Source of the DNA: Oxalobacteraceae bacterium | GTDB lineage: Bacteria > Pseudomonadota > Gammaproteobacteria > Burkholderiales > Burkholderiaceae_D | Direction of reading: 5' to 3' | Assembly: GCA_013284265.1 (NCBI GenBank) | Contig: JABTBR010000021.1 | Coordinates: forward strand, 1 to 64,000 | DNA: 64,000 nucleotides | Made by a program: the position numbers and the translations under genes | The notes under the pieces: model-generated | What the model saw: the letters and a program-made list of their open reading frames with translations, nothing else | Told to the model about the DNA's origin: nothing | The model's database searches: none | Shown here: positions 1 through 64,000 of the stretch, in pieces | Layout of the letters: every line of letters begins with the position of its first letter | Position numbering within the stretch: position 1 is the first letter of the stretch

Positions 1-59
1 CCGCTCCGCGGGCAGCAATCGGCCGATTCGGAGAGGCTCGTCCCGGTAGGGACGAGGCC

Positions 60-107
60 TTCGAATCTCACACGGGGAGCGCGCAGGCGCTCCCCTCGCT
101 TCCGCCA
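60..107 (+). repeat. Split, inverted copy of the tRNA-Ser 3' end
   Basis: Positions 60-71 repeat the T-loop and T-stem end of the neighbouring tRNA-Ser, and 97-107 repeat its acceptor end with CCA. Both are on the opposite strand to the tRNA. A 25-base insert (72-96) separates them and forms an 8-bp hairpin (74-81 with 88-95). No tRNA can be folded here because the required D-arm and anticodon arm are missing and the T-arm position is wrong. It is probably a rearrangement remnant or part of a mobile palindromic element. The window edge prevents a view of what lies further left. Confidence 0.5.
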
Positions 108-110
108 GGC

Positions 111-141
111 AATAAAAAACCGCCTTGCGGCGGTTTCTTTT
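111..141. terminator. Bidirectional terminator next to tRNA-Ser
   Basis: An 8-bp stem (117-124 with 129-136, loop 125-128) has an A-run on its left and a T-rich run on its right, so it can act as an intrinsic terminator in both directions. On the minus strand it ends tRNA-Ser. On the plus strand it would stop transcription entering from the left edge. Confidence 0.75.
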
Positions 142-147
142 ATTTCC

Positions 148-237
148 TGGCGGAAGCGGTGAGATTCGAACTCACGAACGGCTCACACCGTCGGCAGTTT
201 TCAAGACTGCTGCCTTCAACCACTCGGCCACGCTTCC
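148..237 (-). tRNA. tRNA-Ser (anticodon UGA)
   Basis: Read on the minus strand, this is a 90-nt class II tRNA. The acceptor stem GGAAGCG/CGCTTCC spans 237-231 and 158-152, and CCA is encoded at 150-148. The anticodon stem GCAGT/ACTGC carries the loop CTTGAAA (anticodon TGA), followed by a long variable arm and the T-loop TTCGAAT. The long variable arm is the serine identity feature. A terminator follows immediately. Confidence 0.95.
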
Positions 238-287
238 AATCGTGCAGCATTATACATAAAACACCCCAATCAGCCCAGCAACCCCGC

Positions 288-2345
288 TCAGGCCGCCCGC
301 TCATCCGATCCCGGCGTCCAATTCACCCGCAAGGCCGCCTCAAACTCCGCCGCCGGTAAAGGCCGCGAGAACAGAAAGCCCTGCACCTCGTCACACCCAG
401 AACTCTTCAAAAACGCCAGCTGCTCCAGCGTCTCCACGCCCTCGGCGATCACCTTGTGCTTGAGCTGCTGCGCAATACTGATAATCGTACTGGCAATCGC
501 ACAATCGTTCGCATCATCCGGAATCCCCGTCGTAAACGAACGGTCGATCTTCAAGGTATCGATCGGGAAACGTTTCAGATAAGACAAACTCGAATACCCC
601 GTCCCGAAATCGTCCAGCGACAAGGTCACGCCCAGCGCCGTGATCCGGTCCATGATCCCGATCACGCGGTCGATATTATTCATCAGCGTGCTCTCGGTAA
701 TCTCCAGCTCCAGCCACGACGGCTCCAGGCCATAGCGCGTCAGCGTATCGAGCACCCGCCCCGGCAAGCCCGCCGTAAACTCGCGCGCCGATACATTCAC
801 GGCCAGCCGTACCGGCGGCAAGCCCGCCTCCTTCCACGCCTGCGCCTGCGCACAGGCCGTTTCCAGCACCCACTCGCCCAGCGGAACGACCAGTCCGGTC
901 GCCTCGGCCAATGGAATGAATTCGGCCGGCGGAATCAGGCCGCGCTCGGGATGGGCCCAGCGCACCAGCGCCTCGGCGCCGATGATCTTGCCGCTGGCGA
1001 TGGAAAACTTGGGCTGGTAATGCAGCATCAGCTGGCCATTGCCCAGCGCATGGCGCAGGCCCGATTCGATGCGCATGCGTTCCTGCATGCCCTGGTTCAT
1101 GTCCTGGCTGTAGAAGGTGATGTGGTCGCCATCGTCCACCCCGCCCTGCTTGGCGCGGTACATGGCGATGTCGGCCAGCCGCAGCAAGGTTTCGGCATCG
1201 CTGCCATCTTGCGGGTAGACGCTGATGCCGATGCTGCCGCCCACCCGCAGGTCATGGCCGTCGATGATGAACGGTTCGTGCAGCGCATCGAGCAGCTTGG
1301 TGGCGACGGTGCTCGCTTCGAAGTGCTGGCCGATGTCGAACAGGCCGACGGCGAATTCGTCGCCGCCCAGCCGTGCCACCAGGTCCTGGTCGCGCAGCAC
1401 GGCGCGGAAACGGCGCGCGACTTCACACAGCAGTTCGTCGCCGACGGCGCGGCCCAGGGTGTCGTTGATCAGTTTGAAACGGTTCAGGTCGATGAACAGC
1501 AGGCAGCCGTGCAGCTTGCTGCGCTGGGCCACGTGCAGGGCCTGGTCGACCAGCTTGGTCAGCAGGCTGCGGTTCGGCAGCCCGGTCAGGGCGTCGTAAT
1601 AGGCCAGGTGGTGGATGCGCTCTTCGGCCTGCTTACGCTCGGTGATGTCGGTCAGGTAGGCGATCAGGCCGATCGAGCGCTCGCTGACATCGGACAGCTG
1701 CGACAGCGACAGGCTGGCCCAGAAGATGTCGCCATTCTTCTTTTTGCGCCGCACTTCCATCAGCCGCCCGCCATGCTCGAGGAAGGCGTCGTGGAAGCTC
1801 ATGTCTTCGTCGTCGTACAGGAACAGGATGTTGCGCCCCACGGCTTCGACCGAGCTGTAGCCGAACAGGCGCTCGGCGCCCTTGTTCCAGCTGGTAATAA
1901 AACCGTTCAAGTCCATCGTCAGTACGGACTCGTGGATCTGGTCGAGGATCTGGGACTGGTGCTGCAGTTGGGCTTCGACTTGTACGTAGGCGTGGCTGGA
2001 ACGCAGGGCCAGCGAATGCACCTGCAGCACGCTGGCGCCCAGCGCGGCGAGGCTGGCCAGGTGCTGGCGCTCGGCCTCGCTGTAGGGCGTGCGCCGGCCG
2101 ACGATGAAGCAGCCGAAATGCTGCTGGTCGAACACGATGTCTTGGCGCAACTGGACCAGTTCGGGCTCGGGTTCCGGCACGCTGGCCTCGCTGTCGGCGG
2201 CGATGTAGTGGCCGGTGGCGCTGTTGGTGACGGCGCAGGCGATGCGCCCCAGTTCGTCCGCCAGCGCACTGCCCCGCAGACGCAACACGGCGTCGCACAG
2301 GGCTGCGCTGTGACTGATGAAGTCGGCGACGGGGTGCGCGAGCAT
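288..2345 (-). CDS. PAS-GGDEF-EAL cyclic-di-GMP protein
   Basis: This 685-aa cytoplasmic protein likely makes and/or breaks cyclic-di-GMP. The order is an N-terminal GAF-like region (about 1-125), a PAS domain (about 130-255), a GGDEF domain with an intact RLGGDEF near residue 327 and an RxxD inhibitory site just before it, then an EAL domain from about 440. EAL catalytic residues look complete ([39 protein letters not shown]). No membrane segment is seen. The ATG at 2345 was chosen because it lies 2 bases after the stop of the HDOD gene and the N-terminus then begins inside a folded region; longer versions would overlap that gene. The two genes form an operon, which suggests a joint signalling output. 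Whether synthesis or hydrolysis dominates cannot be read from sequence. Confidence 0.9.
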
Positions 2346-2347
2346 AG

Positions 2348-3514
2348 CTAGAGGTTCCTGCTGACCTGGATGGCCCAGTGGTAGGCTTGCAGCTGGACTT
2401 GCCAGTAGCTTTCGCCATCGATGCCGGCGGCGTCCAGCGCGGCTTGCTCGTGCCCTTCCACCAGTTTGAGCAGTTCGCCCATGGCGCCGGCCCGGTCCAG
2501 CAGGGCGGCGACGACGTCGACGTCGAGGTTCAGGGCGCCGACGATGTCGGCCATCGGCATGCCCAGCAGCACGTCGAGCAGGGAGAACACGCCGATGACA
2601 AAGGCCATGTCCTGCTCGTCGCGGTCGCCTTCCTTGAGCTTGCACAGCCCTTCCATCATGGAGGCGCGCACGGCCGCCAGCGGCAGCAGGGCGTTGGCGC
2701 TGCCGTCTTCCTGCTGGCGCGCGTACAGCAGCAGTTGCAGCCAGCGCTGCAACTGGCGCCGGCCCAGTACGTTAATGGCCTGGCCGAAATTGTGGATCGG
2801 GTTGCCGCGCGAGAAGGCGGCGGAGTTGACCAGCTTGAGCAAATGGAAGGACAGGGCCGGGTCTTGCTTGAGCAGCACTTCGAGCTCGCGCGAGTCGGCG
2901 TCGCGCGCCAGCATGCCCAGCAGCGCCAGCAGGCGCTTGCGCGAGGTGCCGTCGCTGGCGCTCACTTCCTTGGGCGGGTCGAGGGCGTAGTCGCCCATGA
3001 ACCAGCTGAAACCGGCGTCGCGGCAGGCAATGAAACGTTGTTGGTTCACCACATTGCGCGCGAGGTGGGGACCGGGCTGGGCCAGCAGGGCCAGGGCCGG
3101 CGGCAGCACCTGGGCGCAGTCGGCCATCAGGGCGCGCGCACCGGCGCGGGTGGCGGCGATGCCGGCCACGCCGTCGATCATGATGCGGTAGCCCTGCTCG
3201 GCCAGGTCGGCGCATTTCTTTTGCGCGGGGGCCTCGGCCACGGACTCGGCCGCCACGCGCAGGATCACGCGGTTCGGCGGCATGGCCGTCAGGTGGGACG
3301 CTTCCAGCCGCAGCGGCTCGGGGATGGCGATGATGCACTCGAGCGGCGCCAGGGCCGCGTAGACATCGGGGTAGTTAAGCAAGGTCAGCGAGGCCTGCAA
3401 GGCATCGGGGGTGTCGGACGGCAGTTCAAAAGTCAGTGCGACCCACTCGTTCTGGGCGTTCGACACTGCTTGAAATCCCACCAGCGGAAACAGGCTTGGT
3501 TCAGATGCGGACAT
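2348..3514 (-). CDS. EAL-like/HDOD signal transduction protein
   Basis: This 388-aa protein has the layout of the YuxH/CdgJ group. A degenerate EAL-type barrel occupies about residues 10-190 and lacks the usual catalytic signature. It is followed by an HDOD domain (about 195-385), recognisable from the segment [20 protein letters not shown] and the conserved [13 protein letters not shown] helix. HDOD proteins are regulatory and usually lack the HD metal-binding pair. The gene ends 2 bases before the GGDEF-EAL gene, so translation is probably coupled. The likely role is a cyclic-di-GMP-linked adaptor affecting motility or surface behaviour; its partner is unknown. Confidence 0.85.
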
Positions 3515-3764
3515 CAGATTCTCGGTGTGGGTCTTGCGCGCAATCTTAGATCATGTATTGACAGAAGGCAATCCGTTAGCACGACAGTGCGGAAATCCGC
3601 CATGCTCGCCAGGGCTGTTCTGCTCGCGCGCGAAACATTTAATTTTCGCAATTAACAATTCCCATGTGGGAACAGGAATATAGCAGAAAATCCAAGCCGC
3701 TTCGGCCGCCCCCTGAAATTGGCGCCGCTTTTGCACACCGCGCCGCCGGCGTGGCCGCAGCGGC

Positions 3765-4388
3765 TCAGATGCCCTGGGCGTTTTCCACCGCGAAGCGGAT
3801 CAGCTCGGCCTGCCCTTCGATGCCCAGCTTGCGCTTGATGTTCAGTCTGTGGGTTTCCACGGTGCGCACGCTGAGGTCGAGCGCGCGGGCGATCTGCTTG
3901 TTCGATTCGCCCAGCGCGATGTGGCGCAGCACTTCGTGCTCGCGCGAGGTCAGCTGGGTGTCCTGGGTCTGGGGCTTGGCCAGCTGGCGCGCGACGGCGG
4001 CGCTGTAATAGATGCCGCCGGACATCACCGTTTCGATGGCAATCACAATATCCTTGCCGGGCGCGTCCTTCAATACATAGCCGCGCGCGCCGGCCTGGAT
4101 CGCCTGCGACACGTATTCGAGCTTGTCGTGCATCGACAGGATCAGCACGGCGATCTGAGGGAAGGCGAGCTTGAACTGGGCGGTGGCGTCGATGCCGTTG
4201 CTGCCGCGCATATTGATGTCCATCAGCACCAGGTCGATGGCATGCAGCCTGGCCTGTTCCAGCGCCTCGGCCGCGCCGCCGGCCTCGGCCACGACCTGGA
4301 AATGGGGCATGGCTTCGAGCCGGGCGCGCAGGCCGTCGCGCACCAAAGGGTGGTCGTCAACCAGCAAAATCTTGATCAGGGAACTCAT
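3765..4388 (-). CDS. NarL/LuxR-family response regulator
   Basis: This 207-aa regulator has a receiver domain (about 6-120) with the acidic pocket LLVDDHP, the phospho-acceptor in LVLMDINM and the conserved Lys in GYVLKDA. A LuxR-type helix-turn-helix follows (about 143-200; LTSREHEVLRHIALG, NKQIARALDLSVRTVETH). It starts directly after the stop of the histidine kinase gene (TAAATG), so the pair is one operon. The likely targets include the divergent cstA-ybdD operon, whose upstream region carries an inverted repeat at 5823-5841. Confidence 0.93.
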   Translation of the reverse strand: MSSLIKILLVDDHPLVRDGLRARLEAMPHFQVVAEAGGAAEALEQARLHAIDLVLMDINMRGSNGIDATAQFKLAFPQIAVLILSMHDKLEYVSQAIQAGARGYVLKDAPGKDIVIAIETVMSGGIYYSAAVARQLAKPQTQDTQLTSREHEVLRHIALGESNKQIARALDLSVRTVETHRLNIKRKLGIEGQAELIRFAVENAQGI

Positions 4389-5753
4389 TTACGCCTCGGG
4401 GTGATGGACGGCGCGGGCCAGCACCTGGGTGCCGGCCGGCGAGGATGCGATGTGGAACTGGCCGCCGATGGCGTCCATTCTCTCCATCATATTGCGCAAG
4501 CCGATGCCGCGCTGGGGATGGTGGGCCACGCCTTCGGGATCGAAGCCGTGGCCATCGTCGCGGATGCGCAGGCTGACGCCGCCGTCGTCGCCGTTCAGGT
4601 GGATGTCGATGCGGCTGGCGCCGGCATGGCGTTCGATATTGGTCAGCGCTTCCTGGGCCACGCGGAACAGCACGGTATTGGCCACGTCGGGCAGGCCGTC
4701 GGTGGCGCCCTCGGCGCTAAAGTGCACCGGGGTGGCGCCGTTCAGTGTGCATTCCTGGGCCAGATGGGCCAGCGCGGCGGCCAGGCCCAGGTCGTCGAGG
4801 ATGGCCGGGCGCAGATTGTGGGAAATCCGGCGCACCTCGCCCAGCACATTGTTGAGCTGGCCGGCGGTATGCTCGAACACGGCCTGGGCCGCTTCGCGCT
4901 GGCCGGCGTCGCCGCCCAGGCGGATGATGCCGGCCTCGATTTGCAATTTGATCGACACCAGCCACTGGCTGATGCCGTCGTGCAGGTCGCGCGACAGCCG
5001 CGCCCGCTCCTCTTCCTGCGACTCGACCACGCGCTGGGCCAGCGCCTTCAGTTTGGCGTCGGCCACGCGCAGCTCGCTCACGTTCAGGGCGAAGCCGGCG
5101 CTGGCCACGGCGACCGCGCTGGCGATGGCGATCAGGGCGATCCACAGCATGGTGTTGCGGATATTGCCGGACTGCTGGGTATCTATCTTGGCCAGCGCCT
5201 GGTCGACATCGTCCAGATAGATGCCGGTGCCCAGCATCCAGCCCCAGTCCTTCAGTCCCACCACATAGCCCAGCTTGGGCACGGACTGGTGGGTCGAGGG
5301 CTTGATCCACATATAGCGCTCCAGCCCACCGCCGCTTCTGGCGCGCTCGATCAGGCGCTGTATCGTGGGATTGCCTTCCTGGTCTTTCAGCGCCCACAGG
5401 TTCTGGCCCACCAGCTCGGGCTGGCGCGGATGCATCAGGTTGCGCCCGTCCATATCGTAGATGAAGAAATAGCCATCGTCGCCATAGCTCAGGCTGGCCA
5501 GGATGCGCTTGGCCTCGTTCAGGGTGGCCTCGTCCTTGCGGCCGGACGCGACCAGATGTTCGATCGCATGCGAGGCCAGCGCGACGTAGTGTTTCAGCTC
5601 GCTTTCCTTGCTGGAGAAGTAGGCTTGCTGGATCGTATCGCGCTGCTGCTGGGCCAGGATCACCGACTGGTGGCGCACCGCCAGCGCGATCGCCAGCAGC
5701 GCCAGGATCAGCGGCGCGATGGCCAGGAACAGAACTTTTTGCCTCAACTTCAT
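4389..5753 (-). CDS. Cache-domain sensor histidine kinase (HisKA_3 type)
   Basis: This 454-aa inner-membrane kinase has TM1 at about residues 7-26. A periplasmic single Cache domain (about 35-190) contains the typical GDDGYFFIYDMDGRNLMHP block. TM2 lies at about 199-220. A HisKA_3 dimerisation helix carries the phospho-accepting His in RDLHDGISQ, followed by a HATPase_c domain (RVAQEALTNIERHA, IRDDGHGFD, GIGLRNMMERM). Cache sensors of this kind bind small carboxylates or amino acids. Divergence from cstA suggests that it senses the substrate of that importer, for example pyruvate. That ligand is inference; the kinase-regulator pairing is direct from adjacency. Confidence 0.92.
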   Translation of the reverse strand: MKLRQKVLFLAIAPLILALLAIALAVRHQSVILAQQQRDTIQQAYFSSKESELKHYVALASHAIEHLVASGRKDEATLNEAKRILASLSYGDDGYFFIYDMDGRNLMHPRQPELVGQNLWALKDQEGNPTIQRLIERARSGGGLERYMWIKPSTHQSVPKLGYVVGLKDWGWMLGTGIYLDDVDQALAKIDTQQSGNIRNTMLWIALIAIASAVAVASAGFALNVSELRVADAKLKALAQRVVESQEEERARLSRDLHDGISQWLVSIKLQIEAGIIRLGGDAGQREAAQAVFEHTAGQLNNVLGEVRRISHNLRPAILDDLGLAAALAHLAQECTLNGATPVHFSAEGATDGLPDVANTVLFRVAQEALTNIERHAGASRIDIHLNGDDGGVSLRIRDDGHGFDPEGVAHHPQRGIGLRNMMERMDAIGGQFHIASSPAGTQVLARAVHHPEA

Positions 5754-5822
5754 GACGCGGCCGGAAAAGAGTGGGAGTGGCGCGATTTTACGCCCCCGCC
5801 CCGCCCTGACCCTACGTATTTA

Positions 5823-5841
5823 TACGCAGGCCAACTGCGTA
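5823..5841. promoter_or_regulatory. Inverted repeat upstream of cstA, candidate operator
   Basis: TACGCAG and CTGCGTA form a perfect 7-bp inverted repeat with a 5-base spacer, 126 bases before the cstA start and in the shared divergent region with the kinase gene. A second small palindrome, CGTATTTATACG, overlaps its left side (5815-5826). NarL-family regulators bind paired heptamers, so this is a plausible site for the adjacent response regulator. Confidence 0.4.
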
Positions 5842-5967
5842 GTGCTGCGCTTGTGGCAGATATTGCAATCCTGAATACTGCTCATAAGCTGCCAGCATCC
5901 CCTGCCCGCAAGGCATCCGGGGGCCACAAGCGCAGCGCCGCAGACAAAATAAAATATTGGAGGAAAT

Positions 5968-8067
5968 ATGAATCGACCGACAAGTTCGCTCAGCAGCCGA
6001 CCCGGCAAGCGGCTGGCAAGCCAGCTCGGCTGGGCCGCCATGGCCCTGGCCGGCGCCGGCGCGCTGGGCGTCATCGCGCTCAAGCGGGGCGAGGCCATCA
6101 GCGCCATCTGGATCGTCATCGCCGCCGTGTGCGTCTACCTGATCGCCTACCGCTTCTACAGCAAGTTCATCGCCGACAAGGTGCTGGGCCTGGACCCCAA
6201 GCGCATGACCCCGGCCCACGCCCACAACGATGGCCTCGATCACGTTCCCACCAATAAATACGTGCTGTTCGGCCACCATTTCGCCGCCATCGCCGGCGCC
6301 GGTCCGCTGGTCGGCCCGGTGCTGGCCGCGCAGATGGGCTATCTGCCCGGCATGCTGTGGATATTGGCCGGCGTGGTGTTCGCCGGCGCGGTGCAGGACT
6401 TCATCGTGCTGTTCATCTCGATGCGCCGCGACGGCCGCTCGCTGGGCGACCTGATCAAGTCCGAACTGGGCCAGATTCCCGGCCTGATCGCCCTGCTCGG
6501 CACCTTCATGATCATGGTCATCATCCTGGCCGTGCTGGCGCTGATCGTGGTCAAGGCCCTGACCGGCTCGCCCTGGGGCAGTTTCACCGTCATGGCCACC
6601 ATCCCCATCGCCCTGTTCATGGGCGTGTACTCGCGCTATATCCGCGTGGGCCGGGTCGGCGAGATTTCGCTGATCGGTTTCGTGCTGCTGATGGCGGCCA
6701 TCTTCGGCGGCCAGTTCGTGCAGGAAAGCGCGACCCTGGCGCCGCTGTTTACCTACACCGGCACCCAGCTGACCTGGATGCTGATCGGCTACGGCTTCGT
6801 CGCCTCGGTGCTGCCGGTATGGCTGTTGCTGGCGCCGCGCGACTATCTGTCGACCTTCCTCAAGATCGGCACCATCGTCGGCCTGGCGCTGGGCATCGTG
6901 CTCGTCGCCCCCTATCTGAAGATGCCGGCCATGACCAAGTTCATCGACGGCAGCGGCCCGGTCTGGTCGGGCTCGATGTTCCCCTTCCTGTTCATCACCA
7001 TCGCCTGCGGCGCCGTGTCCGGCTTCCACGCGCTGATCTCGTCCGGCACCACACCGAAGATGATAGAAAACGAAAGCCATGCCCGCTTCATCGGCTATGG
7101 CGCGATGCTGATGGAATCGTTCGTCGCCATCATGGCGCTGGTGGCCGCGTCCACCATCGAGCCGGGCATCTACTTCGCCATGAACAGCCCGGCCGCGCTG
7201 ATCGGCACCACGGCCGAGTCGGCAGCCCAGGCGATCTCGCAGTGGGGCTTTTATGTCACGCCGGAAATGCTGACCCAGACCGCCAAGGATGTGGGCGAGT
7301 CCACCATCATTTCGCGCGCCGGCGGCGCGCCGACGCTGGCCGTGGGCATGGCCAACATCCTGTCGGGCGTGATCGGCGGCAAGACCATGATGGCCTTCTG
7401 GTACCACTTCGCGATCCTGTTCGAAGCGCTGTTCATCCTGACCGCCGTCGACGCGGGCACCCGCGCCGGCCGCTTCATGCTGCAGGATCTGCTGGGCACC
7501 TTCTCGCCAAGCTTGAAGAAAACCGAGAACGTCTACGCCAATCTGCTGGCCACCGGCCTGTGCGTGGCGGCCTGGGGCTACTTCCTGTACCAGGGCGTGG
7601 TCGATCCGCTGGGCGGCATCAATACCCTGTGGCCGCTGTTCGGCATCGCCAACCAGATGCTGGCCGCGATCGCCCTGATCCTCGGCACCTGCGTGCTGTT
7701 CAAGATGAAGCGCGGCCGCTATGCCTGGGTCACCATGGTGCCGACGGCGTGGCTGCTGCTGTGCACGCTGACGGCGGGCTGGCAGAAAATCTTCGACGCC
7801 AATCCGCGCGTCGGCTTCCTGGCCCATGCCCATAAATACCAGGCCGCCTTCGACGAAGGCAAGCTGCTGGCGCCGGCCAAGTCGGTGGCGCAGATGCAGC
7901 AGGTGATCTTCAACGATTATCTCGACGCCTCGCTGGCCGGCTTCTTCGTGGTGGTGGTGCTCAGCGTGCTGGTGTTCGGCATCCGCACGGTGCTGGTGGC
8001 GCGCGCCAACGCCCAGCCCAGCACCCAGGAAAGCCCGGCGCGCAGCCTGGCCGGCGCCGCGGTGTAA
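5968..8067 (+). CDS. cstA: CstA-family carbon starvation / pyruvate transporter
   Basis: This 699-aa polytopic inner-membrane protein is the same length as Escherichia coli CstA and BtsT. The conserved core motifs are visible: PTNKYVLFGHHFAAIAGAGP near residue 95, QDFIVLFISMRRDGRSLG, and SGFHALISSGTTPKM. There are about 16-18 hydrophobic segments. Members import peptides or pyruvate when carbon is scarce. A strong Shine-Dalgarno (GGAGG) precedes the ATG. The small ybdD gene follows after 2 bases, and a Cache-type two-component pair is divergent. The substrate cannot be told from sequence alone; the local sensor makes a small carboxylate more likely. Confidence 0.95.
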   Translation: MNRPTSSLSSRPGKRLASQLGWAAMALAGAGALGVIALKRGEAISAIWIVIAAVCVYLIAYRFYSKFIADKVLGLDPKRMTPAHAHNDGLDHVPTNKYVLFGHHFAAIAGAGPLVGPVLAAQMGYLPGMLWILAGVVFAGAVQDFIVLFISMRRDGRSLGDLIKSELGQIPGLIALLGTFMIMVIILAVLALIVVKALTGSPWGSFTVMATIPIALFMGVYSRYIRVGRVGEISLIGFVLLMAAIFGGQFVQESATLAPLFTYTGTQLTWMLIGYGFVASVLPVWLLLAPRDYLSTFLKIGTIVGLALGIVLVAPYLKMPAMTKFIDGSGPVWSGSMFPFLFITIACGAVSGFHALISSGTTPKMIENESHARFIGYGAMLMESFVAIMALVAASTIEPGIYFAMNSPAALIGTTAESAAQAISQWGFYVTPEMLTQTAKDVGESTIISRAGGAPTLAVGMANILSGVIGGKTMMAFWYHFAILFEALFILTAVDAGTRAGRFMLQDLLGTFSPSLKKTENVYANLLATGLCVAAWGYFLYQGVVDPLGGINTLWPLFGIANQMLAAIALILGTCVLFKMKRGRYAWVTMVPTAWLLLCTLTAGWQKIFDANPRVGFLAHAHKYQAAFDEGKLLAPAKSVAQMQQVIFNDYLDASLAGFFVVVVLSVLVFGIRTVLVARANAQPSTQESPARSLAGAAV

Positions 8068-8069
8068 GC

Positions 8070-8270
8070 ATGTTCGAGGACCTCGTCAAGGCCGGCCGGT
8101 ATCTGGGGCAAAGCGTGCGCCTGATGGTCGGCCTGCCGGAATACGATACCTATGTGGCGCACCGCGATGCCACCCATCCGGGCGAGCCGATGATGAGCTA
8201 CGAGGAATTCTTCCGCGAGCGCCAGGAAGCCCGCTACGGCGGCGCCGGCAAGCGCGGCGGTTGCTGCTGA
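8070..8270 (+). CDS. YbdD/YjiX-family small protein
   Basis: This 66-aa protein belongs to the family that always sits behind cstA/btsT. The N-terminus runs from the GRYLGQSVRLMVGLPEYD segment through the conserved HP.EP.MSYEEFF block to a basic, cysteine-ending tail. It is cytoplasmic with no membrane segment. It lies 2 bases after cstA and is surely cotranscribed. The molecular role is not established; it may assist the transporter. Confidence 0.9.
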   Translation: MFEDLVKAGRYLGQSVRLMVGLPEYDTYVAHRDATHPGEPMMSYEEFFRERQEARYGGAGKRGGCC

Positions 8271-8343
8271 GCTGGCGGCTGCTCCATTCGTCAGAGCTCC
8301 CGGGGCGCGCCCTGGGAGCTGCGGCGGAGATTTCCTACGAAGA

Positions 8344-8369
8344 AGCCGCGATGAACTCGCGGCTTTTTT
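8344..8369 (+). terminator. Terminator after cstA-ybdD
   Basis: A 7-bp stem (AGCCGCG at 8344-8350 with CGCGGCT at 8358-8364) is followed by a T-run. A second GC-rich hairpin (8295-8301 with 8314-8320) precedes it. It ends the cstA operon. Confidence 0.8.
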
Positions 8370-8373
8370 GCAT

Positions 8374-8445
8374 CTCATCGTCGAAGGGGCGCCGGCTTTC
8401 TTCCAATTTTTTGCAGCTCATCGTTGAAGGGCCGCCAGCTTTCTT
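8374..8445. repeat. 29-bp direct repeat, two copies
   Basis: Positions 8374-8402 and 8417-8445 are 29-base direct repeats with about three mismatches, both starting CTCATCG and ending GCTTTCTT. They lie in the 408-base space between ybdD and the thiF-like gene, between the terminator and the palindromic repeat. No coding content was seen. Confidence 0.7.
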
Positions 8446-8448
8446 GTT

Positions 8449-8548
8449 AACCCACGGCAAAGAGCCGGGGGCCGGTTCCGGCGGGACCGGCGGGGCGCAG
8501 CCCCTCACCGGACCCTGGGGTCAGACCCCAGGGTTACGCCCTGGGTTT
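8449..8548 (+). repeat. Dispersed palindromic repeat, copy 1 (long form)
   Basis: The left end reads AACCCACGGCAAAGAGC and the right end GGGTTACGCCCTGGGTTTT, shared with copies 2 to 4. This copy is longer than the others. It holds two inner hairpins: one from the GGCCGGTTCCGGC area and one from CTGGGGTCAGACCCCAG. Confidence 0.75.
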
Positions 8549-8678
8549 TAGCTTGCCGCCGCCGGCCCGCCAATATTTCCCATCACGTCATTTGCCTTTG
8601 GCCCGGAACTTTTCTCCGCTATCCTCTGTCAAACAACCTTGAGCCGACGAGTCCGACTCGGCAAGTTTCGGGGAAGTC

Positions 8679-9557
8679 ATGACAGAATCAACAGAACCGT
8701 TTTCCTACCACAAGGCGTTCGCCCGCAACATCGGCTGGCTCACCCATGCCGAGCAAGATGAGCTGCGCCACAAGCGCATCGCCATCGCCGGCATGGGCGG
8801 CGTGGGCGGCGTGCATCTGCTGACCCTGGCACGGCTGGGCATAGGCGCCTTCCACCTGGCCGACTTCGACAACTTCGACATCGCCAACTTCAACCGCCAG
8901 GTCGGCGCCAGCATGTCCACCCTGGGCCAGCCCAAGGTCGAGGTGCTGGCCGACATGGCCAGGGACATCAATCCCGAGCTGCACATCACCCGCTTCCCCA
9001 CCGGCGTGACCGACGCCAACCGCGCCGCCTTCCTGGAGGGCGTGGACCTGTACATGGATTCGCTCGACTTCTTCGCCTTCGGCGCGCGCCAGGCCATCTT
9101 CGCCGCCTGCGCGCGGCTGGCCATTCCCGCCGTCACCGCCGCGCCGCTGGGCATGGGCACGGCCCTGCTCAATTTCCTGCCCGGCCACATGAGCTTTGAA
9201 GACTATTTCGGCTGGGGCGAGCTGCCCGACGCCGACAAGGCCGCGCGCTTCCTGGTCGGGCTGGCGCCGGCCGGCCTGCACGGGCCCTATCTGGTCGACC
9301 CCAGCGCCATCAATCTGGCCGAGCGGCGCGGGCCGTCCACCATCATGGCCTGCCAGCTGTGCGCCGGCGCGGCCGCCACCGAGGCGCTCAAGATCCTGCT
9401 GGGCCGCGGCGACGTGCGCCCGGCCCCGCACGGCCTGCACTTCGACGCCTACCGCAACAAGCTGGTCCATACCTGGCGCCCCGGCGGGCACCGCAACCCC
9501 TTGCAAAGGCTGGCGCTGATGCTGCTCAAGCGCCGCCAGACAGGAGCGCGTCCATGA
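8679..9557 (+). CDS. ThiF/MoeB-like E1 adenylyltransferase
   Basis: This 292-aa protein belongs to the E1-like adenylyltransferase family. It has a Rossmann nucleotide-binding loop GMGGVGG near residue 38, the acidic strand DFDNFDIANFNRQ, and a C-terminal CQLCAG segment where the family often carries its reactive cysteine. The usual pair of CxxC zinc motifs of MoeB/ThiF is not visible. Such enzymes activate a C-terminal carboxylate of a small protein or peptide with ATP. The stop overlaps the start of the nitroreductase-like gene (ATGA), so they are coupled. In the mycobacterial Rv1355c/MoeY type these two domains are fused. The substrate here is unknown, and no ubiquitin-like partner gene is adjacent. 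Confidence 0.85.
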   Translation: MTESTEPFSYHKAFARNIGWLTHAEQDELRHKRIAIAGMGGVGGVHLLTLARLGIGAFHLADFDNFDIANFNRQVGASMSTLGQPKVEVLADMARDINPELHITRFPTGVTDANRAAFLEGVDLYMDSLDFFAFGARQAIFAACARLAIPAVTAAPLGMGTALLNFLPGHMSFEDYFGWGELPDADKAARFLVGLAPAGLHGPYLVDPSAINLAERRGPSTIMACQLCAGAAATEALKILLGRGDVRPAPHGLHFDAYRNKLVHTWRPGGHRNPLQRLALMLLKRRQTGARP

Positions 9558-10654
9558 CTACCCATCCTCCTCCGCTCGACCAGACGCTGGAACAAATCCT
9601 CGACCTGGCGCGCTGGGCGCCGAGCGGCGACAATAACCAGAACTGGCGTTTCGAAATCCTCGACCCGCGCCGCATCGTCGTGCACGGCAACGACACGCGC
9701 GAACATTGCGTCTACGACCTCGACGGCCATCCCAGCCAGATCTCGCTGGGCGCCCTGCTCGAAACCATGGCCATCGCCGCCAGCACCTTCCACCTGGAGC
9801 TGCAGGTCGAGCGCCGCGCCGGCCTGCCCGAGGCCAGGCCCACCTTCGACGTGCGCTTCAGCGCGGCGCCCTGGCTGGCGCCCGACCCGCTGGCCAGCGC
9901 CATCCGCAGCCGCAGCGTGCAGCGCCGGCCGCTCAGCACCCGCCCCCTGAGCAGCAGCGAAAAAGCCACGCTGAACGCGGCCCTGCCCACAGGCTACAGC
10001 GTGCTGTGGCTGGACCGGCCCGGCCAGCGCGGCGCCATGGCGCGCCTGCTCTACCGCAACGCCCATCTGCGCCTGACCATGCCCGAAGCCCTGCAGACCC
10101 ACCGCGCCGTGATCGAATGGGGCGCGCGCTTCAGCGAAGACCGCATGCCCGACCAGGCCCTGGGCGTCGACGCGATGACGGCCAGGCTGATGCGCTGGGT
10201 CATGCAGAACTGGCAGCGTGTCGACTTCTTTAACACCTGGCTGGCGGGCACGGTGGCGCCGCGGGTGCAGATGGACCTGATCCCGGCGCTGGCCTGCGCC
10301 GCCCATTTCGTGCTGCAGGCGGCCCAGCCGCCGCGCGGCATCGACGACTACGTGGCCGCCGGCCGCGCCATGCAGCGCTTCTGGCTGACCGCCACCCAGC
10401 TGGGCCTGCAAATGCAGCCGGAACTGACGCCGCTGATCTTCGCGCGCTATGTGCGCGAGCAGCGCAGCTTTTCCGGCACGCCCGGCAAGCAGGCCGAGGC
10501 GACGGCGCTGGCGCGCCGCACCGCCAAGCTGATCGGTGAGCAGACGCTGGAGCACGCCGTCTTCATGGGCCGCATCGGTTCCGGCGCGCCGGCCCGCTCG
10601 CGCTCGCTGCGGCGTCCGCTGACCCAGCTCATCGTCGCGGCGGCGCCGCACTGA
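9554..10654 (+). CDS. Nitroreductase-like protein (MoeY C-terminal type)
   Basis: This 366-aa protein is related to flavin-dependent nitroreductases. The N-terminal motif LARWAPSGDNNQNWRFEI is the FMN-site signature, and a second duplicated-half segment, AIRSRSVQRRPLSTRPLS, resembles the same motif. It is much longer than a classic nitroreductase (about 200 aa), as seen in Rv1355c-like proteins and other diverged members. It has no signal peptide. The start ATG overlaps the upstream stop by 4 bases. Together with the E1-like partner it probably performs activation followed by a redox step on one substrate. That is inference from operon structure. Confidence 0.75.
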   Translation: MTTHPPPLDQTLEQILDLARWAPSGDNNQNWRFEILDPRRIVVHGNDTREHCVYDLDGHPSQISLGALLETMAIAASTFHLELQVERRAGLPEARPTFDVRFSAAPWLAPDPLASAIRSRSVQRRPLSTRPLSSSEKATLNAALPTGYSVLWLDRPGQRGAMARLLYRNAHLRLTMPEALQTHRAVIEWGARFSEDRMPDQALGVDAMTARLMRWVMQNWQRVDFFNTWLAGTVAPRVQMDLIPALACAAHFVLQAAQPPRGIDDYVAAGRAMQRFWLTATQLGLQMQPELTPLIFARYVREQRSFSGTPGKQAEATALARRTAKLIGEQTLEHAVFMGRIGSGAPARSRSLRRPLTQLIVAAAPH

Positions 10655-10693
10655 AGGGCGCCGCCAAGCGAGCCAGCCTGCCAAGGAGTTGCC

Positions 10694-11368
10694 ATGCGTG
10701 CCATCAAACCCGGCCAGATCCTGCTGTTCCTGCTGCTGCTGGCGCTGATCCTGGCGCTCGGCATCGGCGCCACCGCGCTGCTGCTCGGACGCGCGCCGCT
10801 GGGCGACTTCCGCGGCGTCGTGCTGCTGCTGGCCGGCATTGTTCTGGTCTATCTCGCCGCCTTCATCGTCTACCGCCTGTTCCTGCGCCTGCTCCCCTTG
10901 CAGGAAGGCAGCATTCCAGAGCACTCGCGCGCCGAACTGAGCGCCAACGTCAACATCCTGTTCTATCTGCTGCTGTTCAACACCCTGGTGCGCAGCCATG
11001 TGCTGCCGGTACCCATCATGCGCCTGGTCTATCTGGCGCTGGGCGCCCGGCTGGGCGGCAATACCTACAGCGCCGGCGCCCTGCTCGACCCGCCGCTGAC
11101 CGAGATCGGCAGCAACAGCATCGTCGGCCATGACGCGGTGATCTTCGCCCACGTGATCGAGGGCAGCAAGCTCGAACTCAAGCGCGTGCGCATCGGCGAC
11201 GGCGTCACCATCGGCGCCATGGCCATCGTCATGGCCGGCGTGACCATCGGCGACGGCGCCATCGTCTCGGCCGGCGCGGTGGTCGGCAAGGATACCCACA
11301 TCGGCGCCGGCGAAATCTGGGGCGGCGTGCCGGCCCGCCTGCTGCGCGCGGCGCCCGCCGGGGCCTGA
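10694..11368 (+). CDS. Membrane-anchored hexapeptide-repeat acyltransferase
   Basis: This 224-aa protein has two hydrophobic segments at about residues 8-30 and 38-62. A left-handed beta-helix follows (about 125-215), visible as repeating IG-S-, VTIGDGAIVSAGAVVG-like hexapeptides and the ending GGVPARLLR shared with CysE/maltose acetyltransferase relatives. It lies 39 bases after the nitroreductase-like gene with a good AAGGAG ribosome site and is probably in the same operon. The likely function is acyl transfer to a small molecule or sugar at the membrane. The substrate is unknown. Confidence 0.8.
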   Translation: MRAIKPGQILLFLLLLALILALGIGATALLLGRAPLGDFRGVVLLLAGIVLVYLAAFIVYRLFLRLLPLQEGSIPEHSRAELSANVNILFYLLLFNTLVRSHVLPVPIMRLVYLALGARLGGNTYSAGALLDPPLTEIGSNSIVGHDAVIFAHVIEGSKLELKRVRIGDGVTIGAMAIVMAGVTIGDGAIVSAGAVVGKDTHIGAGEIWGGVPARLLRAAPAGA

Positions 11369-11474
11369 GGCTTGCGGGTCCACCAGCGGGCCCCTGGCGG
11401 ATTTTTTTACAGCGCGGCCCATCAATTGCGTTCCTCTCTTTTCAAGCCATTGTTTCCAATCACAATCCTCCCAC

Positions 11475-11490
11475 TGGCAAACATTTTGCT
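11475..11490 (+). promoter_or_regulatory. Sigma-54 promoter of PEP-CTERM gene 1
   Basis: TGGCAAACATTTTGCT matches the -24/-12 consensus (TGGCA and TTGC with correct spacing) and ends 73 bases before the ATG. A second element, a T-run followed by ACAGCG (11402-11414), lies exactly 60 bases upstream, as in the two paralogues, and is a candidate activator site. Confidence 0.82.
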
Positions 11491-11563
11491 ACTCAAAACA
11501 GACGGTCCCTCTTTCCGGGACATGTCCTGGCAGCACCCTCCGAACTTTCTTGCGGGAGTAGCT

Positions 11564-12505
11564 ATGAAACATCTGATTCAGACCCTGGGCGCCGCGCTGG
11601 TGGCGGCAACGCTTGCCGCACCAGCCGCCACGGCCGGCACGCTCGTCGGCGTGGCCGGCACCACCCCCGGCGTCTACGACACCTACGCCGATCTGTGGAC
11701 CAACATCACCGACACCGGCGTGTCCACCAACTTCGTTCCCGGCACGCTGGTTGGCGGGTCAAGCGGGGGACCGGCCTATATCACCGAATTCCGCACCCAG
11801 GCACTGGTCGGCACCATGAGCAATAGCGCGCTGTCCGCCCTCGTCACCCCTCCCGACCTCAACCACAGCTTTGAGCTCAGCAAGGTGGTGCGCTTCCAGG
11901 AACGGATCGATTTCCAGACCGCCGACACGGTCCACTTTACCCTGCCCACCAGCCAGGATGCCTCCATGGATGTCGATCCCGGCCATGGCGGGGTGCAGAA
12001 CTTCGCCATCTACTTCGACCGCCTGTCGCCTGCTTCGCCCGCTGCCAGCAGCCGCGCCATTCAAGGCAACGGCCCCGGCACGGTGCGCTGCTACGGCGCC
12101 GGCGTGAGCTCGGCCGGCTGCGGCGGCGTGGGCGATACCGATGGCGACGGCGTGCTGGCCATGTCCGGCCACCTGATCTTCAACGACGCCAGTTTCGTCG
12201 CCAACGGCAGCACCGGCACCGGTTCTTCCGACGCGCGCTTCATGATCGATTTCGTCCATCCCGATTTTTTCGATGTGCCCGTCGGCGCCATCTTTATCGA
12301 CAAGGTCACCTCCACGATGAATGTGCCATCGTTCTTCACGCCGGCGCTCATGTGGGACGGCACCTCTTCCTCCACCTTGCCTTACTTTAAGGTCGATTCC
12401 TCGCAAAGCTTTATCCAGGCCGTGCCTGAACCTGCGTCGGCGACCATGCTGGGACTGGGCATGGCGGTTCTGGCGCTGGCCGGCCTGCGCCGGGCACGAT
12501 CCTGA
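11564..12505 (+). CDS. PEP-CTERM surface protein, paralogue 1
   Basis: This 313-aa exported protein has a signal peptide with an Ala-rich core (residues 1-25, cleavage near AATAG). The C-terminal sorting signal is the VPEPAS motif, a hydrophobic stretch, then RRARS, the hallmark handled by exosortase (XrtA/EpsH). The middle carries YDTYADLWTN, FDRLSPASP and a two-cysteine segment (RCYGAGVSSAGCGG) followed by DTDGDG, a calcium-loop-like sequence. It is the most diverged of three tandem copies. Its role is unknown; such proteins are secreted or surface-retained and are linked to exopolysaccharide and floc formation. No exosortase gene is in the window. The start is set by GGGAG upstream of the ATG and by the signal peptide. 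Confidence 0.92.
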   Translation: MKHLIQTLGAALVAATLAAPAATAGTLVGVAGTTPGVYDTYADLWTNITDTGVSTNFVPGTLVGGSSGGPAYITEFRTQALVGTMSNSALSALVTPPDLNHSFELSKVVRFQERIDFQTADTVHFTLPTSQDASMDVDPGHGGVQNFAIYFDRLSPASPAASSRAIQGNGPGTVRCYGAGVSSAGCGGVGDTDGDGVLAMSGHLIFNDASFVANGSTGTGSSDARFMIDFVHPDFFDVPVGAIFIDKVTSTMNVPSFFTPALMWDGTSSSTLPYFKVDSSQSFIQAVPEPASATMLGLGMAVLALAGLRRARS

Positions 12506-12720
12506 ACCACGCCTTCCTTGCACGGCGGCGCCGGCCGGTGCCGCCGGTCCACCGCTGTGCTGCCGTGCCGCAGCGGGCTCAACAAGCGGCACCATGGCCG
12601 CGTCCGCCAATACCAGACGCATGCCGGACCGCGCTGCCTGTGCCGGTTTTTTTTACAGCGCCGCCCGTGGAGATGCGCCGCCGCTGTTCAAGCCCTTGAT
12701 TTCAATCACAGCCCTCCCGC

Positions 12721-12736
12721 TGGCAGACATTTTGCT
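12721..12736 (+). promoter_or_regulatory. Sigma-54 promoter of PEP-CTERM gene 2
   Basis: TGGCAGACATTTTGCT fits the -24/-12 consensus and ends 73 bases before the ATG, as in gene 1. The T-run plus ACAGCG element (12647-12660) is again exactly 60 bases upstream. The 304-base space between genes 1 and 2 is otherwise non-coding. Confidence 0.82.
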
Positions 12737-12809
12737 CCTGTCTTGCTACGGTCCCGCACTCCGGGATTCGATCTGGCAGCCCCATCCAAATTTTCTTGAG
12801 GGAATAAAC

Positions 12810-13763
12810 ATGAAACAGCTTACCCTGACCCTTGGCGCCGCCCTGGTAGCGGCATCCCTTGCCGCTCCAGCCGCCATGGCTGGCCCGCTCATCGGCCTCT
12901 CCAGTGGCGGCAACGGCATCTACGACACCTATGCGGATCTCTGGACCAATGTCACCGATACCGGCGTGGCGACCGGCTTCGTTCTCGGCACGCAGGTCGG
13001 TGGCCCCGGCGGCGTCGCGCCCTATCTGACCGAACTGCGCACGCAGACCATCGTTGGCACTATGAGCGATAGCAACATCCCGGCCCTCGTCACACCTGCC
13101 AACCTCAATGCGACTTTTGAGCTCAGTAAAGTGGTGCGTTTCCAGCAACTGGTCGATTCGCAAAACGCCACGACGGCCCACTTCACCCTGCCCGGTAGCC
13201 AGTCGCTAGCCATGGATGTCGATCCCCTGCATGCCGGCGTACAAAACTTCGCCGTCTATTTCGACCGCCTGTCGCCCGCCTCGCCCGGTGCCAACAGCCG
13301 TGCCGTTCCGGGTAACGGCCCGGCCACGGTGCGCTGCTACGGCGCCGGCGTAACCTCGGTAGGCTGCGGCGGCGTGGGCGATACCGACGCCGACGGCGTA
13401 CTGGCCATGTCCGGCCACCTGATCTTCAGCGATGCCAGTTTCACCGTCTCCACCACCGACCCCGCTGTCGGTACCGGCTCCTTCGATTCGCGCTTCATGA
13501 TCGATTACGTCGATCCGCTCTATCTCGATGTGGTCAGCGGTTCCATCTTCGTCGACAAATTTACCGGCACCACCAATCTGCCCTCCTTCTTCCAGCCCGA
13601 TGTCATGTGGGATGGCACCTCGGCCACCAATATTCCTTACCTCAAGGTCGACTCCTCGCAAAGCTTCGCCACGCTCGCCGTGCCTGAGCCCGCGACGCTG
13701 GCCTTGCTCGGCCTGGGCATGGCGGGCATGGCGCTGGGCAGCCGCCGCAAGGTGAACGCCTGA
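12810..13763 (+). CDS. PEP-CTERM surface protein, paralogue 2
   Basis: This 317-aa paralogue has the same architecture: signal peptide (1-25, ending AAMAG), shared YDTYADLWTN and FDRLSPASPGANSRA blocks, the cysteine pair RCYGAGVTSVGCGG with DTDADG, and the C-terminus VPEPATLALLGLGMAGMA then SRRK. It is closer to paralogue 3 than to 1. GAGGGA precedes the start by a normal distance. A tandem set with separate, similar promoters suggests duplication of the whole transcription unit, with possible dosage or phase-like surface variation. Binding partner and function are unknown. Confidence 0.92.
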   Translation: MKQLTLTLGAALVAASLAAPAAMAGPLIGLSSGGNGIYDTYADLWTNVTDTGVATGFVLGTQVGGPGGVAPYLTELRTQTIVGTMSDSNIPALVTPANLNATFELSKVVRFQQLVDSQNATTAHFTLPGSQSLAMDVDPLHAGVQNFAVYFDRLSPASPGANSRAVPGNGPATVRCYGAGVTSVGCGGVGDTDADGVLAMSGHLIFSDASFTVSTTDPAVGTGSFDSRFMIDYVDPLYLDVVSGSIFVDKFTGTTNLPSFFQPDVMWDGTSATNIPYLKVDSSQSFATLAVPEPATLALLGLGMAGMALGSRRKVNA

Positions 13764-14068
13764 CACGAGGGGCAGCAAGCACCCGTCCTCAGCGGCGCCA
13801 AGCGGCGCCGTTTCCCCTCCCCCCTCGCCTTTTTTTCTTGGTATTTTCCTTGGTATTTTCCTTGGCACGCTCCCCGGAATTTCCCCGCTATCTCCCGCAA
13901 TTTCCCCCGTCTCCGGCCTGGCCTGGATCGACCGCCGCACCGTGAGCGGCGCGCGGCCCCACGCGACCATCGTCATGCATGCGGTCCCTGCCGGTTTTTT
14001 TTACAGCGTCGCCACCGCAGATGACCCCGCATATGCCAAGTCATTGATTCCATTCACACCAACTTTGC

Positions 14069-14084
14069 TGGCAAACATCTTGCT
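14069..14084 (+). promoter_or_regulatory. Sigma-54 promoter of PEP-CTERM gene 3
   Basis: TGGCAAACATCTTGCT fits the -24/-12 consensus. The T-run plus ACAGCG element (13995-14008) is again 60 bases upstream, but the leader to the ATG is 95 bases instead of 73. The 416-base gap before gene 3 also holds a hairpin of GGCGCC halves (near 13790-13815) and short CTTGGTATTTTC repeats at about 13838-13865. Confidence 0.8.
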
Positions 14085-14179
14085 CTTAGCTGGCTACGGT
14101 CCCGCTCACTGGGATTCGTCCCGGCAGCAAATCAAACTCTTACTCAAACCTTGTCCGAACCTTTTTTGCGGGAGTACAC

Positions 14180-15124
14180 ATGAAACACCTCACTCTGACT
14201 TTTGGCGCCGCCCTGGTCGCGGCAAGCTTCGCCGCTCCGGCAGCCATCGCCGCGCCTGTCATCGGCCTGTCCAGCGGCGGCAACGGCATCTATGATACCT
14301 ATGCCGATCTGTGGACCAATGTCACCGACACCGGTTTATCGACCGGCTTCGTGCCCGGCCTGATCGTCGGCGGCCCCGGCGGCGCGGCGCCCTACCTCAC
14401 CGAGCTGCGCACGCAGATGATCGTCGGCACCATGTCCAACAGCAATATCCCTGCCATCGTCACGCCCGCTGGTCTCAACGGCAATTTTGAAATCAGCAAA
14501 GTCGTGCGCTTCCAGCAACTGGTCGATTCGCAAACGGCCACCACGGCGCACTTCACGCTGCCCGGCAGCCAGTCGCTGGCCATGGATGTCGATCCCCTGC
14601 ATGCCGGCGTGCAAAACATCGCCATCTACTTCGATCGCCTGTCGCCCGCTTCGCCCGGCGCCAACAGCCGCGCCATTCCCGGTAACGGCCCGGCCACGGT
14701 GCGCTGCTATGGCGCCGGCGTAACCTCAGTAGGCTGCGGCGGCGTGGGCGATACCGATGGCGACGGCATCCTGGCCATGTCCGGCCACCTGGTCTTCAGC
14801 GATGCCAGTTTCACCGCCAGCGGCGTGATCGGTACCGGCTCCTTCGACTCGCGCTTCATGATCGACTATGTCGATCCCACCTACCTCGATCTGGTCACCG
14901 GATCGATCTTCATCGACAAAATCACGGGCACCACCAATGTGCCGTCCTTCTTCACGCCGGACGTCATGTGGGACGGCACCTCGCCCACCACGGTGCCTTA
15001 CCTGAAAGTCGATTCTTCGCAAAGCTTCACGGCGCTGGCCGTGCCTGAACCGGCCACGCTGGCCTTGCTGGGTTTGGGGATGGCGGGCATGGCGCTGGGC
15101 GGCCGCCGCAAAACAGCAGCCTGA
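14180..15124 (+). CDS. PEP-CTERM surface protein, paralogue 3
   Basis: This 314-aa paralogue has a signal peptide (1-25, ending AAIAAP), the same central blocks and cysteine pair as paralogue 2, a DTDGDG loop, and the C-terminal VPEPATLALLGLGMAGMALGGRRK sorting region. It is highly similar to paralogue 2 and is followed by a strong terminator. Ribosome site GGGAG precedes the ATG. Expected to be exported, then processed by an exosortase encoded elsewhere. Confidence 0.92.
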   Translation: MKHLTLTFGAALVAASFAAPAAIAAPVIGLSSGGNGIYDTYADLWTNVTDTGLSTGFVPGLIVGGPGGAAPYLTELRTQMIVGTMSNSNIPAIVTPAGLNGNFEISKVVRFQQLVDSQTATTAHFTLPGSQSLAMDVDPLHAGVQNIAIYFDRLSPASPGANSRAIPGNGPATVRCYGAGVTSVGCGGVGDTDGDGILAMSGHLVFSDASFTASGVIGTGSFDSRFMIDYVDPTYLDLVTGSIFIDKITGTTNVPSFFTPDVMWDGTSPTTVPYLKVDSSQSFTALAVPEPATLALLGLGMAGMALGGRRKTAA

Positions 15125-15144
15125 TACACCTGCTTGCTTTGCCG

Positions 15145-15172
15145 AACGGCGCCTTTACGGCGCCGTTTTTTT
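15145..15172 (+). terminator. Terminator after PEP-CTERM gene 3
   Basis: AACGGCGCC (15145-15153) pairs with GGCGCCGTT (15159-15167) and runs into a T-stretch. It ends the PEP-CTERM cluster. Confidence 0.88.
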
Positions 15173-15210
15173 ATCATCGATGGTGTGCCATCCCGGAAGG
15201 CGTGTCAGGA

Positions 15211-15308
15211 TGTTGTGTCACCGTTGTTGTGTCACCGTTGTCGTGTCACCGTTGTCGTGTCACCGTTGTTGTGTCACCGATGCCGTGTCACCGGTGTGGT
15301 GTCACTGC
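15211..15308. repeat. 14-bp tandem repeat, seven units
   Basis: Seven contiguous units of consensus TGTYGTGTCACCGT span 98 bases; the last two units are degenerate. The array overlaps the stop codon of the glycosyltransferase (15302-15304 on the minus strand). There are no spacers, so this is not a CRISPR array. Confidence 0.9.
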
Positions 15309-16516
15309 TCTGCGCCGCCTGGATGGGCAGACAGGATGGCGTCCAAGCACCGCGCGGTATCGTACTGCCCGAATAGCCTGGCGATCGTCACGGCGCCCGC
15401 ATGGGCCTCGGCCCGCTCCAGCAAGTCGGCCGCGGCCACCCGCAGCACGGTTTCGCTCAGACGGTCCGCACGCAGCAGCATGCCCGCCCCCATGGCCACC
15501 ACGCCCTGCATGTTGAGGAACTGATCCAGGTTGCTGGCGATGCCCAGCACGGGCACGCCAGCCGCCAGCGCCTGCTGGCTGGTGGGACTGCCGCCATTGC
15601 AAATCACCAGACGGGCGCGGCGCGCCGCCGCGTCGCCCGGCAGGAAGGGCGCCACCCGCGCATTGGCCGGCACCTGGTCCAGCGTGATCTTGCCCGCCGT
15701 GGCCGCGATCACCGTCACCTGCAGCGGCGCCAGCGCGCGCAGCACCAGCGGCAGCAAGCGCCCCTGGCCGGAACTGCCCAGCGTCACGTAGACGACCACC
15801 GTTTCCGGCGGCAGCGCCTCCCACCAGTCCGGCGTGGCGATCGCCGGCGACCAGATCACCGGCCCCAGATAGCCATGCTGGGCCGGCAATCCATTGGCGG
15901 GAAACATTTGCGGAATGTCGGTGTAGCAGGTGCGGTCGGCATCGGTGTAGACCGTGCGCAGATCGTAACCCAGCGAGTCGAGCCCGAAGCGCCGGCGCAC
16001 CCGGTTCATCGGCCGGGTATGCAGCGCGAACGCCAGCGGCCGTACCGCGCGGAACAGGGAATTGGCCACGGCCAGCGGCAACAGCTTGCTCAGGCCGATT
16101 TCCGGCACCTGATAGCGCACCGCCACATAGGGGCTCCAGTAGGCATTGATCAGGGCAATATACGGCACCCCGGCCACCCGCGCCGACACCGATAGCGACA
16201 GGCGGAAGTCGCCGACGATGCGGTCCGGGCGCAACTCATTGATCAGGCGCAGGTCGTCTTCCACATAGCCGAGTAAAGTTTGCTCCTGGTACACGGGCTT
16301 GCCGGCTGCCAAGGCGGCGAGAAATTGCGCGCCCGGAATACTGTGGATGGCCCAGTGATTCAGTCCGCTTTGCTTGAAAAATTCTTCGTAGCCGGGCGCG
16401 CAGGCAAAGTGCAGCTCGTAGCGCTGCGGATCGAGCGCCTGGGCCAGCGCCAGCGGCCGCCCCACATGGGCCAGCGTGACGGCTTCGGCAATGAACAGGA
16501 TTTTCTGGCGGGGCAT
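15302..16516 (-). CDS. UGT/MGT-type glycosyltransferase
   Basis: This 404-aa protein belongs to the nucleotide-sugar glycosyltransferases of the GT1/GT-B fold. The N-terminal domain begins ILFIAEAVTLAHVGRPLALA, typical of the acceptor-binding half. The C-terminal half carries VVVYVTLGSSGQ and CNGGSPTSQQALAAGVPVL, the nucleotide-diphosphate sugar-binding signature. It is cytosolic or peripheral. The ATG at 16516 is preferred because the sequence upstream lacks family similarity and the protein then starts at its first strand. Its stop lies inside the 14-bp tandem repeat. Possible acceptors are lipids or secondary metabolites; no pathway neighbour is present. Confidence 0.85.
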   Translation of the reverse strand: MPRQKILFIAEAVTLAHVGRPLALAQALDPQRYELHFACAPGYEEFFKQSGLNHWAIHSIPGAQFLAALAAGKPVYQEQTLLGYVEDDLRLINELRPDRIVGDFRLSLSVSARVAGVPYIALINAYWSPYVAVRYQVPEIGLSKLLPLAVANSLFRAVRPLAFALHTRPMNRVRRRFGLDSLGYDLRTVYTDADRTCYTDIPQMFPANGLPAQHGYLGPVIWSPAIATPDWWEALPPETVVVYVTLGSSGQGRLLPLVLRALAPLQVTVIAATAGKITLDQVPANARVAPFLPGDAAARRARLVICNGGSPTSQQALAAGVPVLGIASNLDQFLNMQGVVAMGAGMLLRADRLSETVLRVAAADLLERAEAHAGAVTIARLFGQYDTARCLDAILSAHPGGAEQ

Positions 16517-16797
16517 GCAGGCTCGCTGGGACGTGGCGGAAGCGCCAGAATCCAGCTTGCTTTGCCCGGCGTGCTGCGGCTTTGATCTCGCACAAAGGTG
16601 CGCTGGCATGCAAAACGCAATTGTTGCGCCCCTCGTCCGAATCCTTGAGCTCGCCTGTCCCGATTAGACCTAGATCAAAGTCGCTCCAATATCGCGGGCA
16701 TATATTTTTCTCCGTAGCAGCTCCCTCCCCTTAACGGCGCCCGGCGCCCCAGACCGCCACGCCCATGACAACAGCCCGCCGTTGTGAAAGCTAGCCC

Positions 16798-19700
16798 ATG
16801 TTCAATTTCGAGCGCTCCGGACTTAGCCGAAAACTGACCATCATCTCGGTGCTCTCGACCGGCAGCGCCCTGCTATTCGTCTTCATCGCCTTCGCCGCCA
16901 GTTCGGTCGCCAGCCATGGCGAAAGCGAATTGCGCCAGCTCCATTCGCTGGCCGGCGTGATCGGCAACTACAGCATGCCCGCGCTGCGCCAGCGCGACCG
17001 CAGGCTAGCCGGCCAGACCCTGGCGGTGCTGCTGATCGAACCCGATGTGATCCAGGCCGTGCTGTTCGACCGCGACGGCCAGCCGCTGGTGCGCTACACC
17101 GCGCCCGGCCAGGACATCGACACCCTGCCCCTGCCGGGGCTCGATGCGGCGCGCCTGGCCCGCACCGAGAGCAGCAGCGAGCGCAGCGGCCCTGCCTGGA
17201 ACGCCGGCCTGCGCCTCTATCTGCCGCTGCACGATGAACACGACGTCGTCGGCACCCTGGTGATCGACGGCGCGCCGCGCCATGTGTGGAACGATGTCGT
17301 GCTGCGCCTGGCGCTGGCGGCCGCCGCCAGCGCGCTGGCCTTCGCCGTTGCCGTGCTGATGGTGGCGCGCTTCCAGCACAGCATCGCCGATCCCATCGCC
17401 AAGCTGATCGCGGCGGCGCGCCAGGTCAGCTTGGACCATAGCTTCACCGAGCGCATCGAGCACCAGCGCAACGACGAACTGGGCACGCTGATCGACAGTT
17501 TCAACGCCATGCTGACCCAGGTGAACAACCGCGATTCCGCGCTGGCCCAGTACCGCGACCAGCTCGAGCGCCAGGTCAGCCTGCGCACCGAGCAGCTGGA
17601 AAAAGCCAAGAACGCCGCCGAATCGGCCAGCCGCGCCAAGAGCGCCTTCCTGGCCACCATGAGCCATGAAATCCGCACCCCGATGAACGGCGTGCTGGGC
17701 ATGACCGAGCTGCTGCTGGCGACCCCGCTGTCGGAGCGCCAGCGCCACTACACCAGCATGGTGCAGCGCTCCGGTGAAACGCTGCTGGTGATCATCAACG
17801 ACATCCTCGACTTCTCCAAGATCGAGGCGGGCAAGCTGACGGTGGAGTACATCCACTTCAATTTCCGCGAACTGCTCGACGATATCGACCACGTGTTTTC
17901 GCCGCAGGCCCAGGGCAAGGGGCTGCGGCTGGACTTCGCCATCGCCAACGATATCCCGGTGGCCATCTGCGGCGATCCGAACCGCCTGCGCCAGGTGATC
18001 GTCAACCTGCTGGGCAACGCGGTCAAGTTCACCGACGCCGGCCACATCACCGTGCGCGTGGCCGTCACCGCCGAGGATGCGCAATCGGTCAGCCTGCGCT
18101 TCGAGGTGCACGACACCGGCATCGGCGTCTCGCACGAGGCGCGCGCGCGCATCTTCGACTCCTTCTCCCAGGCCGACGGCTCGACCACCCGCAAGCACGG
18201 CGGCACCGGCCTGGGACTGGCGATCTCGCGCCAGCTCGTCGAGCTGATGGGCGGCAGCATCGGTGTCGACACCGCGCTGGGCCAGGGCTCGGTGTTCTGG
18301 TTCGCGGTGCGCTTCGACAAGCGCCGCGTCGATGCCGCCGATCCCGCTTTCGATCCGGCCGCCACCGAGAACTTGCGTGCGCTGGTGATCGATCCCAATG
18401 AATCGAGCCGCGCCGCCTTGCAGCGCCAGCTCGAAGCCTGGCGCATGGCCAGCAGCGGCGCTGGCGACGCCGCCCTGGCGCTGGAACTGCTGCGGCGCGC
18501 CGCCACGGCGGGCGCCGCCTACGACGTGGTCCTGCTCGATATGGAACTGCCGCGCACCAGCGGCCTGGCGCTGGCCGCCACCATCAAGGCCGATCCGGCC
18601 ATCGCCGCCAGCCGCCTGCTGTTGCTCAGCAGCGAACGCGACGCCGCCGACAGCGTGCAGCGGCGCGCCGCCGGCGTCGCCTTCCAGCTGGTCAAACCGG
18701 CGCGCGACTGCGATCTGTACGACTGCATCATTGCGCCGCTGCGCGTGAGCGAGGGCGTGCGGCTGGCCCCGGCCCAGAGCAGCCGCCCCGCGCGGCCGGC
18801 CCGCGCGCGCCAGCGCCGCAAGGTGCTGCTGGCCGAGGACAATCCGGTCAATGTGGAAGTGGCCTGCGCCATGCTCGAAGGACTGGGACTGGAGGTGCGC
18901 CACGCCGTCAATGGCGAACAGGCGCTCGACGAGGTGCGCAGCGACGACTTCGACCTGATCCTGATGGATTGTCAGATGCCGGTGATGGACGGCTTTGCCG
19001 CCACCGCCGAAATCCGCCGCCACGAACAGCAGCAGGGCCGTGCGCGCACCCTGCCCATCATCGCCATCACCGCCAACGCGCTGCAGGGCGACCGCGAATC
19101 CTGCCTGGCCGCCGGCATGGACGACTATCTGAGCAAGCCCTTTACGCAGCAGGACCTGGGCCAGACCATCGCGCGCTGGATCAGCCTGCCGCGCGCGGCC
19201 ACCGTGCACCATGCCGACCTGCCCGACCTGCCCGGCCAATCCGGCCAGGCCGCAGCGAGCGCGGTGGCGCCAGCACCGCGGCAGAGTGCCCGCAGCGCAG
19301 GGGCGCCGTCCGCCAACGTCAAGCCAGCCATGCCTTCCACGCCGGCCGCACGGCCCTCCTCCGCCGCCAAAGCGATCCCGCCCGCGCCCCAGGACGCGGC
19401 CCTGCCAGCCGCGCAGGCGACGCACCCACGCAGTCCGCCGCTGCCGGCACCGATGCCGGACACCGTCGGCATGGTCGCCGGTGCGTCCGCCGGCGCCACC
19501 TCGCCGCCCGGCGTGATCAACCGGCGCGCGCTCGACAACATTCGCGCCCTCAGCAGCGCCAACGGCGCCGCCCTGCTCGAACGCGTGCTGCACGCCTACA
19601 TCGACGACACCCCCAGCCACCTCCAGGCGCTACGCCAGGCGGTGGCCGCCGCCAACACCGCCAGCCTGCGCCGCGTCGCGCACAGCCTCAAGTCCAGCAG

Positions 19701-19863
19701 CGCCAACGTCGGCGCCGACCTGCTGGCGCAGCTGAGCCGCGACATGGAAGCGCTGGGCCGCGATGAACACACCGATGGCGCCGCCGCCCTGCTGAGCGTG
19801 ATGGAACGCGAGTTCAAGGCCGTGCACGCCGCGCTCAATACGATACTAGAAAAGGAAAGCTGA
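16798..19863 (+). CDS. Hybrid sensor histidine kinase (HAMP-HisKA-REC-REC-Hpt)
   Basis: This 1021-aa inner-membrane kinase is laid out like BarA/GacS. TM1 is at about 13-35, a periplasmic sensor of about 125 residues follows, TM2 is at about 160-185, then HAMP. HisKA has the phospho-His near residue 290 (MSHEIRTPMNG), followed by HATPase_c (GTGLGLAISRQLVELMGG). REC1 has Asp about 581 (LLDMELPR) but looks weakly conserved. REC2 has Asp about 724 (LMDCQMPVMDGF). A long Ala/Pro linker leads to an Hpt domain with His about 962 (AHSLKSSSANVG). The next gene starts 1 base after its stop, so the phosphorelay probably ends on that REC-GGDEF-EAL protein. The signal is unknown. Confidence 0.92.
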   Translation: MFNFERSGLSRKLTIISVLSTGSALLFVFIAFAASSVASHGESELRQLHSLAGVIGNYSMPALRQRDRRLAGQTLAVLLIEPDVIQAVLFDRDGQPLVRYTAPGQDIDTLPLPGLDAARLARTESSSERSGPAWNAGLRLYLPLHDEHDVVGTLVIDGAPRHVWNDVVLRLALAAAASALAFAVAVLMVARFQHSIADPIAKLIAAARQVSLDHSFTERIEHQRNDELGTLIDSFNAMLTQVNNRDSALAQYRDQLERQVSLRTEQLEKAKNAAESASRAKSAFLATMSHEIRTPMNGVLGMTELLLATPLSERQRHYTSMVQRSGETLLVIINDILDFSKIEAGKLTVEYIHFNFRELLDDIDHVFSPQAQGKGLRLDFAIANDIPVAICGDPNRLRQVIVNLLGNAVKFTDAGHITVRVAVTAEDAQSVSLRFEVHDTGIGVSHEARARIFDSFSQADGSTTRKHGGTGLGLAISRQLVELMGGSIGVDTALGQGSVFWFAVRFDKRRVDAADPAFDPAATENLRALVIDPNESSRAALQRQLEAWRMASSGAGDAALALELLRRAATAGAAYDVVLLDMELPRTSGLALAATIKADPAIAASRLLLLSSERDAADSVQRRAAGVAFQLVKPARDCDLYDCIIAPLRVSEGVRLAPAQSSRPARPARARQRRKVLLAEDNPVNVEVACAMLEGLGLEVRHAVNGEQALDEVRSDDFDLILMDCQMPVMDGFAATAEIRRHEQQQGRARTLPIIAITANALQGDRESCLAAGMDDYLSKPFTQQDLGQTIARWISLPRAATVHHADLPDLPGQSGQAAASAVAPAPRQSARSAGAPSANVKPAMPSTPAARPSSAAKAIPPAPQDAALPAAQATHPRSPPLPAPMPDTVGMVAGASAGATSPPGVINRRALDNIRALSSANGAALLERVLHAYIDDTPSHLQALRQAVAAANTASLRRVAHSLKSSSANVGADLLAQLSRDMEALGRDEHTDGAAALLSVMEREFKAVHAALNTILEKES

Positions 19864-19864
19864 T

Positions 19865-21994
19865 ATGGCACCGCCCCTCTCCCCCAAACGCGGCCTGGTC
19901 CTGGTCGCCGACGACGATCCCGTCATGCGCCTGCTGATGCTGCAGATGCTTGAACAGGTCGGCCTCGACGTCATCGAAGCGTCCGACGGCCAGCAGGCGC
20001 TGACGCGCTTTCACGACCACCTGCCCGACCTGGTGCTGCTCGACGTCGACATGCCCGGCATGGACGGCTTCGCGGTCTGCCGCGCGATCCGCGAGAGCGA
20101 GCGCGAAGGCACCATCCCCATCATCATGGTCACCGGCGCCGACGAACTCGAAGCCGTCACCCAGGCCTATGAAGTGGGCGCCACCGACTTCGTCTCCAAG
20201 CCGATCAACTGGCCGGTGCTGGGCCACCGCGTGCTCTACGTGCTGCGGGCCAGCGACGCCATCGCGCGCCTGCGCATCGCCGACGCCCACAACCGCGCCG
20301 TGCTGGCCGCGATTCCCGACACCTTCTTCCGCCTCAACCGCGACGGCTACTACCTCGACTACGAGCAGGGCCATGCGCCGCACGCCGCCTTTGCCAGCGC
20401 CCGCTGCGTGGGCCAGCATGTGCGCGCGGTGCTGCCCGGCGACGTGGCCGAACGCCTGCTGGAACAGATGAACACCGTGCTCGACACCCAGCAACTGCGC
20501 TCGGTCGACTACGTGCTGCAGGGCCGCGACGCGCTCCAGCATTTCGAAACCCGGCTGGTCTCCACCGGCACCAACGAAGTACTGGGCATGGTGCGCGACA
20601 TCAGCGAACGCAAACGCACCGAGGAGCAGATCCGCCGGCTGGCCTACTGCGACAGCCTGACCGGCATCCCGAACCGTCAGGCCTTCCTTGAAATGCTGCA
20701 GACCGAACTGGTACGCTCACGCCTGCAGAATAAAAAATTCGCCGTGCTGTTCATGGATCTGGATGCCTTCAAGCGCATCAACGACACGCTCGGCCACAAC
20801 GTCGGCGACCTGCTGCTCAAGACCGTCTCCGAGCGCCTGCGCGAGACCATCCGCCCCAGCGACCTGGTGACCCGCGCCGAACAGCCCGGGAACAACCTGG
20901 CGCGCCTGGGCGGCGACGAGTTCACCATCCTGATTCCCGATCTGGAACGGGTCGAAAACGCCCTCAACGTGGCGCACCGCGTCAAGGAGGCGATGCGCCG
21001 GCCCTTCCTGATCGACGCGCACGAAATCTTCGTCACCGCCAGCATCGGCATCTCGCTGTATCCGCAGGATGGGCAGGACAGCGACTCCCTGCTCAAGTAT
21101 GCCGACACCGCCATGTACCACGCCAAGAACTGCGGCAAGAACAACGCCAAGCTGTACAGCTCCTCGCTGACGATGCAGATCATGAGCCATGTGAAGCTGG
21201 AGGTCGGTCTACGCAAGGCCTTGCAGAACAACGAGCTGTATCTGCTGTACCAGCCGCAGATCGACGTATCGAGCGCGCAGATCGTCGGCGTGGAAGCGCT
21301 GGTGCGCTGGCGCCATCCCGAGCGCGGCATCGTCTCGCCCACCGAATTCATTCCGCTGGCCGAGGAGACCGGCCTGATCGTGCCGATCGGCGAGTGGGTG
21401 CTGCGCACCGCCTGCAACCAGGCGCGCGCCTGGCAGCAGGTCAGCCAGCGCCAGCTGCGCATGGCGGTCAACTTGTCGGCGCGCCAGTTCAAGGACGAGA
21501 ACCTGACCCAGATCGTGCTCTCGGCCCTGCACGACACCGGGTTGGAGCCGCGCCTGCTGGAACTGGAGCTGACCGAAGGCACGCTGATGGACGACGCGCG
21601 CGCCACCATGGCCACGCTGGAGCAGTTGCGCGGCATCGGCGTGCGCCTGTCAATCGACGATTTCGGCACGGGATATTCGTCGATGAATTACCTCAAGCGC
21701 TTCGATGTGCGTGCGCTCAAGATCGACAAGAGTTTTATCAGCGGGCTGCCGCAGGACAGCGAGAACGCGGCCATCACCCGCGCCATCATCGCGATGGCGC
21801 ACGGCTTGAAGATGGTGGTGGTGGCCGAAGGGGTGGAGACCGATGAGCAGCTGCTGCTGCTCGAGCAGTACGGCTGCGATATGGTGCAGGGCTACTACCT
21901 GGGCCATCCCTCGCCGCAGGAGACCATCACGCAGATGCTGCAGGAGCAGTGCAAGCCGCCGCGGCCGGTGCAGGCCAAGCTGCCGCTGGTGTAG
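19865..21994 (+). CDS. REC-PAS-GGDEF-EAL response regulator
   Basis: This 709-aa protein has a receiver domain (about 8-125; phospho-Asp near residue 60 in LLDVDMPGMDG, Lys in SKPIN), a PAS-like region (about 145-250), a GGDEF domain with intact RLGGDEF near residue 348, and an EAL domain with all catalytic motifs ([43 protein letters not shown]). The RxxD-like site before GGDEF is separated from it by an extra loop (EQPGNNLA). It is cytosolic. It is translated 1 base after the hybrid kinase, so it is its likely output, coupling an external signal to cyclic-di-GMP level. Confidence 0.94.
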   Translation: MAPPLSPKRGLVLVADDDPVMRLLMLQMLEQVGLDVIEASDGQQALTRFHDHLPDLVLLDVDMPGMDGFAVCRAIRESEREGTIPIIMVTGADELEAVTQAYEVGATDFVSKPINWPVLGHRVLYVLRASDAIARLRIADAHNRAVLAAIPDTFFRLNRDGYYLDYEQGHAPHAAFASARCVGQHVRAVLPGDVAERLLEQMNTVLDTQQLRSVDYVLQGRDALQHFETRLVSTGTNEVLGMVRDISERKRTEEQIRRLAYCDSLTGIPNRQAFLEMLQTELVRSRLQNKKFAVLFMDLDAFKRINDTLGHNVGDLLLKTVSERLRETIRPSDLVTRAEQPGNNLARLGGDEFTILIPDLERVENALNVAHRVKEAMRRPFLIDAHEIFVTASIGISLYPQDGQDSDSLLKYADTAMYHAKNCGKNNAKLYSSSLTMQIMSHVKLEVGLRKALQNNELYLLYQPQIDVSSAQIVGVEALVRWRHPERGIVSPTEFIPLAEETGLIVPIGEWVLRTACNQARAWQQVSQRQLRMAVNLSARQFKDENLTQIVLSALHDTGLEPRLLELELTEGTLMDDARATMATLEQLRGIGVRLSIDDFGTGYSSMNYLKRFDVRALKIDKSFISGLPQDSENAAITRAIIAMAHGLKMVVVAEGVETDEQLLLLEQYGCDMVQGYYLGHPSPQETITQMLQEQCKPPRPVQAKLPLV

Positions 21995-22034
21995 AAGTAG
22001 GCCATGGCTACCCGCATGCCGCCTTCCTCATTAG

Positions 22035-22100
22035 AACCGACGGCAAAGAGCTGGGGTACGACCCGCCGGGTCGTCCCCCGGGGTTACGCCCTGGGTTTTA
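22035..22100 (+). repeat. Dispersed palindromic repeat, copy 2
   Basis: It shares the left end (ACGGCAAAGAGCTGGGG), the hairpin core GGGTACGACCCG with CGGGTCGTCCCC, and the right end GGTTACGCCCTGGGTTTT with copy 1, in the same orientation. It lies between two convergent genes, 40 bases after the stop at 21994. Confidence 0.78.
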
Positions 22101-22118
22101 AAGGCGGCGGCAGCCCAT

Positions 22119-23336
22119 TCAGATCACCCCATCACGCTTAAACTTGGCGATATCTTCCTCGTCATAGCCCAAACCGGCCAGCACGTCCGCATTGTGCTCG
22201 CCCAGCGTCGGCCCCAGCCACTTGGTCTTGCCCGGCGTGGCCGACAGCTTCGGCGAGATCGCCGGCAGCTTGACCGGCGTCCCATCGGCGAAGTGGTGCT
22301 GCTCGAACATCTCGCGCGCCAGGAATTGCGGGTCGCTCATCATGTCGCGCACCGAGTAGATCTTGCTGGCCGGGACATCGGCCGCCTTCAGCACATGCAA
22401 GGCCTGATCGATCAGCTGGGTATCGCACCAGGCCTGGATCGCCGCATCGATTTCCGCCGTGCGCGGCACCCGCCCATCATTGCGCGCCAATTGCGGATCG
22501 CCCGCCAGGTCGATGCGGCCAATGGCCAGCATCAGGCGCTTGAAGATCGCGTCGCCATTGCCGGCGATGACGATGTTGTCGCCCTCGCTGGTGGTATAGG
22601 TATTCGATGGCACGATGCCCGGCAGCGCGCCGCCGGTACGCTCGCGCACCACGCCGGCGTGGTCGAACTCCGGCACCAGCGATTCCATCAGATTGAACAC
22701 GGACTCGTACAACGCCACGTCCACCATCTGGCCCTGCCCTTCCTTGCGGCCGCCGCTGGCATCGCGGTGGCGCAGCGCCATCATCGCACCGATCACCCCG
22801 TGCAGGGCCGCGACCGAATCGCCGATCGAGATGCCGACCCGCACCGGCGGCCGGTCCGGATGGCCCGACACATAGCGCAAGCCGCCCATCGACTCGCCCA
22901 CCGCGCCGAAGCCCGGCAGGTCCTTCATCGGCCCGGTCTGGCCGAAGCCGGACAGGCGCACCATGATGGTGGCCGGGTTGACGGCCTTGAGCTGCTCGTA
23001 GCCCAGCTCCCACTTTTCCAGCACGCCGGGACGGTAGTTCTCGATGATGATGTCCGCTTCCAGCGCCAGCTGGCGCGCGATCGCGCGGCCACGCGCATCC
23101 TTCAGATTCAGCGTCAGGCTTTTCTTGTTGCGCGCCTGGACCGACCACCACAGCGAGGTGCCGTCCTTGAGCACGCGCCACTGGCGGATCGGGTCGCCGC
23201 CTTCGGGCGATTCGATCTTGATCACGTCGGCGCCGAATTCGGCCAGCATGCGGGCGCAGAAAGGCCCTGCGATCAGGGTGCCCAGTTCGAGCACCTTGAT
23301 ACCGGCCAGCGGGCCGGAAGAAACGGGAAGTGTCAT
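22119..23336 (-). CDS. CaiB/BaiF-family CoA-transferase
   Basis: This 405-aa class III CoA-transferase has the N-terminal GIKVLELGTLIAGPFCARML and GADVIKIESPEGGDPIR blocks, and LNLKDARGRAIARQLALEADII in the second segment. The catalytic Asp usually lies near residue 170. It transfers CoA between carboxylates such as succinate or formate and an organic acid. The start at 23336 lies 4 bases after the recR stop, so it is the last gene of the dnaX-ybaB-recR unit or is cotranscribed with it. The substrate is not deducible. It is cytosolic, and the length is typical. Confidence 0.9.
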   Translation of the reverse strand: MTLPVSSGPLAGIKVLELGTLIAGPFCARMLAEFGADVIKIESPEGGDPIRQWRVLKDGTSLWWSVQARNKKSLTLNLKDARGRAIARQLALEADIIIENYRPGVLEKWELGYEQLKAVNPATIMVRLSGFGQTGPMKDLPGFGAVGESMGGLRYVSGHPDRPPVRVGISIGDSVAALHGVIGAMMALRHRDASGGRKEGQGQMVDVALYESVFNLMESLVPEFDHAGVVRERTGGALPGIVPSNTYTTSEGDNIVIAGNGDAIFKRLMLAIGRIDLAGDPQLARNDGRVPRTAEIDAAIQAWCDTQLIDQALHVLKAADVPASKIYSVRDMMSDPQFLAREMFEQHHFADGTPVKLPAISPKLSATPGKTKWLGPTLGEHNADVLAGLGYDEEDIAKFKRDGVI

Positions 23337-23340
23337 GAGG

Positions 23341-23931
23341 TCAGGTCGTCCTGCGGTCGAGCATCGCGCGGGCGATCGTGCCCGCGTCGACGTATTCCAG
23401 TTCGCCGCCGACCGGCACACCGCGCGCCAGCCGGCTCACTTTGAGGCCGCGCGCCTTCAGCATCTCGCTGATGTAGTGCGCGGTCGCCTCGCCTTCGTTG
23501 GTGAAGTTGGTCGCCAGGACCACCTCGCCCACCTGGCCGTCGGTGGCGCGCGCCACCAGCTTTTCCAGATGGATGTCCTTCGGCCCGATGCCGTCCAGCG
23601 GCGACAGGCGCCCCATCAGCACGAAGTACAGGCCCTTGTAGGTCAGCGTCTGCTCGATCATCAGCTGATCGGCTGGCGTCTCCACCACGCACAGCAGATG
23701 GATGTCGCGGCCGCTGTCGCTGCAGGTGCTGCATACCTCGTCTTCGGTGAAGGTATTGCACAGGGCGCAGTGATGCACCGCCTCCACCGCCTGCTGCAGC
23801 GCGCGCGCCAGCATGGCCGCACCGTCGCGGTCATGCTGGAGCAGATGGAAAGCCATGCGCTGGGCCGACTTGGGGCCGATGCCGGGCAGCCGGCGCAGCG
23901 CTTCGGTCAGGAACTCAAGCGACTTGGACAT
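23341..23931 (-). CDS. recR: Recombination protein RecR
   Basis: This 196-aa protein is the standard length for RecR. The N-terminal helix-hairpin-helix reads [21 protein letters not shown] Cys4 zinc finger spans about residues 57-72 (CALCNTF...CSTCSD), followed by a Toprim domain ([16 protein letters not shown]) and a C-terminal Walker-B-like region. It works with RecF and RecO to load RecA on gapped DNA. The start is 26 bases after ybaB, forming the conserved dnaX-ybaB-recR cluster. Confidence 0.98.
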
Positions 23932-23957
23932 GAAGGCGGCTTACCCGGCGGCCTTCC

Positions 23958-24284
23958 TTAGAAAGGCATCTTGAAGCCGGCAGGCAGATTCATGCCCGAG
24001 GTCAGGCCGCCCAGTTTTTCGGCGGAGGTGGCTTCGGCCTTGCGCACGGCGTCGTTGAAGGCGGCGGCGACCAGGTCTTCCAGCATGTCCTTGTCGTCGG
24101 CCAGCAGCGACGGATCGATGGTAACGCGCTTGACGTCGTTCTTGCAGGTCATGAGCACCTTCACCATGCCGGCGCCGGACTGGCCTTCGACTTCGATCAG
24201 GGCCAGCTGGTCCTGGGCTTTTTTCATATTGTCCTGCATTGCCTGTGCTTGTTTCATCAGGCCAGCCAGTTGGTTCTTCATCAT
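23958..24284 (-). CDS. ybaB: YbaB/EbfC nucleoid-associated protein
   Basis: This 108-aa protein has the characteristic [23 protein letters not shown] coiled N-terminus, the [18 protein letters not shown] beta core and a C-terminal [12 protein letters not shown]. It binds DNA as a dimer and is nearly always between dnaX and recR. It lies 53 bases after the dnaX stop and within the same transcript. The exact length matches the family. Confidence 0.97.
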
Positions 24285-24337
24285 GATGGTGTTCTCCGTA
24301 GATTAATTAGGGACAGAAAAATGGGGACAAAACAGGG

Positions 24338-26971
24338 TCAGCCTGCCATCGCGGCCGCGGCCGGAGGCGGCACGATCGAGCCGGGCACGATAAAGGCGCC
24401 GAACTCGCGGATCATGCTGTTGACGAAAGGATCGTTGGCGATGGTGTCCTCGGCGGCGCGCTGGCAGGCAGCGCGGTGCGCCTGCGCTTCCGCGCTGGCC
24501 GTGTACCAGACCGCGCCGAGCTCCGTTTCCACCCGCAGCGCGCGGCCAAAGCGTTCGGTCAGGGCGATCGTCAGCTTTTCCACATTGCCGGGCGTGCGCC
24601 AGGTTTCGATCGGGACGCGCAGATTGAACACGACGGTGTTGCCGTCCATGCCGCAGCCGGTCATCTCGGCCTGCATCGCCAACTGCTGCGCCACACCACG
24701 CAAAGGCAGTAGCGCCGCCACGGCGGGCCAGTTGCCGTCCCAGTCCAGATGTGGAACCGGTGTGATCACATAGGGATACGGCGCCTTGAGCGGCGCCGGC
24801 GCCGCGCGGGCCGGCATCACGACAGCCTGCTGCATCTGATCGGCGGGCGCCGTCTGGGCTACCGCCGTATCGTCGGAAAATTCGGTGACCCAGGGCGGCA
24901 GATCGTCTTCCTCGGCGGCCTGCTGCATTGCCTGGGGTGCCGCCTGCATCGCCTGGGGAGCCGCCTGCATGGGCTGAGCGGCCGGCTGCATCGACTGCGC
25001 CGCGGCTTGCGCGTAGTCCGCTTGCGGCGCCAGCTGATGCGTCGGCGCTTGCTCCGTTTGAGCGCTCGCCGCGCCATATGGAGCGGCCTGAGTGGGCATA
25101 GGCTGCGGCTGGATGGCTGACGCGGCACTACGCTGCTGCGCCGGCGCTTCCAGCACCGCGGTCTGGCCGCCGCCGAAGGCCGCTTCAGGCGGACTGTCTT
25201 CCCATGGTGCCGGGCGCCGCGCTGGCGCAGGCTCGCTCGGCTGCTCGATTACTGGCGCAGCGGCCGGTGCAAGCTGCGCAGGTGCCGGAGCCGGCACAGC
25301 CGCAACAGGCGCCGCCTGCACTGGCGCCGCCGCTGGTGCGCAAGCCGGTTCGCTTGACGGTGCCGGACGACCGCCGGTCTTGGACGCGGCGCGTGCCGCT
25401 TCCAGCGCCGCGTTCAACGCGGCCCGCGCGGGACTGATGGCTCCAGCACCGGAGGCCGCAGCGCTGGCGGCATGCTGTGCTGGCGCGGCATACGGTGCGG
25501 GTGCGGGTGCTGGTGCCTGCGCGGGTGCCGCAGCCGGTGTCGCGACATGAGCCGCCGCCGGCATCGCCGCTGGCGCCGCAGCCTGCGGCGCAAACGCATC
25601 CGCTGGAGCAGCCGGTGCCGCGGGTCGCGACGCGGGATAGTTTGCGGCTGGCGCGGCAGCAACCGATGCGGGCGCCGCTTCCGCGCGCGCCATCGCTGCG
25701 GCGGCACCTGCGACCACCGCCGCAGGCGTCACGCTGGCATGGCTGGCGCCCGCTTGCGCGGCGGCGCGTGCCGCCGGCGCCGCACCGCGTGCGGCAGCGG
25801 CAGCGGCAGCGGCCGCACCTGCGCGTCCACCAACGGCTGGCGCGGCGACAGGAACGCCTTCGGCGCCGCCTATGCCGGGCCGAAAGGCCAGCATGCGCAG
25901 CAACGTCATCGAGAAGCCCGCATATTCATCCGGCGCCAGGCCCAGCTCATTGCGGCCATGCACGGCGATCTGATAGTACAGCTGCACTTCTTCCGCATCA
26001 AAGGCCGCGGCCAGGCGCACGATATCGGCATATTCGGGCAAGTCCGTTGGCAGCGCCGCAGGCACCGTCTGCGCCAGCGCGATCCGGTGCAGCAAGGTAC
26101 CCAGGTCCTGCAAGGCGCCGTTGTACGACAGGCTGCGTGTGGCCATTTCATCGGCCACCGCCAGCAGGTCGGCGCCATCCTGATTGGCCAGCGCGTCGAG
26201 CAAGCGCACCAGATACGACTGGTCCAGCGCGCCCAGCATGCCCTGCACCGCATCCAGCGTCACTTCGCCGGCCGCATAGGCGATCGCCTGGTCGGTCAGC
26301 GACAATGCGTCGCGCATCGAACCGTGCGCCCCCTGCGCCAGCAGGCGCAAGGCCGGCTGTTCGAAGGCGATGCCTTCCTGGCCCAGGATATTGTCCAGAT
26401 GGCTGATGATATGCCCCGGCGGCATCTGCTTCAGATTGAACTGCAGGCAGCGCGACAGCACGGTGACGGGAATCTTTTGCGGATCGGTGGTCGCCAGGAT
26501 GAACTTGACGTGCTCCGGCGGTTCTTCCAGCGTCTTCAGCATCGAGTTGAAGGCGTGGTTGGTCAGCATGTGCACCTCATCGATCATATAGACCTTGAAG
26601 CGCGCATTCGACGGTGCGTACACCGCCTGCTCCAGCAACTGCGCCATTTCGTCCACGCCGCGGTTCGACGCCGCATCCATCTCTATATAGTCGACGAAGC
26701 GGCCCGCATCGATCGCCGTACAGGCTTCGCACACGCCGCAGGGCGTAGCGGTGATGCCGCCATTACCGTCCGGCCCGATGCAGTTGAGCGATTTGGCCAG
26801 AATCCGCGACAGCGTCGTCTTGCCCACACCGCGCGTTCCGGTGAACAGATAGGCATGGTGCAGGCGGCCGCTGTGCAGCGCATGCGTGAGCGCGCGCACG
26901 ACGTGCTCCTGGCCGACGAGCGTTTCGAAATTCTTGGGGCGGTATTTGCGGGCGAGGACTTGATAGGACAT
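24338..26971 (-). CDS. dnaX: DNA polymerase III tau/gamma subunit
   Basis: This 877-aa clamp-loader ATPase has the N-terminal motif YRPKNFETLVGQEHVVRAL, Walker A GTRGVGKTT near residue 50, a zinc module (CGVCEAC), Walker B DEVHML, and the arginine-finger sensor region. A very long Ala/Pro/Gln-rich linker (about 380-740) carries in-frame low-complexity runs, and a conserved tau C-terminal domain follows (about 750-877; HLDWDGNWPA). No A-AAA-AAG slippery heptamer was found, so there is no sign of a programmed frameshift making gamma. It is the first gene of the recR cluster, just downstream of 4.5S RNA. Confidence 0.97.
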   Translation of the reverse strand: MSYQVLARKYRPKNFETLVGQEHVVRALTHALHSGRLHHAYLFTGTRGVGKTTLSRILAKSLNCIGPDGNGGITATPCGVCEACTAIDAGRFVDYIEMDAASNRGVDEMAQLLEQAVYAPSNARFKVYMIDEVHMLTNHAFNSMLKTLEEPPEHVKFILATTDPQKIPVTVLSRCLQFNLKQMPPGHIISHLDNILGQEGIAFEQPALRLLAQGAHGSMRDALSLTDQAIAYAAGEVTLDAVQGMLGALDQSYLVRLLDALANQDGADLLAVADEMATRSLSYNGALQDLGTLLHRIALAQTVPAALPTDLPEYADIVRLAAAFDAEEVQLYYQIAVHGRNELGLAPDEYAGFSMTLLRMLAFRPGIGGAEGVPVAAPAVGGRAGAAAAAAAAARGAAPAARAAAQAGASHASVTPAAVVAGAAAAMARAEAAPASVAAAPAANYPASRPAAPAAPADAFAPQAAAPAAMPAAAHVATPAAAPAQAPAPAPAPYAAPAQHAASAAASGAGAISPARAALNAALEAARAASKTGGRPAPSSEPACAPAAAPVQAAPVAAVPAPAPAQLAPAAAPVIEQPSEPAPARRPAPWEDSPPEAAFGGGQTAVLEAPAQQRSAASAIQPQPMPTQAAPYGAASAQTEQAPTHQLAPQADYAQAAAQSMQPAAQPMQAAPQAMQAAPQAMQQAAEEDDLPPWVTEFSDDTAVAQTAPADQMQQAVVMPARAAPAPLKAPYPYVITPVPHLDWDGNWPAVAALLPLRGVAQQLAMQAEMTGCGMDGNTVVFNLRVPIETWRTPGNVEKLTIALTERFGRALRVETELGAVWYTASAEAQAHRAACQRAAEDTIANDPFVNSMIREFGAFIVPGSIVPPPAAAAMAG

Positions 26972-27017
26972 GCTGAGATTTTACCGTTAATAGCGAATGG
27001 AGTGCTCACGCTGCGGA

Positions 27018-27044
27018 AACAAAAAAAGCTGCCGAAGCAGCTTT
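27018..27044 (-). terminator. Terminator of 4.5S RNA
   Basis: On the minus strand, AAAGCTGC pairs with GCAGCTTT around a TTCG loop (27044-27025) and continues into a T-run (27024-27018). It lies after the 4.5S RNA and before the dnaX start. Confidence 0.8.
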
Positions 27045-27065
27045 CTGAGTATGTATCCCGAAGGA

Positions 27066-27161
27066 GGCGAGCCTGATCTGCGGCACTTATGGGTAATAGC
27101 CGTGGCTGCTTCGTTCCCGACCTGACCAGGTTAGCCATGCCACAATGCGCAGGGGCCCGCC
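27066..27161 (-). ncRNA. ffs: 4.5S RNA (signal recognition particle RNA)
   Basis: Minus-strand sequence of about 96 nt with paired ends GGCGGGCC and GGCTCGCC, and the conserved SRP domain core GGTCAGGTCGGGAACGAAGC, the GNRA-type/asymmetric loop recognised by Ffh. It is a small bacterial SRP RNA, placed beside dnaX as often in betaproteobacteria. A -10 box TATAAT sits just upstream (27172-27167). Ends are estimated from the terminal pairing. Confidence 0.93.
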
Positions 27162-27229
27162 AGGTGCAATTATAACCGACTTGGCAAATTCCGGTAGCCC
27201 CCGCGCAAGCGTCTTCGCCCCCATGACAC

Positions 27230-27330
27230 GAACCTGTTTCAAAATGAGCGCGGCGAGGCGTGGCGACGAAGACAGTACACCTGTACGGCTAGGAGCCACA
27301 ACGAAGCCGCGGTCTTTTTGAAACGGGTTC
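27230..27330. repeat. MITE-like element with terminal inverted repeats
   Basis: This 101-base element is bounded by GAACCTGTTTCAAAA (27230-27244) and its near-perfect inverse TTTTTGAAACGGGTTC (27315-27330). The interior contains AGTACACCTGTAC, a small palindrome. It abuts the ubiD stop codon. No coding capacity. It could be a nonautonomous transposable element or a repeat-type terminator. Confidence 0.65.
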
Positions 27331-28815
27331 CTAGATACCCAGCTGCTGCCAGATCGAGTCAACCTTCGCCTTCACTTCCGGCGTCATCGCGATCGTCGTA
27401 CCCCACTCCCGATTGGTCTCGCCCGGCCACTTATTGGTCGCATCGATCCCCATCTTGCTGCCCAGGCCACTGACCGGCGAGGCGAAGTCCAGGTAATCGA
27501 TGGGCGTATTGTCGACCAGCGTGGTATCGCGTGTCGGATCGACGCGGGTGGTGATGGCCCAGATCACCTCTTTCCAGTCGCGGATATTCACATCCTCGTC
27601 CACCACCACGATGAACTTGGTATACATGAACTGGCGCAGGAAGCTCCACACCCCGAACATCACCCGCTTGGCGTGGCCGGCATACTGTTTCTTAATCTGC
27701 ACCACTGCCATGCGGTAGCTGCAGCCTTCCGGCGGCAGATAGAAGTCGGTGATCTCGGTGAACTGCTTTTGCAGCAGCGGCACGAACACCTCGTTCAACG
27801 CCAGCCCCAGCACCGCCGGTTCGTCCGGCGGCTTGCCGGTGTAGGTCGAGTGGTAAATCGGGTTGCGCCGCATCGTAATGCGGTCGATCGTAAACACCGG
27901 AAAGGAATCCTGCTCATTGTAATAGCCGGTATGGTCGCCATACGGGCCTTCCAAAGCGTGCTCATAGCCGCTGGGATGGTTCTCATCCGGATAGATATGG
28001 CCTTCCAGCACGATTTCGGCCGAGGCCGGCACCCGCAGCTCGCTGCCGATGGCTTTCACCAGTTCGGTCCGGCTGCCGCGCAGCAGGCCGGCGAACTGGT
28101 ATTCCGACAGGCTGTCGGGCACCGGCGTCACCGCACCTAATATAGTCGCCGGATCGGCGCCCAGCGCCACGCAGATCGGATACGGCTTGCCCTTGGTCTG
28201 CAGCGCGTGCTCGCGGAAGTCCAGCGCCCCGCCCCGGTGCGCCAGCCAGCGCATGATGACCTTGTTCGGCCCCAGCACCTGCTGGCGGTAAATACCCAGA
28301 TTCTGGCGCTTTTTGTTCGGCCCCTTGGTAATGACCAGACCCCAGGTGATCAAGGGCGCGATATCGCCCGGCCAGCAATGCTGGATAGGCAACTTGGCCA
28401 GATCCACATCCTGCCCTTCCCAGACGATTTCCTGGCAGGGCGCGCCGCGCAATTCCTTGGGCGACATATCCCACACCGCCTTCACCAGCGAGCCCAGGCC
28501 CAGCAGATCCTTGAAATCCTTGGGCGGCTCCGGCTCTTTCAGGCGCGCCAGCACGTGGCCGATCTTGCGCAGCTCGCTGACGTCCTCGGCTCCCATGCCC
28601 AGCGCCACCCGGCGCGTGGTGCCGAACAGATTGCCCAGCACCGGCATGCTGTGCCCGGTGGGATTCTGGAACAGCAGAGCCGGTCCGCCGGCCCGCAAAG
28701 TACGGTCGCACACCTCGGTCATCTCTAAATGCGGAGAAACGGGCAAGGAAATGGACTTAAGTTCGTCCATTCGTTGCAGTTGAGAAATAAAATCTCGCAA
28801 ATCAGTATATTTCAT
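27331..28815 (-). CDS. ubiD: UbiD-family 4-hydroxy-3-polyprenylbenzoate decarboxylase
   Basis: This 494-aa protein is the usual UbiD length. It carries out the prenylated-FMN-dependent decarboxylation in ubiquinone synthesis. The conserved tracts [24 protein letters not shown] and [15 protein letters not shown] are visible, and the glutamate/arginine pair of the active site falls in the [14 protein letters not shown] region. It is cytosolic and needs the UbiX-made cofactor. It is a single gene; the MITE-like element touches its 3' end, and an AT-rich region lies upstream. Confidence 0.97.
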
Positions 28816-28948
28816 CTTTTTTTAATTTTTTTTGGTTGTGAACCACATTGCTTAGAAAACTAGGTCAAGTGGTTGATTTTATTGGTTTTACGAGTAATGC
28901 AAGCAAAAAAGTAAGACTTATAAGTAATAAAGAATCGATTTGTTAGTA

Positions 28949-28977
28949 TTGACGCGATATAAAACGGCTTCTACAAT
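28949..28977 (+). promoter_or_regulatory. Sigma-70 promoter of the lytic transglycosylase
   Basis: TTGACG and TACAAT (28949-28954 and 28972-28977) are separated by exactly 17 bases. Transcription would start near 28984, giving a leader of about 305 bases before the ATG. The 473-base space 28816-29288 is strongly AT-rich at its left end and has no convincing gene. Confidence 0.6.
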
Positions 28978-29288
28978 TTGCCCTACTTGAAGAGGACATG
29001 GTCAATTGATCAATTTTTGTTGTCACTCATTCATTCACGGAGTCGGGGCTCCACATGGCATTTTAAGGAGTGTTTTCAAAAGGCGTCTGCCTTACCCCCG
29101 AAAAAGGTTGTATTGCGACTGATCGAATACCTCAGGGAAAGATCAGCTCAGGCAAGCAATTACGGCGTTCAACGCGCGCTCCCAGCGGCGGCGAACGATG
29201 CTATTTCTGATGCACGGCATTGGCAAGGTACGGCTGCGTTTCACATGCGGCGGGGATCGGCTCGTGGTGGACATTTCAGGGGATTTCT

Positions 29289-30200
29289 ATGACTAATCGT
29301 TTTACTGGTGCAACTTCGATTGCCCGTCTCATGGCCAGCCAGCCAGCCGCGTGGATGCTCACGTCGCGCGTAACGGTACGCAGCGTGTTTACCACCGCCC
29401 AACACACCCTGACCATCTTCGGCGTCACCGCCCTGGTCGTTATCGCAGTATTGTTTGCCCGTCCTGACCTGGCCCAGCAACTGAGCCTGAGCCTGATGCC
29501 CGCACCAGCGCCGGAAGCGCCGGTCATCACCGCGCCTGCCCTGTCGGCCCTGATGGAGGCGCCAGCGTCGTCCACCGGCGTCAACAACGGCCCGCTGAGC
29601 CCGGCGGAAAAAGCCATGCTCGGTTCGCCGAAGCAGCAGCAGATGGTCACCTCCTGGCTGTCCAAGCGCTACCGCGTGGCTGGCGATGCCGCCAATATGC
29701 TGGTCTCGACCGCTTATACGACGGCACGCGAGATCAAACTGGACCCGCTGCTGATTCTGGCCGTGATGGCCATTGAATCGGGCCTGAACCCGTTCGCGGA
29801 AAGCCCGGTCGGCGCCCAGGGCCTGATGCAAGTCATGTCCAAGATCCACCACGCCCGCTTCCAGGAAATGGGCGGCGTACAGGCCGCGCTGAATCCGGTC
29901 GCCAACATCCGCGTCGGCTCGCTGATCCTGAAAGACTACGTCACCCGTGGCGGTTCGGTCGAAGCTGGTTTGAAAACCTATGTGGGCGCAGCTGCCTTCG
30001 AACACGACGACGGCTACGGCTCGCGCGTGCTGGCCGAATACAACCGCCTCAAGCAGGTTTCGGCAGGCAAGAAAGTACCGACCATCACCCCAATGATGGC
30101 AGCCGCACCGGCCGCCCCGGCGGTCCAGGCGGCACCGAAAGACCCTGCCGTCGCCAGCGCAGACAAAACCACCCATCCTGACCAGATCGCCGGCTTGTAA
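29289..30200 (+). CDS. Lytic transglycosylase (SLT domain)
   Basis: This 303-aa protein is anchored by one hydrophobic segment at about 38-56 (TIFGVTALVVIAVLF). The SLT-type lysozyme fold starts at about 140 with the catalytic Glu in LAVMAIESGLNPFAESPVGAQGLMQVM, followed by NVRVGSL-like and AAAFEHDDGYGSRVLAEYN motifs. It cleaves peptidoglycan glycan strands in the periplasm. The start was chosen because it begins a good N-terminus and the upstream codons lack family similarity. A strong terminator follows. Its long untranslated leader is notable. Confidence 0.9.
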   Translation: MTNRFTGATSIARLMASQPAAWMLTSRVTVRSVFTTAQHTLTIFGVTALVVIAVLFARPDLAQQLSLSLMPAPAPEAPVITAPALSALMEAPASSTGVNNGPLSPAEKAMLGSPKQQQMVTSWLSKRYRVAGDAANMLVSTAYTTAREIKLDPLLILAVMAIESGLNPFAESPVGAQGLMQVMSKIHHARFQEMGGVQAALNPVANIRVGSLILKDYVTRGGSVEAGLKTYVGAAAFEHDDGYGSRVLAEYNRLKQVSAGKKVPTITPMMAAAPAAPAVQAAPKDPAVASADKTTHPDQIAGL

Positions 30201-30217
30201 GATCAGCCTGCTGTCGC

Positions 30218-30254
30218 AAAAAAGCCCCCGTGCGGAGACGCCGGGGGCTTTTTT
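30218..30254 (+). terminator. Terminator after transglycosylase
   Basis: AAAAAGCCCCCG and CGGGGGCTTTTTT form a 12-bp stem flanked by A and T runs, so it may work in both directions. Confidence 0.9.
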
Positions 30255-30288
30255 AATTCAACGGCAACAGGCCGGCGGCTTTTTTGAA

Positions 30289-30351
30289 AACCCATGGCGC
30301 AACCCTGGGGTACGACCCGGCGGGTCGTACCCCGGCTCTTTGCCGTGGGTT
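30289..30351 (-). repeat. Dispersed palindromic repeat, copy 3
   Basis: It carries outer arms AACCCATGGC/GCCGTGGGTT and the core GGGGTACGACCCG with its inverse. The ends are the reverse complement of copies 1 and 2, so it is in the opposite orientation. It lies between two convergent genes, 88 bases after a stop codon. Confidence 0.8.
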
Positions 30352-30394
30352 CAGGCTGTAGCCGGCGGCCCGCTTAGGTCTACACAACACAGCA

Positions 30395-30898
30395 CTACTT
30401 CCAAAACCCTTCATGCGGCAGCGACGCTTCCGCCTCCAGCAGCGGCCCCACCACCTCCACCCGATGCTGCCCCCGCGCCAGCACTTCCCGGCATGGCAGC
30501 GAAAAAGTCGGATTCTCAGGATGCGCACCGGTCAGCGCCAGCAACTGGTGCTCGGACAGCGCATACACCACCCGCCCGATATTGGTCCAGTAAATCGCCC
30601 CGGCACACATGCAGCACGGTTCCGCACTGGTATACAGTGTGCAGCGCGCCAGTTGTTCCGGCGTCAGCAATTTGGCGGCCCTGGCGGCGGCCACCAGTTC
30701 CGCATGCTGGGTCGGATCGCCTTCCGGCGGCATCGAATTATTCCCGGCGCGCGCAATCACATTGCCATGCTCATCGGCCACCAGCGCCGCAAAGGGATGG
30801 CGCCCATCGTCGCGCGACTTGCGCGACAGGGCGATCGATTCACGCAGCAGCGCCAGGTCGCGCGGCGGCAGCATCGTTGCTGGATCGACATCATGCAT
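30395..30898 (-). CDS. Cytidine/guanine deaminase-family nucleoside deaminase
   Basis: This 167-aa protein has the zinc-binding HAE motif (THAELVAAA, about residues 68-75) and the SAEPCCMCAGAIYW block (about 98-111) shared by TadA, guanine deaminase and related enzymes. The GAH.ENP segment favours a free-base or nucleoside deaminase over a tRNA editor. The start is set by AAGGAG upstream. It is monocistronic on the minus strand with a terminator-like sequence beyond it. Substrate not determined. Confidence 0.88.
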   Translation of the reverse strand: MHDVDPATMLPPRDLALLRESIALSRKSRDDGRHPFAALVADEHGNVIARAGNNSMPPEGDPTQHAELVAAARAAKLLTPEQLARCTLYTSAEPCCMCAGAIYWTNIGRVVYALSEHQLLALTGAHPENPTFSLPCREVLARGQHRVEVVGPLLEAEASLPHEGFWK

Positions 30899-31060
30899 CT
30901 TGACACTCTCCTTATCAGGCTGGCGCGGGCACGATGCCAGGGCCATCAGGCACAGTGTAAGCGTTTGGCGCTGGTTTGAGGTATCCGCGCGCCGCCAGGC
31001 CGTATTCGGCCCGCCAGAGCCCGCTCAGGCCCATTTCTGCTGATTTATCCTTTTTGCCAT

Positions 31061-31095
31061 AAAAAAACCGCCGCGGGAGAGGCTCCGGCGACGGT
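31061..31095 (-). terminator. Terminator after nusB
   Basis: A 13-position stem with two mismatches (31067-31079 with 31083-31095) is followed by seven T on the minus strand. Confidence 0.7.
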
Positions 31096-31130
31096 GATTC
31101 TGGCAACGCAGGGCACGCGGCCCGCGTGAT

Positions 31131-31601
31131 TTACCGCTTTTTGTCAGCAGCGACTTCGTCCGCGCGCAGGCGGGCGGCCAGCTTGTCGAGCACGCCATTG
31201 ACGTACTTGTGGCCATCGATACCGCCAAAGGACTTGGACAGTTCCACCGCTTCGTTGATGACGACGCGGTAAGGAATTTCCAGATTGTTCTTCAGCTCGA
31301 AAGCGCCGATCAGCAGGATCGCGTGTTCGATCGGCGACAGTTCATTGATACCACGGTCGACCAGCGGCGCAAAGCTTTCGCGCAGGGCCACGGAATCCTT
31401 GATCGTGCCGTACAGCAGGACGGTGAAATGGTCGCCGTCGGCCTTGTCGAAGCCGTGGGCCGAACGGATATTGTTCACGACCGTGGTCGCGTCCTCATTG
31501 TTCAGCAGCCACTGGTACAGCCCCTGCAGCGCAAACTCACGCGCGCGGTGGCGCGGCGTGCGGTTCTTGCTAGGGTTGGCGTGCAAGTTTTTCTCAATCA
31601 T
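31131..31601 (-). CDS. nusB: Transcription antitermination factor NusB
   Basis: This 156-aa all-helical protein has the N-terminal RHRAREFALQGLYQW motif, a middle NELSPIEHAILLIGAFEL segment and the C-terminal INEAVELSKSFGGIDGHKYVNGVLD box. It binds boxA RNA with S10 and is needed for rRNA antitermination. It lies 85 bases after ribH, the classic ribH-nusB order. Confidence 0.98.
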   Translation of the reverse strand: MIEKNLHANPSKNRTPRHRAREFALQGLYQWLLNNEDATTVVNNIRSAHGFDKADGDHFTVLLYGTIKDSVALRESFAPLVDRGINELSPIEHAILLIGAFELKNNLEIPYRVVINEAVELSKSFGGIDGHKYVNGVLDKLAARLRADEVAADKKR

Positions 31602-31686
31602 GGTTTCCTACCTGTTCTTAAATACGTTCACTACAAATCCGGGCACGCGGCCAGACAGACTAGTCTGCCGGCCGCGCGCACCGTTC

Positions 31687-32175
31687 TTACTCGTCTTCGC
31701 CTGCGTCGGGATTCAATTCTTCCAGCGCGATGGCCAGATTGGCCATTTCCACAGCCACGCGGGCCGCTTCGGCGCCCTTGACGCTCATGCGCACTTCAGC
31801 CTGCTCATCGTTCTCGGTGGTCAGCACGGCGTTGGCGATCGGAATGCCGAAGTCCAGGCCGATGCGGGTGATGCCGGCGCCCGACTCGTTCGAGACCAGC
31901 TCGAAGTGGTAGGTTTCGCCGCGGATGATGGCGCCCAGCGCGATCAGCGCGTCGAATTGCTGTGATTCGGCCATTTTTTGCAGGATCAGCGGGATTTCCA
32001 GCGCGCCCGGCACGGTCACGTGCAGCACGTCTTCGTCCGCCACGCCCAGCGTTTTCAGCTCGCCCAGGCAAGCCGTCAGCAGGCCCTGGCATACCACGTC
32101 GTTGAAACGGGCTTGAACGATACCGACGCGCAAACCGTCGCCGGAGAAATTGCTTTCGTAGCTACCTACGGTCAT
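31687..32175 (-). CDS. ribH: 6,7-dimethyl-8-ribityllumazine synthase
   Basis: This 162-aa lumazine synthase has [10 protein letters not shown] near the start, VPGALEIPL around residue 55, and [17 protein letters not shown] with the catalytic His. It condenses the pyrimidine intermediate with dihydroxybutanone phosphate. It starts 45 bases after ribBX and is followed by nusB, so ribBX-ribH-nusB is one unit. Confidence 0.98.
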
Positions 32176-32220
32176 GTGATGCCTCTTCTAAATAGGTTCA
32201 GTCAATTATACGAATACGAA

Positions 32221-33333
32221 TCAAGCGTTCGGCTTGGCCAGGAAACCGGTGACTTCCAGATCGAAGCCTGTCATCGATGGCATTTTACGCGGGCTGGCCA
32301 GCAGTTTCATCTTGCTCACGCCCAGGTCGCGCAGAATCTGCGCGCCGATACCGTAGCTGCGCAGATCCATGCTGGCGGCGCGACCCTTGGGCTTGACTTC
32401 CGGCTTGTCGAGCGCGGCGAACTGGGCAAACATCTGCTCGGCCGTCTCTTCGCAGTTCAGCAGCACGATCACGCCGCGCTCGGAAGCCTTGATGGCCGCC
32501 AGCGATGCCGACACATTCCACGAGTGGGTGGTCGCTTCCGACTCCAGCAGATCGAGGATGGACACCGGCTGATGCACGCGCACCAGCGATTCCAGGCCCG
32601 GCTGCTGCTCGCCATGGACCAGCGCCAGGTGGGCCGAGCCGCTCGGCTTGTCGCGGAAGGCGATCATGCGGAAGCTGCCGTGGGCGGTGCGCAGTTCGCG
32701 CTCGGCCACACGCTCGACCAGCGATTCGGTCTGGCTGCGGTAGTGGATCAGGTCGGCGATGGTGCCGATCTTCAGGCCGTGTTCCTTGGCAAATTCCAGC
32801 AAGTCCGGCAGGCGCGCCATGGTGCCGTCGTCCTTCATGATCTCGCAGATCACCGACGCCGGCGTCAGGCCGGCCATCGCGGTCAGGTCGCAACCGGCTT
32901 CGGTATGACCTGCGCGCATCAGCACGCCGCCCTTTTGCGCTTTCAGCGGGAAGATGTGGCCGGGCTGGACGATGTCGCTCGGGCCGGTTTCCTTGGCCAC
33001 GGCCACCTGGATGGTCTTGGCGCGGTCGGCCGCCGAGATACCGGTGGTCACGCCCTCGGCCGCCTCGATCGACACGGTGAAATTGGTGCCGAAGGCGGTG
33101 CCGTTACGGCTCGACATCATCGACAGATTGAGCGCGTCGCAGCGTTCCTCGGTCAGCGTCAGGCAGACCAGGCCGCGGGCGTGCTTGACCATGAAGTTAA
33201 TCGCTTCAGGGGTCACAAAGTCAGCCGCAAGCACCAGATCGCCCTCGTTTTCACGGTCTTCCTCGTCGACCAGGATCACCATGCGGCCGAGACGCAACTC
33301 GGCAACGATTTCTTCGGTGCTGGAAATAGACAT
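32221..33333 (-). CDS. ribB: RibBX: DHBP synthase with degenerate RibA domain
   Basis: This 370-aa protein has an N-terminal 3,4-dihydroxy-2-butanone 4-phosphate synthase domain (about 1-205) with intact DEEDRENEGDL, RAGHTEAGCDL and GTNFTVSIEA motifs. The C-terminal region is the GTP cyclohydrolase II fold, but the zinc/catalytic cysteines (ECLTGDVFGSLRCDCG type) are missing; VRVHQPVSILDLLE stands there instead. It is therefore a RibBX-type protein that should lack cyclohydrolase activity, and a separate RibA is needed elsewhere. It heads the ribBX-ribH-nusB operon. No FMN riboswitch was recognised upstream. Confidence 0.93.
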   Translation of the reverse strand: MSISSTEEIVAELRLGRMVILVDEEDRENEGDLVLAADFVTPEAINFMVKHARGLVCLTLTEERCDALNLSMMSSRNGTAFGTNFTVSIEAAEGVTTGISAADRAKTIQVAVAKETGPSDIVQPGHIFPLKAQKGGVLMRAGHTEAGCDLTAMAGLTPASVICEIMKDDGTMARLPDLLEFAKEHGLKIGTIADLIHYRSQTESLVERVAERELRTAHGSFRMIAFRDKPSGSAHLALVHGEQQPGLESLVRVHQPVSILDLLESEATTHSWNVSASLAAIKASERGVIVLLNCEETAEQMFAQFAALDKPEVKPKGRAASMDLRSYGIGAQILRDLGVSKMKLLASPRKMPSMTGFDLEVTGFLAKPNA

Positions 33334-33400
33334 TTTTAATCCTTAATAGCTATGCAAGAACTTTTCTCAACCTGCTATTTTAAAGGATTTAAGGTCGCCC

Positions 33401-33420
33401 AACCGCCTTTGCGGTTTTTT
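33401..33420 (+). terminator. Plus-strand terminator-like hairpin before ribBX
   Basis: AACCGC and GCGGTT pair around CTTT (33401-33416) and run into six T in the plus direction. No plus-strand gene ends here. It may block antisense transcription or end an unseen small RNA. Confidence 0.5.
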
Positions 33421-33490
33421 ATCCCGCCGTATAGAGCAATTATTCTGGATTTTTTACAAAGCTTGCCGTGCCGCCAAGCGGGCTGGGGAG

Positions 33491-33523
33491 GCCGGAACCG
33501 GACCTTGTGAGTCCGGCTCCGGC
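33491..33523. repeat. Strong GC-rich hairpin in the ribBX upstream space
   Basis: A 13-position stem with one mismatch (33491-33503 with 33511-33523) around loop CTTGTGA. It lies in the 286-base space between ribBX and a minus-strand hypothetical gene (33334-33619) and could be the terminator stem of that gene, but a T-run is absent on either side. Confidence 0.5.
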
Positions 33524-33619
33524 GAATTCGGTGGCGTGCGCGCGGCGCCGATGGGGTAGCGGGCCGGCAGGGTCGAAGCAAAGGCTGTCACGCCGATACA
33601 GCATTGCCGTAGTGATCAA

Positions 33620-34057
33620 TCAGCGCCGCGCCAGCGTCGCCACCGTCCAGCTCAGGCCGGCCGTATCGGCCACTTGCGCAGGCAGGGCTGGTTTGGCAAT
33701 CAGCAGCTCGCCTTTTACTTCGCCATCGATCTGGCGTTCCAGCGACATTTTCAGCAGTTTATTCGACGCGACAAACACATTGCGCGAGGCTGCCACCAGC
33801 TCCATCTTCTCGCCATCGTCCAGTTCCGCATACATGCGTTGACCACGGGAAGTCAGCGACAGGATCTGGCCATTGGACAACTCATATGCCCCCTGGTAGA
33901 CATCGAAATTGGTCGCCCACTTATGCAGCCCCTGCTCCGGCACATCGATGCGCAGGCTCTGGCCTGGAACGCGCACCGTGTGCTGCTCATCGCTGGTCTG
34001 GGCCTGGACGCCCAGTGCCAGCGTTCCCGCCAGCACGCACAACATTACTCTTTTCAT
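33620..34057 (-). CDS. Small exported protein of unknown function
   Basis: This 145-aa product has a signal peptide (MKRVMLCVLAGTLALGVQAQ), then a region rich in basic/polar residues ending in a probable beta-rich domain. I do not recognise the family. GAGGGG precedes the start ATG. It sits between ribBX and ribE on the same strand but with spaces of 286 and 228 bases, so it is probably its own unit. Periplasmic location is likely. Confidence 0.75.
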   Translation of the reverse strand: MKRVMLCVLAGTLALGVQAQTSDEQHTVRVPGQSLRIDVPEQGLHKWATNFDVYQGAYELSNGQILSLTSRGQRMYAELDDGEKMELVAASRNVFVASNKLLKMSLERQIDGEVKGELLIAKPALPAQVADTAGLSWTVATLARR

Positions 34058-34285
34058 GATACCCCTCCGCTTGAATGGACCCGACGGCAACTTTACCGTT
34101 TGAGCACCGTTGCGGGCCTGGATCCGGAACCCGCACTTTTCAATATAGGTCAAATTTGGCGGGGGTCAGAAAATGTATCTGGTGCAATTCCCAGCATTTG
34201 ATTGCAAAAATCAATATGCTTTTTGCCATGTCTTGTGATAGCACATGGCAAATAAGGCAGGCATATTTTTACGGCAGAACGTGGA

Positions 34286-34927
34286 TTATTTGGCGGCGGC
34301 GATTCCGCCTACCGATACCATCCGTTCCACGTAGCGGGCGATCAGGTCGATTTCCAGGTTGACCTTGGCGCCTGCGCTCAAATGCTTGAGCGTCGTCATG
34401 GCGATGGTGTGGGGAATCAGGTTGATCGAGAACTGGCAGACCAGATCGCTGCCGCTGCCGATATCGGTGACGCGGTTGACCGTCAGCGAGACGCCGTTGA
34501 CGACGATCGAGCCCTTGAACGCCAGGAACTTGGCCAGATCGTGCGGCGCTTCAATGACCAGTTCCCACGATTCACCGACCGACTCGAACTTGCGCACCAC
34601 GCCCAGGCCATCGACGTGGCCCGACACCAGGTGGCCGCCCAGGCGCTCGGACAGGGTCAGCGCCTTTTCCAGGTTCACTTCGGTGGTGGTGTCCAGGCCG
34701 ACGGTGCAGTTCAGGCTTTCGCGCGAGACGTCGACGCAGAAGCTGCTATCGGTTTTCTCGACCACGGTCATGCAGGCGCCGTTGATGGCGATCGAGTCGC
34801 CCAGCGCCACATCGGCCAGCGGCAGGCCGCCGGCGTCGATATTCAGGCGCACGCCTGCATCCAGGCCGCCTTCCAGTGGCTGTACCGAGCTGATTTTGCC
34901 GATCGCGGCGACGATTCCAGTAAACAT
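34286..34927 (-). CDS. ribE: Riboflavin synthase alpha chain
   Basis: This 213-aa trimeric riboflavin synthase is built from two lumazine-binding repeats. The MFTGIVAAIGKISSV start and the repeat pairs (VALGDSIAINGACMTV, AFKGSIVVNGVSLTV) are clear. It produces riboflavin from two lumazine molecules. It starts 12 bases after ribD and is followed by 228 bases of spacing. Length is standard. Confidence 0.98.
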   Translation of the reverse strand: MFTGIVAAIGKISSVQPLEGGLDAGVRLNIDAGGLPLADVALGDSIAINGACMTVVEKTDSSFCVDVSRESLNCTVGLDTTTEVNLEKALTLSERLGGHLVSGHVDGLGVVRKFESVGESWELVIEAPHDLAKFLAFKGSIVVNGVSLTVNRVTDIGSGSDLVCQFSINLIPHTIAMTTLKHLSAGAKVNLEIDLIARYVERMVSVGGIAAAK

Positions 34928-34939
34928 GTGATACCAATC

Positions 34940-36037
34940 TTAAAGTGGGTTGAATCTGGCAAGGATACGCAAATCGCTGCCGACTTGCTGAACCTCATGG
35001 AATTTCAGGCGCATCTGCTGGTCCAGCGAGGTCAGCGCAGGCAAGGCGAACATGCCCTGCGCGTCGCCCAGCAAGGTGGGCGCCAGGTAGACCAGCAGCT
35101 CGTCCACGCAGCCTTCGCGCAGCAGCGAACCGTTGAGCTTGCCGCCGGCTTCGACGTGCAACTCATTGATCTGGCGCCGGCCCAGCTCGCGCATCAGCTC
35201 GGGCAGATCGACCTTGCCGGCCGGGTTGGGCAGCATAATGATCTCGGCCCCGGCCGCGCGCAAGGCGGCCTCCTTCTCGGGATGCGGCACGGCGGCGACG
35301 ATCCAGCTGCCGCCGCCGGCCAGCACGCGGGCGGACGGATCGATATCGAGCCGGCTGTCGACGACGATGCGGCGCGGCTGGCGTGGCGTCTCGACGCCGC
35401 GTACATTCAGCTGTGGATCGTCCGCCTTGACGGTGCCGATGCCGGTCAGGATGGCGCAGGCGCGGGCGCGCCAGGCATGGCCGTCGGCGCGCGCTTCGGG
35501 ACCGGTGATCCACTGGCTCTGATTGTTGTGCAGGGCGGTCATGCCATCCAGGCTGGCTGCGGTTTTCATCCGCACCCAGGGCAGGCCGCGGCGCATGCGC
35601 GAGAAGAAACCAATGTTCAGCTCGTAGGCCTGCTCGGCCAGCAGGCCGGTGCTGACGGCGATACCGGCCGCCGCCAGCTTGGCCATGCCCTGCCCGGCCA
35701 CCAGCGGATTCGGGTCTTCCATCGCCGCGACGACCCGGCCCAGCCCGGCGCGCACCAGCGCATCCGAGCACGGCGGCGTGCGGCCGAAATGATTGCAGGG
35801 TTCCAGCGTGACGTAGGCGGTGGCGCCACGCACATCGTGGCCGCGCGCCTGCGCATCCTTCAGCGCCTGGATTTCAGCGTGATCGCTGCCGGCCGCCTGC
35901 GTCACGCCGGCGCCGATCACCTGTCCGTCGCGCACGATCACGCAACCGATATGGGGATTGGGCGAAGTGCTAAACAGTCCCTTGGCGGCCCATGCCAATG
36001 CCAGGCGCATGCCGTCTGTGTCGTCGCGTATTTCCAC
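34940..36037 (-). CDS. ribD: Bifunctional deaminase/reductase RibD
   Basis: This 365-aa protein has an N-terminal zinc deaminase domain (HAEIQAL near residue 52 and TLEPCNHFGRTPPCSDAL) and a C-terminal reductase domain (WVRMKTAASLDG, RAR..TGIGTVKADDPQLN). It catalyses two successive pathway steps in riboflavin synthesis. It starts 48 bases after the fimT-like gene and 12 bases before ribE. No regulatory riboswitch precedes it. Start ATG at 36037. Confidence 0.98.
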   Translation of the reverse strand: MEIRDDTDGMRLALAWAAKGLFSTSPNPHIGCVIVRDGQVIGAGVTQAAGSDHAEIQALKDAQARGHDVRGATAYVTLEPCNHFGRTPPCSDALVRAGLGRVVAAMEDPNPLVAGQGMAKLAAAGIAVSTGLLAEQAYELNIGFFSRMRRGLPWVRMKTAASLDGMTALHNNQSQWITGPEARADGHAWRARACAILTGIGTVKADDPQLNVRGVETPRQPRRIVVDSRLDIDPSARVLAGGGSWIVAAVPHPEKEAALRAAGAEIIMLPNPAGKVDLPELMRELGRRQINELHVEAGGKLNGSLLREGCVDELLVYLAPTLLGDAQGMFALPALTSLDQQMRLKFHEVQQVGSDLRILARFNPL

Positions 36038-36085
36038 GTTTTCTCTTGTCTTGTTATCTTGTCTGGTTATCTTGCCTGCCGCTTG

Positions 36086-36631
36086 TCAGGGGCCGCCGGC
36101 ACAGCCGCCCGGCTGGCCGGGGTCGCAGATCCGCGCCCGGCCCAGCATATTCACGGTAATCTGCCGCACTTCCGCGCCTTGCCGAAAGCTCAGCGTGCCC
36201 CAGTGTGCGGCCTGGCTGTTGCCGGCGGCACAGCTGCGCCCGGCTCCATTATATGCAATGTAGTAAGGCGGCGCGCCCGAGCTCAGATTGGCGCGGATAT
36301 CGATCCCCTCGGCGACCGGACCATGCGTAAAAATATGCTCCTCGTCCGGGTCCGGCCGGCCATTGCCGTCGCGGTCCACAAACACCACCCAGCCCAGTTT
36401 CCACTGCGCGCCCGCCGGATCGAGCGGCGCCAGCTCCACCCGCCCGCCCCTGCCGATGGCCTGCGAGCGGGTCAGGTCGATGGCGGAGAACAACTCGTTG
36501 ACGGCGCTGCGCAAGCGGCTGCGCGCCAGCAGCTGCTGATAGCTGGGCACGGCCGCGCCGCACAGCACGGCGCCGACCGTCAAGGCCAGCATCAGCTCGA
36601 TCAAACTGGCGCCGGCCAGGCGCTCACGCAT
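36086..36631 (-). CDS. GspH/FimT-family pseudopilin
   Basis: This 181-aa protein has a type IV prepilin leader and hydrophobic N-helix (GASLIELMLALTVGAVLCGAAVPSY), then a globular domain with DRDGNGRPDPDEE, a calcium-like acidic loop. The start at 36631 puts the prepilin peptidase site (A|SLIEL after a Gly) at the right place. It lies 53 bases after pilE. It probably primes pilus assembly with PilV/W/X. FimT and GspH cannot be separated by sequence alone. Confidence 0.85.
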   Translation of the reverse strand: MRERLAGASLIELMLALTVGAVLCGAAVPSYQQLLARSRLRSAVNELFSAIDLTRSQAIGRGGRVELAPLDPAGAQWKLGWVVFVDRDGNGRPDPDEEHIFTHGPVAEGIDIRANLSSGAPPYYIAYNGAGRSCAAGNSQAAHWGTLSFRQGAEVRQITVNMLGRARICDPGQPGGCAGGP

Positions 36632-36684
36632 ATGAGCTATCGCCCGCAGCGGCCCGCCGCCCCGACTGCCCGCCGGGCGACGCC

Positions 36685-37134
36685 TCACGGCCAGCACCCG
36701 GTCATGGGACCGCTGGCAGTGCGCAGGCCGTCGCTGCTGAGCTTCAACACCAGGCAATCCGCATCGCGAAAATGCGGATCGACCCTGTCGGTGCCGGGCG
36801 TGGCCGTCAACTCGATGCATGCGGCCAGGGTACTGCCTTCGCAGGCCTTGCCTTCGATCTCGTAGGCGCTGCGCGCCGCCGTGACACCGGACCACCATGT
36901 GAACGGCCGCGCCTCCGGCTCGCTGGCGTCCGCCGAAAAGGCGACATAACGATTGTTCTGCGTGAAAAACCGTTCCTGCTGCTGCATCAACATCAGTAGC
37001 GCCGCCTGCGCCTCGGTGCGGCGCGTGCGCACCACATAGCGCTGAAGCGAAGGCACGAGCTGCGAAGCGATCACCCCCAGGATAACGAGCACGATCATCA
37101 ATTCAATCATCGTAAAGCCAGCATTCTTTTCCAT
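36685..37134 (-). CDS. pilE: Type IV pilin PilE-like
   Basis: This 149-aa minor pilin starts with NAGFTMIELMIVLVILGVIASQLVPSL, a perfect prepilin N-terminus (G|FTMIEL). Cysteines near the C-terminus (CEGSTLAAC, CLVLK, CWP) suggest the D-region disulfide. GGGAGG precedes the ATG. It lies 77 bases after pilY1. It is smaller and more diverged than a major pilin, so minor-pilin function is most likely. Confidence 0.88.
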   Translation of the reverse strand: MEKNAGFTMIELMIVLVILGVIASQLVPSLQRYVVRTRRTEAQAALLMLMQQQERFFTQNNRYVAFSADASEPEARPFTWWSGVTAARSAYEIEGKACEGSTLAACIELTATPGTDRVDPHFRDADCLVLKLSSDGLRTASGPMTGCWP

Positions 37135-37211
37135 ACCGCCTCCCATCAAGTTGAATAAGCACGATCTGCCCGCGGTCCCGGTCCCTACCCCGGCTCCGGC
37201 TCCGGCGCATC

Positions 37212-39428
37212 TCATTTTTTAGCGGCGGCATGCAGCTCGCGCCAGTTGGCCACTTCGCGCCAGCTCAGCCGCCCGGCCTGCCTGAGCACCTTGACCTTGC
37301 CCGCCAGACCAGCCTTCACCGAACCGGCCCCGCTGAAGTTGACAATGGCGACGCTGCGGGTGGAACTGATTTGCCCGCTGGGGACGGGCGAGCCGCTGCT
37401 GGTCGCCGTCCGCAGCAGCAAAGGCGCCGCGCTGGGATAGTCGGGCTGCAGTACGGCGGTCGCGGCAGCCGTCCCAGCCAGCGCATCGACGACATAACTG
37501 CGGCCGCCCGCCGCCGCGCAAGGATCGCGCCCCGGCAGCAGCGTGTTGAAGAACAGCCGGCCGCCCTGCAGCACGCCGGCCGCAACGCTGCGCTCGCCAG
37601 CCGATTGGGAATCGGGGAAATCCATAAACCAGCCCTTGCTGTCCGCATCGAACTGGGCGGCCTCGATCGCATAGCCATCCTGGCCCGGCAAACTGCGCAG
37701 CCAGCGCTGGCTCAAGTCCTTCCGGCCACCGACCAGTTGCGCGGGCGATTCCAAGCCATCCCGTATCCCGTATAACGACTGGGCGGAAAAATCCGCAGGG
37801 CGCCTATCCGCCAGTTCGATCATCCGGCCGGTGCCAAACAGGATCAGATAGCCCCCGTCCGCGGTGAACACCACCTTGGGCTGCTGGGCAATCGGCTGGC
37901 GCCTCCCGAGGGCGTCCCGCGCAACAAACAGCGGCGCCTTGCCGGCCCCAGGCCCGACGGCATTGCTCCACGGCGCATTGCCATCGAAGTCGAAACGCCA
38001 CAGATTGCCTTGCAGATCGCCGGCGTAGGCATAGCGCAGCGCGCCATCCCTATCCGGCACCAATGCCGGCGGACCAAGCGCGTTTGCCTGTGTGGGCTCG
38101 GCGATGGGGGTTTGCAGGCGGTAGTAGTTATGATTGAGCCGCCATGGCGCATCGGCCTGCTTGTCCAAGGCCAGCAGGAATAAGGCGCCCTTGCCGGCGG
38201 CGCTGCGATGGCCATCGTCGTCGTAATTGTTCATCCCGCTGGCGACGATGGCGAAATGACGGAAGTCCGCGTCATCCTTGCTGAGCCGCACCCGCAGGCG
38301 CGCCAGTTGCGGCAGCCCGGTGACGTTGCCTATCATGGGATCGTCGCGGTCGGTGAATTCCCACAGCGCAGTTCCCCTGCCCAGCTGTTCAGGGTCGCTG
38401 ACATCCAGCGCGAACACGCCCTGCGCGCCGCCGCCCATGCCGGAAACGAGCACGGTTTTCCAATGACCATCCAGGTAGACTTCGCCGGCGCTGGCCGGGC
38501 CATCCACGTAGGCCCGGTGCAGATAGGCCGGGCTGCTCAGTTCATTCAGGGAAGCGATCAAGGCCTCCGGCACATAGGCATAGCGCTCGCTGCCGTCGGC
38601 CGCATCGAAGGCGTGCAGCATGCCATCGTTGGCACCAAGATAGACCATGGGGCGGCGCGCTTTGCTGCGCTGAAAAAACGCGGCATAGTCCACGCCCTGC
38701 CCTGCGGCGGAAGCGGGGCCGACCAGCACCGCTGCGGCATGTACGGAGTCACCCAGCAGACTGGTCCGCCGGCGAAATATTGTTCCCTCCAGACCGCGCT
38801 CACCGCGCAGGTAAGCCAGGCGCTGCTGGCCCAAGCCATCCGGGCGGGAGCGCAGACTACCCAGCGATGCCGGCGCCCTGTCCAGCGCGCTACGCTGCTG
38901 CGGCGTCAAGGCATCCCATTCGAACGGAATCGACACCAGCGTGCCATCGGCGTTGATGGCCGAGGTGTGAATATTGCGCAGGCCGGGCTGTGGCCGGCCC
39001 GCCTGGAGCTGGTCGCCCGTCAGCATCGCGGCCGCGTCCCATAGCACCGCGCCGCTCGTGATGGCCAGGCCGTTCCCGGGATCGGCGGAAATGCCGCTGC
39101 CAGCGCCGCTGCCGCCGCCGCCCTGCACCGCCAGCGTATAGCGCGCGAAGTGCCCGCTCCAGTCGCGCATGTCGTATTCGGGCTGAAACACATCAACTGC
39201 ACCTGCGCCACGCACCGCACCGACAGCCGGCGCGCCGCGCTGCAACGCCGGCCCGCCCGCACTGGACGTCAAGCATGCCGCGGTGAGCGGCGCGGCCGCG
39301 ATGTCCAGCGTTGGCGGCGCCGCCAGTGCGGGTAGCGCCGCGCAGCACATGAGCAGCAGCAAGCGCGAATGCAGACGCTTCCCCTTCCAGCCCAATAAGG
39401 TCAAACACCAAGCACGCGCGTTGATCAT
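37212..39428 (-). CDS. pilY1: PilY1-like pilus tip/adhesin protein, short form
   Basis: This 738-aa protein has a signal peptide (about 1-38; MCCAALPALAAPP) and a C-terminal PilY1 beta-propeller beginning about residue 260 (YLGANDGMLHAFDAADG). A tract MNNYDDDG is at about residue 430. The N-terminal von Willebrand A domain of standard PilY1 (usually over 1,000 aa) is absent; a short unique stretch of about 200 residues replaces it. It lies in the pilV-W-X-Y1-E cluster and overlaps none of its neighbours. ATG at 39428 was preferred over an adjacent GTG because of its spacing to GGAG. Probably a secreted tip or priming factor. Confidence 0.88.
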   Translation of the reverse strand: MINARAWCLTLLGWKGKRLHSRLLLLMCCAALPALAAPPTLDIAAAPLTAACLTSSAGGPALQRGAPAVGAVRGAGAVDVFQPEYDMRDWSGHFARYTLAVQGGGGSGAGSGISADPGNGLAITSGAVLWDAAAMLTGDQLQAGRPQPGLRNIHTSAINADGTLVSIPFEWDALTPQQRSALDRAPASLGSLRSRPDGLGQQRLAYLRGERGLEGTIFRRRTSLLGDSVHAAAVLVGPASAAGQGVDYAAFFQRSKARRPMVYLGANDGMLHAFDAADGSERYAYVPEALIASLNELSSPAYLHRAYVDGPASAGEVYLDGHWKTVLVSGMGGGAQGVFALDVSDPEQLGRGTALWEFTDRDDPMIGNVTGLPQLARLRVRLSKDDADFRHFAIVASGMNNYDDDGHRSAAGKGALFLLALDKQADAPWRLNHNYYRLQTPIAEPTQANALGPPALVPDRDGALRYAYAGDLQGNLWRFDFDGNAPWSNAVGPGAGKAPLFVARDALGRRQPIAQQPKVVFTADGGYLILFGTGRMIELADRRPADFSAQSLYGIRDGLESPAQLVGGRKDLSQRWLRSLPGQDGYAIEAAQFDADSKGWFMDFPDSQSAGERSVAAGVLQGGRLFFNTLLPGRDPCAAAGGRSYVVDALAGTAAATAVLQPDYPSAAPLLLRTATSSGSPVPSGQISSTRSVAIVNFSGAGSVKAGLAGKVKVLRQAGRLSWREVANWRELHAAAKK

Positions 39429-39437
39429 CACCGTCTC

Positions 39438-40061
39438 CTAGTCCGCCTTGCGGTACACCGTTTGCAATACCACCTCCGTGCCGGGCCGGGCTCCAAAGCC
39501 CATCGCCGTCACGCGGTAGATGTAAGCGGGCGCCGGCCCCGCCTCCTCGCCTGGCTGATGATCCGGCAGCCGCTCGATCACATAGCGCGGTCGGCGGAAC
39601 GGCAAAAATCCGTCTCCGGTCTGCATGGCCGCGCCGGTGAACTGCCCATGGGTGACGGCTTCCCCACCCCCTTCATCACCCGGCAAATCCACCCGTTGCC
39701 AGGCTGGGGCAGCATTCGCATCGTCCGCACCATCCGCACCTCCGCTGGCACACAATCCCTGGCTGACGCCACTGCCGCATCCGTCCGCGAACCCCAGCGC
39801 GCCGTCATCGCCAAACAGTGCGCCGCGGCCCGTACCGGCATCGGAACCGCCGCCTTGAATATCGCGCTCCGCGTCCATGATTCCATCCTCCGCCGCCTGA
39901 AACGCCGTGTGCCGGTCGCGCTCCGAGCGCGCCGCCTTTTCGCCCTGCCACGCGATCCGTGCCGCCGATGCGCCAAACAGCAGAACCGCGATCAGCATCA
40001 GCATCGACACCACCATCGTGATGCCGCGCTGGCGCCGGACCAATTGATAGGTGGCCGCCAT
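39438..40061 (-). CDS. pilX: Minor pilin assembly protein PilX
   Basis: This 207-aa protein has the PilX-type start QRGITMVVSMLMLIAVLLFGASA and the AFQAAEDGIMDAE helix typical of the family. It lies 2 bases after the pilW stop region (40064) and 9 bases before pilY1. It is a type II-like membrane pilin. Function: it promotes assembly and aggregation together with PilV and PilW. Confidence 0.88.
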   Translation of the reverse strand: MAATYQLVRRQRGITMVVSMLMLIAVLLFGASAARIAWQGEKAARSERDRHTAFQAAEDGIMDAERDIQGGGSDAGTGRGALFGDDGALGFADGCGSGVSQGLCASGGADGADDANAAPAWQRVDLPGDEGGGEAVTHGQFTGAAMQTGDGFLPFRRPRYVIERLPDHQPGEEAGPAPAYIYRVTAMGFGARPGTEVVLQTVYRKAD

Positions 40062-40063
40062 TG

Positions 40064-41017
40064 TCAAGCGCTCCGGTTGCGCAAAAATATGGTGGTCGAG
40101 AATATCCGCCGGGCGCGCATCCGCAGGACCTCCGGCAGCTTCTGCTCCTCGATCTGCGCGCCTGTATCGGCGCCGGCCAAACCGGCATACGCGCGCCCGA
40201 ACAGATCGAAGCGCATCGGCGCGCTCTCGGCCCGCGATCCCGTTTCGCCATGCAGCAGCAGGGCCAGCTTCACGCTGCACACACGCTTCCAGTGGCTCAG
40301 CCGGCGCAGCTCCCGCGCCCGCTGAGCAGGCGCCGTGCCAGCCAGGAGCATGGCCTGGTCGAGCGCATCGACACCACTGGCGTTGATATAGGTGTTGGGC
40401 GTGCCGTCCGGCGGCGTATCGGTATCGAGGCCATACAGCACCTGAAAGGAATCGACACCACGTACCACGGCATCCGCGCCCCAGCCATTGGCGCCACGGT
40501 ATTTGCAGCGCAGTTCCGCTTCGCCGCCGGCATCTTCCGCCACGTAGAAAATGCTCCAGCCGCGCGCAGCGGCCGACTGCTGCCCCGGCACGGCAAACCC
40601 TCCGCAGTTGATGACTGAACCATCGCCATTGCCGCCGGCGCCAGAGCCACTGAAGCGCAAGGCCAGCACATCGCTGCCATTCACCGCGCCCGACAGCGGC
40701 GCCGTGATGCCGTCGCTGCCCCGGCTCAGGGAACGCGCGTCGAGCCCCGCGACGCTGGCTTCGGCATCGGCCGCCAGACCGGCAGGCGCCTGCTCCTCAT
40801 CCCAGTTCACGTAAGAAGCCTGACGCACGGCTTGCGCCACCACCTCCAGGGCATAGCGTCCGCCATCGTGCAGACGCATGCTTTCCGTGTTGTTGCGGTA
40901 GTTGCTGCTGGCCGCGACCAGCAAGGCGCTGGCCGCCAACAGCACCAGCATGCCGATCCCCATGGACACGATGACCTCCGCCATCGCCAGCCCACGCTGA
41001 AGAAGGAGCGGCCTCAT
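40064..41017 (-). CDS. pilW: Minor pilin assembly protein PilW
   Basis: This 317-aa pilin has the N-terminal GLAMAEVIVSMGIGMLVLLAASALLV (class III-type leader) and a large C-terminal domain. It overlaps pilV by 4 bases (ATGA), which supports translational coupling, and pilX follows after 2 bases. Length fits PilW. Confidence 0.88.
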   Translation of the reverse strand: MRPLLLQRGLAMAEVIVSMGIGMLVLLAASALLVAASSNYRNNTESMRLHDGGRYALEVVAQAVRQASYVNWDEEQAPAGLAADAEASVAGLDARSLSRGSDGITAPLSGAVNGSDVLALRFSGSGAGGNGDGSVINCGGFAVPGQQSAAARGWSIFYVAEDAGGEAELRCKYRGANGWGADAVVRGVDSFQVLYGLDTDTPPDGTPNTYINASGVDALDQAMLLAGTAPAQRARELRRLSHWKRVCSVKLALLLHGETGSRAESAPMRFDLFGRAYAGLAGADTGAQIEEQKLPEVLRMRARRIFSTTIFLRNRSA

Positions 41018-41580
41018 TGCAGCGCACCGACCGGTAGTGCCACACCCGGCGCAAAATCGCCGTCATCGTCCAGCAGCGGCCTACCATCCGGATTCTTGGC
41101 GCGCCATCCCACCTTGATCACCACCGGCGCGGCCGCATCGCCCTGGCACTGCCAGCGCAAATGTCCGCCCTGAAAAGGATTGCTGTCGCGGCAGATCACA
41201 GCGCGGCCCGCAGGTAAAGCCTCGCTGACCTGGCGCTTCAATTCATACAGATCGAATTCGGCCAGCTCGGCGCTGGCGCAAGCGCCCGCGCCAAGGCACA
41301 GCGGCGACGGTGGCGCGGGATCTGGATCGGCCAGCGCATCGTAGCGCCAGCCCAGATAAGGGTTGGCGCCACCCGCGGCGCGCATGGCCGGCGCATTGGC
41401 GCGCATGCTGTCGGCCATGCCGGCGGCCATATGCATCGCCTGCGACAGCAGCAGCGACTGATGCCGCGTCTGCAGCGCCGTCAGCTGCATCGCCGCGCCG
41501 CCAACGATACCAAGGGCCAGCACCACTATCGCAATGAGCACTTCGACCAGCGAAAAGCCGGTAGCGCAAACGGGTCGCAT
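41014..41580 (-). CDS. pilV: Minor pilin PilV
   Basis: This 188-aa minor pilin has the prepilin motif GFSLVEVLIAIVVLALGIVGGAAMQL and a long globular domain with one cysteine pair. It is the first gene of the cluster on this strand. The ATG at 41580 is preferred because it places the leader seven residues before the cleavage site. About 260 bases (41581-41840) upstream hold no gene; I see no clear sigma-54 promoter there. Confidence 0.88.
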   Translation of the reverse strand: MRPVCATGFSLVEVLIAIVVLALGIVGGAAMQLTALQTRHQSLLLSQAMHMAAGMADSMRANAPAMRAAGGANPYLGWRYDALADPDPAPPSPLCLGAGACASAELAEFDLYELKRQVSEALPAGRAVICRDSNPFQGGHLRWQCQGDAAAPVVIKVGWRAKNPDGRPLLDDDGDFAPGVALPVGALQ

Positions 41581-41840
41581 CGCACACCTCCACAAGAAAT
41601 CGGGGAACTGCGAAGTTATCAGCGCGCGCCAGCGGCCACATGCGATGCATCAAACGCAAGGCAACATGGGGTGACAGGTGGAAATGATGGTGAATCGAAA
41701 GTATCGAGCGGCGAAAACCGGGGCGTGCGCGCAGACCCGCACAAGGCGCAAGTCAATCAGCAGGGGGATGGAAATACATGCGGAATTATGGAGGGAGGGC
41801 CAGTCTAAACCCCTACCCTTAGGAAGAACTCAACGAAGAA

Positions 41841-42311
41841 CTAGTCCTTGCGTGGCTTGCGTTCCTGGCCCACTTCGGCGATGGCGTTCTGGAACTCGGC
41901 CAGGTCTTCGAAGTTCTTGTACACCGAAGCAAAGCGGATATAGGCGATCTTGTCCAGGCGTTTGAGCTCCTGCATCACCAGCTCGCCGATATAGCCGGAA
42001 TCGACTTCGCGCTGACCGCTGGTCAGCAGCTTTTCCTCGATCGACAGAATCGCCGCATCCAGCGACGCCGCCGCCACCGGGCGCTTGCGCAGGGCCAGCA
42101 TCAGGCTGCCGCGCAGCTTGGCGCTGGCATACTCGGTACGGCTGCCATTTTTCTTGACCACGAATGGCATGATCAATTCGATCCGCTCATACGTGGTAAA
42201 TCGTTTATCACATTTACCACAGCGCCGACGCCGGCGTATGGCGTCCCCTTCCTCGGATACGCGGGTATCGAGGACTTGCGTTTCTTCATGCTGACAGAAG
42301 GGACATTTCAT
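41841..42311 (-). CDS. nrdR: Transcriptional repressor NrdR
   Basis: This 156-aa protein has the N-terminal zinc ribbon ([30 protein letters not shown]) and an ATP-cone domain ([20 protein letters not shown]). It represses ribonucleotide reductase genes when ATP/dATP binds. The location after glyA is the standard betaproteobacterial order. A 10-bp stem (42358-42367 with 42381-42390) separates the two genes. Confidence 0.98.
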
Positions 42312-42357
42312 CTGATTGCGCTAGCCATTCAAAAGGTTTGCATAGCCATTCAAGACA

Positions 42358-42390
42358 GGGCGCCCGCCACTGCAACAGCTGCGGGCGCCC
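42358..42390. terminator. Strong hairpin between glyA and nrdR
   Basis: GGGCGCCCGC and GCGGGCGCCC form a perfect 10-bp stem with a 13-base loop. A clear T-run is absent, so it may attenuate rather than stop transcription. Confidence 0.6.
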
Positions 42391-42405
42391 CGTTCACACT
42401 ACAAC

Positions 42406-43650
42406 TTAAGCGTAGACCGGGAAAGCGTCGGCCAGTACTTTGACTGCCGCTTTCACGCGCTCGATGGTGGCCGCGTCATGCGGGTTGTCGAGTACGTCGG
42501 CGATCAGGTGAGCGACTTGTTCCGCTTCCTTCTCTTTGAAGCCGCGGGTGGTCATCGCCGGGCTGCCCAGACGGATACCCGAAGTCACGAATGGCTTTTG
42601 CGGATCGTTAGGGATGCCGTTCTTGTTGGTGGTGATGTGCGCCGAACCCAGGATCGCTTCGGCTTCCTTGCCGGTCAGGTTCTTGGCGCGCAGGTCAACC
42701 AGCATCACGTGCGATTCGGTACCGCCGGAGACGATGCGCAGACCGCGCGCGATCAGGGTCTTGGCCAGCACGTCGGCGTTTTTCACCACTTGCTGCTGGT
42801 AGACCTTGAACTCTGGCTGCAGCGCTTCCTGGAAGGCCACTGCCTTACCAGCGATCACGTGCATCAGCGGGCCGCCCTGGATACCTGGGAAGATGGCCGA
42901 GTTGATGATCTTCTCGTGCTCAGCCTTCATCAGGATGATGCCGCCGCGTGGGCCGCGCAGCGATTTGTGCGTGGTCGAGGTGACGAAGTCGGCGTGCGGC
43001 ACCGGGTTAGGGTACAGGCCAGCGGCGATCAGACCGGCGTAGTGCGCCATGTCGACCATGAAATAGGCGCCAACGGCCTTGGCCACAGCGGCGAAACGCT
43101 CGAAGTCGATTTTTTTCGAGAAGGCCGACGCGCCGGCGATGATCAGCTTGGGCTTGTGCTCTTTGGCCAGCGCTTCCATGGCGACGTAGTCGATGTCTTC
43201 CGCTTCGGTCAGGCCGTAGGAGACGACGTTGAACCATTTGCCGGACATATTGAGCGGCATACCGTGGGTCAGGTGACCACCTTCGGCCAGCGACATGCCC
43301 ATGATGGTGTCGCCTGGTTTCAGCACGGCGAAGAACACGCCCTGGTTAGCCTGCGAACCCGAGTTAGGCTGAACGTTGGCCGCTTCGGCGCCGAACAGTT
43401 TTTTCACGCGGTCGATCGCCAGTTGCTCGACGACGTCGACGTATTCGCAGCCGCCGTAGTAGCGCTTGCCTGGGTAGCCTTCGGCGTACTTATTGGTCAG
43501 CTGGGAACCTTGCGCTTCCATCACGGCAGGCGAGGTGTAGTTTTCCGACGCGATCAGTTCGATATGGTCGTGCTGGCGCGTGTTTTCCTTCTGGATAGCG
43601 CTCAACAGTTCCGGGTCGACTTTGGCGAGGGTGTGGTCTTTTGCGAACAT
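42406..43650 (-). CDS. glyA: Serine hydroxymethyltransferase
   Basis: This 414-aa PLP enzyme interconverts serine and glycine with tetrahydrofolate. The motifs [30 protein letters not shown] and the lysine motif [12 protein letters not shown] are complete. It is cytosolic and standard length. A ZTP riboswitch lies upstream, so it should be induced when folate is low. nrdR follows. Confidence 0.99.
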
Positions 43651-43750
43651 GAAAACTCCAATCGATTAGATTAACTTTGTGACAAACAGTTGGATCGAAT
43701 GAGGGAAGCCGATAGCGGAAAGGCAGCCTCTTCGTGCAATTCCATCGGTG

Positions 43751-43881
43751 GGCTGCCCAGGCGAACGGCTGATGAAATCTCACGTTCCCCGGTGGATGCC
43801 CACCTTTCGCTGCCGGACCGCACGCACCTGGAAAACACACCGGTGGGGATCGCTACAGCTTTTCGCCAGTCACGTGAGACG
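43751..43881 (-). promoter_or_regulatory. ZTP riboswitch (pfl motif) upstream of glyA
   Basis: On the minus strand the conserved blocks occur in order: CACGTGACTGGCG, then a variable hairpin, then GGTGGGCATCCACCGGGGAACGTG, then GCCGTTCGCCTGGGCAG. This is the pfl/ZTP aptamer pattern seen before glyA in many proteobacteria. The end of the aptamer (GGGCAGCC) can also pair with GGCTGCC followed by TTT about 20 bases later, a plausible terminator switch. It senses ZMP/ZTP, which accumulates when 10-formyl-THF is short. Confidence 0.9.
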
Positions 43882-44068
43882 TAATGGAAGCCAAATTGTA
43901 AGTTAAGTGCCCAATTAGAGCAAGGAAAGGGTTATCCATTAGTTAACGTTCCCGCCTTTTTCCTGCGATGGACTGGCCCGGGTAGGCATTTCGGCTACAA
44001 TTTTGCCAGCCTAGCACTCACCTATTCATCGCCTATTCATCGCCCTTTCTATAGTTCAAGGAAACATC

Positions 44069-44821
44069 ATGATCGTCTTCATCACGGGCGCCAGCTCCGG
44101 TTTCGGCGCCGCCATGGCCCGCGTATTCGCCGCTGCGGGCCACAAAGTACTGCTCAGCGGCCGCCGCGCCGACCGCCTGCAAGCCCTGGCCGGCGAGCTG
44201 GGCGACGCTGCCTTCGCCATCGAGCTGGACGTCACCAGCAAGGCCTCGATCCAGTCCGCGCTGGACGGCCTGCCCGCCGCATGGCGCGACATTGACGTCC
44301 TGATCAACAACGCCGGCCTGGCGCTGGGCACCGCCCCGGCCCATCAAGCCTCGCTGGACGACTGGGAAACCATGATCGCCACCAACTGCGGCGGCCTGGT
44401 CGCCATGACCCGCGCCCTGCTGCCGGCCATGGTCGCGCGCGGCTCCGGCACCGTGATCAATATCGGCTCCACCGCCGGCGCCTATCCTTACCCGGGCGGC
44501 AATGTCTATGGCGCCACCAAGGCCTTTGTCGAACAGTTCACCTTGAACCTGCGTGCCGACCTGGTGGGCACCGGCGTGCGCGCCACCAATCTGGCGCCCG
44601 GTCTGGCCGGCGGCACCGAATTCTCGAATGTGCGCTTCAAGGGCGATGACGCGGCCGCCGCCAAGATTTACGAAGGCACCCAGCCGCTGACACCGGAAGA
44701 TATTGCCAACATGACATTGTGGGTCGCCACCCTGCCCGCCCACATCAATATCAACCAGCTGGAGGTGATGCCGACTTGCCAGGGCTTCTCGCCGTTCACC
44801 ATCAAGCGTAGCGGGGTGTAA
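44069..44821 (+). CDS. YdfG-like SDR oxidoreductase
   Basis: This 250-aa short-chain dehydrogenase has the TGxxxGxG motif TGASSGFG, NNAG at about residue 82, and the catalytic pattern Ser-Tyr-Lys in NIGSTAG and YGATKAFVEQF. The C-terminal PGLAGGTEFSNVRFKGD stretch is typical of YdfG, the NADP-dependent 3-hydroxy acid dehydrogenase. It is cytosolic. It stands alone, followed by palindromic repeat copy 4. Confidence 0.9.
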   Translation: MIVFITGASSGFGAAMARVFAAAGHKVLLSGRRADRLQALAGELGDAAFAIELDVTSKASIQSALDGLPAAWRDIDVLINNAGLALGTAPAHQASLDDWETMIATNCGGLVAMTRALLPAMVARGSGTVINIGSTAGAYPYPGGNVYGATKAFVEQFTLNLRADLVGTGVRATNLAPGLAGGTEFSNVRFKGDDAAAAKIYEGTQPLTPEDIANMTLWVATLPAHININQLEVMPTCQGFSPFTIKRSGV

Positions 44822-44845
44822 TAAAAGCGCCGGCGCATTGATTAA

Positions 44846-44910
44846 CACCCACGGCGTAAAACTGGGGTACGACCCGGCGGGTCGTACCCCAGCTCTTTGC
44901 CGTGGGTTCT
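44846..44910 (-). repeat. Dispersed palindromic repeat, copy 4
   Basis: CACCCACGGCG, the core GGGGTACGACCCG with CGGGTCGTACCCC, and AGCTCTTTGCCGTGGGTT. Same orientation as copy 3, and opposite to copies 1 and 2. It starts 25 bases after the SDR stop. The remaining space up to 45174 carries no gene. Confidence 0.85.
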
Positions 44911-45174
44911 AAAAACAGCGCCGGCACCTTGGCCGCAAAACTAAAAACCCCGCCAACCCACCCCTGTTTATATCCCAACAATACGTAAGCGGTTGTTACA
45001 AAGCTTGGCAAATTACTCCTAGTCAGTTCTACTTGCACCCGGCGCAACTTCTCGCTTTGCTGTCGAACAAACCACGTATATTTCGCTTTTCACAGCAATT
45101 CATCCCGCCAAAGCTGCAACACGCGCGGCAAACTCGCGTAAAATGTTGCTCAATCTCACTAGTGTAAAAATAAT

Positions 45175-45585
45175 ATGGCAGCAGAGTTCACCTGGAATGT
45201 CCGTGTCTACTACGAAGACACAGACGCCGGCGGTATTGTCTATTATGCAAATTACCTGAAATTCTTTGAACGCGCCCGCACCGAGTGGCTGCGCGCGATC
45301 GGCGTTGGCCAGCACGAATTGCTGGCCACCCATGACGCCATGTTCGTCGTCAAAAACGTCAGCGCCGACTATCACGCGCCAGCCAAGCTCGATGATGTAC
45401 TAAAATTAACGTTGAAAATCGAAAAAATGGGCCGCGCGTCCCTCGTGTTCGTACAGGAAGCGTGGTGCGGCGACACTTTGCTCAACTCGGCCCGGGTCAA
45501 AGTGGCTTGCGTCGATTCCGCCCTGCGCCCACGCGCGGTTCCATCCGAAGTCGCAGCCAAAATGCGTGATGTCGTCGTTGACTGA
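45175..45585 (+). CDS. ybgC: Tol-Pal system acyl-CoA thioesterase YbgC
   Basis: This 136-aa hot-dog-fold thioesterase has the catalytic Asp in VYYEDTDAGGIVYYANYLKFFERARTEWLR. It is the standard first gene of the tol-pal cluster, and its product is thought to act at the inner membrane in phospholipid metabolism. It starts 30 bases before tolQ. Ribosome site is weak. Confidence 0.95.
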   Translation: MAAEFTWNVRVYYEDTDAGGIVYYANYLKFFERARTEWLRAIGVGQHELLATHDAMFVVKNVSADYHAPAKLDDVLKLTLKIEKMGRASLVFVQEAWCGDTLLNSARVKVACVDSALRPRAVPSEVAAKMRDVVVD

Positions 45586-45615
45586 CGCCGCTTATTCTAT
45601 CCAGACTGATACCCA

Positions 45616-46305
45616 ATGAACGTCACTCAAGACCTGTCCTTCCTTTCCCTCATCACCAATGCCCACCTGATCGTGCAACTGATCATGGCGCTGCTGCTCG
45701 GCATCTCGCTGACCAGCTGGAGCTATATCTTCAGCAAGATGTTCGCCGTACGCAGCGCGCGCAAGCAGACCATCGCCTTCGAAAAAACCTTCTGGGCCGG
45801 CGGCAGCCTGCACGCCCTGCACCAGAACGCCGGCAGCAACCGCGCTGAAAATGGCGCACTGGCGCGCATCTTCGAAGCCGGCATGGGCGAGTTCATCAAA
45901 GGTAAGGCCTCCTACGGCAGCCGCGACGCCCTCGACGTCGGCGCCGTACTCGACGGCGCCCGCCGCGCCATGCGCGCCGCCTTCCAGCGCGAGATGGATG
46001 TACTTGAATCGCACCTGGCCTTCCTGGCCTCGGTCGGCTCGGTCTCCCCTTACATTGGTCTGCTGGGCACCGTCTGGGGCATCATGAACGCCTTCCGTGG
46101 CCTGGCCAATGTGCAGCAGGCAACCCTGGCCGCGGTCGCACCCGGCATCGCCGAAGCGCTGATCGCCACCGCCATCGGCCTGTTCGCCGCCATTCCAGCC
46201 GTGGTCGCCTACAACCGTTTTTCGCACGACATCGACCGCCTGGCCATCCGCTTCGAGAGCTTTGTGGAAGAATTCTCGAACATCCTGCAACGGCAGTCGC
46301 GTTAA
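45616..46305 (+). CDS. tolQ: TolQ
   Basis: This 229-aa protein has three membrane segments (about 17-37, 130-155, 170-195), with the conserved GLLGTVWGIMNAF segment in the second and PGIAEALIATAIGLFAAIPAVVAYN in the third. It forms the proton-driven stator with TolR and energises TolA. It is standard length and followed by tolR after 16 bases. Confidence 0.98.
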   Translation: MNVTQDLSFLSLITNAHLIVQLIMALLLGISLTSWSYIFSKMFAVRSARKQTIAFEKTFWAGGSLHALHQNAGSNRAENGALARIFEAGMGEFIKGKASYGSRDALDVGAVLDGARRAMRAAFQREMDVLESHLAFLASVGSVSPYIGLLGTVWGIMNAFRGLANVQQATLAAVAPGIAEALIATAIGLFAAIPAVVAYNRFSHDIDRLAIRFESFVEEFSNILQRQSR

Positions 46306-46321
46306 TTTGGGGAGCGAGATC

Positions 46322-46759
46322 ATGGGATCGTCCTTTAACAGCAGCATGCGCGGCGGCCGGGGCCGCAAGTTCAAGTCCGAGATCAACGTCGTGCCTTACA
46401 TCGACGTGATGCTGGTACTGCTGATCATCTTCATGGTCATGCCCTCGTCCAACAACCCTAGCGTGGTCGACCTGCCGAACGCGGAAAAAACCACCCGTCC
46501 GCCCGACGACTACATCCAGATCGTGCTCAAACCGAATGGCGCGCTGTCGATCGGCATCCAGGGCAAGAACCAGGAAGCGCCGGAAACCGCGCCTAACCGC
46601 GACGCCCTGCTGAAAAAGCTGCGCGTGCTGCACAGCGACAACCCGGACTATCCGGTGCTGATCGCCGGCGACAAGGAAAGCAAGTACGACGACGTGATCC
46701 AGCTGATCTCCGAATCGAAGAAGATGGGCATCAACCGGGTTGGCCTGGCCACCAAGTAA
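46322..46759 (+). CDS. tolR: TolR
   Basis: This 145-aa protein has one N-terminal TM with the key Asp in INVVPYIDVMLVLLIIFMV and a periplasmic domain. It belongs to the ExbD/TolR family. GGAG precedes the ATG closely. TolA follows after 18 bases. Confidence 0.98.
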   Translation: MGSSFNSSMRGGRGRKFKSEINVVPYIDVMLVLLIIFMVMPSSNNPSVVDLPNAEKTTRPPDDYIQIVLKPNGALSIGIQGKNQEAPETAPNRDALLKKLRVLHSDNPDYPVLIAGDKESKYDDVIQLISESKKMGINRVGLATK

Positions 46760-46777
46760 AGCGACATAGTGCACACC

Positions 46778-47692
46778 ATGAATCCGGCAAACGCAGGCGG
46801 CCCCTACAAGGTACCGCGCGCAAACGATGGCTGGCGCTCGCTCGCGCTGGCCGGGGCCATGCACGCCGGCTTGCTGCTGTTCCTGTGGATAGGCGTGAGC
46901 TGGCAGAACAACGACCCGGTCGCGGTGGAAGCCGAAGTCTGGGACATGAAGGTGCAAAGCGCCGCGCCGCCGCCCGCCCCTGCCCCGGAACCCACGCCGG
47001 AGCCGGAACCGACGCCCGCCGTGAAGCCGCCGCCACCGGTCGCGCCGCCGGTGGAAGCGCCGCCGACGCCGAAGGAGCCGGACATCAAGCTGGAACGCCT
47101 GAAAGCCAAGCTCAAGGCCGAGAAGGAAAAGCAGGAAGCGCAGAAGGAAGAGCGCCTGAAGAAACTGGCCGACGAGAAACAGGCCAAGCTGGACGCGAAG
47201 AAACTCGCCGAGCAAAAACTGAAGGACGAGAAGGCCGAGAAAGAACAGACGGAAAAAGACAAGAAGGATCTGGCCGACAAGAAGCTGCAAGCGGAAAAAC
47301 TGGCCAAGGCCAAGGAAAAAGCCGCCGCCGAGAAAGCGCGCGCCGCCGAAATGAGCCGCATCACCGGCGCGGTAGGCAATGGCAGCAGCGGCACCGCCGC
47401 CAAGTCCACCGCCCCGCGCTCGGACGCCAGCTATGAGGCGGCGATCCGCGCCAAGATCAAGAGCAATCTGGTCTGGAGCGGCACCGACGACACGCTCAGC
47501 GCCACCTTCAAGATTACCCAGTTGCCGACGGGGGAAATTATCGGCGTACGCAAGACCAAAAGCAGCGGTGCGGCAGCATATGACAGCGCAGTGGAGAATG
47601 CGATCTCGAAGTCCTCGCCCTTGCCGAAGAAAAAAGACGGTACGGTGGAGCGGGAATTTGTTGCTGATTTCAATATGAAAGATTTGCACTGA
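46778..47692 (+). CDS. tolA: TolA
   Basis: This 304-aa protein has an N-terminal TM (about 19-40), a Pro/Glu stretch ([11 protein letters not shown] type), a long Lys/Glu/Ala coiled coil (about 105-190) and a C-terminal globular domain. It spans the periplasm and links TolQR to Pal. A GTG at 46769 would add three residues; the ATG at 46778 is taken. The next gene tolB starts 1 base after its stop. Confidence 0.95.
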
Positions 47693-47693
47693 T

Positions 47694-48959
47694 ATGAAAA
47701 AACTGAACCAGATCGTCTTCTACGCCACCCTGGCGCTGAGCGCCGGCGCCGCCCAGGCCCAGATGCGGATCGAGATTTCCGGCGTCGGCAGCAACCAGAT
47801 TCCGGTGGCCGTGGCCGCCTTCGCCGATGAATCCGTCGCCCCCCAGCAGATTTCCGCCATCATCAAGGCCGACCTGGAGCGCAGCGGCGCCTTCAAGATC
47901 ATCGACGCCGGCACCATCAGCGACGTCAACAACATCGACTACAGCGCCTGGAAGGCGCGCGGCGCCGACGCACTGGTCGTGGGCACCGTCGCGCAGCTGG
48001 CCGACGGCCGCTTCGACGTGCGCTACAAGCTGCTCGACACCGTCAAGAGCAGCAAGCTGTCCCAGCTCGACCAGGCGCTGGCGCCCCAGTTCACCCGCCT
48101 GTCGGCCCACAAGATCGCCGACGACGTCTACCTGAAGCTGACCGGCACCCGTGGCGCCTTCGCCACCCGCATCGCCTACGTGACCCAGGAAGGCCGCAAC
48201 TACCGCCTGGAAGTGGCCGACGCCGACGGCGAAGGCGTGCAGGTCGCGCTGCGCTCGAACGAACCGATCATCTCGCCATCGTGGTCGCCGGACGGCACCA
48301 AGGTCGCCTACGTCTCCTTCGAGCAGAAAAAACCCGTGGTCTATGTGCAGAACCTGGTGACGCGCGCGCGCACCGTGGTGGCCAATGAAAAAGGCAGCAA
48401 TTCGGCACCTTCGTGGTCGCCGGACGGCAGCAAGCTGGCCGTGGCCCTGTCCAAGGATGGCCACACCCAGGTCTACACCGTCAACGCCGACGGCTCCAGC
48501 CTGCGCCGCGTCTCCAACAGCGCCGGCATCGACACCGAGCCGCAATTCTCGGCCGACGGCCAGAGCATCTACTTCACCAGCGACCGCAGCGGCGGCCCGC
48601 AGATCTACCGCATGGGTAGCGGCGGCGGCGAAGCCAAGCGCGTCACCTTCGGCGGCGCCTACAACATCAGCCCGCGCATCGCCTCCGACGGCAAGACCCT
48701 GGCCTTCATTTCCCGCCGCGACGGCAACTTCCAGCTGTATGCGCTGGACCTGGCCAGCGGCCAGGAAGTGCGCCTGTCCGACACCACCAGCGACGAGTCG
48801 CCAAGTTTCTCGCCGAACGGCAAATACATCATGTACGCCACCGAATCGGGCCGCCGCAAGTCGCTGGCCATCGTCTCGGTGGACGGCCGCATCAAACAAC
48901 GCCTGACTACTCAGGCGGGCAATATCAAGGAGCCCACCTGGGGTCCTTTCATGCAGTAA
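47694..48959 (+). CDS. tolB: TolB
   Basis: This 421-aa periplasmic protein has a signal peptide ([19 protein letters not shown]), an N-terminal alpha/beta domain and a C-terminal six-bladed beta-propeller with repeated [14 protein letters not shown] type blades. It binds Pal and drives outer-membrane constriction. Pal follows after 41 bases. Confidence 0.98.
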
Positions 48960-49000
48960 AAAAGCAGTAAAATTCACAGTCCACAACCAGGAGAGTCAAC

Positions 49001-49528
49001 ATGCGTAAACTGAGCAGCTTAGCTTTTGTCATTACCACCGCAGCCATTCTGTCTGCTTGCAGCACCCCAGTGAAACTGGCCGAACCAGCTCCTGTGGTTG
49101 AAAAACCAGTGGGCAAGCCAGCCGCCGTGGCCGACACCCGCACCGTCGCCCCGGTCGAAACCAAATCGATCGATCCACTGGACGATCCAAAAGGCGTACT
49201 GGCAGCGCGCAGCGTCTACTTCGACTTCAACAGCTATGTTGTGCGTGACGACGGCAAATCGGTGGTGGAAAACCACTCCGGCTACCTGACTAAAAACAAA
49301 AACCGCTCGATCCTGATCCAAGGTAACACCGATGAACGCGGCGGCGCCGAGTACAACCTGGCACTGGGCCAGAAGCGTGCGGAAGCCGTGCGTAAAGCGA
49401 TGACCACCCTGGGCGTGCCAGAGTCGCAGATCGAAGCCGTATCGCTGGGTAAAGAAAAACCAAAAGCCACCGGCAGCAACGAAGAAGCATGGGCGCAAAA
49501 CCGTCGTGCAGACATCGTCTACAAGTAA
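49001..49528 (+). CDS. pal: Peptidoglycan-associated lipoprotein Pal
   Basis: This 175-aa lipoprotein has the lipobox ILSACS (Cys about residue 20), an Ala/Pro linker and an OmpA-like domain (VYFDFNSYVV, QGNTDERGGAEYNLALGQKRAEAV). It anchors the outer membrane to peptidoglycan. GGAG precedes the start. A good terminator follows downstream. Confidence 0.98.
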   Translation: MRKLSSLAFVITTAAILSACSTPVKLAEPAPVVEKPVGKPAAVADTRTVAPVETKSIDPLDDPKGVLAARSVYFDFNSYVVRDDGKSVVENHSGYLTKNKNRSILIQGNTDERGGAEYNLALGQKRAEAVRKAMTTLGVPESQIEAVSLGKEKPKATGSNEEAWAQNRRADIVYK

Positions 49529-49563
49529 TTTGCACTTCCCAAGTGCCGGGTCACAGGCATAAT

Positions 49564-49609
49564 ACGGGGCGGCGCGCGGATCAATCCGCGCCCTGCCCCG
49601 TTTTTTTTG
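49564..49609 (+). terminator. Terminator after pal
   Basis: ACGGGGC (49564-49570) and GCCCCGT (49595-49601) enclose an inner GC-rich stem; eight T follow. cpoB starts beyond it, so read-through or its own promoter is needed. Confidence 0.85.
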
Positions 49610-49673
49610 CCGATATTTTTGTACGATCCGTTTGCCCGATCCGACAGCACGATCCGAATTGAAAGCGCCCGAC

Positions 49674-50429
49674 ATGACACTATTCTCCCCTTCCCGCCTG
49701 GCTGCCGCCCTGCTGGCCGCGAGCGCCCTGCTGCCGCTGCACGCCTCCGCCGCCCTGTTTGACGACGACGAAGCGCGCAAAGCCATCCTCGACCTGCGCG
49801 CCAAGGTCGAATCGATCCGCCTGGACCTGCAAAACCGCATCGACGTCAAGGCCGACAAGTCCAGCACGCTCGACCTGGTCAACCAGAACGAACTGACCAT
49901 GCAGGAAATCAACAAGCTGCGCGGCCAGGTCGAAGTACTGGCCAATGAATTGTCGAATGCCCAGAAGCGCCAGAAAGATTTTTACGTCGACCTCGACAAC
50001 CGCCTGCGCAAGCTCGAACCGCGCGAAGTCAACATCGACGGCAAGGCCGCCTCGGTCGACCCTTCCGAGCAGAAATCGTATGACGCCGCGCTGGCCGTGT
50101 TCAAGTCCGGCGACTACAAGGCCGCCGCCACCGCGCTGCAAGACTTCGTGCGCATGCACCCCGAGTCCGGCTACGCCGCCAACGCCCAATACTGGCTGGG
50201 CAACGCCTACTACGCCCAGCGCGACTGCAAGAGCGCCATCGCAGCCCAGCTGGTGGTCCTGAAATCCTACCCGGACAGCCCGAAAGCGGCCGACGCCATG
50301 CTCAACATCGCCAGCTGCCAGACCGAGCTGAAGGACAAAGCCGCCAAGAAGACGCTGCAGGACCTGATCAAGCAATACCCCGACTCCACCGCCGCCGCGA
50401 CCGCCAAAGAGCGCCTGGGCGCCAAATAA
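49674..50429 (+). CDS. cpoB: Cell division coordinator CpoB/YbgF
   Basis: This 251-aa protein has a signal peptide (LLAASALLPLHASAA), an N-terminal coiled coil (about 30-100) and C-terminal TPR repeats (YDAALAVFKSGDYKAAATAL, GYAANAQYWLGNAYY). It binds TolA and coordinates peptidoglycan synthesis with Tol-Pal constriction. It is the last gene of the cluster. The start was chosen by its signal peptide. Confidence 0.95.
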   Translation: MTLFSPSRLAAALLAASALLPLHASAALFDDDEARKAILDLRAKVESIRLDLQNRIDVKADKSSTLDLVNQNELTMQEINKLRGQVEVLANELSNAQKRQKDFYVDLDNRLRKLEPREVNIDGKAASVDPSEQKSYDAALAVFKSGDYKAAATALQDFVRMHPESGYAANAQYWLGNAYYAQRDCKSAIAAQLVVLKSYPDSPKAADAMLNIASCQTELKDKAAKKTLQDLIKQYPDSTAAATAKERLGAK

Positions 50430-50523
50430 GCCCCCTGGCGGGGACGTCACGCCCCCGTCAGCCCGCAACACCGAGCAAGGGTTCGCCCGCAGCTTCACAA
50501 CAAGTCACCTGCGGCTTCACAAC

Positions 50524-50570
50524 GGGGTCAGACCCTGCGGGTCTGACCCCAGCCCTTCGCCCTGGGTTTA
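50524..50570 (-). repeat. Dispersed palindromic repeat, copy 5 (partial)
   Basis: GGGGTCAGACCC with its inverse, then AGCCCTTCGCCCTGGGTTTA. It lacks the left outer arm, and its orientation resembles copies 3 and 4. It is 94 bases after the cpoB stop. Confidence 0.7.
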
Positions 50571-50648
50571 TGCTTGGTTTTGCGCCTTGGGTTTGCCGAT
50601 TTGCAGGTTTAAAACCCGCCCGCCGCACAAACAATGTCCGTAGAGCAT

Positions 50649-50677
50649 TTGACAGTCCAGCCAGTTCCCCCTATAAT
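50649..50677 (+). promoter_or_regulatory. Sigma-70 promoter of tRNA-Lys
   Basis: TTGACA (50649-50654) and TATAAT (50672-50677) are both perfect consensus hexamers with a 17-base spacer. They lie 15 bases before the tRNA. It drives the first two tRNA-Lys copies. Confidence 0.88.
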
Positions 50678-50691
50678 CTCGCTTCTTTCGG

Positions 50692-50767
50692 GGGTCGTTA
50701 GCTCAGCTGGTAGAGCAGCGGACTTTTAATCCGTTGGTCGCAGGTTCGAATCCCGCACGGCCTACCA
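50692..50767 (+). tRNA. tRNA-Lys (UUU), copy 1
   Basis: 76 nt with encoded CCA, anticodon loop CTTTTAA, T-loop TTCGAAT. Its D-loop and anticodon match known tRNA-Lys. Identical to copies 2 and 3. Confidence 0.98.
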
Positions 50768-50833
50768 CCGAATAGAAGCAGTAAAAAGAAGGACTTACGT
50801 TGTTGTGGTTCTTTTTGCAGTAAAGCAGTCCTT

Positions 50834-50909
50834 GGGTCGTTAGCTCAGCTGGTAGAGCAGCGGACTTTTAATCCGTTGGTCGCAGGTTCGAATCCCGCAC
50901 GGCCTACCA
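50834..50909 (+). tRNA. tRNA-Lys (UUU), copy 2
   Basis: Identical 76-nt copy, 66 bases after copy 1 and apparently cotranscribed. The island starts immediately after its CCA end. Confidence 0.98.
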
Positions 50910-50922
50910 AGAATTCTCAGAA

Positions 50923-50955
50923 AAGCCCACGAATTTCGGTTCGTGGGCTTTTTTG
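50923..50955 (+). terminator. Terminator after tRNA-Lys copies
   Basis: AAGCCCACGAA pairs with TTCGTGGGCTT (50923-50950) followed by T-rich sequence. Confidence 0.85.
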
Positions 50956-51005
50956 TTCTCTGGTCCATTTCTGGTCCCTCCTCTCCTATCTCTTCGCATG
51001 TGGCC

Positions 51006-51051
51006 GGTGTAGATTACCATCTGGGGGATACAAGGAGGCGAAATGAAACCA
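51006..51051. repeat. Imperfect direct repeat, left copy
   Basis: The segment GGTGTA...TCTGGGGGATA...GGAGG...AAACC resembles 55196-55242 (about 70% alike by eye). The two flank the hydrolase-HEPN-Shedu block. It may mark an older insertion boundary. Confidence 0.4.
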
Positions 51052-51109
51052 GCGACACGCCCACCTGCGCGAAGCAGACGGTACTGACCGCTCCTTATTG
51101 TCCGCGTAA

Positions 51110-52285
51110 TTACTGCACCGCAACCTTGATCGGATTCTTGGTTTCGCACCTCAGACGATCTGGTAGTGCACCAGCTTGAGGCCTCCCAACTGTCCAAAAT
51201 CCATTTTCATACTTCCAGAGCGGAGCAGGTCTACGGGGTACATTGAGATACAGCAGACTCTTGATATCGATCAAGACGGGAAGCGCCTCCGCGAAATAAG
51301 CATGAGCCGGAATATCATCGGGGACAAGCGATACAACATTATCGATCCCAGGGATAATTACCTGTGGCGAATCGCCGCATCCAACACGGGGATATTGATG
51401 GACGATATCCGATGCATGCACGGCATAGTCATACGGAGAAAGGTAAACGGTAGTATTGCTAGCTACTTTAAGGTAACTTGGTGCCAGCTGTGCGAATAGG
51501 TCACGATCAACGTCCGCCGCTGCCAAAATGACCTGTCCAAACTTCATACGTTGCTGATCCGATACGCTAACAAGACTAGCTGCGACCGTACGGAGGAAAG
51601 CGCGATTTCCCATGCTATGGACAATGACATGAACTTTTCGCGGTCCCGCGCCCTCCATCACGGAACTGAGAAAAGCACGTAAGTAGACTTCGCTAGCGTC
51701 CACTGTTGCCTCATCGACGGTATACTCTTTAATGGAATTACGAGCAGCCCACGAAAAGAGCATCATACTATTTTGTGGTATTTCCAAGTCAGCACCAATT
51801 TGGGCGGCGCGAATGGCGGCGTCATCAAATGAATTATTGAACCCATGGATAAAAACAACGACAAAATCATCCTGTGGATGTCGTTCCGCTTTAATTCCGC
51901 TGCGCATAACCTTCACAAACTGAACAGAACCTGACATTGCTTCAACTCTATTCACATTAAGTCGCGTATCGTTTTGCCATGGCCAAAAGGGGCTTTCTCC
52001 TGTCGATCCGGTTATATGTCCTTTGGGAATCCGAACCCAGACTCGACCATAATTAACTTGTGAATCACGCTGAGATGAATAGTTGCTTCCAGTTGCCTTG
52101 CGAGTGGTACCAAACAAAACAGGGTAAAGGCGATCCTCTGTTGTGGGCTCGGGCGAAACTGTGATGGGTAAACTGGCACGAATTCCCGTAACCATCACCG
52201 CATCTTCACTAGGCTTGAAAATCCCCGCGCAACCCACCATTAGCAAAGAAAAGAATATAACCAATAATTTCCTTACCTCAGACAT
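51110..52285 (-). CDS. Lipoprotein alpha/beta hydrolase (DUF900 type)
   Basis: This 391-aa protein has a lipoprotein signal (LLVIFFSLLMVGCAG; Cys about 19), a VVFIHGFNNSFDDAA oxyanion-type block near 145, and VIVHSMGN, the GXSXG-like nucleophile motif (HSMGN) near 222. It belongs to the DUF900 family of serine hydrolases and is likely envelope-bound. The ATG at 52285 gives a good signal peptide; further upstream is unlikely. Codon use is AT-rich like its neighbours. It is transcribed with the HEPN-like gene (69-base gap). Role in the island unknown. Confidence 0.85.
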   Translation of the reverse strand: MSEVRKLLVIFFSLLMVGCAGIFKPSEDAVMVTGIRASLPITVSPEPTTEDRLYPVLFGTTRKATGSNYSSQRDSQVNYGRVWVRIPKGHITGSTGESPFWPWQNDTRLNVNRVEAMSGSVQFVKVMRSGIKAERHPQDDFVVVFIHGFNNSFDDAAIRAAQIGADLEIPQNSMMLFSWAARNSIKEYTVDEATVDASEVYLRAFLSSVMEGAGPRKVHVIVHSMGNRAFLRTVAASLVSVSDQQRMKFGQVILAAADVDRDLFAQLAPSYLKVASNTTVYLSPYDYAVHASDIVHQYPRVGCGDSPQVIIPGIDNVVSLVPDDIPAHAYFAEALPVLIDIKSLLYLNVPRRPAPLWKYENGFWTVGRPQAGALPDRLRCETKNPIKVAVQ

Positions 52286-52354
52286 GATAGCCCCCAATTT
52301 ATTGACTTCTTTTATTTTCTTTCGCCCCACCAAATAACCCAATAACACTCAGCA

Positions 52355-53785
52355 TTAACTCCAATTAATATGATTCTTTGTGAGCTCCTTATAATTGGAA
52401 TCAATGTGAATCTTATGCAGTATATTTGAATTAGTCTTCAAGTATTTGAGGATTTCTTTAATCCTGTCGCTTATCACATTTTTCTCGACTATATGAATAG
52501 TATTCACCATGTTGTTTTGACAAATCTTATTGTCAAGCATTCCCCGCACCTCATTGGAATGCATGGCTAAGAGCAGCAAGATAACGTTTTGATCACCAAG
52601 CATTGAGAAGAATTTATCATACAATGGCTTACCTGCTGGAGATACTCCCTCGCAATATGGAATCCCTTTACCGACCCTGCAAATCAAAACCGTCTTTATG
52701 ATTTTTTGGGCACGCTCTAGAGGTATATCTTTCTCACTGGCGATATACGATAGGATATGCCGCATGTGCGGTGATTCATTGTAATAGTTATCCCAACTGT
52801 AACGTGCATCTAATAAATTATCAGCATGGCCATCCAATTCGATAATTCTCGACTCCAGCGACTTATATTTATTCCCTCCGCAAAAATCAAAGAACTCACT
52901 ACCTAGCTGATACTTATCATGGTAAAGATTGTTCTTATAACCATCAATTGCCACGCCTAGCTTATACTTGACATCCTCACTTGCCTTGTTCCAGATATGT
53001 GGCGAAACAAGCGAGATATTTTTTCTTACGATTGCATCCGTCTTATCGGATACATAAACACCAAATATACTATTAAGTAGATTATCTGTGTTTTGCAACG
53101 AGAGTTCAGCAAGTGGCTTCTCCATGCTCTTGACAGCAGCTGGATCAAGCACTATTGCAGATTTCTTGAGATTATCAATGAATGCACGAATCTGAATTGC
53201 GGACTCAGATGGTTGATCATTCAATACGTCAGATACGCAGGTTTGCAACCAACCTAAGAGCTCAAACGCATTAATTGAATAAGAATTTGGGTGCGATGCG
53301 CCAATATCATTTCGCATCGTCAGAATGTGCATCAATTTTGTGTAGACAATATCGGAAATCAACTCCAGTTTTCGGCAAGTGTTAATAAGAGTATTGTCCT
53401 TTAGCCCCGCCAAATCCTCTTCGGTTTGATACAAATCTCGGCGAGAACCTCCAGTAGCCGCATCAAAAAACATATCTAGACCATATACTACCGCTTTTTT
53501 CCTTAAGGTTAGTACAACTTCATTCCAAATATAATTAAGTGAAGCGTCGAATAATCCGATAGCTGCGCCAGCGACAAACTTCGAAAGGTAGCGGGCATCT
53601 TGTCGTGTCTTGGGATCAAGCGATTGAACGAAGGCGGGAAGGTTGGCTTCAATCTTCTGGCGCTCAGGTAGAGAAGCAATGATGTTTTCGGTTGGTAGAC
53701 CTAGATATGACAGATACTCTTCGAAGCGCGTGGTATCCGCAGTAGTTAAGGAATTGGATTGCTGCGCAGCAATGGCATTTGACAT
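52355..53785 (-). CDS. HEPN-like protein next to Shedu
   Basis: This 476-aa protein has no family that I recognise with certainty. The clear feature is RNDIGASH (residues 158-165): Arg followed by a polar residue and six residues to His, which is the RX4-6H signature of HEPN RNases. The surrounding helices (VYTKLMHILTM and SYSINAFELLGWL) fit a HEPN bundle. The rest is helical, with no membrane segment. It starts 35 bases after the Shedu gene and has an AGGG ribosome site. It is the most AT-rich gene in the window, suggesting transfer. Likely an RNase toxin or effector cooperating with Shedu; this is inference. Confidence 0.6.
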   Translation of the reverse strand: MSNAIAAQQSNSLTTADTTRFEEYLSYLGLPTENIIASLPERQKIEANLPAFVQSLDPKTRQDARYLSKFVAGAAIGLFDASLNYIWNEVVLTLRKKAVVYGLDMFFDAATGGSRRDLYQTEEDLAGLKDNTLINTCRKLELISDIVYTKLMHILTMRNDIGASHPNSYSINAFELLGWLQTCVSDVLNDQPSESAIQIRAFIDNLKKSAIVLDPAAVKSMEKPLAELSLQNTDNLLNSIFGVYVSDKTDAIVRKNISLVSPHIWNKASEDVKYKLGVAIDGYKNNLYHDKYQLGSEFFDFCGGNKYKSLESRIIELDGHADNLLDARYSWDNYYNESPHMRHILSYIASEKDIPLERAQKIIKTVLICRVGKGIPYCEGVSPAGKPLYDKFFSMLGDQNVILLLLAMHSNEVRGMLDNKICQNNMVNTIHIVEKNVISDRIKEILKYLKTNSNILHKIHIDSNYKELTKNHINWS

Positions 53786-53820
53786 ATTATAGCCCTGTGT
53801 GAAATATTTAAATAATTAAA

Positions 53821-55059
53821 CTAAAAACCAGCTTTAAACTGTTGAATTACATTCTTCAATCGTCGCAATAGATCATCATATGTTACGACATCAACGATAT
53901 TCTTATTTTGTCGGCGATAAACTTCAAAATCTCGCCGCTGGGCATCAGTCATTTCATGGTCACGCCCCATAATAACAATACCGCACGGATTGGTAATCTT
54001 TATTTGCAGCCCTGGCGGTAATCGATCTATATACTTCTTGGTTAGATAGGTTTCCCCAACGCTTCCCCATCGTCCTAGATGGAAGATATATTTCTCAACC
54101 TGCATTATCGAACCTGAAAGTTCTCGTAGTGGAATGTGATTTCCCCTATAAAGTGATTCAGTCATCACGCATTTGCGAAACGGCTGCTTGATTTCAATGA
54201 CATCCACATTCCCCGCAGCATCTACGAGCATAATGTCAATTTGCTTATCTGTATTGTTTCCAACGTCCTTGAGCGGAACCGATTTAAATGCTGCGATGTA
54301 CTTGGAGTTTAATAACCTGACTATCTCCAAAATTTTCTCTTGCCAAACGGGCTCGGTATAGCCGTCTTCAGAACGAAGCATATCTTCCAACTGAGATGAC
54401 AAGAACTCAAACTTCGCAATTTCCGCCTCGCGAAATCGTTGAATGTAACTCACCGACCGAGCTTTGACACGCTTCGCCACGTATTGACGAAGTAATGCTT
54501 CACCGTCAACTTGTGCATCAGTATATTGACGAAGAATCGCGCCAACTCTAGCGATAACATACCGCTTAAGCTCGTAGCCGGTAGGAAACTGCTGGACGAG
54601 CCGCTCATACTCAATAAGAGGAATGGAATCAGGGGCGTTACCACCGATTACAATGCGACTGGGCATCAGCTTTGCAGCCACACCTAGAATCGAAGTCTTC
54701 GCTTCTGTACTAAACCATTTCCAAGTCGGGCTAGCATCCCGTGCAATCAACACAGGCATTCCAACGCGCAAGATCATTGGATCAAATACGAAATAGTTAT
54801 CGACTGCGGTAGCGACTTTAAATCGCATAACACGATCATCCATCCAAGGCAGATCACCGTCGTCAGCCTCGGATCTTGCATCAAGCTCATCCTGATAAAC
54901 TTGCGCAAAATTGGCCTGCGTCAAATGATACGTGCCCTTAATAAAGAGCTCCTCACCTTGGCTGAACTTAGTATGAACCCAAGAGTCATCATCTCTCGGG
55001 CGATAAATCAAGTGAAGCTCATCTCCTAAAGCTTCAAATTCGACAGCCAATTTACTCAT
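53821..55059 (-). CDS. Shedu anti-phage nuclease (SduA, DUF4263)
   Basis: This 412-aa protein has a C-terminal PD-(D/E)xK nuclease domain typical of Shedu. Asp about 275 lies in KQIDIMLVDAAG, and the ExK pair about 288-290 is in VDVIEIKQPF. The preceding helix QEKILEIVRLLNSKYIAAF and the ending INITNPCGIVIMGR-like and DVVTYDDLL parts fit the family. The N-terminal 215 residues are a variable sensor-like region. Shedu proteins block phage as single-gene systems. A TTG three codons upstream could be an alternative start; ATG at 55059 is taken. The HEPN-like gene follows. Confidence 0.85.
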   Translation of the reverse strand: MSKLAVEFEALGDELHLIYRPRDDDSWVHTKFSQGEELFIKGTYHLTQANFAQVYQDELDARSEADDGDLPWMDDRVMRFKVATAVDNYFVFDPMILRVGMPVLIARDASPTWKWFSTEAKTSILGVAAKLMPSRIVIGGNAPDSIPLIEYERLVQQFPTGYELKRYVIARVGAILRQYTDAQVDGEALLRQYVAKRVKARSVSYIQRFREAEIAKFEFLSSQLEDMLRSEDGYTEPVWQEKILEIVRLLNSKYIAAFKSVPLKDVGNNTDKQIDIMLVDAAGNVDVIEIKQPFRKCVMTESLYRGNHIPLRELSGSIMQVEKYIFHLGRWGSVGETYLTKKYIDRLPPGLQIKITNPCGIVIMGRDHEMTDAQRRDFEVYRRQNKNIVDVVTYDDLLRRLKNVIQQFKAGF

Positions 55060-55467
55060 TTCAGTCAATTAGTGAGAGAGTTCGATCATTAATGACAATG
55101 GAGAGCGGCCCACCGATATTGGCACCGCCCTTTCTGAGGATAGCACTCTTGCCAATTCGAAATACTCACAGATTGTCACACCACGCCCTTGCTATTGGTG
55201 TACGTCGTTCTCTGGGGGATATAGGGAGCGGGAATAAAACCGACTGCCGCTCTGTCGAGGCTTTGTTCTATATGGGGCTCTATGCCGTTTCCAGTGGAAA
55301 TTGACTTTAGACCGCGGCCAGCGCGGCCAGGGTCTGGTCTGGTCTGGCATTCGGACACGATCTCATCCGAACCTACAACGTAAAGCGCGAGGTCATTGAG
55401 TTGCTTCAAGTCCACATGCTCCGCTCCAGCATACTCTCGTCGGACACCATTCCCAACGGAGCCGGCC
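55060..55467. other. Non-coding space with degenerate repeat
   Basis: About 400 bases between the divergent Shedu and glycine-zipper genes. It holds the right copy of the imperfect direct repeat (55196-55242) and fragments that do not form a convincing gene. Divergent promoters for both sides must lie here. Confidence 0.6.
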
Positions 55468-56169
55468 ATGCGTACCACCCCAGACAACGAACTCGCATTC
55501 GAAAACGCGATCAAATCACTAGAAGCAACGACCGCAAGCCTAGGCGTGCACTTGGAAGTTGACTCCGCCGCCCGCCGAACGTATGCCCGCGAAGTGGCTA
55601 CCATGTCAGCTAAGCTGCGGTCAGATGTCGCCAATGGGCGTCTGAGTTGGGCTCAGGCGGCAAAAGAAGCGCAAATGACTCGCAATGCGGTCATGGAAAT
55701 AATAAGGTCCCGTAGCACGCCGATTGGACGAGCGCTAGCGCAAAAATTGAAATTGACCGGTTATACTTTTAACGAGCTCATTGCTGGCAAAACACTGCAG
55801 CTGTTCGGTAGCCACGCCATATTTGAAAAACTCAGCAGTCTGCAGCAGAATAAAATATTTGCAGCCATCGTCACGTCGGCTGGCAAAGCAAATCCAAAGG
55901 TTTCCGCCAGCCTGACTCGTCTTTCGTTCGTCGGAAGAGGTCTAATTTTCATCTCAGTCGCGCTATCCACTTACCATATTGTTACAGCGAAAAACAAAGT
56001 CAAAGCTACCAAGCGAGAACTGACAACCATTGGCGCCGGAATTGGCGGCAGTATTGCCGCCGGAGCATTGGCTGGCCTGGCCTGCGGTCCGGCAGCACCG
56101 GTTTGCGTGACAGTGGGATCCTTTGTCGGAGGTGCAGTTGCTGCCTTCGGTGCAGGGTATATTTGGTAA
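55468..56169 (+). CDS. Glycine-zipper membrane protein, toxin-like
   Basis: This 233-aa protein has a helical N-terminal half (about 1-150), including a helix-turn-helix-like stretch AKEAQMTRNAVMEIIRS, one hydrophobic helix (about 155-172) and a C-terminal glycine-zipper region (about 185-233; GAGIGGSIAAGALAGLACG). Such tails are seen in pore-forming effector toxins and their precursors. There is no secretion signal. It starts with a GGAG site. A small gene follows after 8 bases. I do not recognise the family; toxin function is inferred from the tail and the pair layout. Confidence 0.5.
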   Translation: MRTTPDNELAFENAIKSLEATTASLGVHLEVDSAARRTYAREVATMSAKLRSDVANGRLSWAQAAKEAQMTRNAVMEIIRSRSTPIGRALAQKLKLTGYTFNELIAGKTLQLFGSHAIFEKLSSLQQNKIFAAIVTSAGKANPKVSASLTRLSFVGRGLIFISVALSTYHIVTAKNKVKATKRELTTIGAGIGGSIAAGALAGLACGPAAPVCVTVGSFVGGAVAAFGAGYIW

Positions 56170-56177
56170 GGAAAATC

Positions 56178-56651
56178 ATGCGTCTCCTTTCGCCCTCAGA
56201 GTTTTCCATCCGCCTATCGCAACCCTATACCAGCAAGAATTTGGCTACGTCTGAGATTCTGTTCGATGACACCCCTACCGGCATTATTTTGACGGGACAG
56301 GTATTGGAGGCCGCGCTTGAATGGTGCGACTACACCGTTGCATTTTTGACCGACGATATCATTCACGAGGATATGCTGAGGATCTATATGTTCAATGCGA
56401 ACCATCAAGTAATTGATTCCGCCGTTCTCGGTGCGATGTATTCAACCGGCGTATTCCGCGACCTCAACCTGATCGAGCCAAATACGCTCACCTTCACATT
56501 CATCGGTGGCATTACTTGGCGGCTGATCCTGCTTCCCGAGGCGGAGTTTTCCCTGCCGTTCATTTCAGATCCACGAGGGGTAAGTAGGCCGCTCAAGTTT
56601 TTCAGACGGTTCAGACTGCTGGGCAAGCCACTGCCGGAAACCAGCAGATAA
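56178..56651 (+). CDS. Small partner protein, immunity-like
   Basis: This 157-aa soluble protein is preceded by TAAGGA 8 bases after the glycine-zipper gene. It is mostly beta-rich by eye with a basic end (LKFFRRFRLLGK). No recognised domain. The short gap and common direction suggest joint translation with the upstream gene, as in toxin-immunity pairs. It could equally be an unrelated regulator. Confidence 0.5.
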   Translation: MRLLSPSEFSIRLSQPYTSKNLATSEILFDDTPTGIILTGQVLEAALEWCDYTVAFLTDDIIHEDMLRIYMFNANHQVIDSAVLGAMYSTGVFRDLNLIEPNTLTFTFIGGITWRLILLPEAEFSLPFISDPRGVSRPLKFFRRFRLLGKPLPETSR

Positions 56652-56785
56652 ATTCCGTTCGTAGCGACGCTACTCATCTGTGCGGCATCCAACGCGCCTG
56701 CTGATGGTCTCAACAAGCCGCATTCACTCCACCTCTTGCGAACCAAACATTTGCAACGCGTGCTTCGATTAGTACGATCAAGAAA

Positions 56786-57202
56786 TTGACATCAAGCAGG
56801 CACGGCAGCTATACCATCGACACCACCATCGCCCCCTATACCTCCTTGCACGCCTACAAGGGGCGCGCGCTGAACGGTATCTGGGTCACGGCGCCCTATC
56901 TGCACAACGGCTCGGTGCCAACCTTGTACGACCTGCTGTTGCCGGCCGCGTGCCCGCCCGACGACAAGAAGGCCGAGTGCCGGCCAGCCACCTTCCAGAT
57001 CGGATCGCGCGAGTTCGATCCCGTCAAGGTGGGAATGCGGAGCGAGTACTACGCCGGCTTCACCTATAACACCCGCTTGCCAGGCAACAGCAACGCCGGC
57101 CACGAGTACGGCACCGCCGCCATCGTCAAAGACGGTAAAACCGTGCCGCCACTGAGCAAAGAAGACCGCCCCGATCTGCTCGACTATCTGAAAGCGCAAT
57201 AA
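56786..57202 (+). pseudogene. Truncated di-haem cytochrome c peroxidase-like gene
   Basis: The reading frame preserves about 130 C-terminal residues of a di-haem cytochrome family (LHAYKGRALNGIWVTAPYLH, SVPTLYDLL, GSREFDPVKVG, GFTYNTRLPGNSNAGHEYGT). No CxxCH haem site or signal peptide is present and the N-terminal bulk is missing. The only start is a weak TTG. It reads like the remains of an ancestral gene cut by insertion of the island. Confidence 0.75.
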
Positions 57203-57214
57203 GGTTAATTGGCC

Positions 57215-57243
57215 TTGCTAGACAGGGTCGAGGCCAGTATAAT
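57215..57243 (+). promoter_or_regulatory. Promoter of tRNA-Lys copy 3
   Basis: TTGCTA (57215-57220) and TATAAT (57238-57243) with a 17-base spacer, 11 bases before the tRNA. The third tRNA has its own promoter. Confidence 0.75.
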
Positions 57244-57254
57244 CGCGGCCCTTC

Positions 57255-57330
57255 GGGTCGTTAGCTCAGCTGGTAGAGCAGCGGACTTTTAATCCGTTGG
57301 TCGCAGGTTCGAATCCCGCACGGCCTACCA
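57255..57330 (+). tRNA. tRNA-Lys (UUU), copy 3
   Basis: 76 nt, identical to copies 1 and 2, with its own upstream promoter. It marks the right edge of the island. Confidence 0.98.
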
Positions 57331-57350
57331 CGAATACAGCAGTACAGATC

Positions 57351-57383
57351 AGGCTTACCCGCTGCTGCGGGTAAGCCTTTTTT
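57351..57383 (+). terminator. Terminator after tRNA-Lys copy 3
   Basis: AGGCTTACCC pairs with GGGTAAGCCT (57351-57378) and runs into a T-stretch. Confidence 0.85.
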
Positions 57384-57386
57384 GCA

Positions 57387-58337
57387 TCACGGTTCTTTCG
57401 CGACAACCCCGATCGTCCCCAGCCACGTTTCAAGCAGCGAAGGCCACTGCGTGATCGGAAGCGCGGTAGGACGAAGTCCGAACGCATGTTTGCCACCAGC
57501 GAACAAGTGCATTTCAACGGGCACCTTCGCCTTCTTCAGCGCCGCGTAATAAAGAAGAGAAAACTCCACCGGGTCCACCGGGTCGTCTTGCGCATGCAGC
57601 AGCAATGTCGGCGGCGTCTGACTGTTAACGACAATGCTTGGATTCAGCCTCGACAGGTCATGCTCATAGTTTGCCGACATATGCCCGGGATAGAGCGACA
57701 CCGCAAAATCAGGACGACAACTTTCATTGTCAGCCGCATCGACTGGCTTGTAGATGCGCTTGGGATGGGTGCTGATTGCCGCGACCAGATGACCACCCGC
57801 CGAAAATCCCAGAACACCAATCTTGTTCGGATCAATTCTCCATTCGGCAGCGTGGTGACGCAGCAGACCCACGGTTCTTTGCGCGTCTTGCAAGGCCGTG
57901 TGTACTTTGGGAATGACGCGCTTGTTGCGCACCGGGTCCCAATGCGGCCCCGAACCAGGCACGCGATACTTCAACAGCACGCAGGTCACACCGATCGACG
58001 TCAGCCAGTCGCACACCTCCGTGCCCTCCAGATCGATGGCCAGTATCCGATAGCCCCCGCCAGGAAAAACGACGACCGCCGCGCCAGTGTTCTTGCCCGT
58101 CGGCGAATAAATGGTCATCGTGGGACGCAGGACGTTCGCTACCTCAAGCCAGGGCTTGCCTGCGACGAGCGCATCGTCACGCAGCCTCATTTCCTCTTCG
58201 GGGCCAGTGCTCGCTTGTGCATTGGGTACCGCACCAGGCCAGATCGGCAATTGCGCGTGCCCGGACGACGGTTGCCACGCTTCCGCGCACACGTTCACAG
58301 AAACAAATAGCGCTAACGCCGGGAGTGAATATTTCAA
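57387..58337 (-). CDS. Exported alpha/beta hydrolase, acetyl-esterase-like
   Basis: This 316-aa protein has a signal peptide (KYSLPALALFVSVNVCAEA), FPGGGYR (oxyanion loop) near residue 93, the nucleophile GFSAGGH near 178, and likely acid and base in HAQDDPVDP and GGKHAFGL. It resembles xylan acetyl esterase/BD-FAE-type enzymes. The start is TTG at 58337; no in-frame ATG gives a sensible signal peptide, and GGAA precedes it. Periplasmic. Confidence 0.82.
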   Translation of the reverse strand: MKYSLPALALFVSVNVCAEAWQPSSGHAQLPIWPGAVPNAQASTGPEEEMRLRDDALVAGKPWLEVANVLRPTMTIYSPTGKNTGAAVVVFPGGGYRILAIDLEGTEVCDWLTSIGVTCVLLKYRVPGSGPHWDPVRNKRVIPKVHTALQDAQRTVGLLRHHAAEWRIDPNKIGVLGFSAGGHLVAAISTHPKRIYKPVDAADNESCRPDFAVSLYPGHMSANYEHDLSRLNPSIVVNSQTPPTLLLHAQDDPVDPVEFSLLYYAALKKAKVPVEMHLFAGGKHAFGLRPTALPITQWPSLLETWLGTIGVVAKEP

Positions 58338-58431
58338 AGAACTTCCATTACTAAGTAAGATAACGGAAATCTTATCGGAAATATAAAATATTATCCAGGA
58401 CCGTCCAGGGGCAGACTGCCGATGATTTGCC

Positions 58432-59169
58432 TCAGTATTTATCCACAATCTTCTGCCACACCGGATCGCCATCGAGCTTCTTGATGACCGGTGCCAGCTT
58501 CTCGTGCACGTGGCGATAGGCATGTGGAACCAGGAAGCGCCGCTCGGTAGGCTGGCCCGGCACATGCGCGTACTGGAACTTGCCCTGCAAGCGATTGGCC
58601 TTGACGTAGTAATTGATCACCGTCTCGGACACGATAATGCAATCGACCCGGCTCAACAACAACTTGGAAATATTCTTTTCCTCGCTCAGGGCGTCGTTGC
58701 GCAGCAATCCATGCTGGACGATCCACTGATCGGTGCCAGGGTAGACATAGCCCAAGGTGAGCCCGACCGTCGTCCCCGGCAGCGTCGCCGGCGATTCAGG
58801 ATGGACGGGCTTTTTGATATTGGAAACGAGAATGAAATTATCAACGGCGAAAGGCTGAGTCCATAGATACTTGGTCTGGGCGACATCATCAAACCACTGC
58901 GGCATCATGCCGATGATGATGCCGTGGATGCTGCCCTCTTCCAGCTTGACCTGCAGGCGCTTGCGCGGCACGTATTCCAGCTGGAAGGTGAAGTTGCCCA
59001 GTTTCTGACGATTCAGGTAATTAATCAGGTCGGAATATAGCCCGCGCTGCTCATCGATGACCAGCGGCGCAAAATTGGCGCTGGTATAGACCGTGATCAC
59101 TTCCGCCTGGCACAGCCCGGCCGCCGTGCATGAAAAGGCCAACATCGATGCTGACAGGTAAGGTCTCAT
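58432..59169 (-). CDS. Periplasmic solute-binding protein (SBP_bac_3-like)
   Basis: This 245-aa protein has a signal peptide (about 1-22, ending AAGLCQA) and an amino-acid-type bilobed binding fold, with segments VYTSANFAPLVIDEQ and MMPQWFDDVAQT and the conserved GTTVGLTLGYVYPG. No permease or ATPase gene is adjacent, so it could serve as a sensor input or an orphan. The start was set by its signal peptide. Confidence 0.85.
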   Translation of the reverse strand: MRPYLSASMLAFSCTAAGLCQAEVITVYTSANFAPLVIDEQRGLYSDLINYLNRQKLGNFTFQLEYVPRKRLQVKLEEGSIHGIIIGMMPQWFDDVAQTKYLWTQPFAVDNFILVSNIKKPVHPESPATLPGTTVGLTLGYVYPGTDQWIVQHGLLRNDALSEEKNISKLLLSRVDCIIVSETVINYYVKANRLQGKFQYAHVPGQPTERRFLVPHAYRHVHEKLAPVIKKLDGDPVWQKIVDKY

Positions 59170-59225
59170 GGTGTGGAAATCATAGCATGCAACAAATGAA
59201 GCCCGAATTTCCAGCCCAAGACAAT

Positions 59226-59810
59226 TCAAGCCAGGTCGTTCAAGCCCACGCCGTCGAAAATTTTCGGCATGCATTTTTCCACCCTGGCTTCTCGGGTTTT
59301 GGATTGTTTGGCGGCGGCGAAATGCAGCAGATAGGCGCGCTGGCGGCCCGGCGTCAGCGCCTCGAACGCCGCTTTCAGGGCAGGGATTTCATCCAGCTTG
59401 TGCTGGAATTCCTCGGGCACCGCGAATTCCTCGGTCTTCTTGAAATCCACTTTCAAGCCAGATTTTTCCACCTTGATGGCTTCACGGATATAGGCTTTGA
59501 TGACCGATGCTATCTCGTCCACTTGCTGCGGACTGGTGAAGCGGATCTGGCGTGTAGCCTGGGTATTTTCGGTTTGCTGGATCAGCACGCCTTTCGTATC
59601 CTTCAGCAAGGCGCCCTTGAAAAACAGGATCGCGCAATACTCCTTGAAGACATGGATCAGGACGATATTGCTGTCTTCAAAGGTGTAGCAGGGAACGCCC
59701 CACTTCAAGCCTTCCTCCAGGTCGCAATCGAGAATAAGCTCGCGCAATTTCGCCAGTTCCAGCTGCCATTTCTTGGACTCATTGATATAGTCATCGACCT
59801 TGGAACTCAT
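59226..59810 (-). CDS. YdeI/OmpD-associated-like protein (DUF1801 fold)
   Basis: This 194-aa protein has an N-terminal DUF1801-like part (about 10-115; LKWGVPCYTF, ILFFKGALLKD) and a C-terminal YdeI tail (about 130-185; EEFQHKLDEIPALKAAFEALTPGRQRAYLLHF and SKTREARVEKC). The start was set by AGGAG. It is cytosolic. The biological role is poorly known; linked to acid or metal stress in relatives. Confidence 0.85.
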   Translation of the reverse strand: MSSKVDDYINESKKWQLELAKLRELILDCDLEEGLKWGVPCYTFEDSNIVLIHVFKEYCAILFFKGALLKDTKGVLIQQTENTQATRQIRFTSPQQVDEIASVIKAYIREAIKVEKSGLKVDFKKTEEFAVPEEFQHKLDEIPALKAAFEALTPGRQRAYLLHFAAAKQSKTREARVEKCMPKIFDGVGLNDLA

Positions 59811-59881
59811 GCCGTCTCCTTTCATCGCATGTTTTACCTGTGGTGAAATCATACGCTTTTTTTTAAGCTTGCTACGCCGGG

Positions 59882-60826
59882 TCAGACGCCCTCTTCCGCC
59901 AGACAAGCCCGCCCGCGACCCATTTGCTTGGCACGGTACAGGGCGGTATCGGCCCGCTGAATCAGCGCCTCCGCGCTGCTATCGCGCTCCGGCTGTATCG
60001 AGGCGACGCCGACGCTGATGGTGACAACCGAGTCGACTGCGGAATCGAGATGCTCGATGCGCAGCGCGCGCACGGCGGCCTCGATCCGTTTGGCGATCAA
60101 CAGCGCTCCCTCGGAATCGGTCTCGGGCAACAGGCAAACAAACTCTTCACCCCCGTAGCGGGCGGCCAGGTCGGAGGGCCGGTTCATTTCGGCCGCCATC
60201 GCCGACGCCACCCGTTTCAGGCAGTCGTCGCCGGCCTGATGGCCGTAGCGGTCGTTGTACTTCTTGAAGAAATCCACATCGATCATCAGCAAGCCCAGCG
60301 GAAAACGGCTGCGGCCGCAGCGCCGCAGCTCGATGTCGAGCTGCTCGTTCAGATAGCGGCGGTTGGCAATGCCGGTCAAGCCATCGGCGAAAGCCATCGC
60401 GCGCAACGCATCGACCTGGAATTTGAACTGCAAATGGGCTTGCACGCGGTTGCGCAAGGTCAGCGGATTGACGGGCTTGTTAACGAAATCGTTGCCGCCC
60501 GCTATCCAGCAGGCGTTCTCCTCATCGGGGAGTGAGCCGGCCGTCACAAAAATAACGGAAATGCCATTGGTATCGGGATGTTGCTTGAGCTGCCGGCACA
60601 CTTCCAGGCCATCCATGCCTGGCATCATGACATCGAGCAAAACCAGGTCGGGCATGGCCTTCCTGCACAGCTCCAGCGCCTGCTCGCCACTGGTGGCGAC
60701 CAGTACCTCGTATTCCTTCGCCAGGATCTGATGCAGGGCGTGGATGTTGACCGGCTGGTCGTCGACCACCAGAATACGCCCGTGCCGTCCATCCGCCTGA
60801 AAAGGAAGAGTCATGGGAAGTTCCAT
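59882..60826 (-). CDS. PleD-like REC-GGDEF diguanylate cyclase
   Basis: This 314-aa protein has a receiver domain (about 15-130; VVDDQPVNI, phospho-Asp in LVLLDVMMPGMDG, Lys in NKPVN) and a GGDEF domain (about 155-310) with GGEEF and an RxxD inhibitory site (RPSD) five residues before it. Phosphorylation should activate cyclic-di-GMP synthesis. It starts directly after the stop of the hybrid kinase (TGA ATG), so the pair is coupled. The alternative ATG at 60814 is possible. Confidence 0.93.
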   Translation of the reverse strand: MELPMTLPFQADGRHGRILVVDDQPVNIHALHQILAKEYEVLVATSGEQALELCRKAMPDLVLLDVMMPGMDGLEVCRQLKQHPDTNGISVIFVTAGSLPDEENACWIAGGNDFVNKPVNPLTLRNRVQAHLQFKFQVDALRAMAFADGLTGIANRRYLNEQLDIELRRCGRSRFPLGLLMIDVDFFKKYNDRYGHQAGDDCLKRVASAMAAEMNRPSDLAARYGGEEFVCLLPETDSEGALLIAKRIEAAVRALRIEHLDSAVDSVVTISVGVASIQPERDSSAEALIQRADTALYRAKQMGRGRACLAEEGV

Positions 60827-63800
60827 TCACGAAGGTTCGCTTGAAAGCTGTTTCAAAATCGTATCACATTGCTGTACCGCAATTGCAAATTCGAATTGTT
60901 CGATCGCGCTGTTGAGCGGAGCAAACTCGGCCCGCATCCGCTCACCGAAATCGCGCTGAAGCTGCTCAAACAGGGACAGGGCATCGAGGCTGGAATTGTC
61001 GAGCAACTGGCGCAGCGTGACCAGGGCCGCCGGCAGCCCTGCCATATCCACGCCGTCGCCTGAGCCGGACGGCGTGTCCCCCTCCAGCTGTTGCGCCAGG
61101 TCCCGCCCATCCTGCCCCGCCTGCTCGGCCGCCACGACCAGCTGCGCGTGCGCCAGCGCCCAAGACGCGGCCGAGAATTCCCCGTGCAGCGAGCGCTCCA
61201 TCCGGTCGGCCACGTCGGCCAGCGCATCGGCCCCCACCGTGCCTGCCACGCCCTTTAAGCTATGCAGGGCGGCGGCGGCCGGGCGCTGCCGCTCCTCGGG
61301 CAAGACGGCCGGCAGCTGGGCGATCACCTCGGCAATTTCCGCGACAAAATGGCGTAAGGCGCGCCGGTAAAACAGCGCATTACCGCCGAAGCGCGCCAGC
61401 GCCCGCTCCCCGTTGATACCGGGCCGCTGCAAATGGACGGCGGACGAAGGCTCGACCTTATCGACCTTATCGACCTTATCGACAGCGTCGATGGCGGCCG
61501 GCGGCCGGCCCGTATGCCGCAGAATGGTCGCAACCAGATGCGTCAGGTCGAACGGTTTTCCCACGTGGTCGTTCATGCCCGCGTCGAGCGCATCCTTGCG
61601 GTCGCTGTCCAGGGCATTGGCCGTCATGGCGATGATCGGCAAATCGCGCATCGCCAGCTCGCCGCGGATCGCCCGCGCCGCCGTATAACCATCCATCTCC
61701 GGCATCTGTATATCCATCAGCACGCAGTCGAAGGCGGGACTGGCGTGGCGCACGGCCTCGATCGCGGCACGGCCATCGCCGGCCACCTCGACGCTGGCGC
61801 CATCGTTGCTGAGCAATTCAAACGCCACCTGCTGGTTGGTCGGATTATCCTCGACCACCAGCAGGCGCAAACCGATCAATCGCCGCTGCCCTACTTTCAC
61901 GCCGTGCGCGGTGATGCCGAACAGGTGCAAGGCCGCGCCTGCATCGGCCACGGCATCGAACAGCATGGAGCCGGTGACCGGCTTGATCACCACGCCATCG
62001 AGCACGCCTTGCGCGCCGTCCTGCTGCATCATTTGCACATTGTGGCCATGGGCGGTCACCATGATGATGGGGGTCGGACGATCGGCCGGTAGCACTTTGC
62101 GGATCCGCAGGCAGGTCTCCCAGCCATCGATGCCATGCATATGCCAATCGACGAAAATGACATCGTAGTTGTTACCGTCCTGGCCCTGAAGCGCCGCCAG
62201 CGCCTGCTCGCCGCTGTCGACCGCATCGACGTTCCAGCCGAATTTCCCCAGCATGGCGATCATCGACTCCCGTGCCGACTGGTGATCATCGATCACCAGG
62301 CAACTCAGACCGCGCAAGGTGCTCAGGTCACGCTGTGGCGCCGCCGCGGCAGCAGCGCGCCGGCAACTGATGCTGAAACTGAAGGTGCTGCCCTGCCCAA
62401 CCGTGCTCTCGACCGTCAGCAAGCCATCCATCAGGGACACCAGGCGCTGGCAGATCGCCAGGCCGAGGCCGGAACCGCCATAGCGCCGCGCGGTCGACGC
62501 CTCCGCCTGCGAAAAGCCGTCGAAAATGCGCTGGCATTGCTCGGCCGAGATTCCGATGCCGGTATCGCGGATGGAAAAGCCCAGGCGCAGCGCTAGCGGG
62601 TCCGCCTCGGGCCCGCTAGCGCCGTCCGTCGCCAGCAAACCGACCTTGATCACCACCTCGCCTTGCTGGGTGAATTTGACGGCGTTGCCGGCCAGGTTGA
62701 TCAGCACCTGCTGCAGGCGCATCGAGTCGCCCGTCACCCACTCCGGCAAATCGGCGGCGAGTTCGTAGCGGATATCGATGTCCCTCTCCCCCACATTGGC
62801 CGACAGGATCACCCCCGTCTCGCGCAGCATCTGGTCCATGCTGAAGGGGTGCAGGTCGAGCGCCAGCTTGCCCGCCTCGACCCGGGAAAAATCGAGGATG
62901 TCGTTGAGGATGCCCAGCAGGGTACGTCCCGCCACTTCTGCCTTGTCGGCATAGTCAAACTGCTTGGGGGCTAGCTCGGTCTGCTTGAGCAGGGTCAGCA
63001 TGCCCAGCACTGCGTTCATCGGCGACCGGATTTCATGGCTCATATTGGCCAGGAACTCGGACTTGGCGCGGTTCGCCACATCGGCTTCCAGTTTCGCGAC
63101 CCGCAGCACTTCTTCCGCCTCGTACTGCGAGGTGATATCGCGATTGATGCCGAGCACGCGCACCGCCTTTCCCTGCGCATCGCGTTCGACCGATGCGGCG
63201 GCCTGTATATAGCGCAGCTGCCCATCCGCGCGCAGGATACGGAACACGGGATCGTACTTGCCGCTGCCATCGATAGCGGCCCGCAGCTTCGCTTCGGCGC
63301 CGCCGACATCCTCGGGATGCACACGGGAGCGCCAATCCTCGTAACGCAATCCCTCACCGCGCCTCGATAGAGGCACGTCGTAGAAAACGTACATGCGTTC
63401 ATTCCATTCGATCACGTCCTCCGCCAGCGACCAGCTCCAGATACCCAGTTCAGCCACCTCCGCGGCGTTGAGCAGCTGATCGCGCGCCGCCACCAGCGTG
63501 CGCTGGTCCTGCGCGCGCACGGAGATATCGGAGGCGATGCCCAGATAGCCGTTGATGCCGCCATCTTCGCCCCGCAAGGCGCTGACCGAGAGCAGCACCG
63601 GAAAACGCGACCCATCTTTGCGCAGATAGGTCCAGGCACTTTCGTCGCCCATGTCCAGCCTGGCCTTGGCGACGAACACGTCGAAGCCCACGGCGATCTC
63701 CCTGCCCAGCTCCTGGGACAGCAGGACGGCGCGTGCCGCGACCTCGGCGCCGTCATGCAGGATGGCGGGGGTGTAGTGACCGACCAGCTCGGCCGCCGCA

Positions 63801-64000
63801 TAGCCCAGCATGCGCTCGGCGGCGGGATTGAACAGGCGGATGATCCCTTGCGTATCGGTGGCGATGATCGCATACGAGGCATGGGCCAGGATGGCCCGCT
63901 GCAGGATCGTCACCGATTCGATCTGGGCCGTCCGCAGGCGCACCTGGGCTTCCAGCGTGGCGTTCAATTCATGGATCTGGCGATTGATTTCCTTCTGCGC
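60827..64000 (-). CDS. Hybrid sensor kinase (PAS-PAS-HisKA-REC-REC-Hpt), partial
   Basis: Frame open to the right edge, so the N-terminus is missing (likely a membrane sensor plus coiled linker: EINRQIHELNATLEAQVRLR). Visible order: PAS, PAS_3, HisKA with His about 322 of the visible part (MSHEIRSPMNAV), HATPase_c, REC1 (DVIFVDWHMHG), REC2 (LMDIQMPEMDGY), and Hpt (LHSLKGVAGTVG). A short DKV repeat sits before Hpt. It probably passes phosphate to the diguanylate cyclase behind it. Confidence 0.92.
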   Translation of the reverse strand, partial: AQKEINRQIHELNATLEAQVRLRTAQIESVTILQRAILAHASYAIIATDTQGIIRLFNPAAERMLGYAAAELVGHYTPAILHDGAEVAARAVLLSQELGREIAVGFDVFVAKARLDMGDESAWTYLRKDGSRFPVLLSVSALRGEDGGINGYLGIASDISVRAQDQRTLVAARDQLLNAAEVAELGIWSWSLAEDVIEWNERMYVFYDVPLSRRGEGLRYEDWRSRVHPEDVGGAEAKLRAAIDGSGKYDPVFRILRADGQLRYIQAAASVERDAQGKAVRVLGINRDITSQYEAEEVLRVAKLEADVANRAKSEFLANMSHEIRSPMNAVLGMLTLLKQTELAPKQFDYADKAEVAGRTLLGILNDILDFSRVEAGKLALDLHPFSMDQMLRETGVILSANVGERDIDIRYELAADLPEWVTGDSMRLQQVLINLAGNAVKFTQQGEVVIKVGLLATDGASGPEADPLALRLGFSIRDTGIGISAEQCQRIFDGFSQAEASTARRYGGSGLGLAICQRLVSLMDGLLTVESTVGQGSTFSFSISCRRAAAAAAPQRDLSTLRGLSCLVIDDHQSARESMIAMLGKFGWNVDAVDSGEQALAALQGQDGNNYDVIFVDWHMHGIDGWETCLRIRKVLPADRPTPIIMVTAHGHNVQMMQQDGAQGVLDGVVIKPVTGSMLFDAVADAGAALHLFGITAHGVKVGQRRLIGLRLLVVEDNPTNQQVAFELLSNDGASVEVAGDGRAAIEAVRHASPAFDCVLMDIQMPEMDGYTAARAIRGELAMRDLPIIAMTANALDSDRKDALDAGMNDHVGKPFDLTHLVATILRHTGRPPAAIDAVDKVDKVDKVEPSSAVHLQRPGINGERALARFGGNALFYRRALRHFVAEIAEVIAQLPAVLPEERQRPAAAALHSLKGVAGTVGADALADVADRMERSLHGEFSAASWALAHAQLVVAAEQAGQDGRDLAQQLEGDTPSGSGDGVDMAGLPAALVTLRQLLDNSSLDALSLFEQLQRDFGERMRAEFAPLNSAIEQFEFAIAVQQCDTILKQLSSEPS
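61452..61478. repeat. 9-bp tandem repeat in kinase linker
   Basis: Three exact copies of TCGACCTTA (61452-61478) and a partial fourth encode a VDKVDKVDK stretch in frame. Copy number could vary without a frameshift. Confidence 0.85.

Follow-up and report, generated by a model that had tools for sequence, protein, structure and literature searches.

Two genes side by side on the minus strand of the window (the whole stretch of 64,000 nucleotides that was analysed) encode a Shedu nuclease and a 476-aa protein with a conserved HEPN motif. The reading that we favour, and regard as reasonably likely, is that they are two separately acquired, self-contained genes within an island bounded by tRNA-Lys genes, the second encoding a stand-alone HEPN sensor-effector that would act by abortive infection. 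An earlier note on this DNA had proposed that the two genes form one new defence system; counts of neighbouring genes and of co-occurrence led us to give up this interpretation as the leading one. With the combined system not borne out, the remaining interest is the second gene, which opens an uncharacterised and widespread HEPN family that Pfam, NCBIfam and PADLOC (2023) models do not recognise, that keeps its motif at about 20% identity, and that is carried on plasmids and in viral contigs. If this is a true RNase defence, it would be widespread, still without a name, and directly testable in laboratory E. coli.

Two adjacent genes in a tRNA-Lys-bounded island

The AT-rich island (50910–57254, unstranded) is flanked by tRNA-Lys copies, with two genes on one side (50692–50767 and 50834–50909) and a further copy, identical across the 76-base gene, on the other (57255–57330). 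The GC content is 0.41–0.45 in 2-kb windows from 51 to 55 kb, and is 0.44 in the SduA gene and 0.40 in the 476-aa gene, versus 0.58–0.71 in windows of the same size over the first 51 kb, in agreement with the earlier description of the 476-aa gene as AT-rich and of both genes as transferred. A relative in the genus (G721) has a block resembling 47.7–50.9 kb of the window, with two tRNA-Lys genes at its end; a further tRNA-Lys gene, lying about 25 kb on, has the same hydrolase-type gene beside it as its counterpart in the window. These landmarks thus enclose about 25 kb of different content in G721, so that the interval between the tRNA-Lys genes is variable. A search of the window's own genome for tyrosine integrases (PF00589) gave no match on the window's contig.

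The SduA gene (53821–55068, minus strand) is followed by the gene of the 476-aa protein (52355–53785, minus strand), confirming the arrangement given in the earlier note. The gap from the SduA stop to the ATG of the HEPN gene is 35 bases long (53786–53820, minus strand), with AGGG upstream of the ATG and no terminator-like sites listed within it. Being close and co-directional, the two genes could be cotranscribed and functionally coupled in the window's genome.

The first gene encodes a Shedu nuclease

By every sequence feature tested, the product of the first gene is assigned to Shedu. It matches the SduA model of PADLOC at 1.9e-141 over residues 9–413, and the profile search for DUF4263 that had been proposed returned the SduA_C (DUF4263) domain of Pfam at 3.4e-33, with 115.5 bits versus a cut-off of 27. 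The alignment with the solved Shedu effector (PDB 8ps4; 3.2e-69) covers query residues 78–412 and places D278, E292 and K294, the putative PD-(D/E)xK residues, on D, E and K of 8ps4. These numbers count from TTG 55068, the start of the listed ORF (415 aa); ATG 55059 (412 aa) is an equally plausible start because the 78%-identical SduA relative also has M at that position, and counted from there the residues become D275, E289 and K291. The earlier assignment of D275 therefore stands in the second numbering, while E288 and K290 were each placed one residue too low.

By comparison with the Shedu form of 8ps4/8ps5, with which it shares the SduA_C nuclease domain over the aligned residues, the window's SduA shows no notable difference, and its HEPN neighbour is a local arrangement. 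EcSduA is described as a homotetramer whose N-terminal clamp binds DNA ends and which nicks at a fixed distance (PMC12904381), and the window's SduA may act likewise, as a DNA-end-sensing tetramer that protects against phage. A further Shedu relative, on a Methylomonas plasmid (L121:443-8719), lies behind another PDDEXK nuclease gene within a BREX-1 operon, between pglX and pglZ.

The 476-aa protein carries a conserved HEPN motif

The 476-aa protein itself has no significant match in Pfam, NCBIfam or PADLOC (2023), and when 28 family members were compared with the same collections, each model was matched by at most two members, in a scattered and weak manner (best E 0.001). The sole catalogued family found here to contain the protein is phrog_27609 (function unknown; 4.2e-111, residues 41–454). 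The protein consists of an N-terminal region (residues 18–193; 53207–53734, minus strand), in which the HEPN-fold part spans approximately residues 63–193, and a C-terminal part (residues 193–476; 52358–53209, minus strand) predicted as an ARM/HEAT-like helical repeat.

The stretch R158-N-D-I-G-A-S-H165 (53291–53314, minus strand) fits the Rx4-6H motif of HEPN proteins, and the earlier note had numbered R158 and H165 correctly. R158, N159 and H165 are invariant in 28/28 rows of alignment A1 and in 30/30 rows of alignment A3, at identities down to about 19%, and N333, E337 and G380 of the C-terminal part are invariant in both. A1 omits three distant rows (L014–L016) in which the motif is absent; before their removal, the R and H of the motif were present in 28 of 31 rows. 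The family alignment also omits ORFs shorter than 380 aa (the G014 pieces and the L008 fragment) and the duplicate L019, and A3 is a subset of the loci from which the near-duplicates L038, L043, L044 and L054 were left out. Judged from these alignments, the RNDIGASH motif is far beyond chance. In a distant subfamily (L097, L098 and L099), I and D stand in place of the motif's R and H, and these members are perhaps inactive HEPN proteins.

Foldseek searches with the whole 476-aa protein returned nothing below 0.001 in PDB or BFVD, and the PDB matches were mostly helical repeats. Because helical repeats dominated these matches, the N-terminal region was folded alone. The isolated N-terminal model gave no Foldseek E value below 1; a second-look alignment brought HEPN-superfamily matches, with PDB entries 1wwp, 2jpu/2q00, 1jog, 3brj, 3c8g and 6kcr, which we take to be HEPN proteins. 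In the predicted structure, the N-terminal part adopts a HEPN helical bundle, with R158 inside helix 145–163 and H165 just past the end of this helix. Motif conservation and predicted fold support the identification of the 476-aa protein as a HEPN protein, so that this part of the earlier proposal is upheld; the profile match that it had sought was not found in Pfam, NCBIfam or PADLOC.

The HEPN family is spread on mobile elements

Homologues occur in 76 plasmid records (E up to 0.1), 48 of which are predicted conjugative, at 26 loci in viral contigs and at 8 loci in a one-genome-per-species set. Counting the window's own genome, a homologue is present in 8 of 294 family genomes and in 5 of 398 phylum genomes; the window's genome has one copy. 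The family range found comprises Pseudomonadota, Bacillota, Actinomycetota and Elusimicrobia, together with plasmids of E. coli, Klebsiella and Shigella, and three queries of the HEPN family detected no homologue in the phage collection. A copy at ≥95% DNA identity is present in 50 of 5426 complete E. coli genomes, labelled 'hypothetical protein' in 10 of the 10 matches listed.

The closest relatives of the window's protein, 70–72% identical, are encoded on plasmids of Escherichia, Klebsiella, Shigella, Enterobacter and Nitrosomonas and also in viral contigs. By comparison, the best full-length relative inside its own family is 49% identical, and a broken copy is 57% identical over residues 21–229. 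That the nearest relatives reside on plasmids and in viral contigs, as against 49% in the own family, is a clear sign of horizontal transfer, and a foreign origin is supported for both genes. A further genome of the same bacterial family carries a HEPN-family gene (L088, G014:C12:43089-44457) that is split over frames and contains internal stops.

Within 5 kb of the HEPN gene, no constant partner was found across 42 clusters. Only two ORF groups are common to more than four clusters: an integrase-type group in 7 (its L018 member is annotated as a site-specific integrase) and a second, in 5, with a member annotated as a DDE integrase/transposase. Among 13 annotated plasmid neighbourhoods, two of which are nearly the same (the 71%-identical copies between DUF2254 and an integrase gene), 7 contain a defence-type gene by annotation or Pfam and 6 do not. 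The defence-type genes comprise a type ISP domain, BseRI with RES, HerA, AbiJ with Abi_C, a restriction subunit S, NB-ARC, and Ppl with a KAP NTPase, giving an impression of defence-gene enrichment around the HEPN family. PADLOC models (E up to 1e-10) were compared with 143 neighbour ORFs, taken as up to two per side at 41 loci; 84 models were matched, each by at most 4 ORFs, and 14 of the 25 models listed were RmrA models overlapping on the same genes. Overall, the gene is distributed like stand-alone cargo of mobile elements and defence islands. In 4 clusters (L039, L026, L047 and L090), related HTH-type genes also lie no more than 5 kb from the HEPN-family gene; these HTH-type genes are probably the 4 of 143 neighbour ORFs that carry the PADLOC label RmrA, and the gene adjoining that of L039 is labelled RmrT.

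This setting bears on an alternative that we consider possible, though much less likely than the favoured reading, namely that the HEPN protein chiefly serves the maintenance or regulation of mobile elements, as a toxin-like stabiliser or anti-competitor factor, and is not an anti-phage defence. Its placement on plasmids and in prophages, the peptidase M78 domains in 5 of the 143 neighbour ORFs and the lack of a recognising PADLOC model are consistent with such a role, against which stand the absence of a constant antitoxin-like neighbour across the 42 clusters and the long C-terminal part with its invariant residues.

Shedu and the HEPN family are rarely found together

The earlier note had set adjacency of the pair in other genomes as the test by which a joint system might fall, and this test came out against the pair. 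In a joint system, Shedu would sense and cut DNA, the HEPN protein would add RNA cleavage or guard Shedu, and both would be needed. The 35-base spacing, the shared strand and the AT-richness of both genes are in keeping with this scheme, as is a single tight run in a Bacteriovoracaceae MAG (L001:5962-9384), in which a HEPN-family gene, a 388-aa gene and a 271-aa SduA_C gene follow each other on the same strand, 1 and 5 bases apart. This is the one case among 41 other HEPN clusters (71 loci besides the window's own) with a nearby Pfam-confirmed SduA_C gene (4.5e-22), and there the gene is not adjacent and is of a short form, without the long N-terminal part, behind another gene. The 388-aa middle gene has no Pfam match and no relatives among viral contigs or plasmids. 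The flanks examined on the HEPN side extend at least 6 kb at many loci and are shorter at others, down to none on one side. Only Pfam-confirmed SduA matches were counted because our own SduA profile holds at least one wrong row (L086, an opposite-strand ORF). A candidate neighbour at L023 matched this profile at 1.4e-5 and was rejected, its Pfam domains being HATPase and HSDR_N, not SduA_C.

From the SduA side, none of 33 other SduA loci has a HEPN-family match (E up to 10; flanks mostly 1.5 kb). These loci represent 31 places, two of them given twice, with 3 below the Pfam cut-off, and include four long plasmid relatives, one viral-contig locus and two loci from the order; four of the five plasmid relatives covering at least 80% of the query were examined. 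The closest SduA (G187, same family, 78% identical) is followed downstream by a transposase pair that looks like IS21, and about 7 kb of sequence on that side is free of the HEPN gene. Among the 294 genomes of the family, SduA_C is present in 24 (21 above the cut-off) and the HEPN protein in 8, and within the matches listed only the window's genome has both, a co-occurrence at chance level (1 observed vs 0.65 expected). Likewise, the 71%-identical HEPN copies on enterobacterial plasmids have no Shedu nearby and sit, in both records examined, between DUF2254 and an integrase gene. No report of a Shedu–HEPN pair or of the 476-aa family appeared among the matches listed from the open-licence PMC literature. 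One combined Shedu–HEPN system is thus not supported by these counts and seems to us improbable; as the HEPN family is nearly always without Shedu in the genomes examined, the two genes look like two separate defences, not one new system.

Comparison with known HEPN systems

Tha of S. aureus prophages is likewise described as a single-protein HEPN RNase effector on mobile elements, with a non-HEPN part lacking a recognised domain. It is set apart by its architecture, with 301 aa and a C-terminal HEPN domain (184–296), compared to 476 aa and an N-terminal HEPN domain in the window's protein (PMC11087260). A relationship with Tha was rejected on this difference and on the lack of any match in the phage collection for three family queries. 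The pEK499_p136 family (PF18736) is a HEPN family named for an E. coli resistance plasmid whose record has a 501-base HEPN gene, and some of its members are located with R-M and Pgl genes (PMC3710099). Identity with this family was rejected: PF18736 had no match in the window's genome even at E 10, and is not one of the 18 families to which any of the 28 members gave a match at E up to 0.1. AbiJ and Abi_C are HEPN proteins of the abortive-infection kind, as is proposed for the 476-aa protein. AbiJ_NTD3 with Abi_C adjoins family member L027, and 1 of 28 members weakly matches Abi_C (0.052), whereas in these proteins HEPN lies at the other end, and no AbiJ N-terminal domain was found in the window's protein. 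A HEPN-MNT toxin–antitoxin pair was rejected for want of an adjacent minimal nucleotidyltransferase gene, the neighbours being SduA_C and DUF900.

A proposed mode of action

In the reading that we favour, the first gene provides a Shedu nuclease of the E. coli SduA kind, published as sensing and cutting DNA ends. The second would probably provide a stand-alone HEPN RNase acting through abortive infection. Its N-terminal HEPN domain is expected to dimerise and to be a ribonuclease with R158 and H165 as the catalytic pair; the helical-repeat C-terminal part would hold HEPN inactive until some infection product is recognised, and the released HEPN would cleave RNA and stop growth. By analogy with Tha, a HEPN ribonuclease checked by a helical-repeat sensor and released on infection is the best-supported mechanism. 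The analysis shows that the protein belongs to the family, that its motif is conserved, that a HEPN fold is predicted, that the family has spread on mobile elements and that, at the loci examined, it lacks a constant neighbour; from these we infer RNase activity, dimer, C-terminal sensing, defence role, trigger, protection and action independent of Shedu. A further HEPN defence would be unsurprising, since remote HEPN similarity is recorded for 6 of 21 new defence systems in PMC9519451.

A bolder version, to which we give only a small chance, is that this broadly spread single-protein HEPN RNase family with a helical-repeat sensor constitutes an unrecognised abortive-infection system, and that in the window's genome it has come to be cotranscribed with Shedu, DNA and RNA cutting then being layered. 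That the HEPN-like fold binds nucleic acid or protein without RNA cleavage, as some HEPN-fold matches such as the presumably non-enzymatic MtlR and the motif-less L097–L099 might suggest, is very unlikely given that R, N and H of the Rx4-6H motif are kept in 40 of 42 homologue clusters at identities to about 19%, as an active site would be.

Other features of the island

A DUF900 alpha/beta hydrolase gene (51113–52348, minus strand; Pfam 3.1e-35), with a lipoprotein-like N-terminus by eye, starts 6 bases past the HEPN gene, provided that the listed GTG start is correct, and could be a third cotranscribed gene. On the plus strand, 55396–56651 encodes a 257-aa protein with a glycine-rich hydrophobic C-terminus and no significant Pfam match, followed by a small gene; our impression from the sequence is of a possible toxin–immunity pair. 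At the island edge, a RoxA-like cytochrome c gene (56786–57202, plus strand; Pfam 7.7e-16) seems to be reduced to its C-terminal part. A GGGTCTGACCCC-type palindromic stretch lies at about 50523–50569, and short matches to it number in the dozens in the related genome G695.
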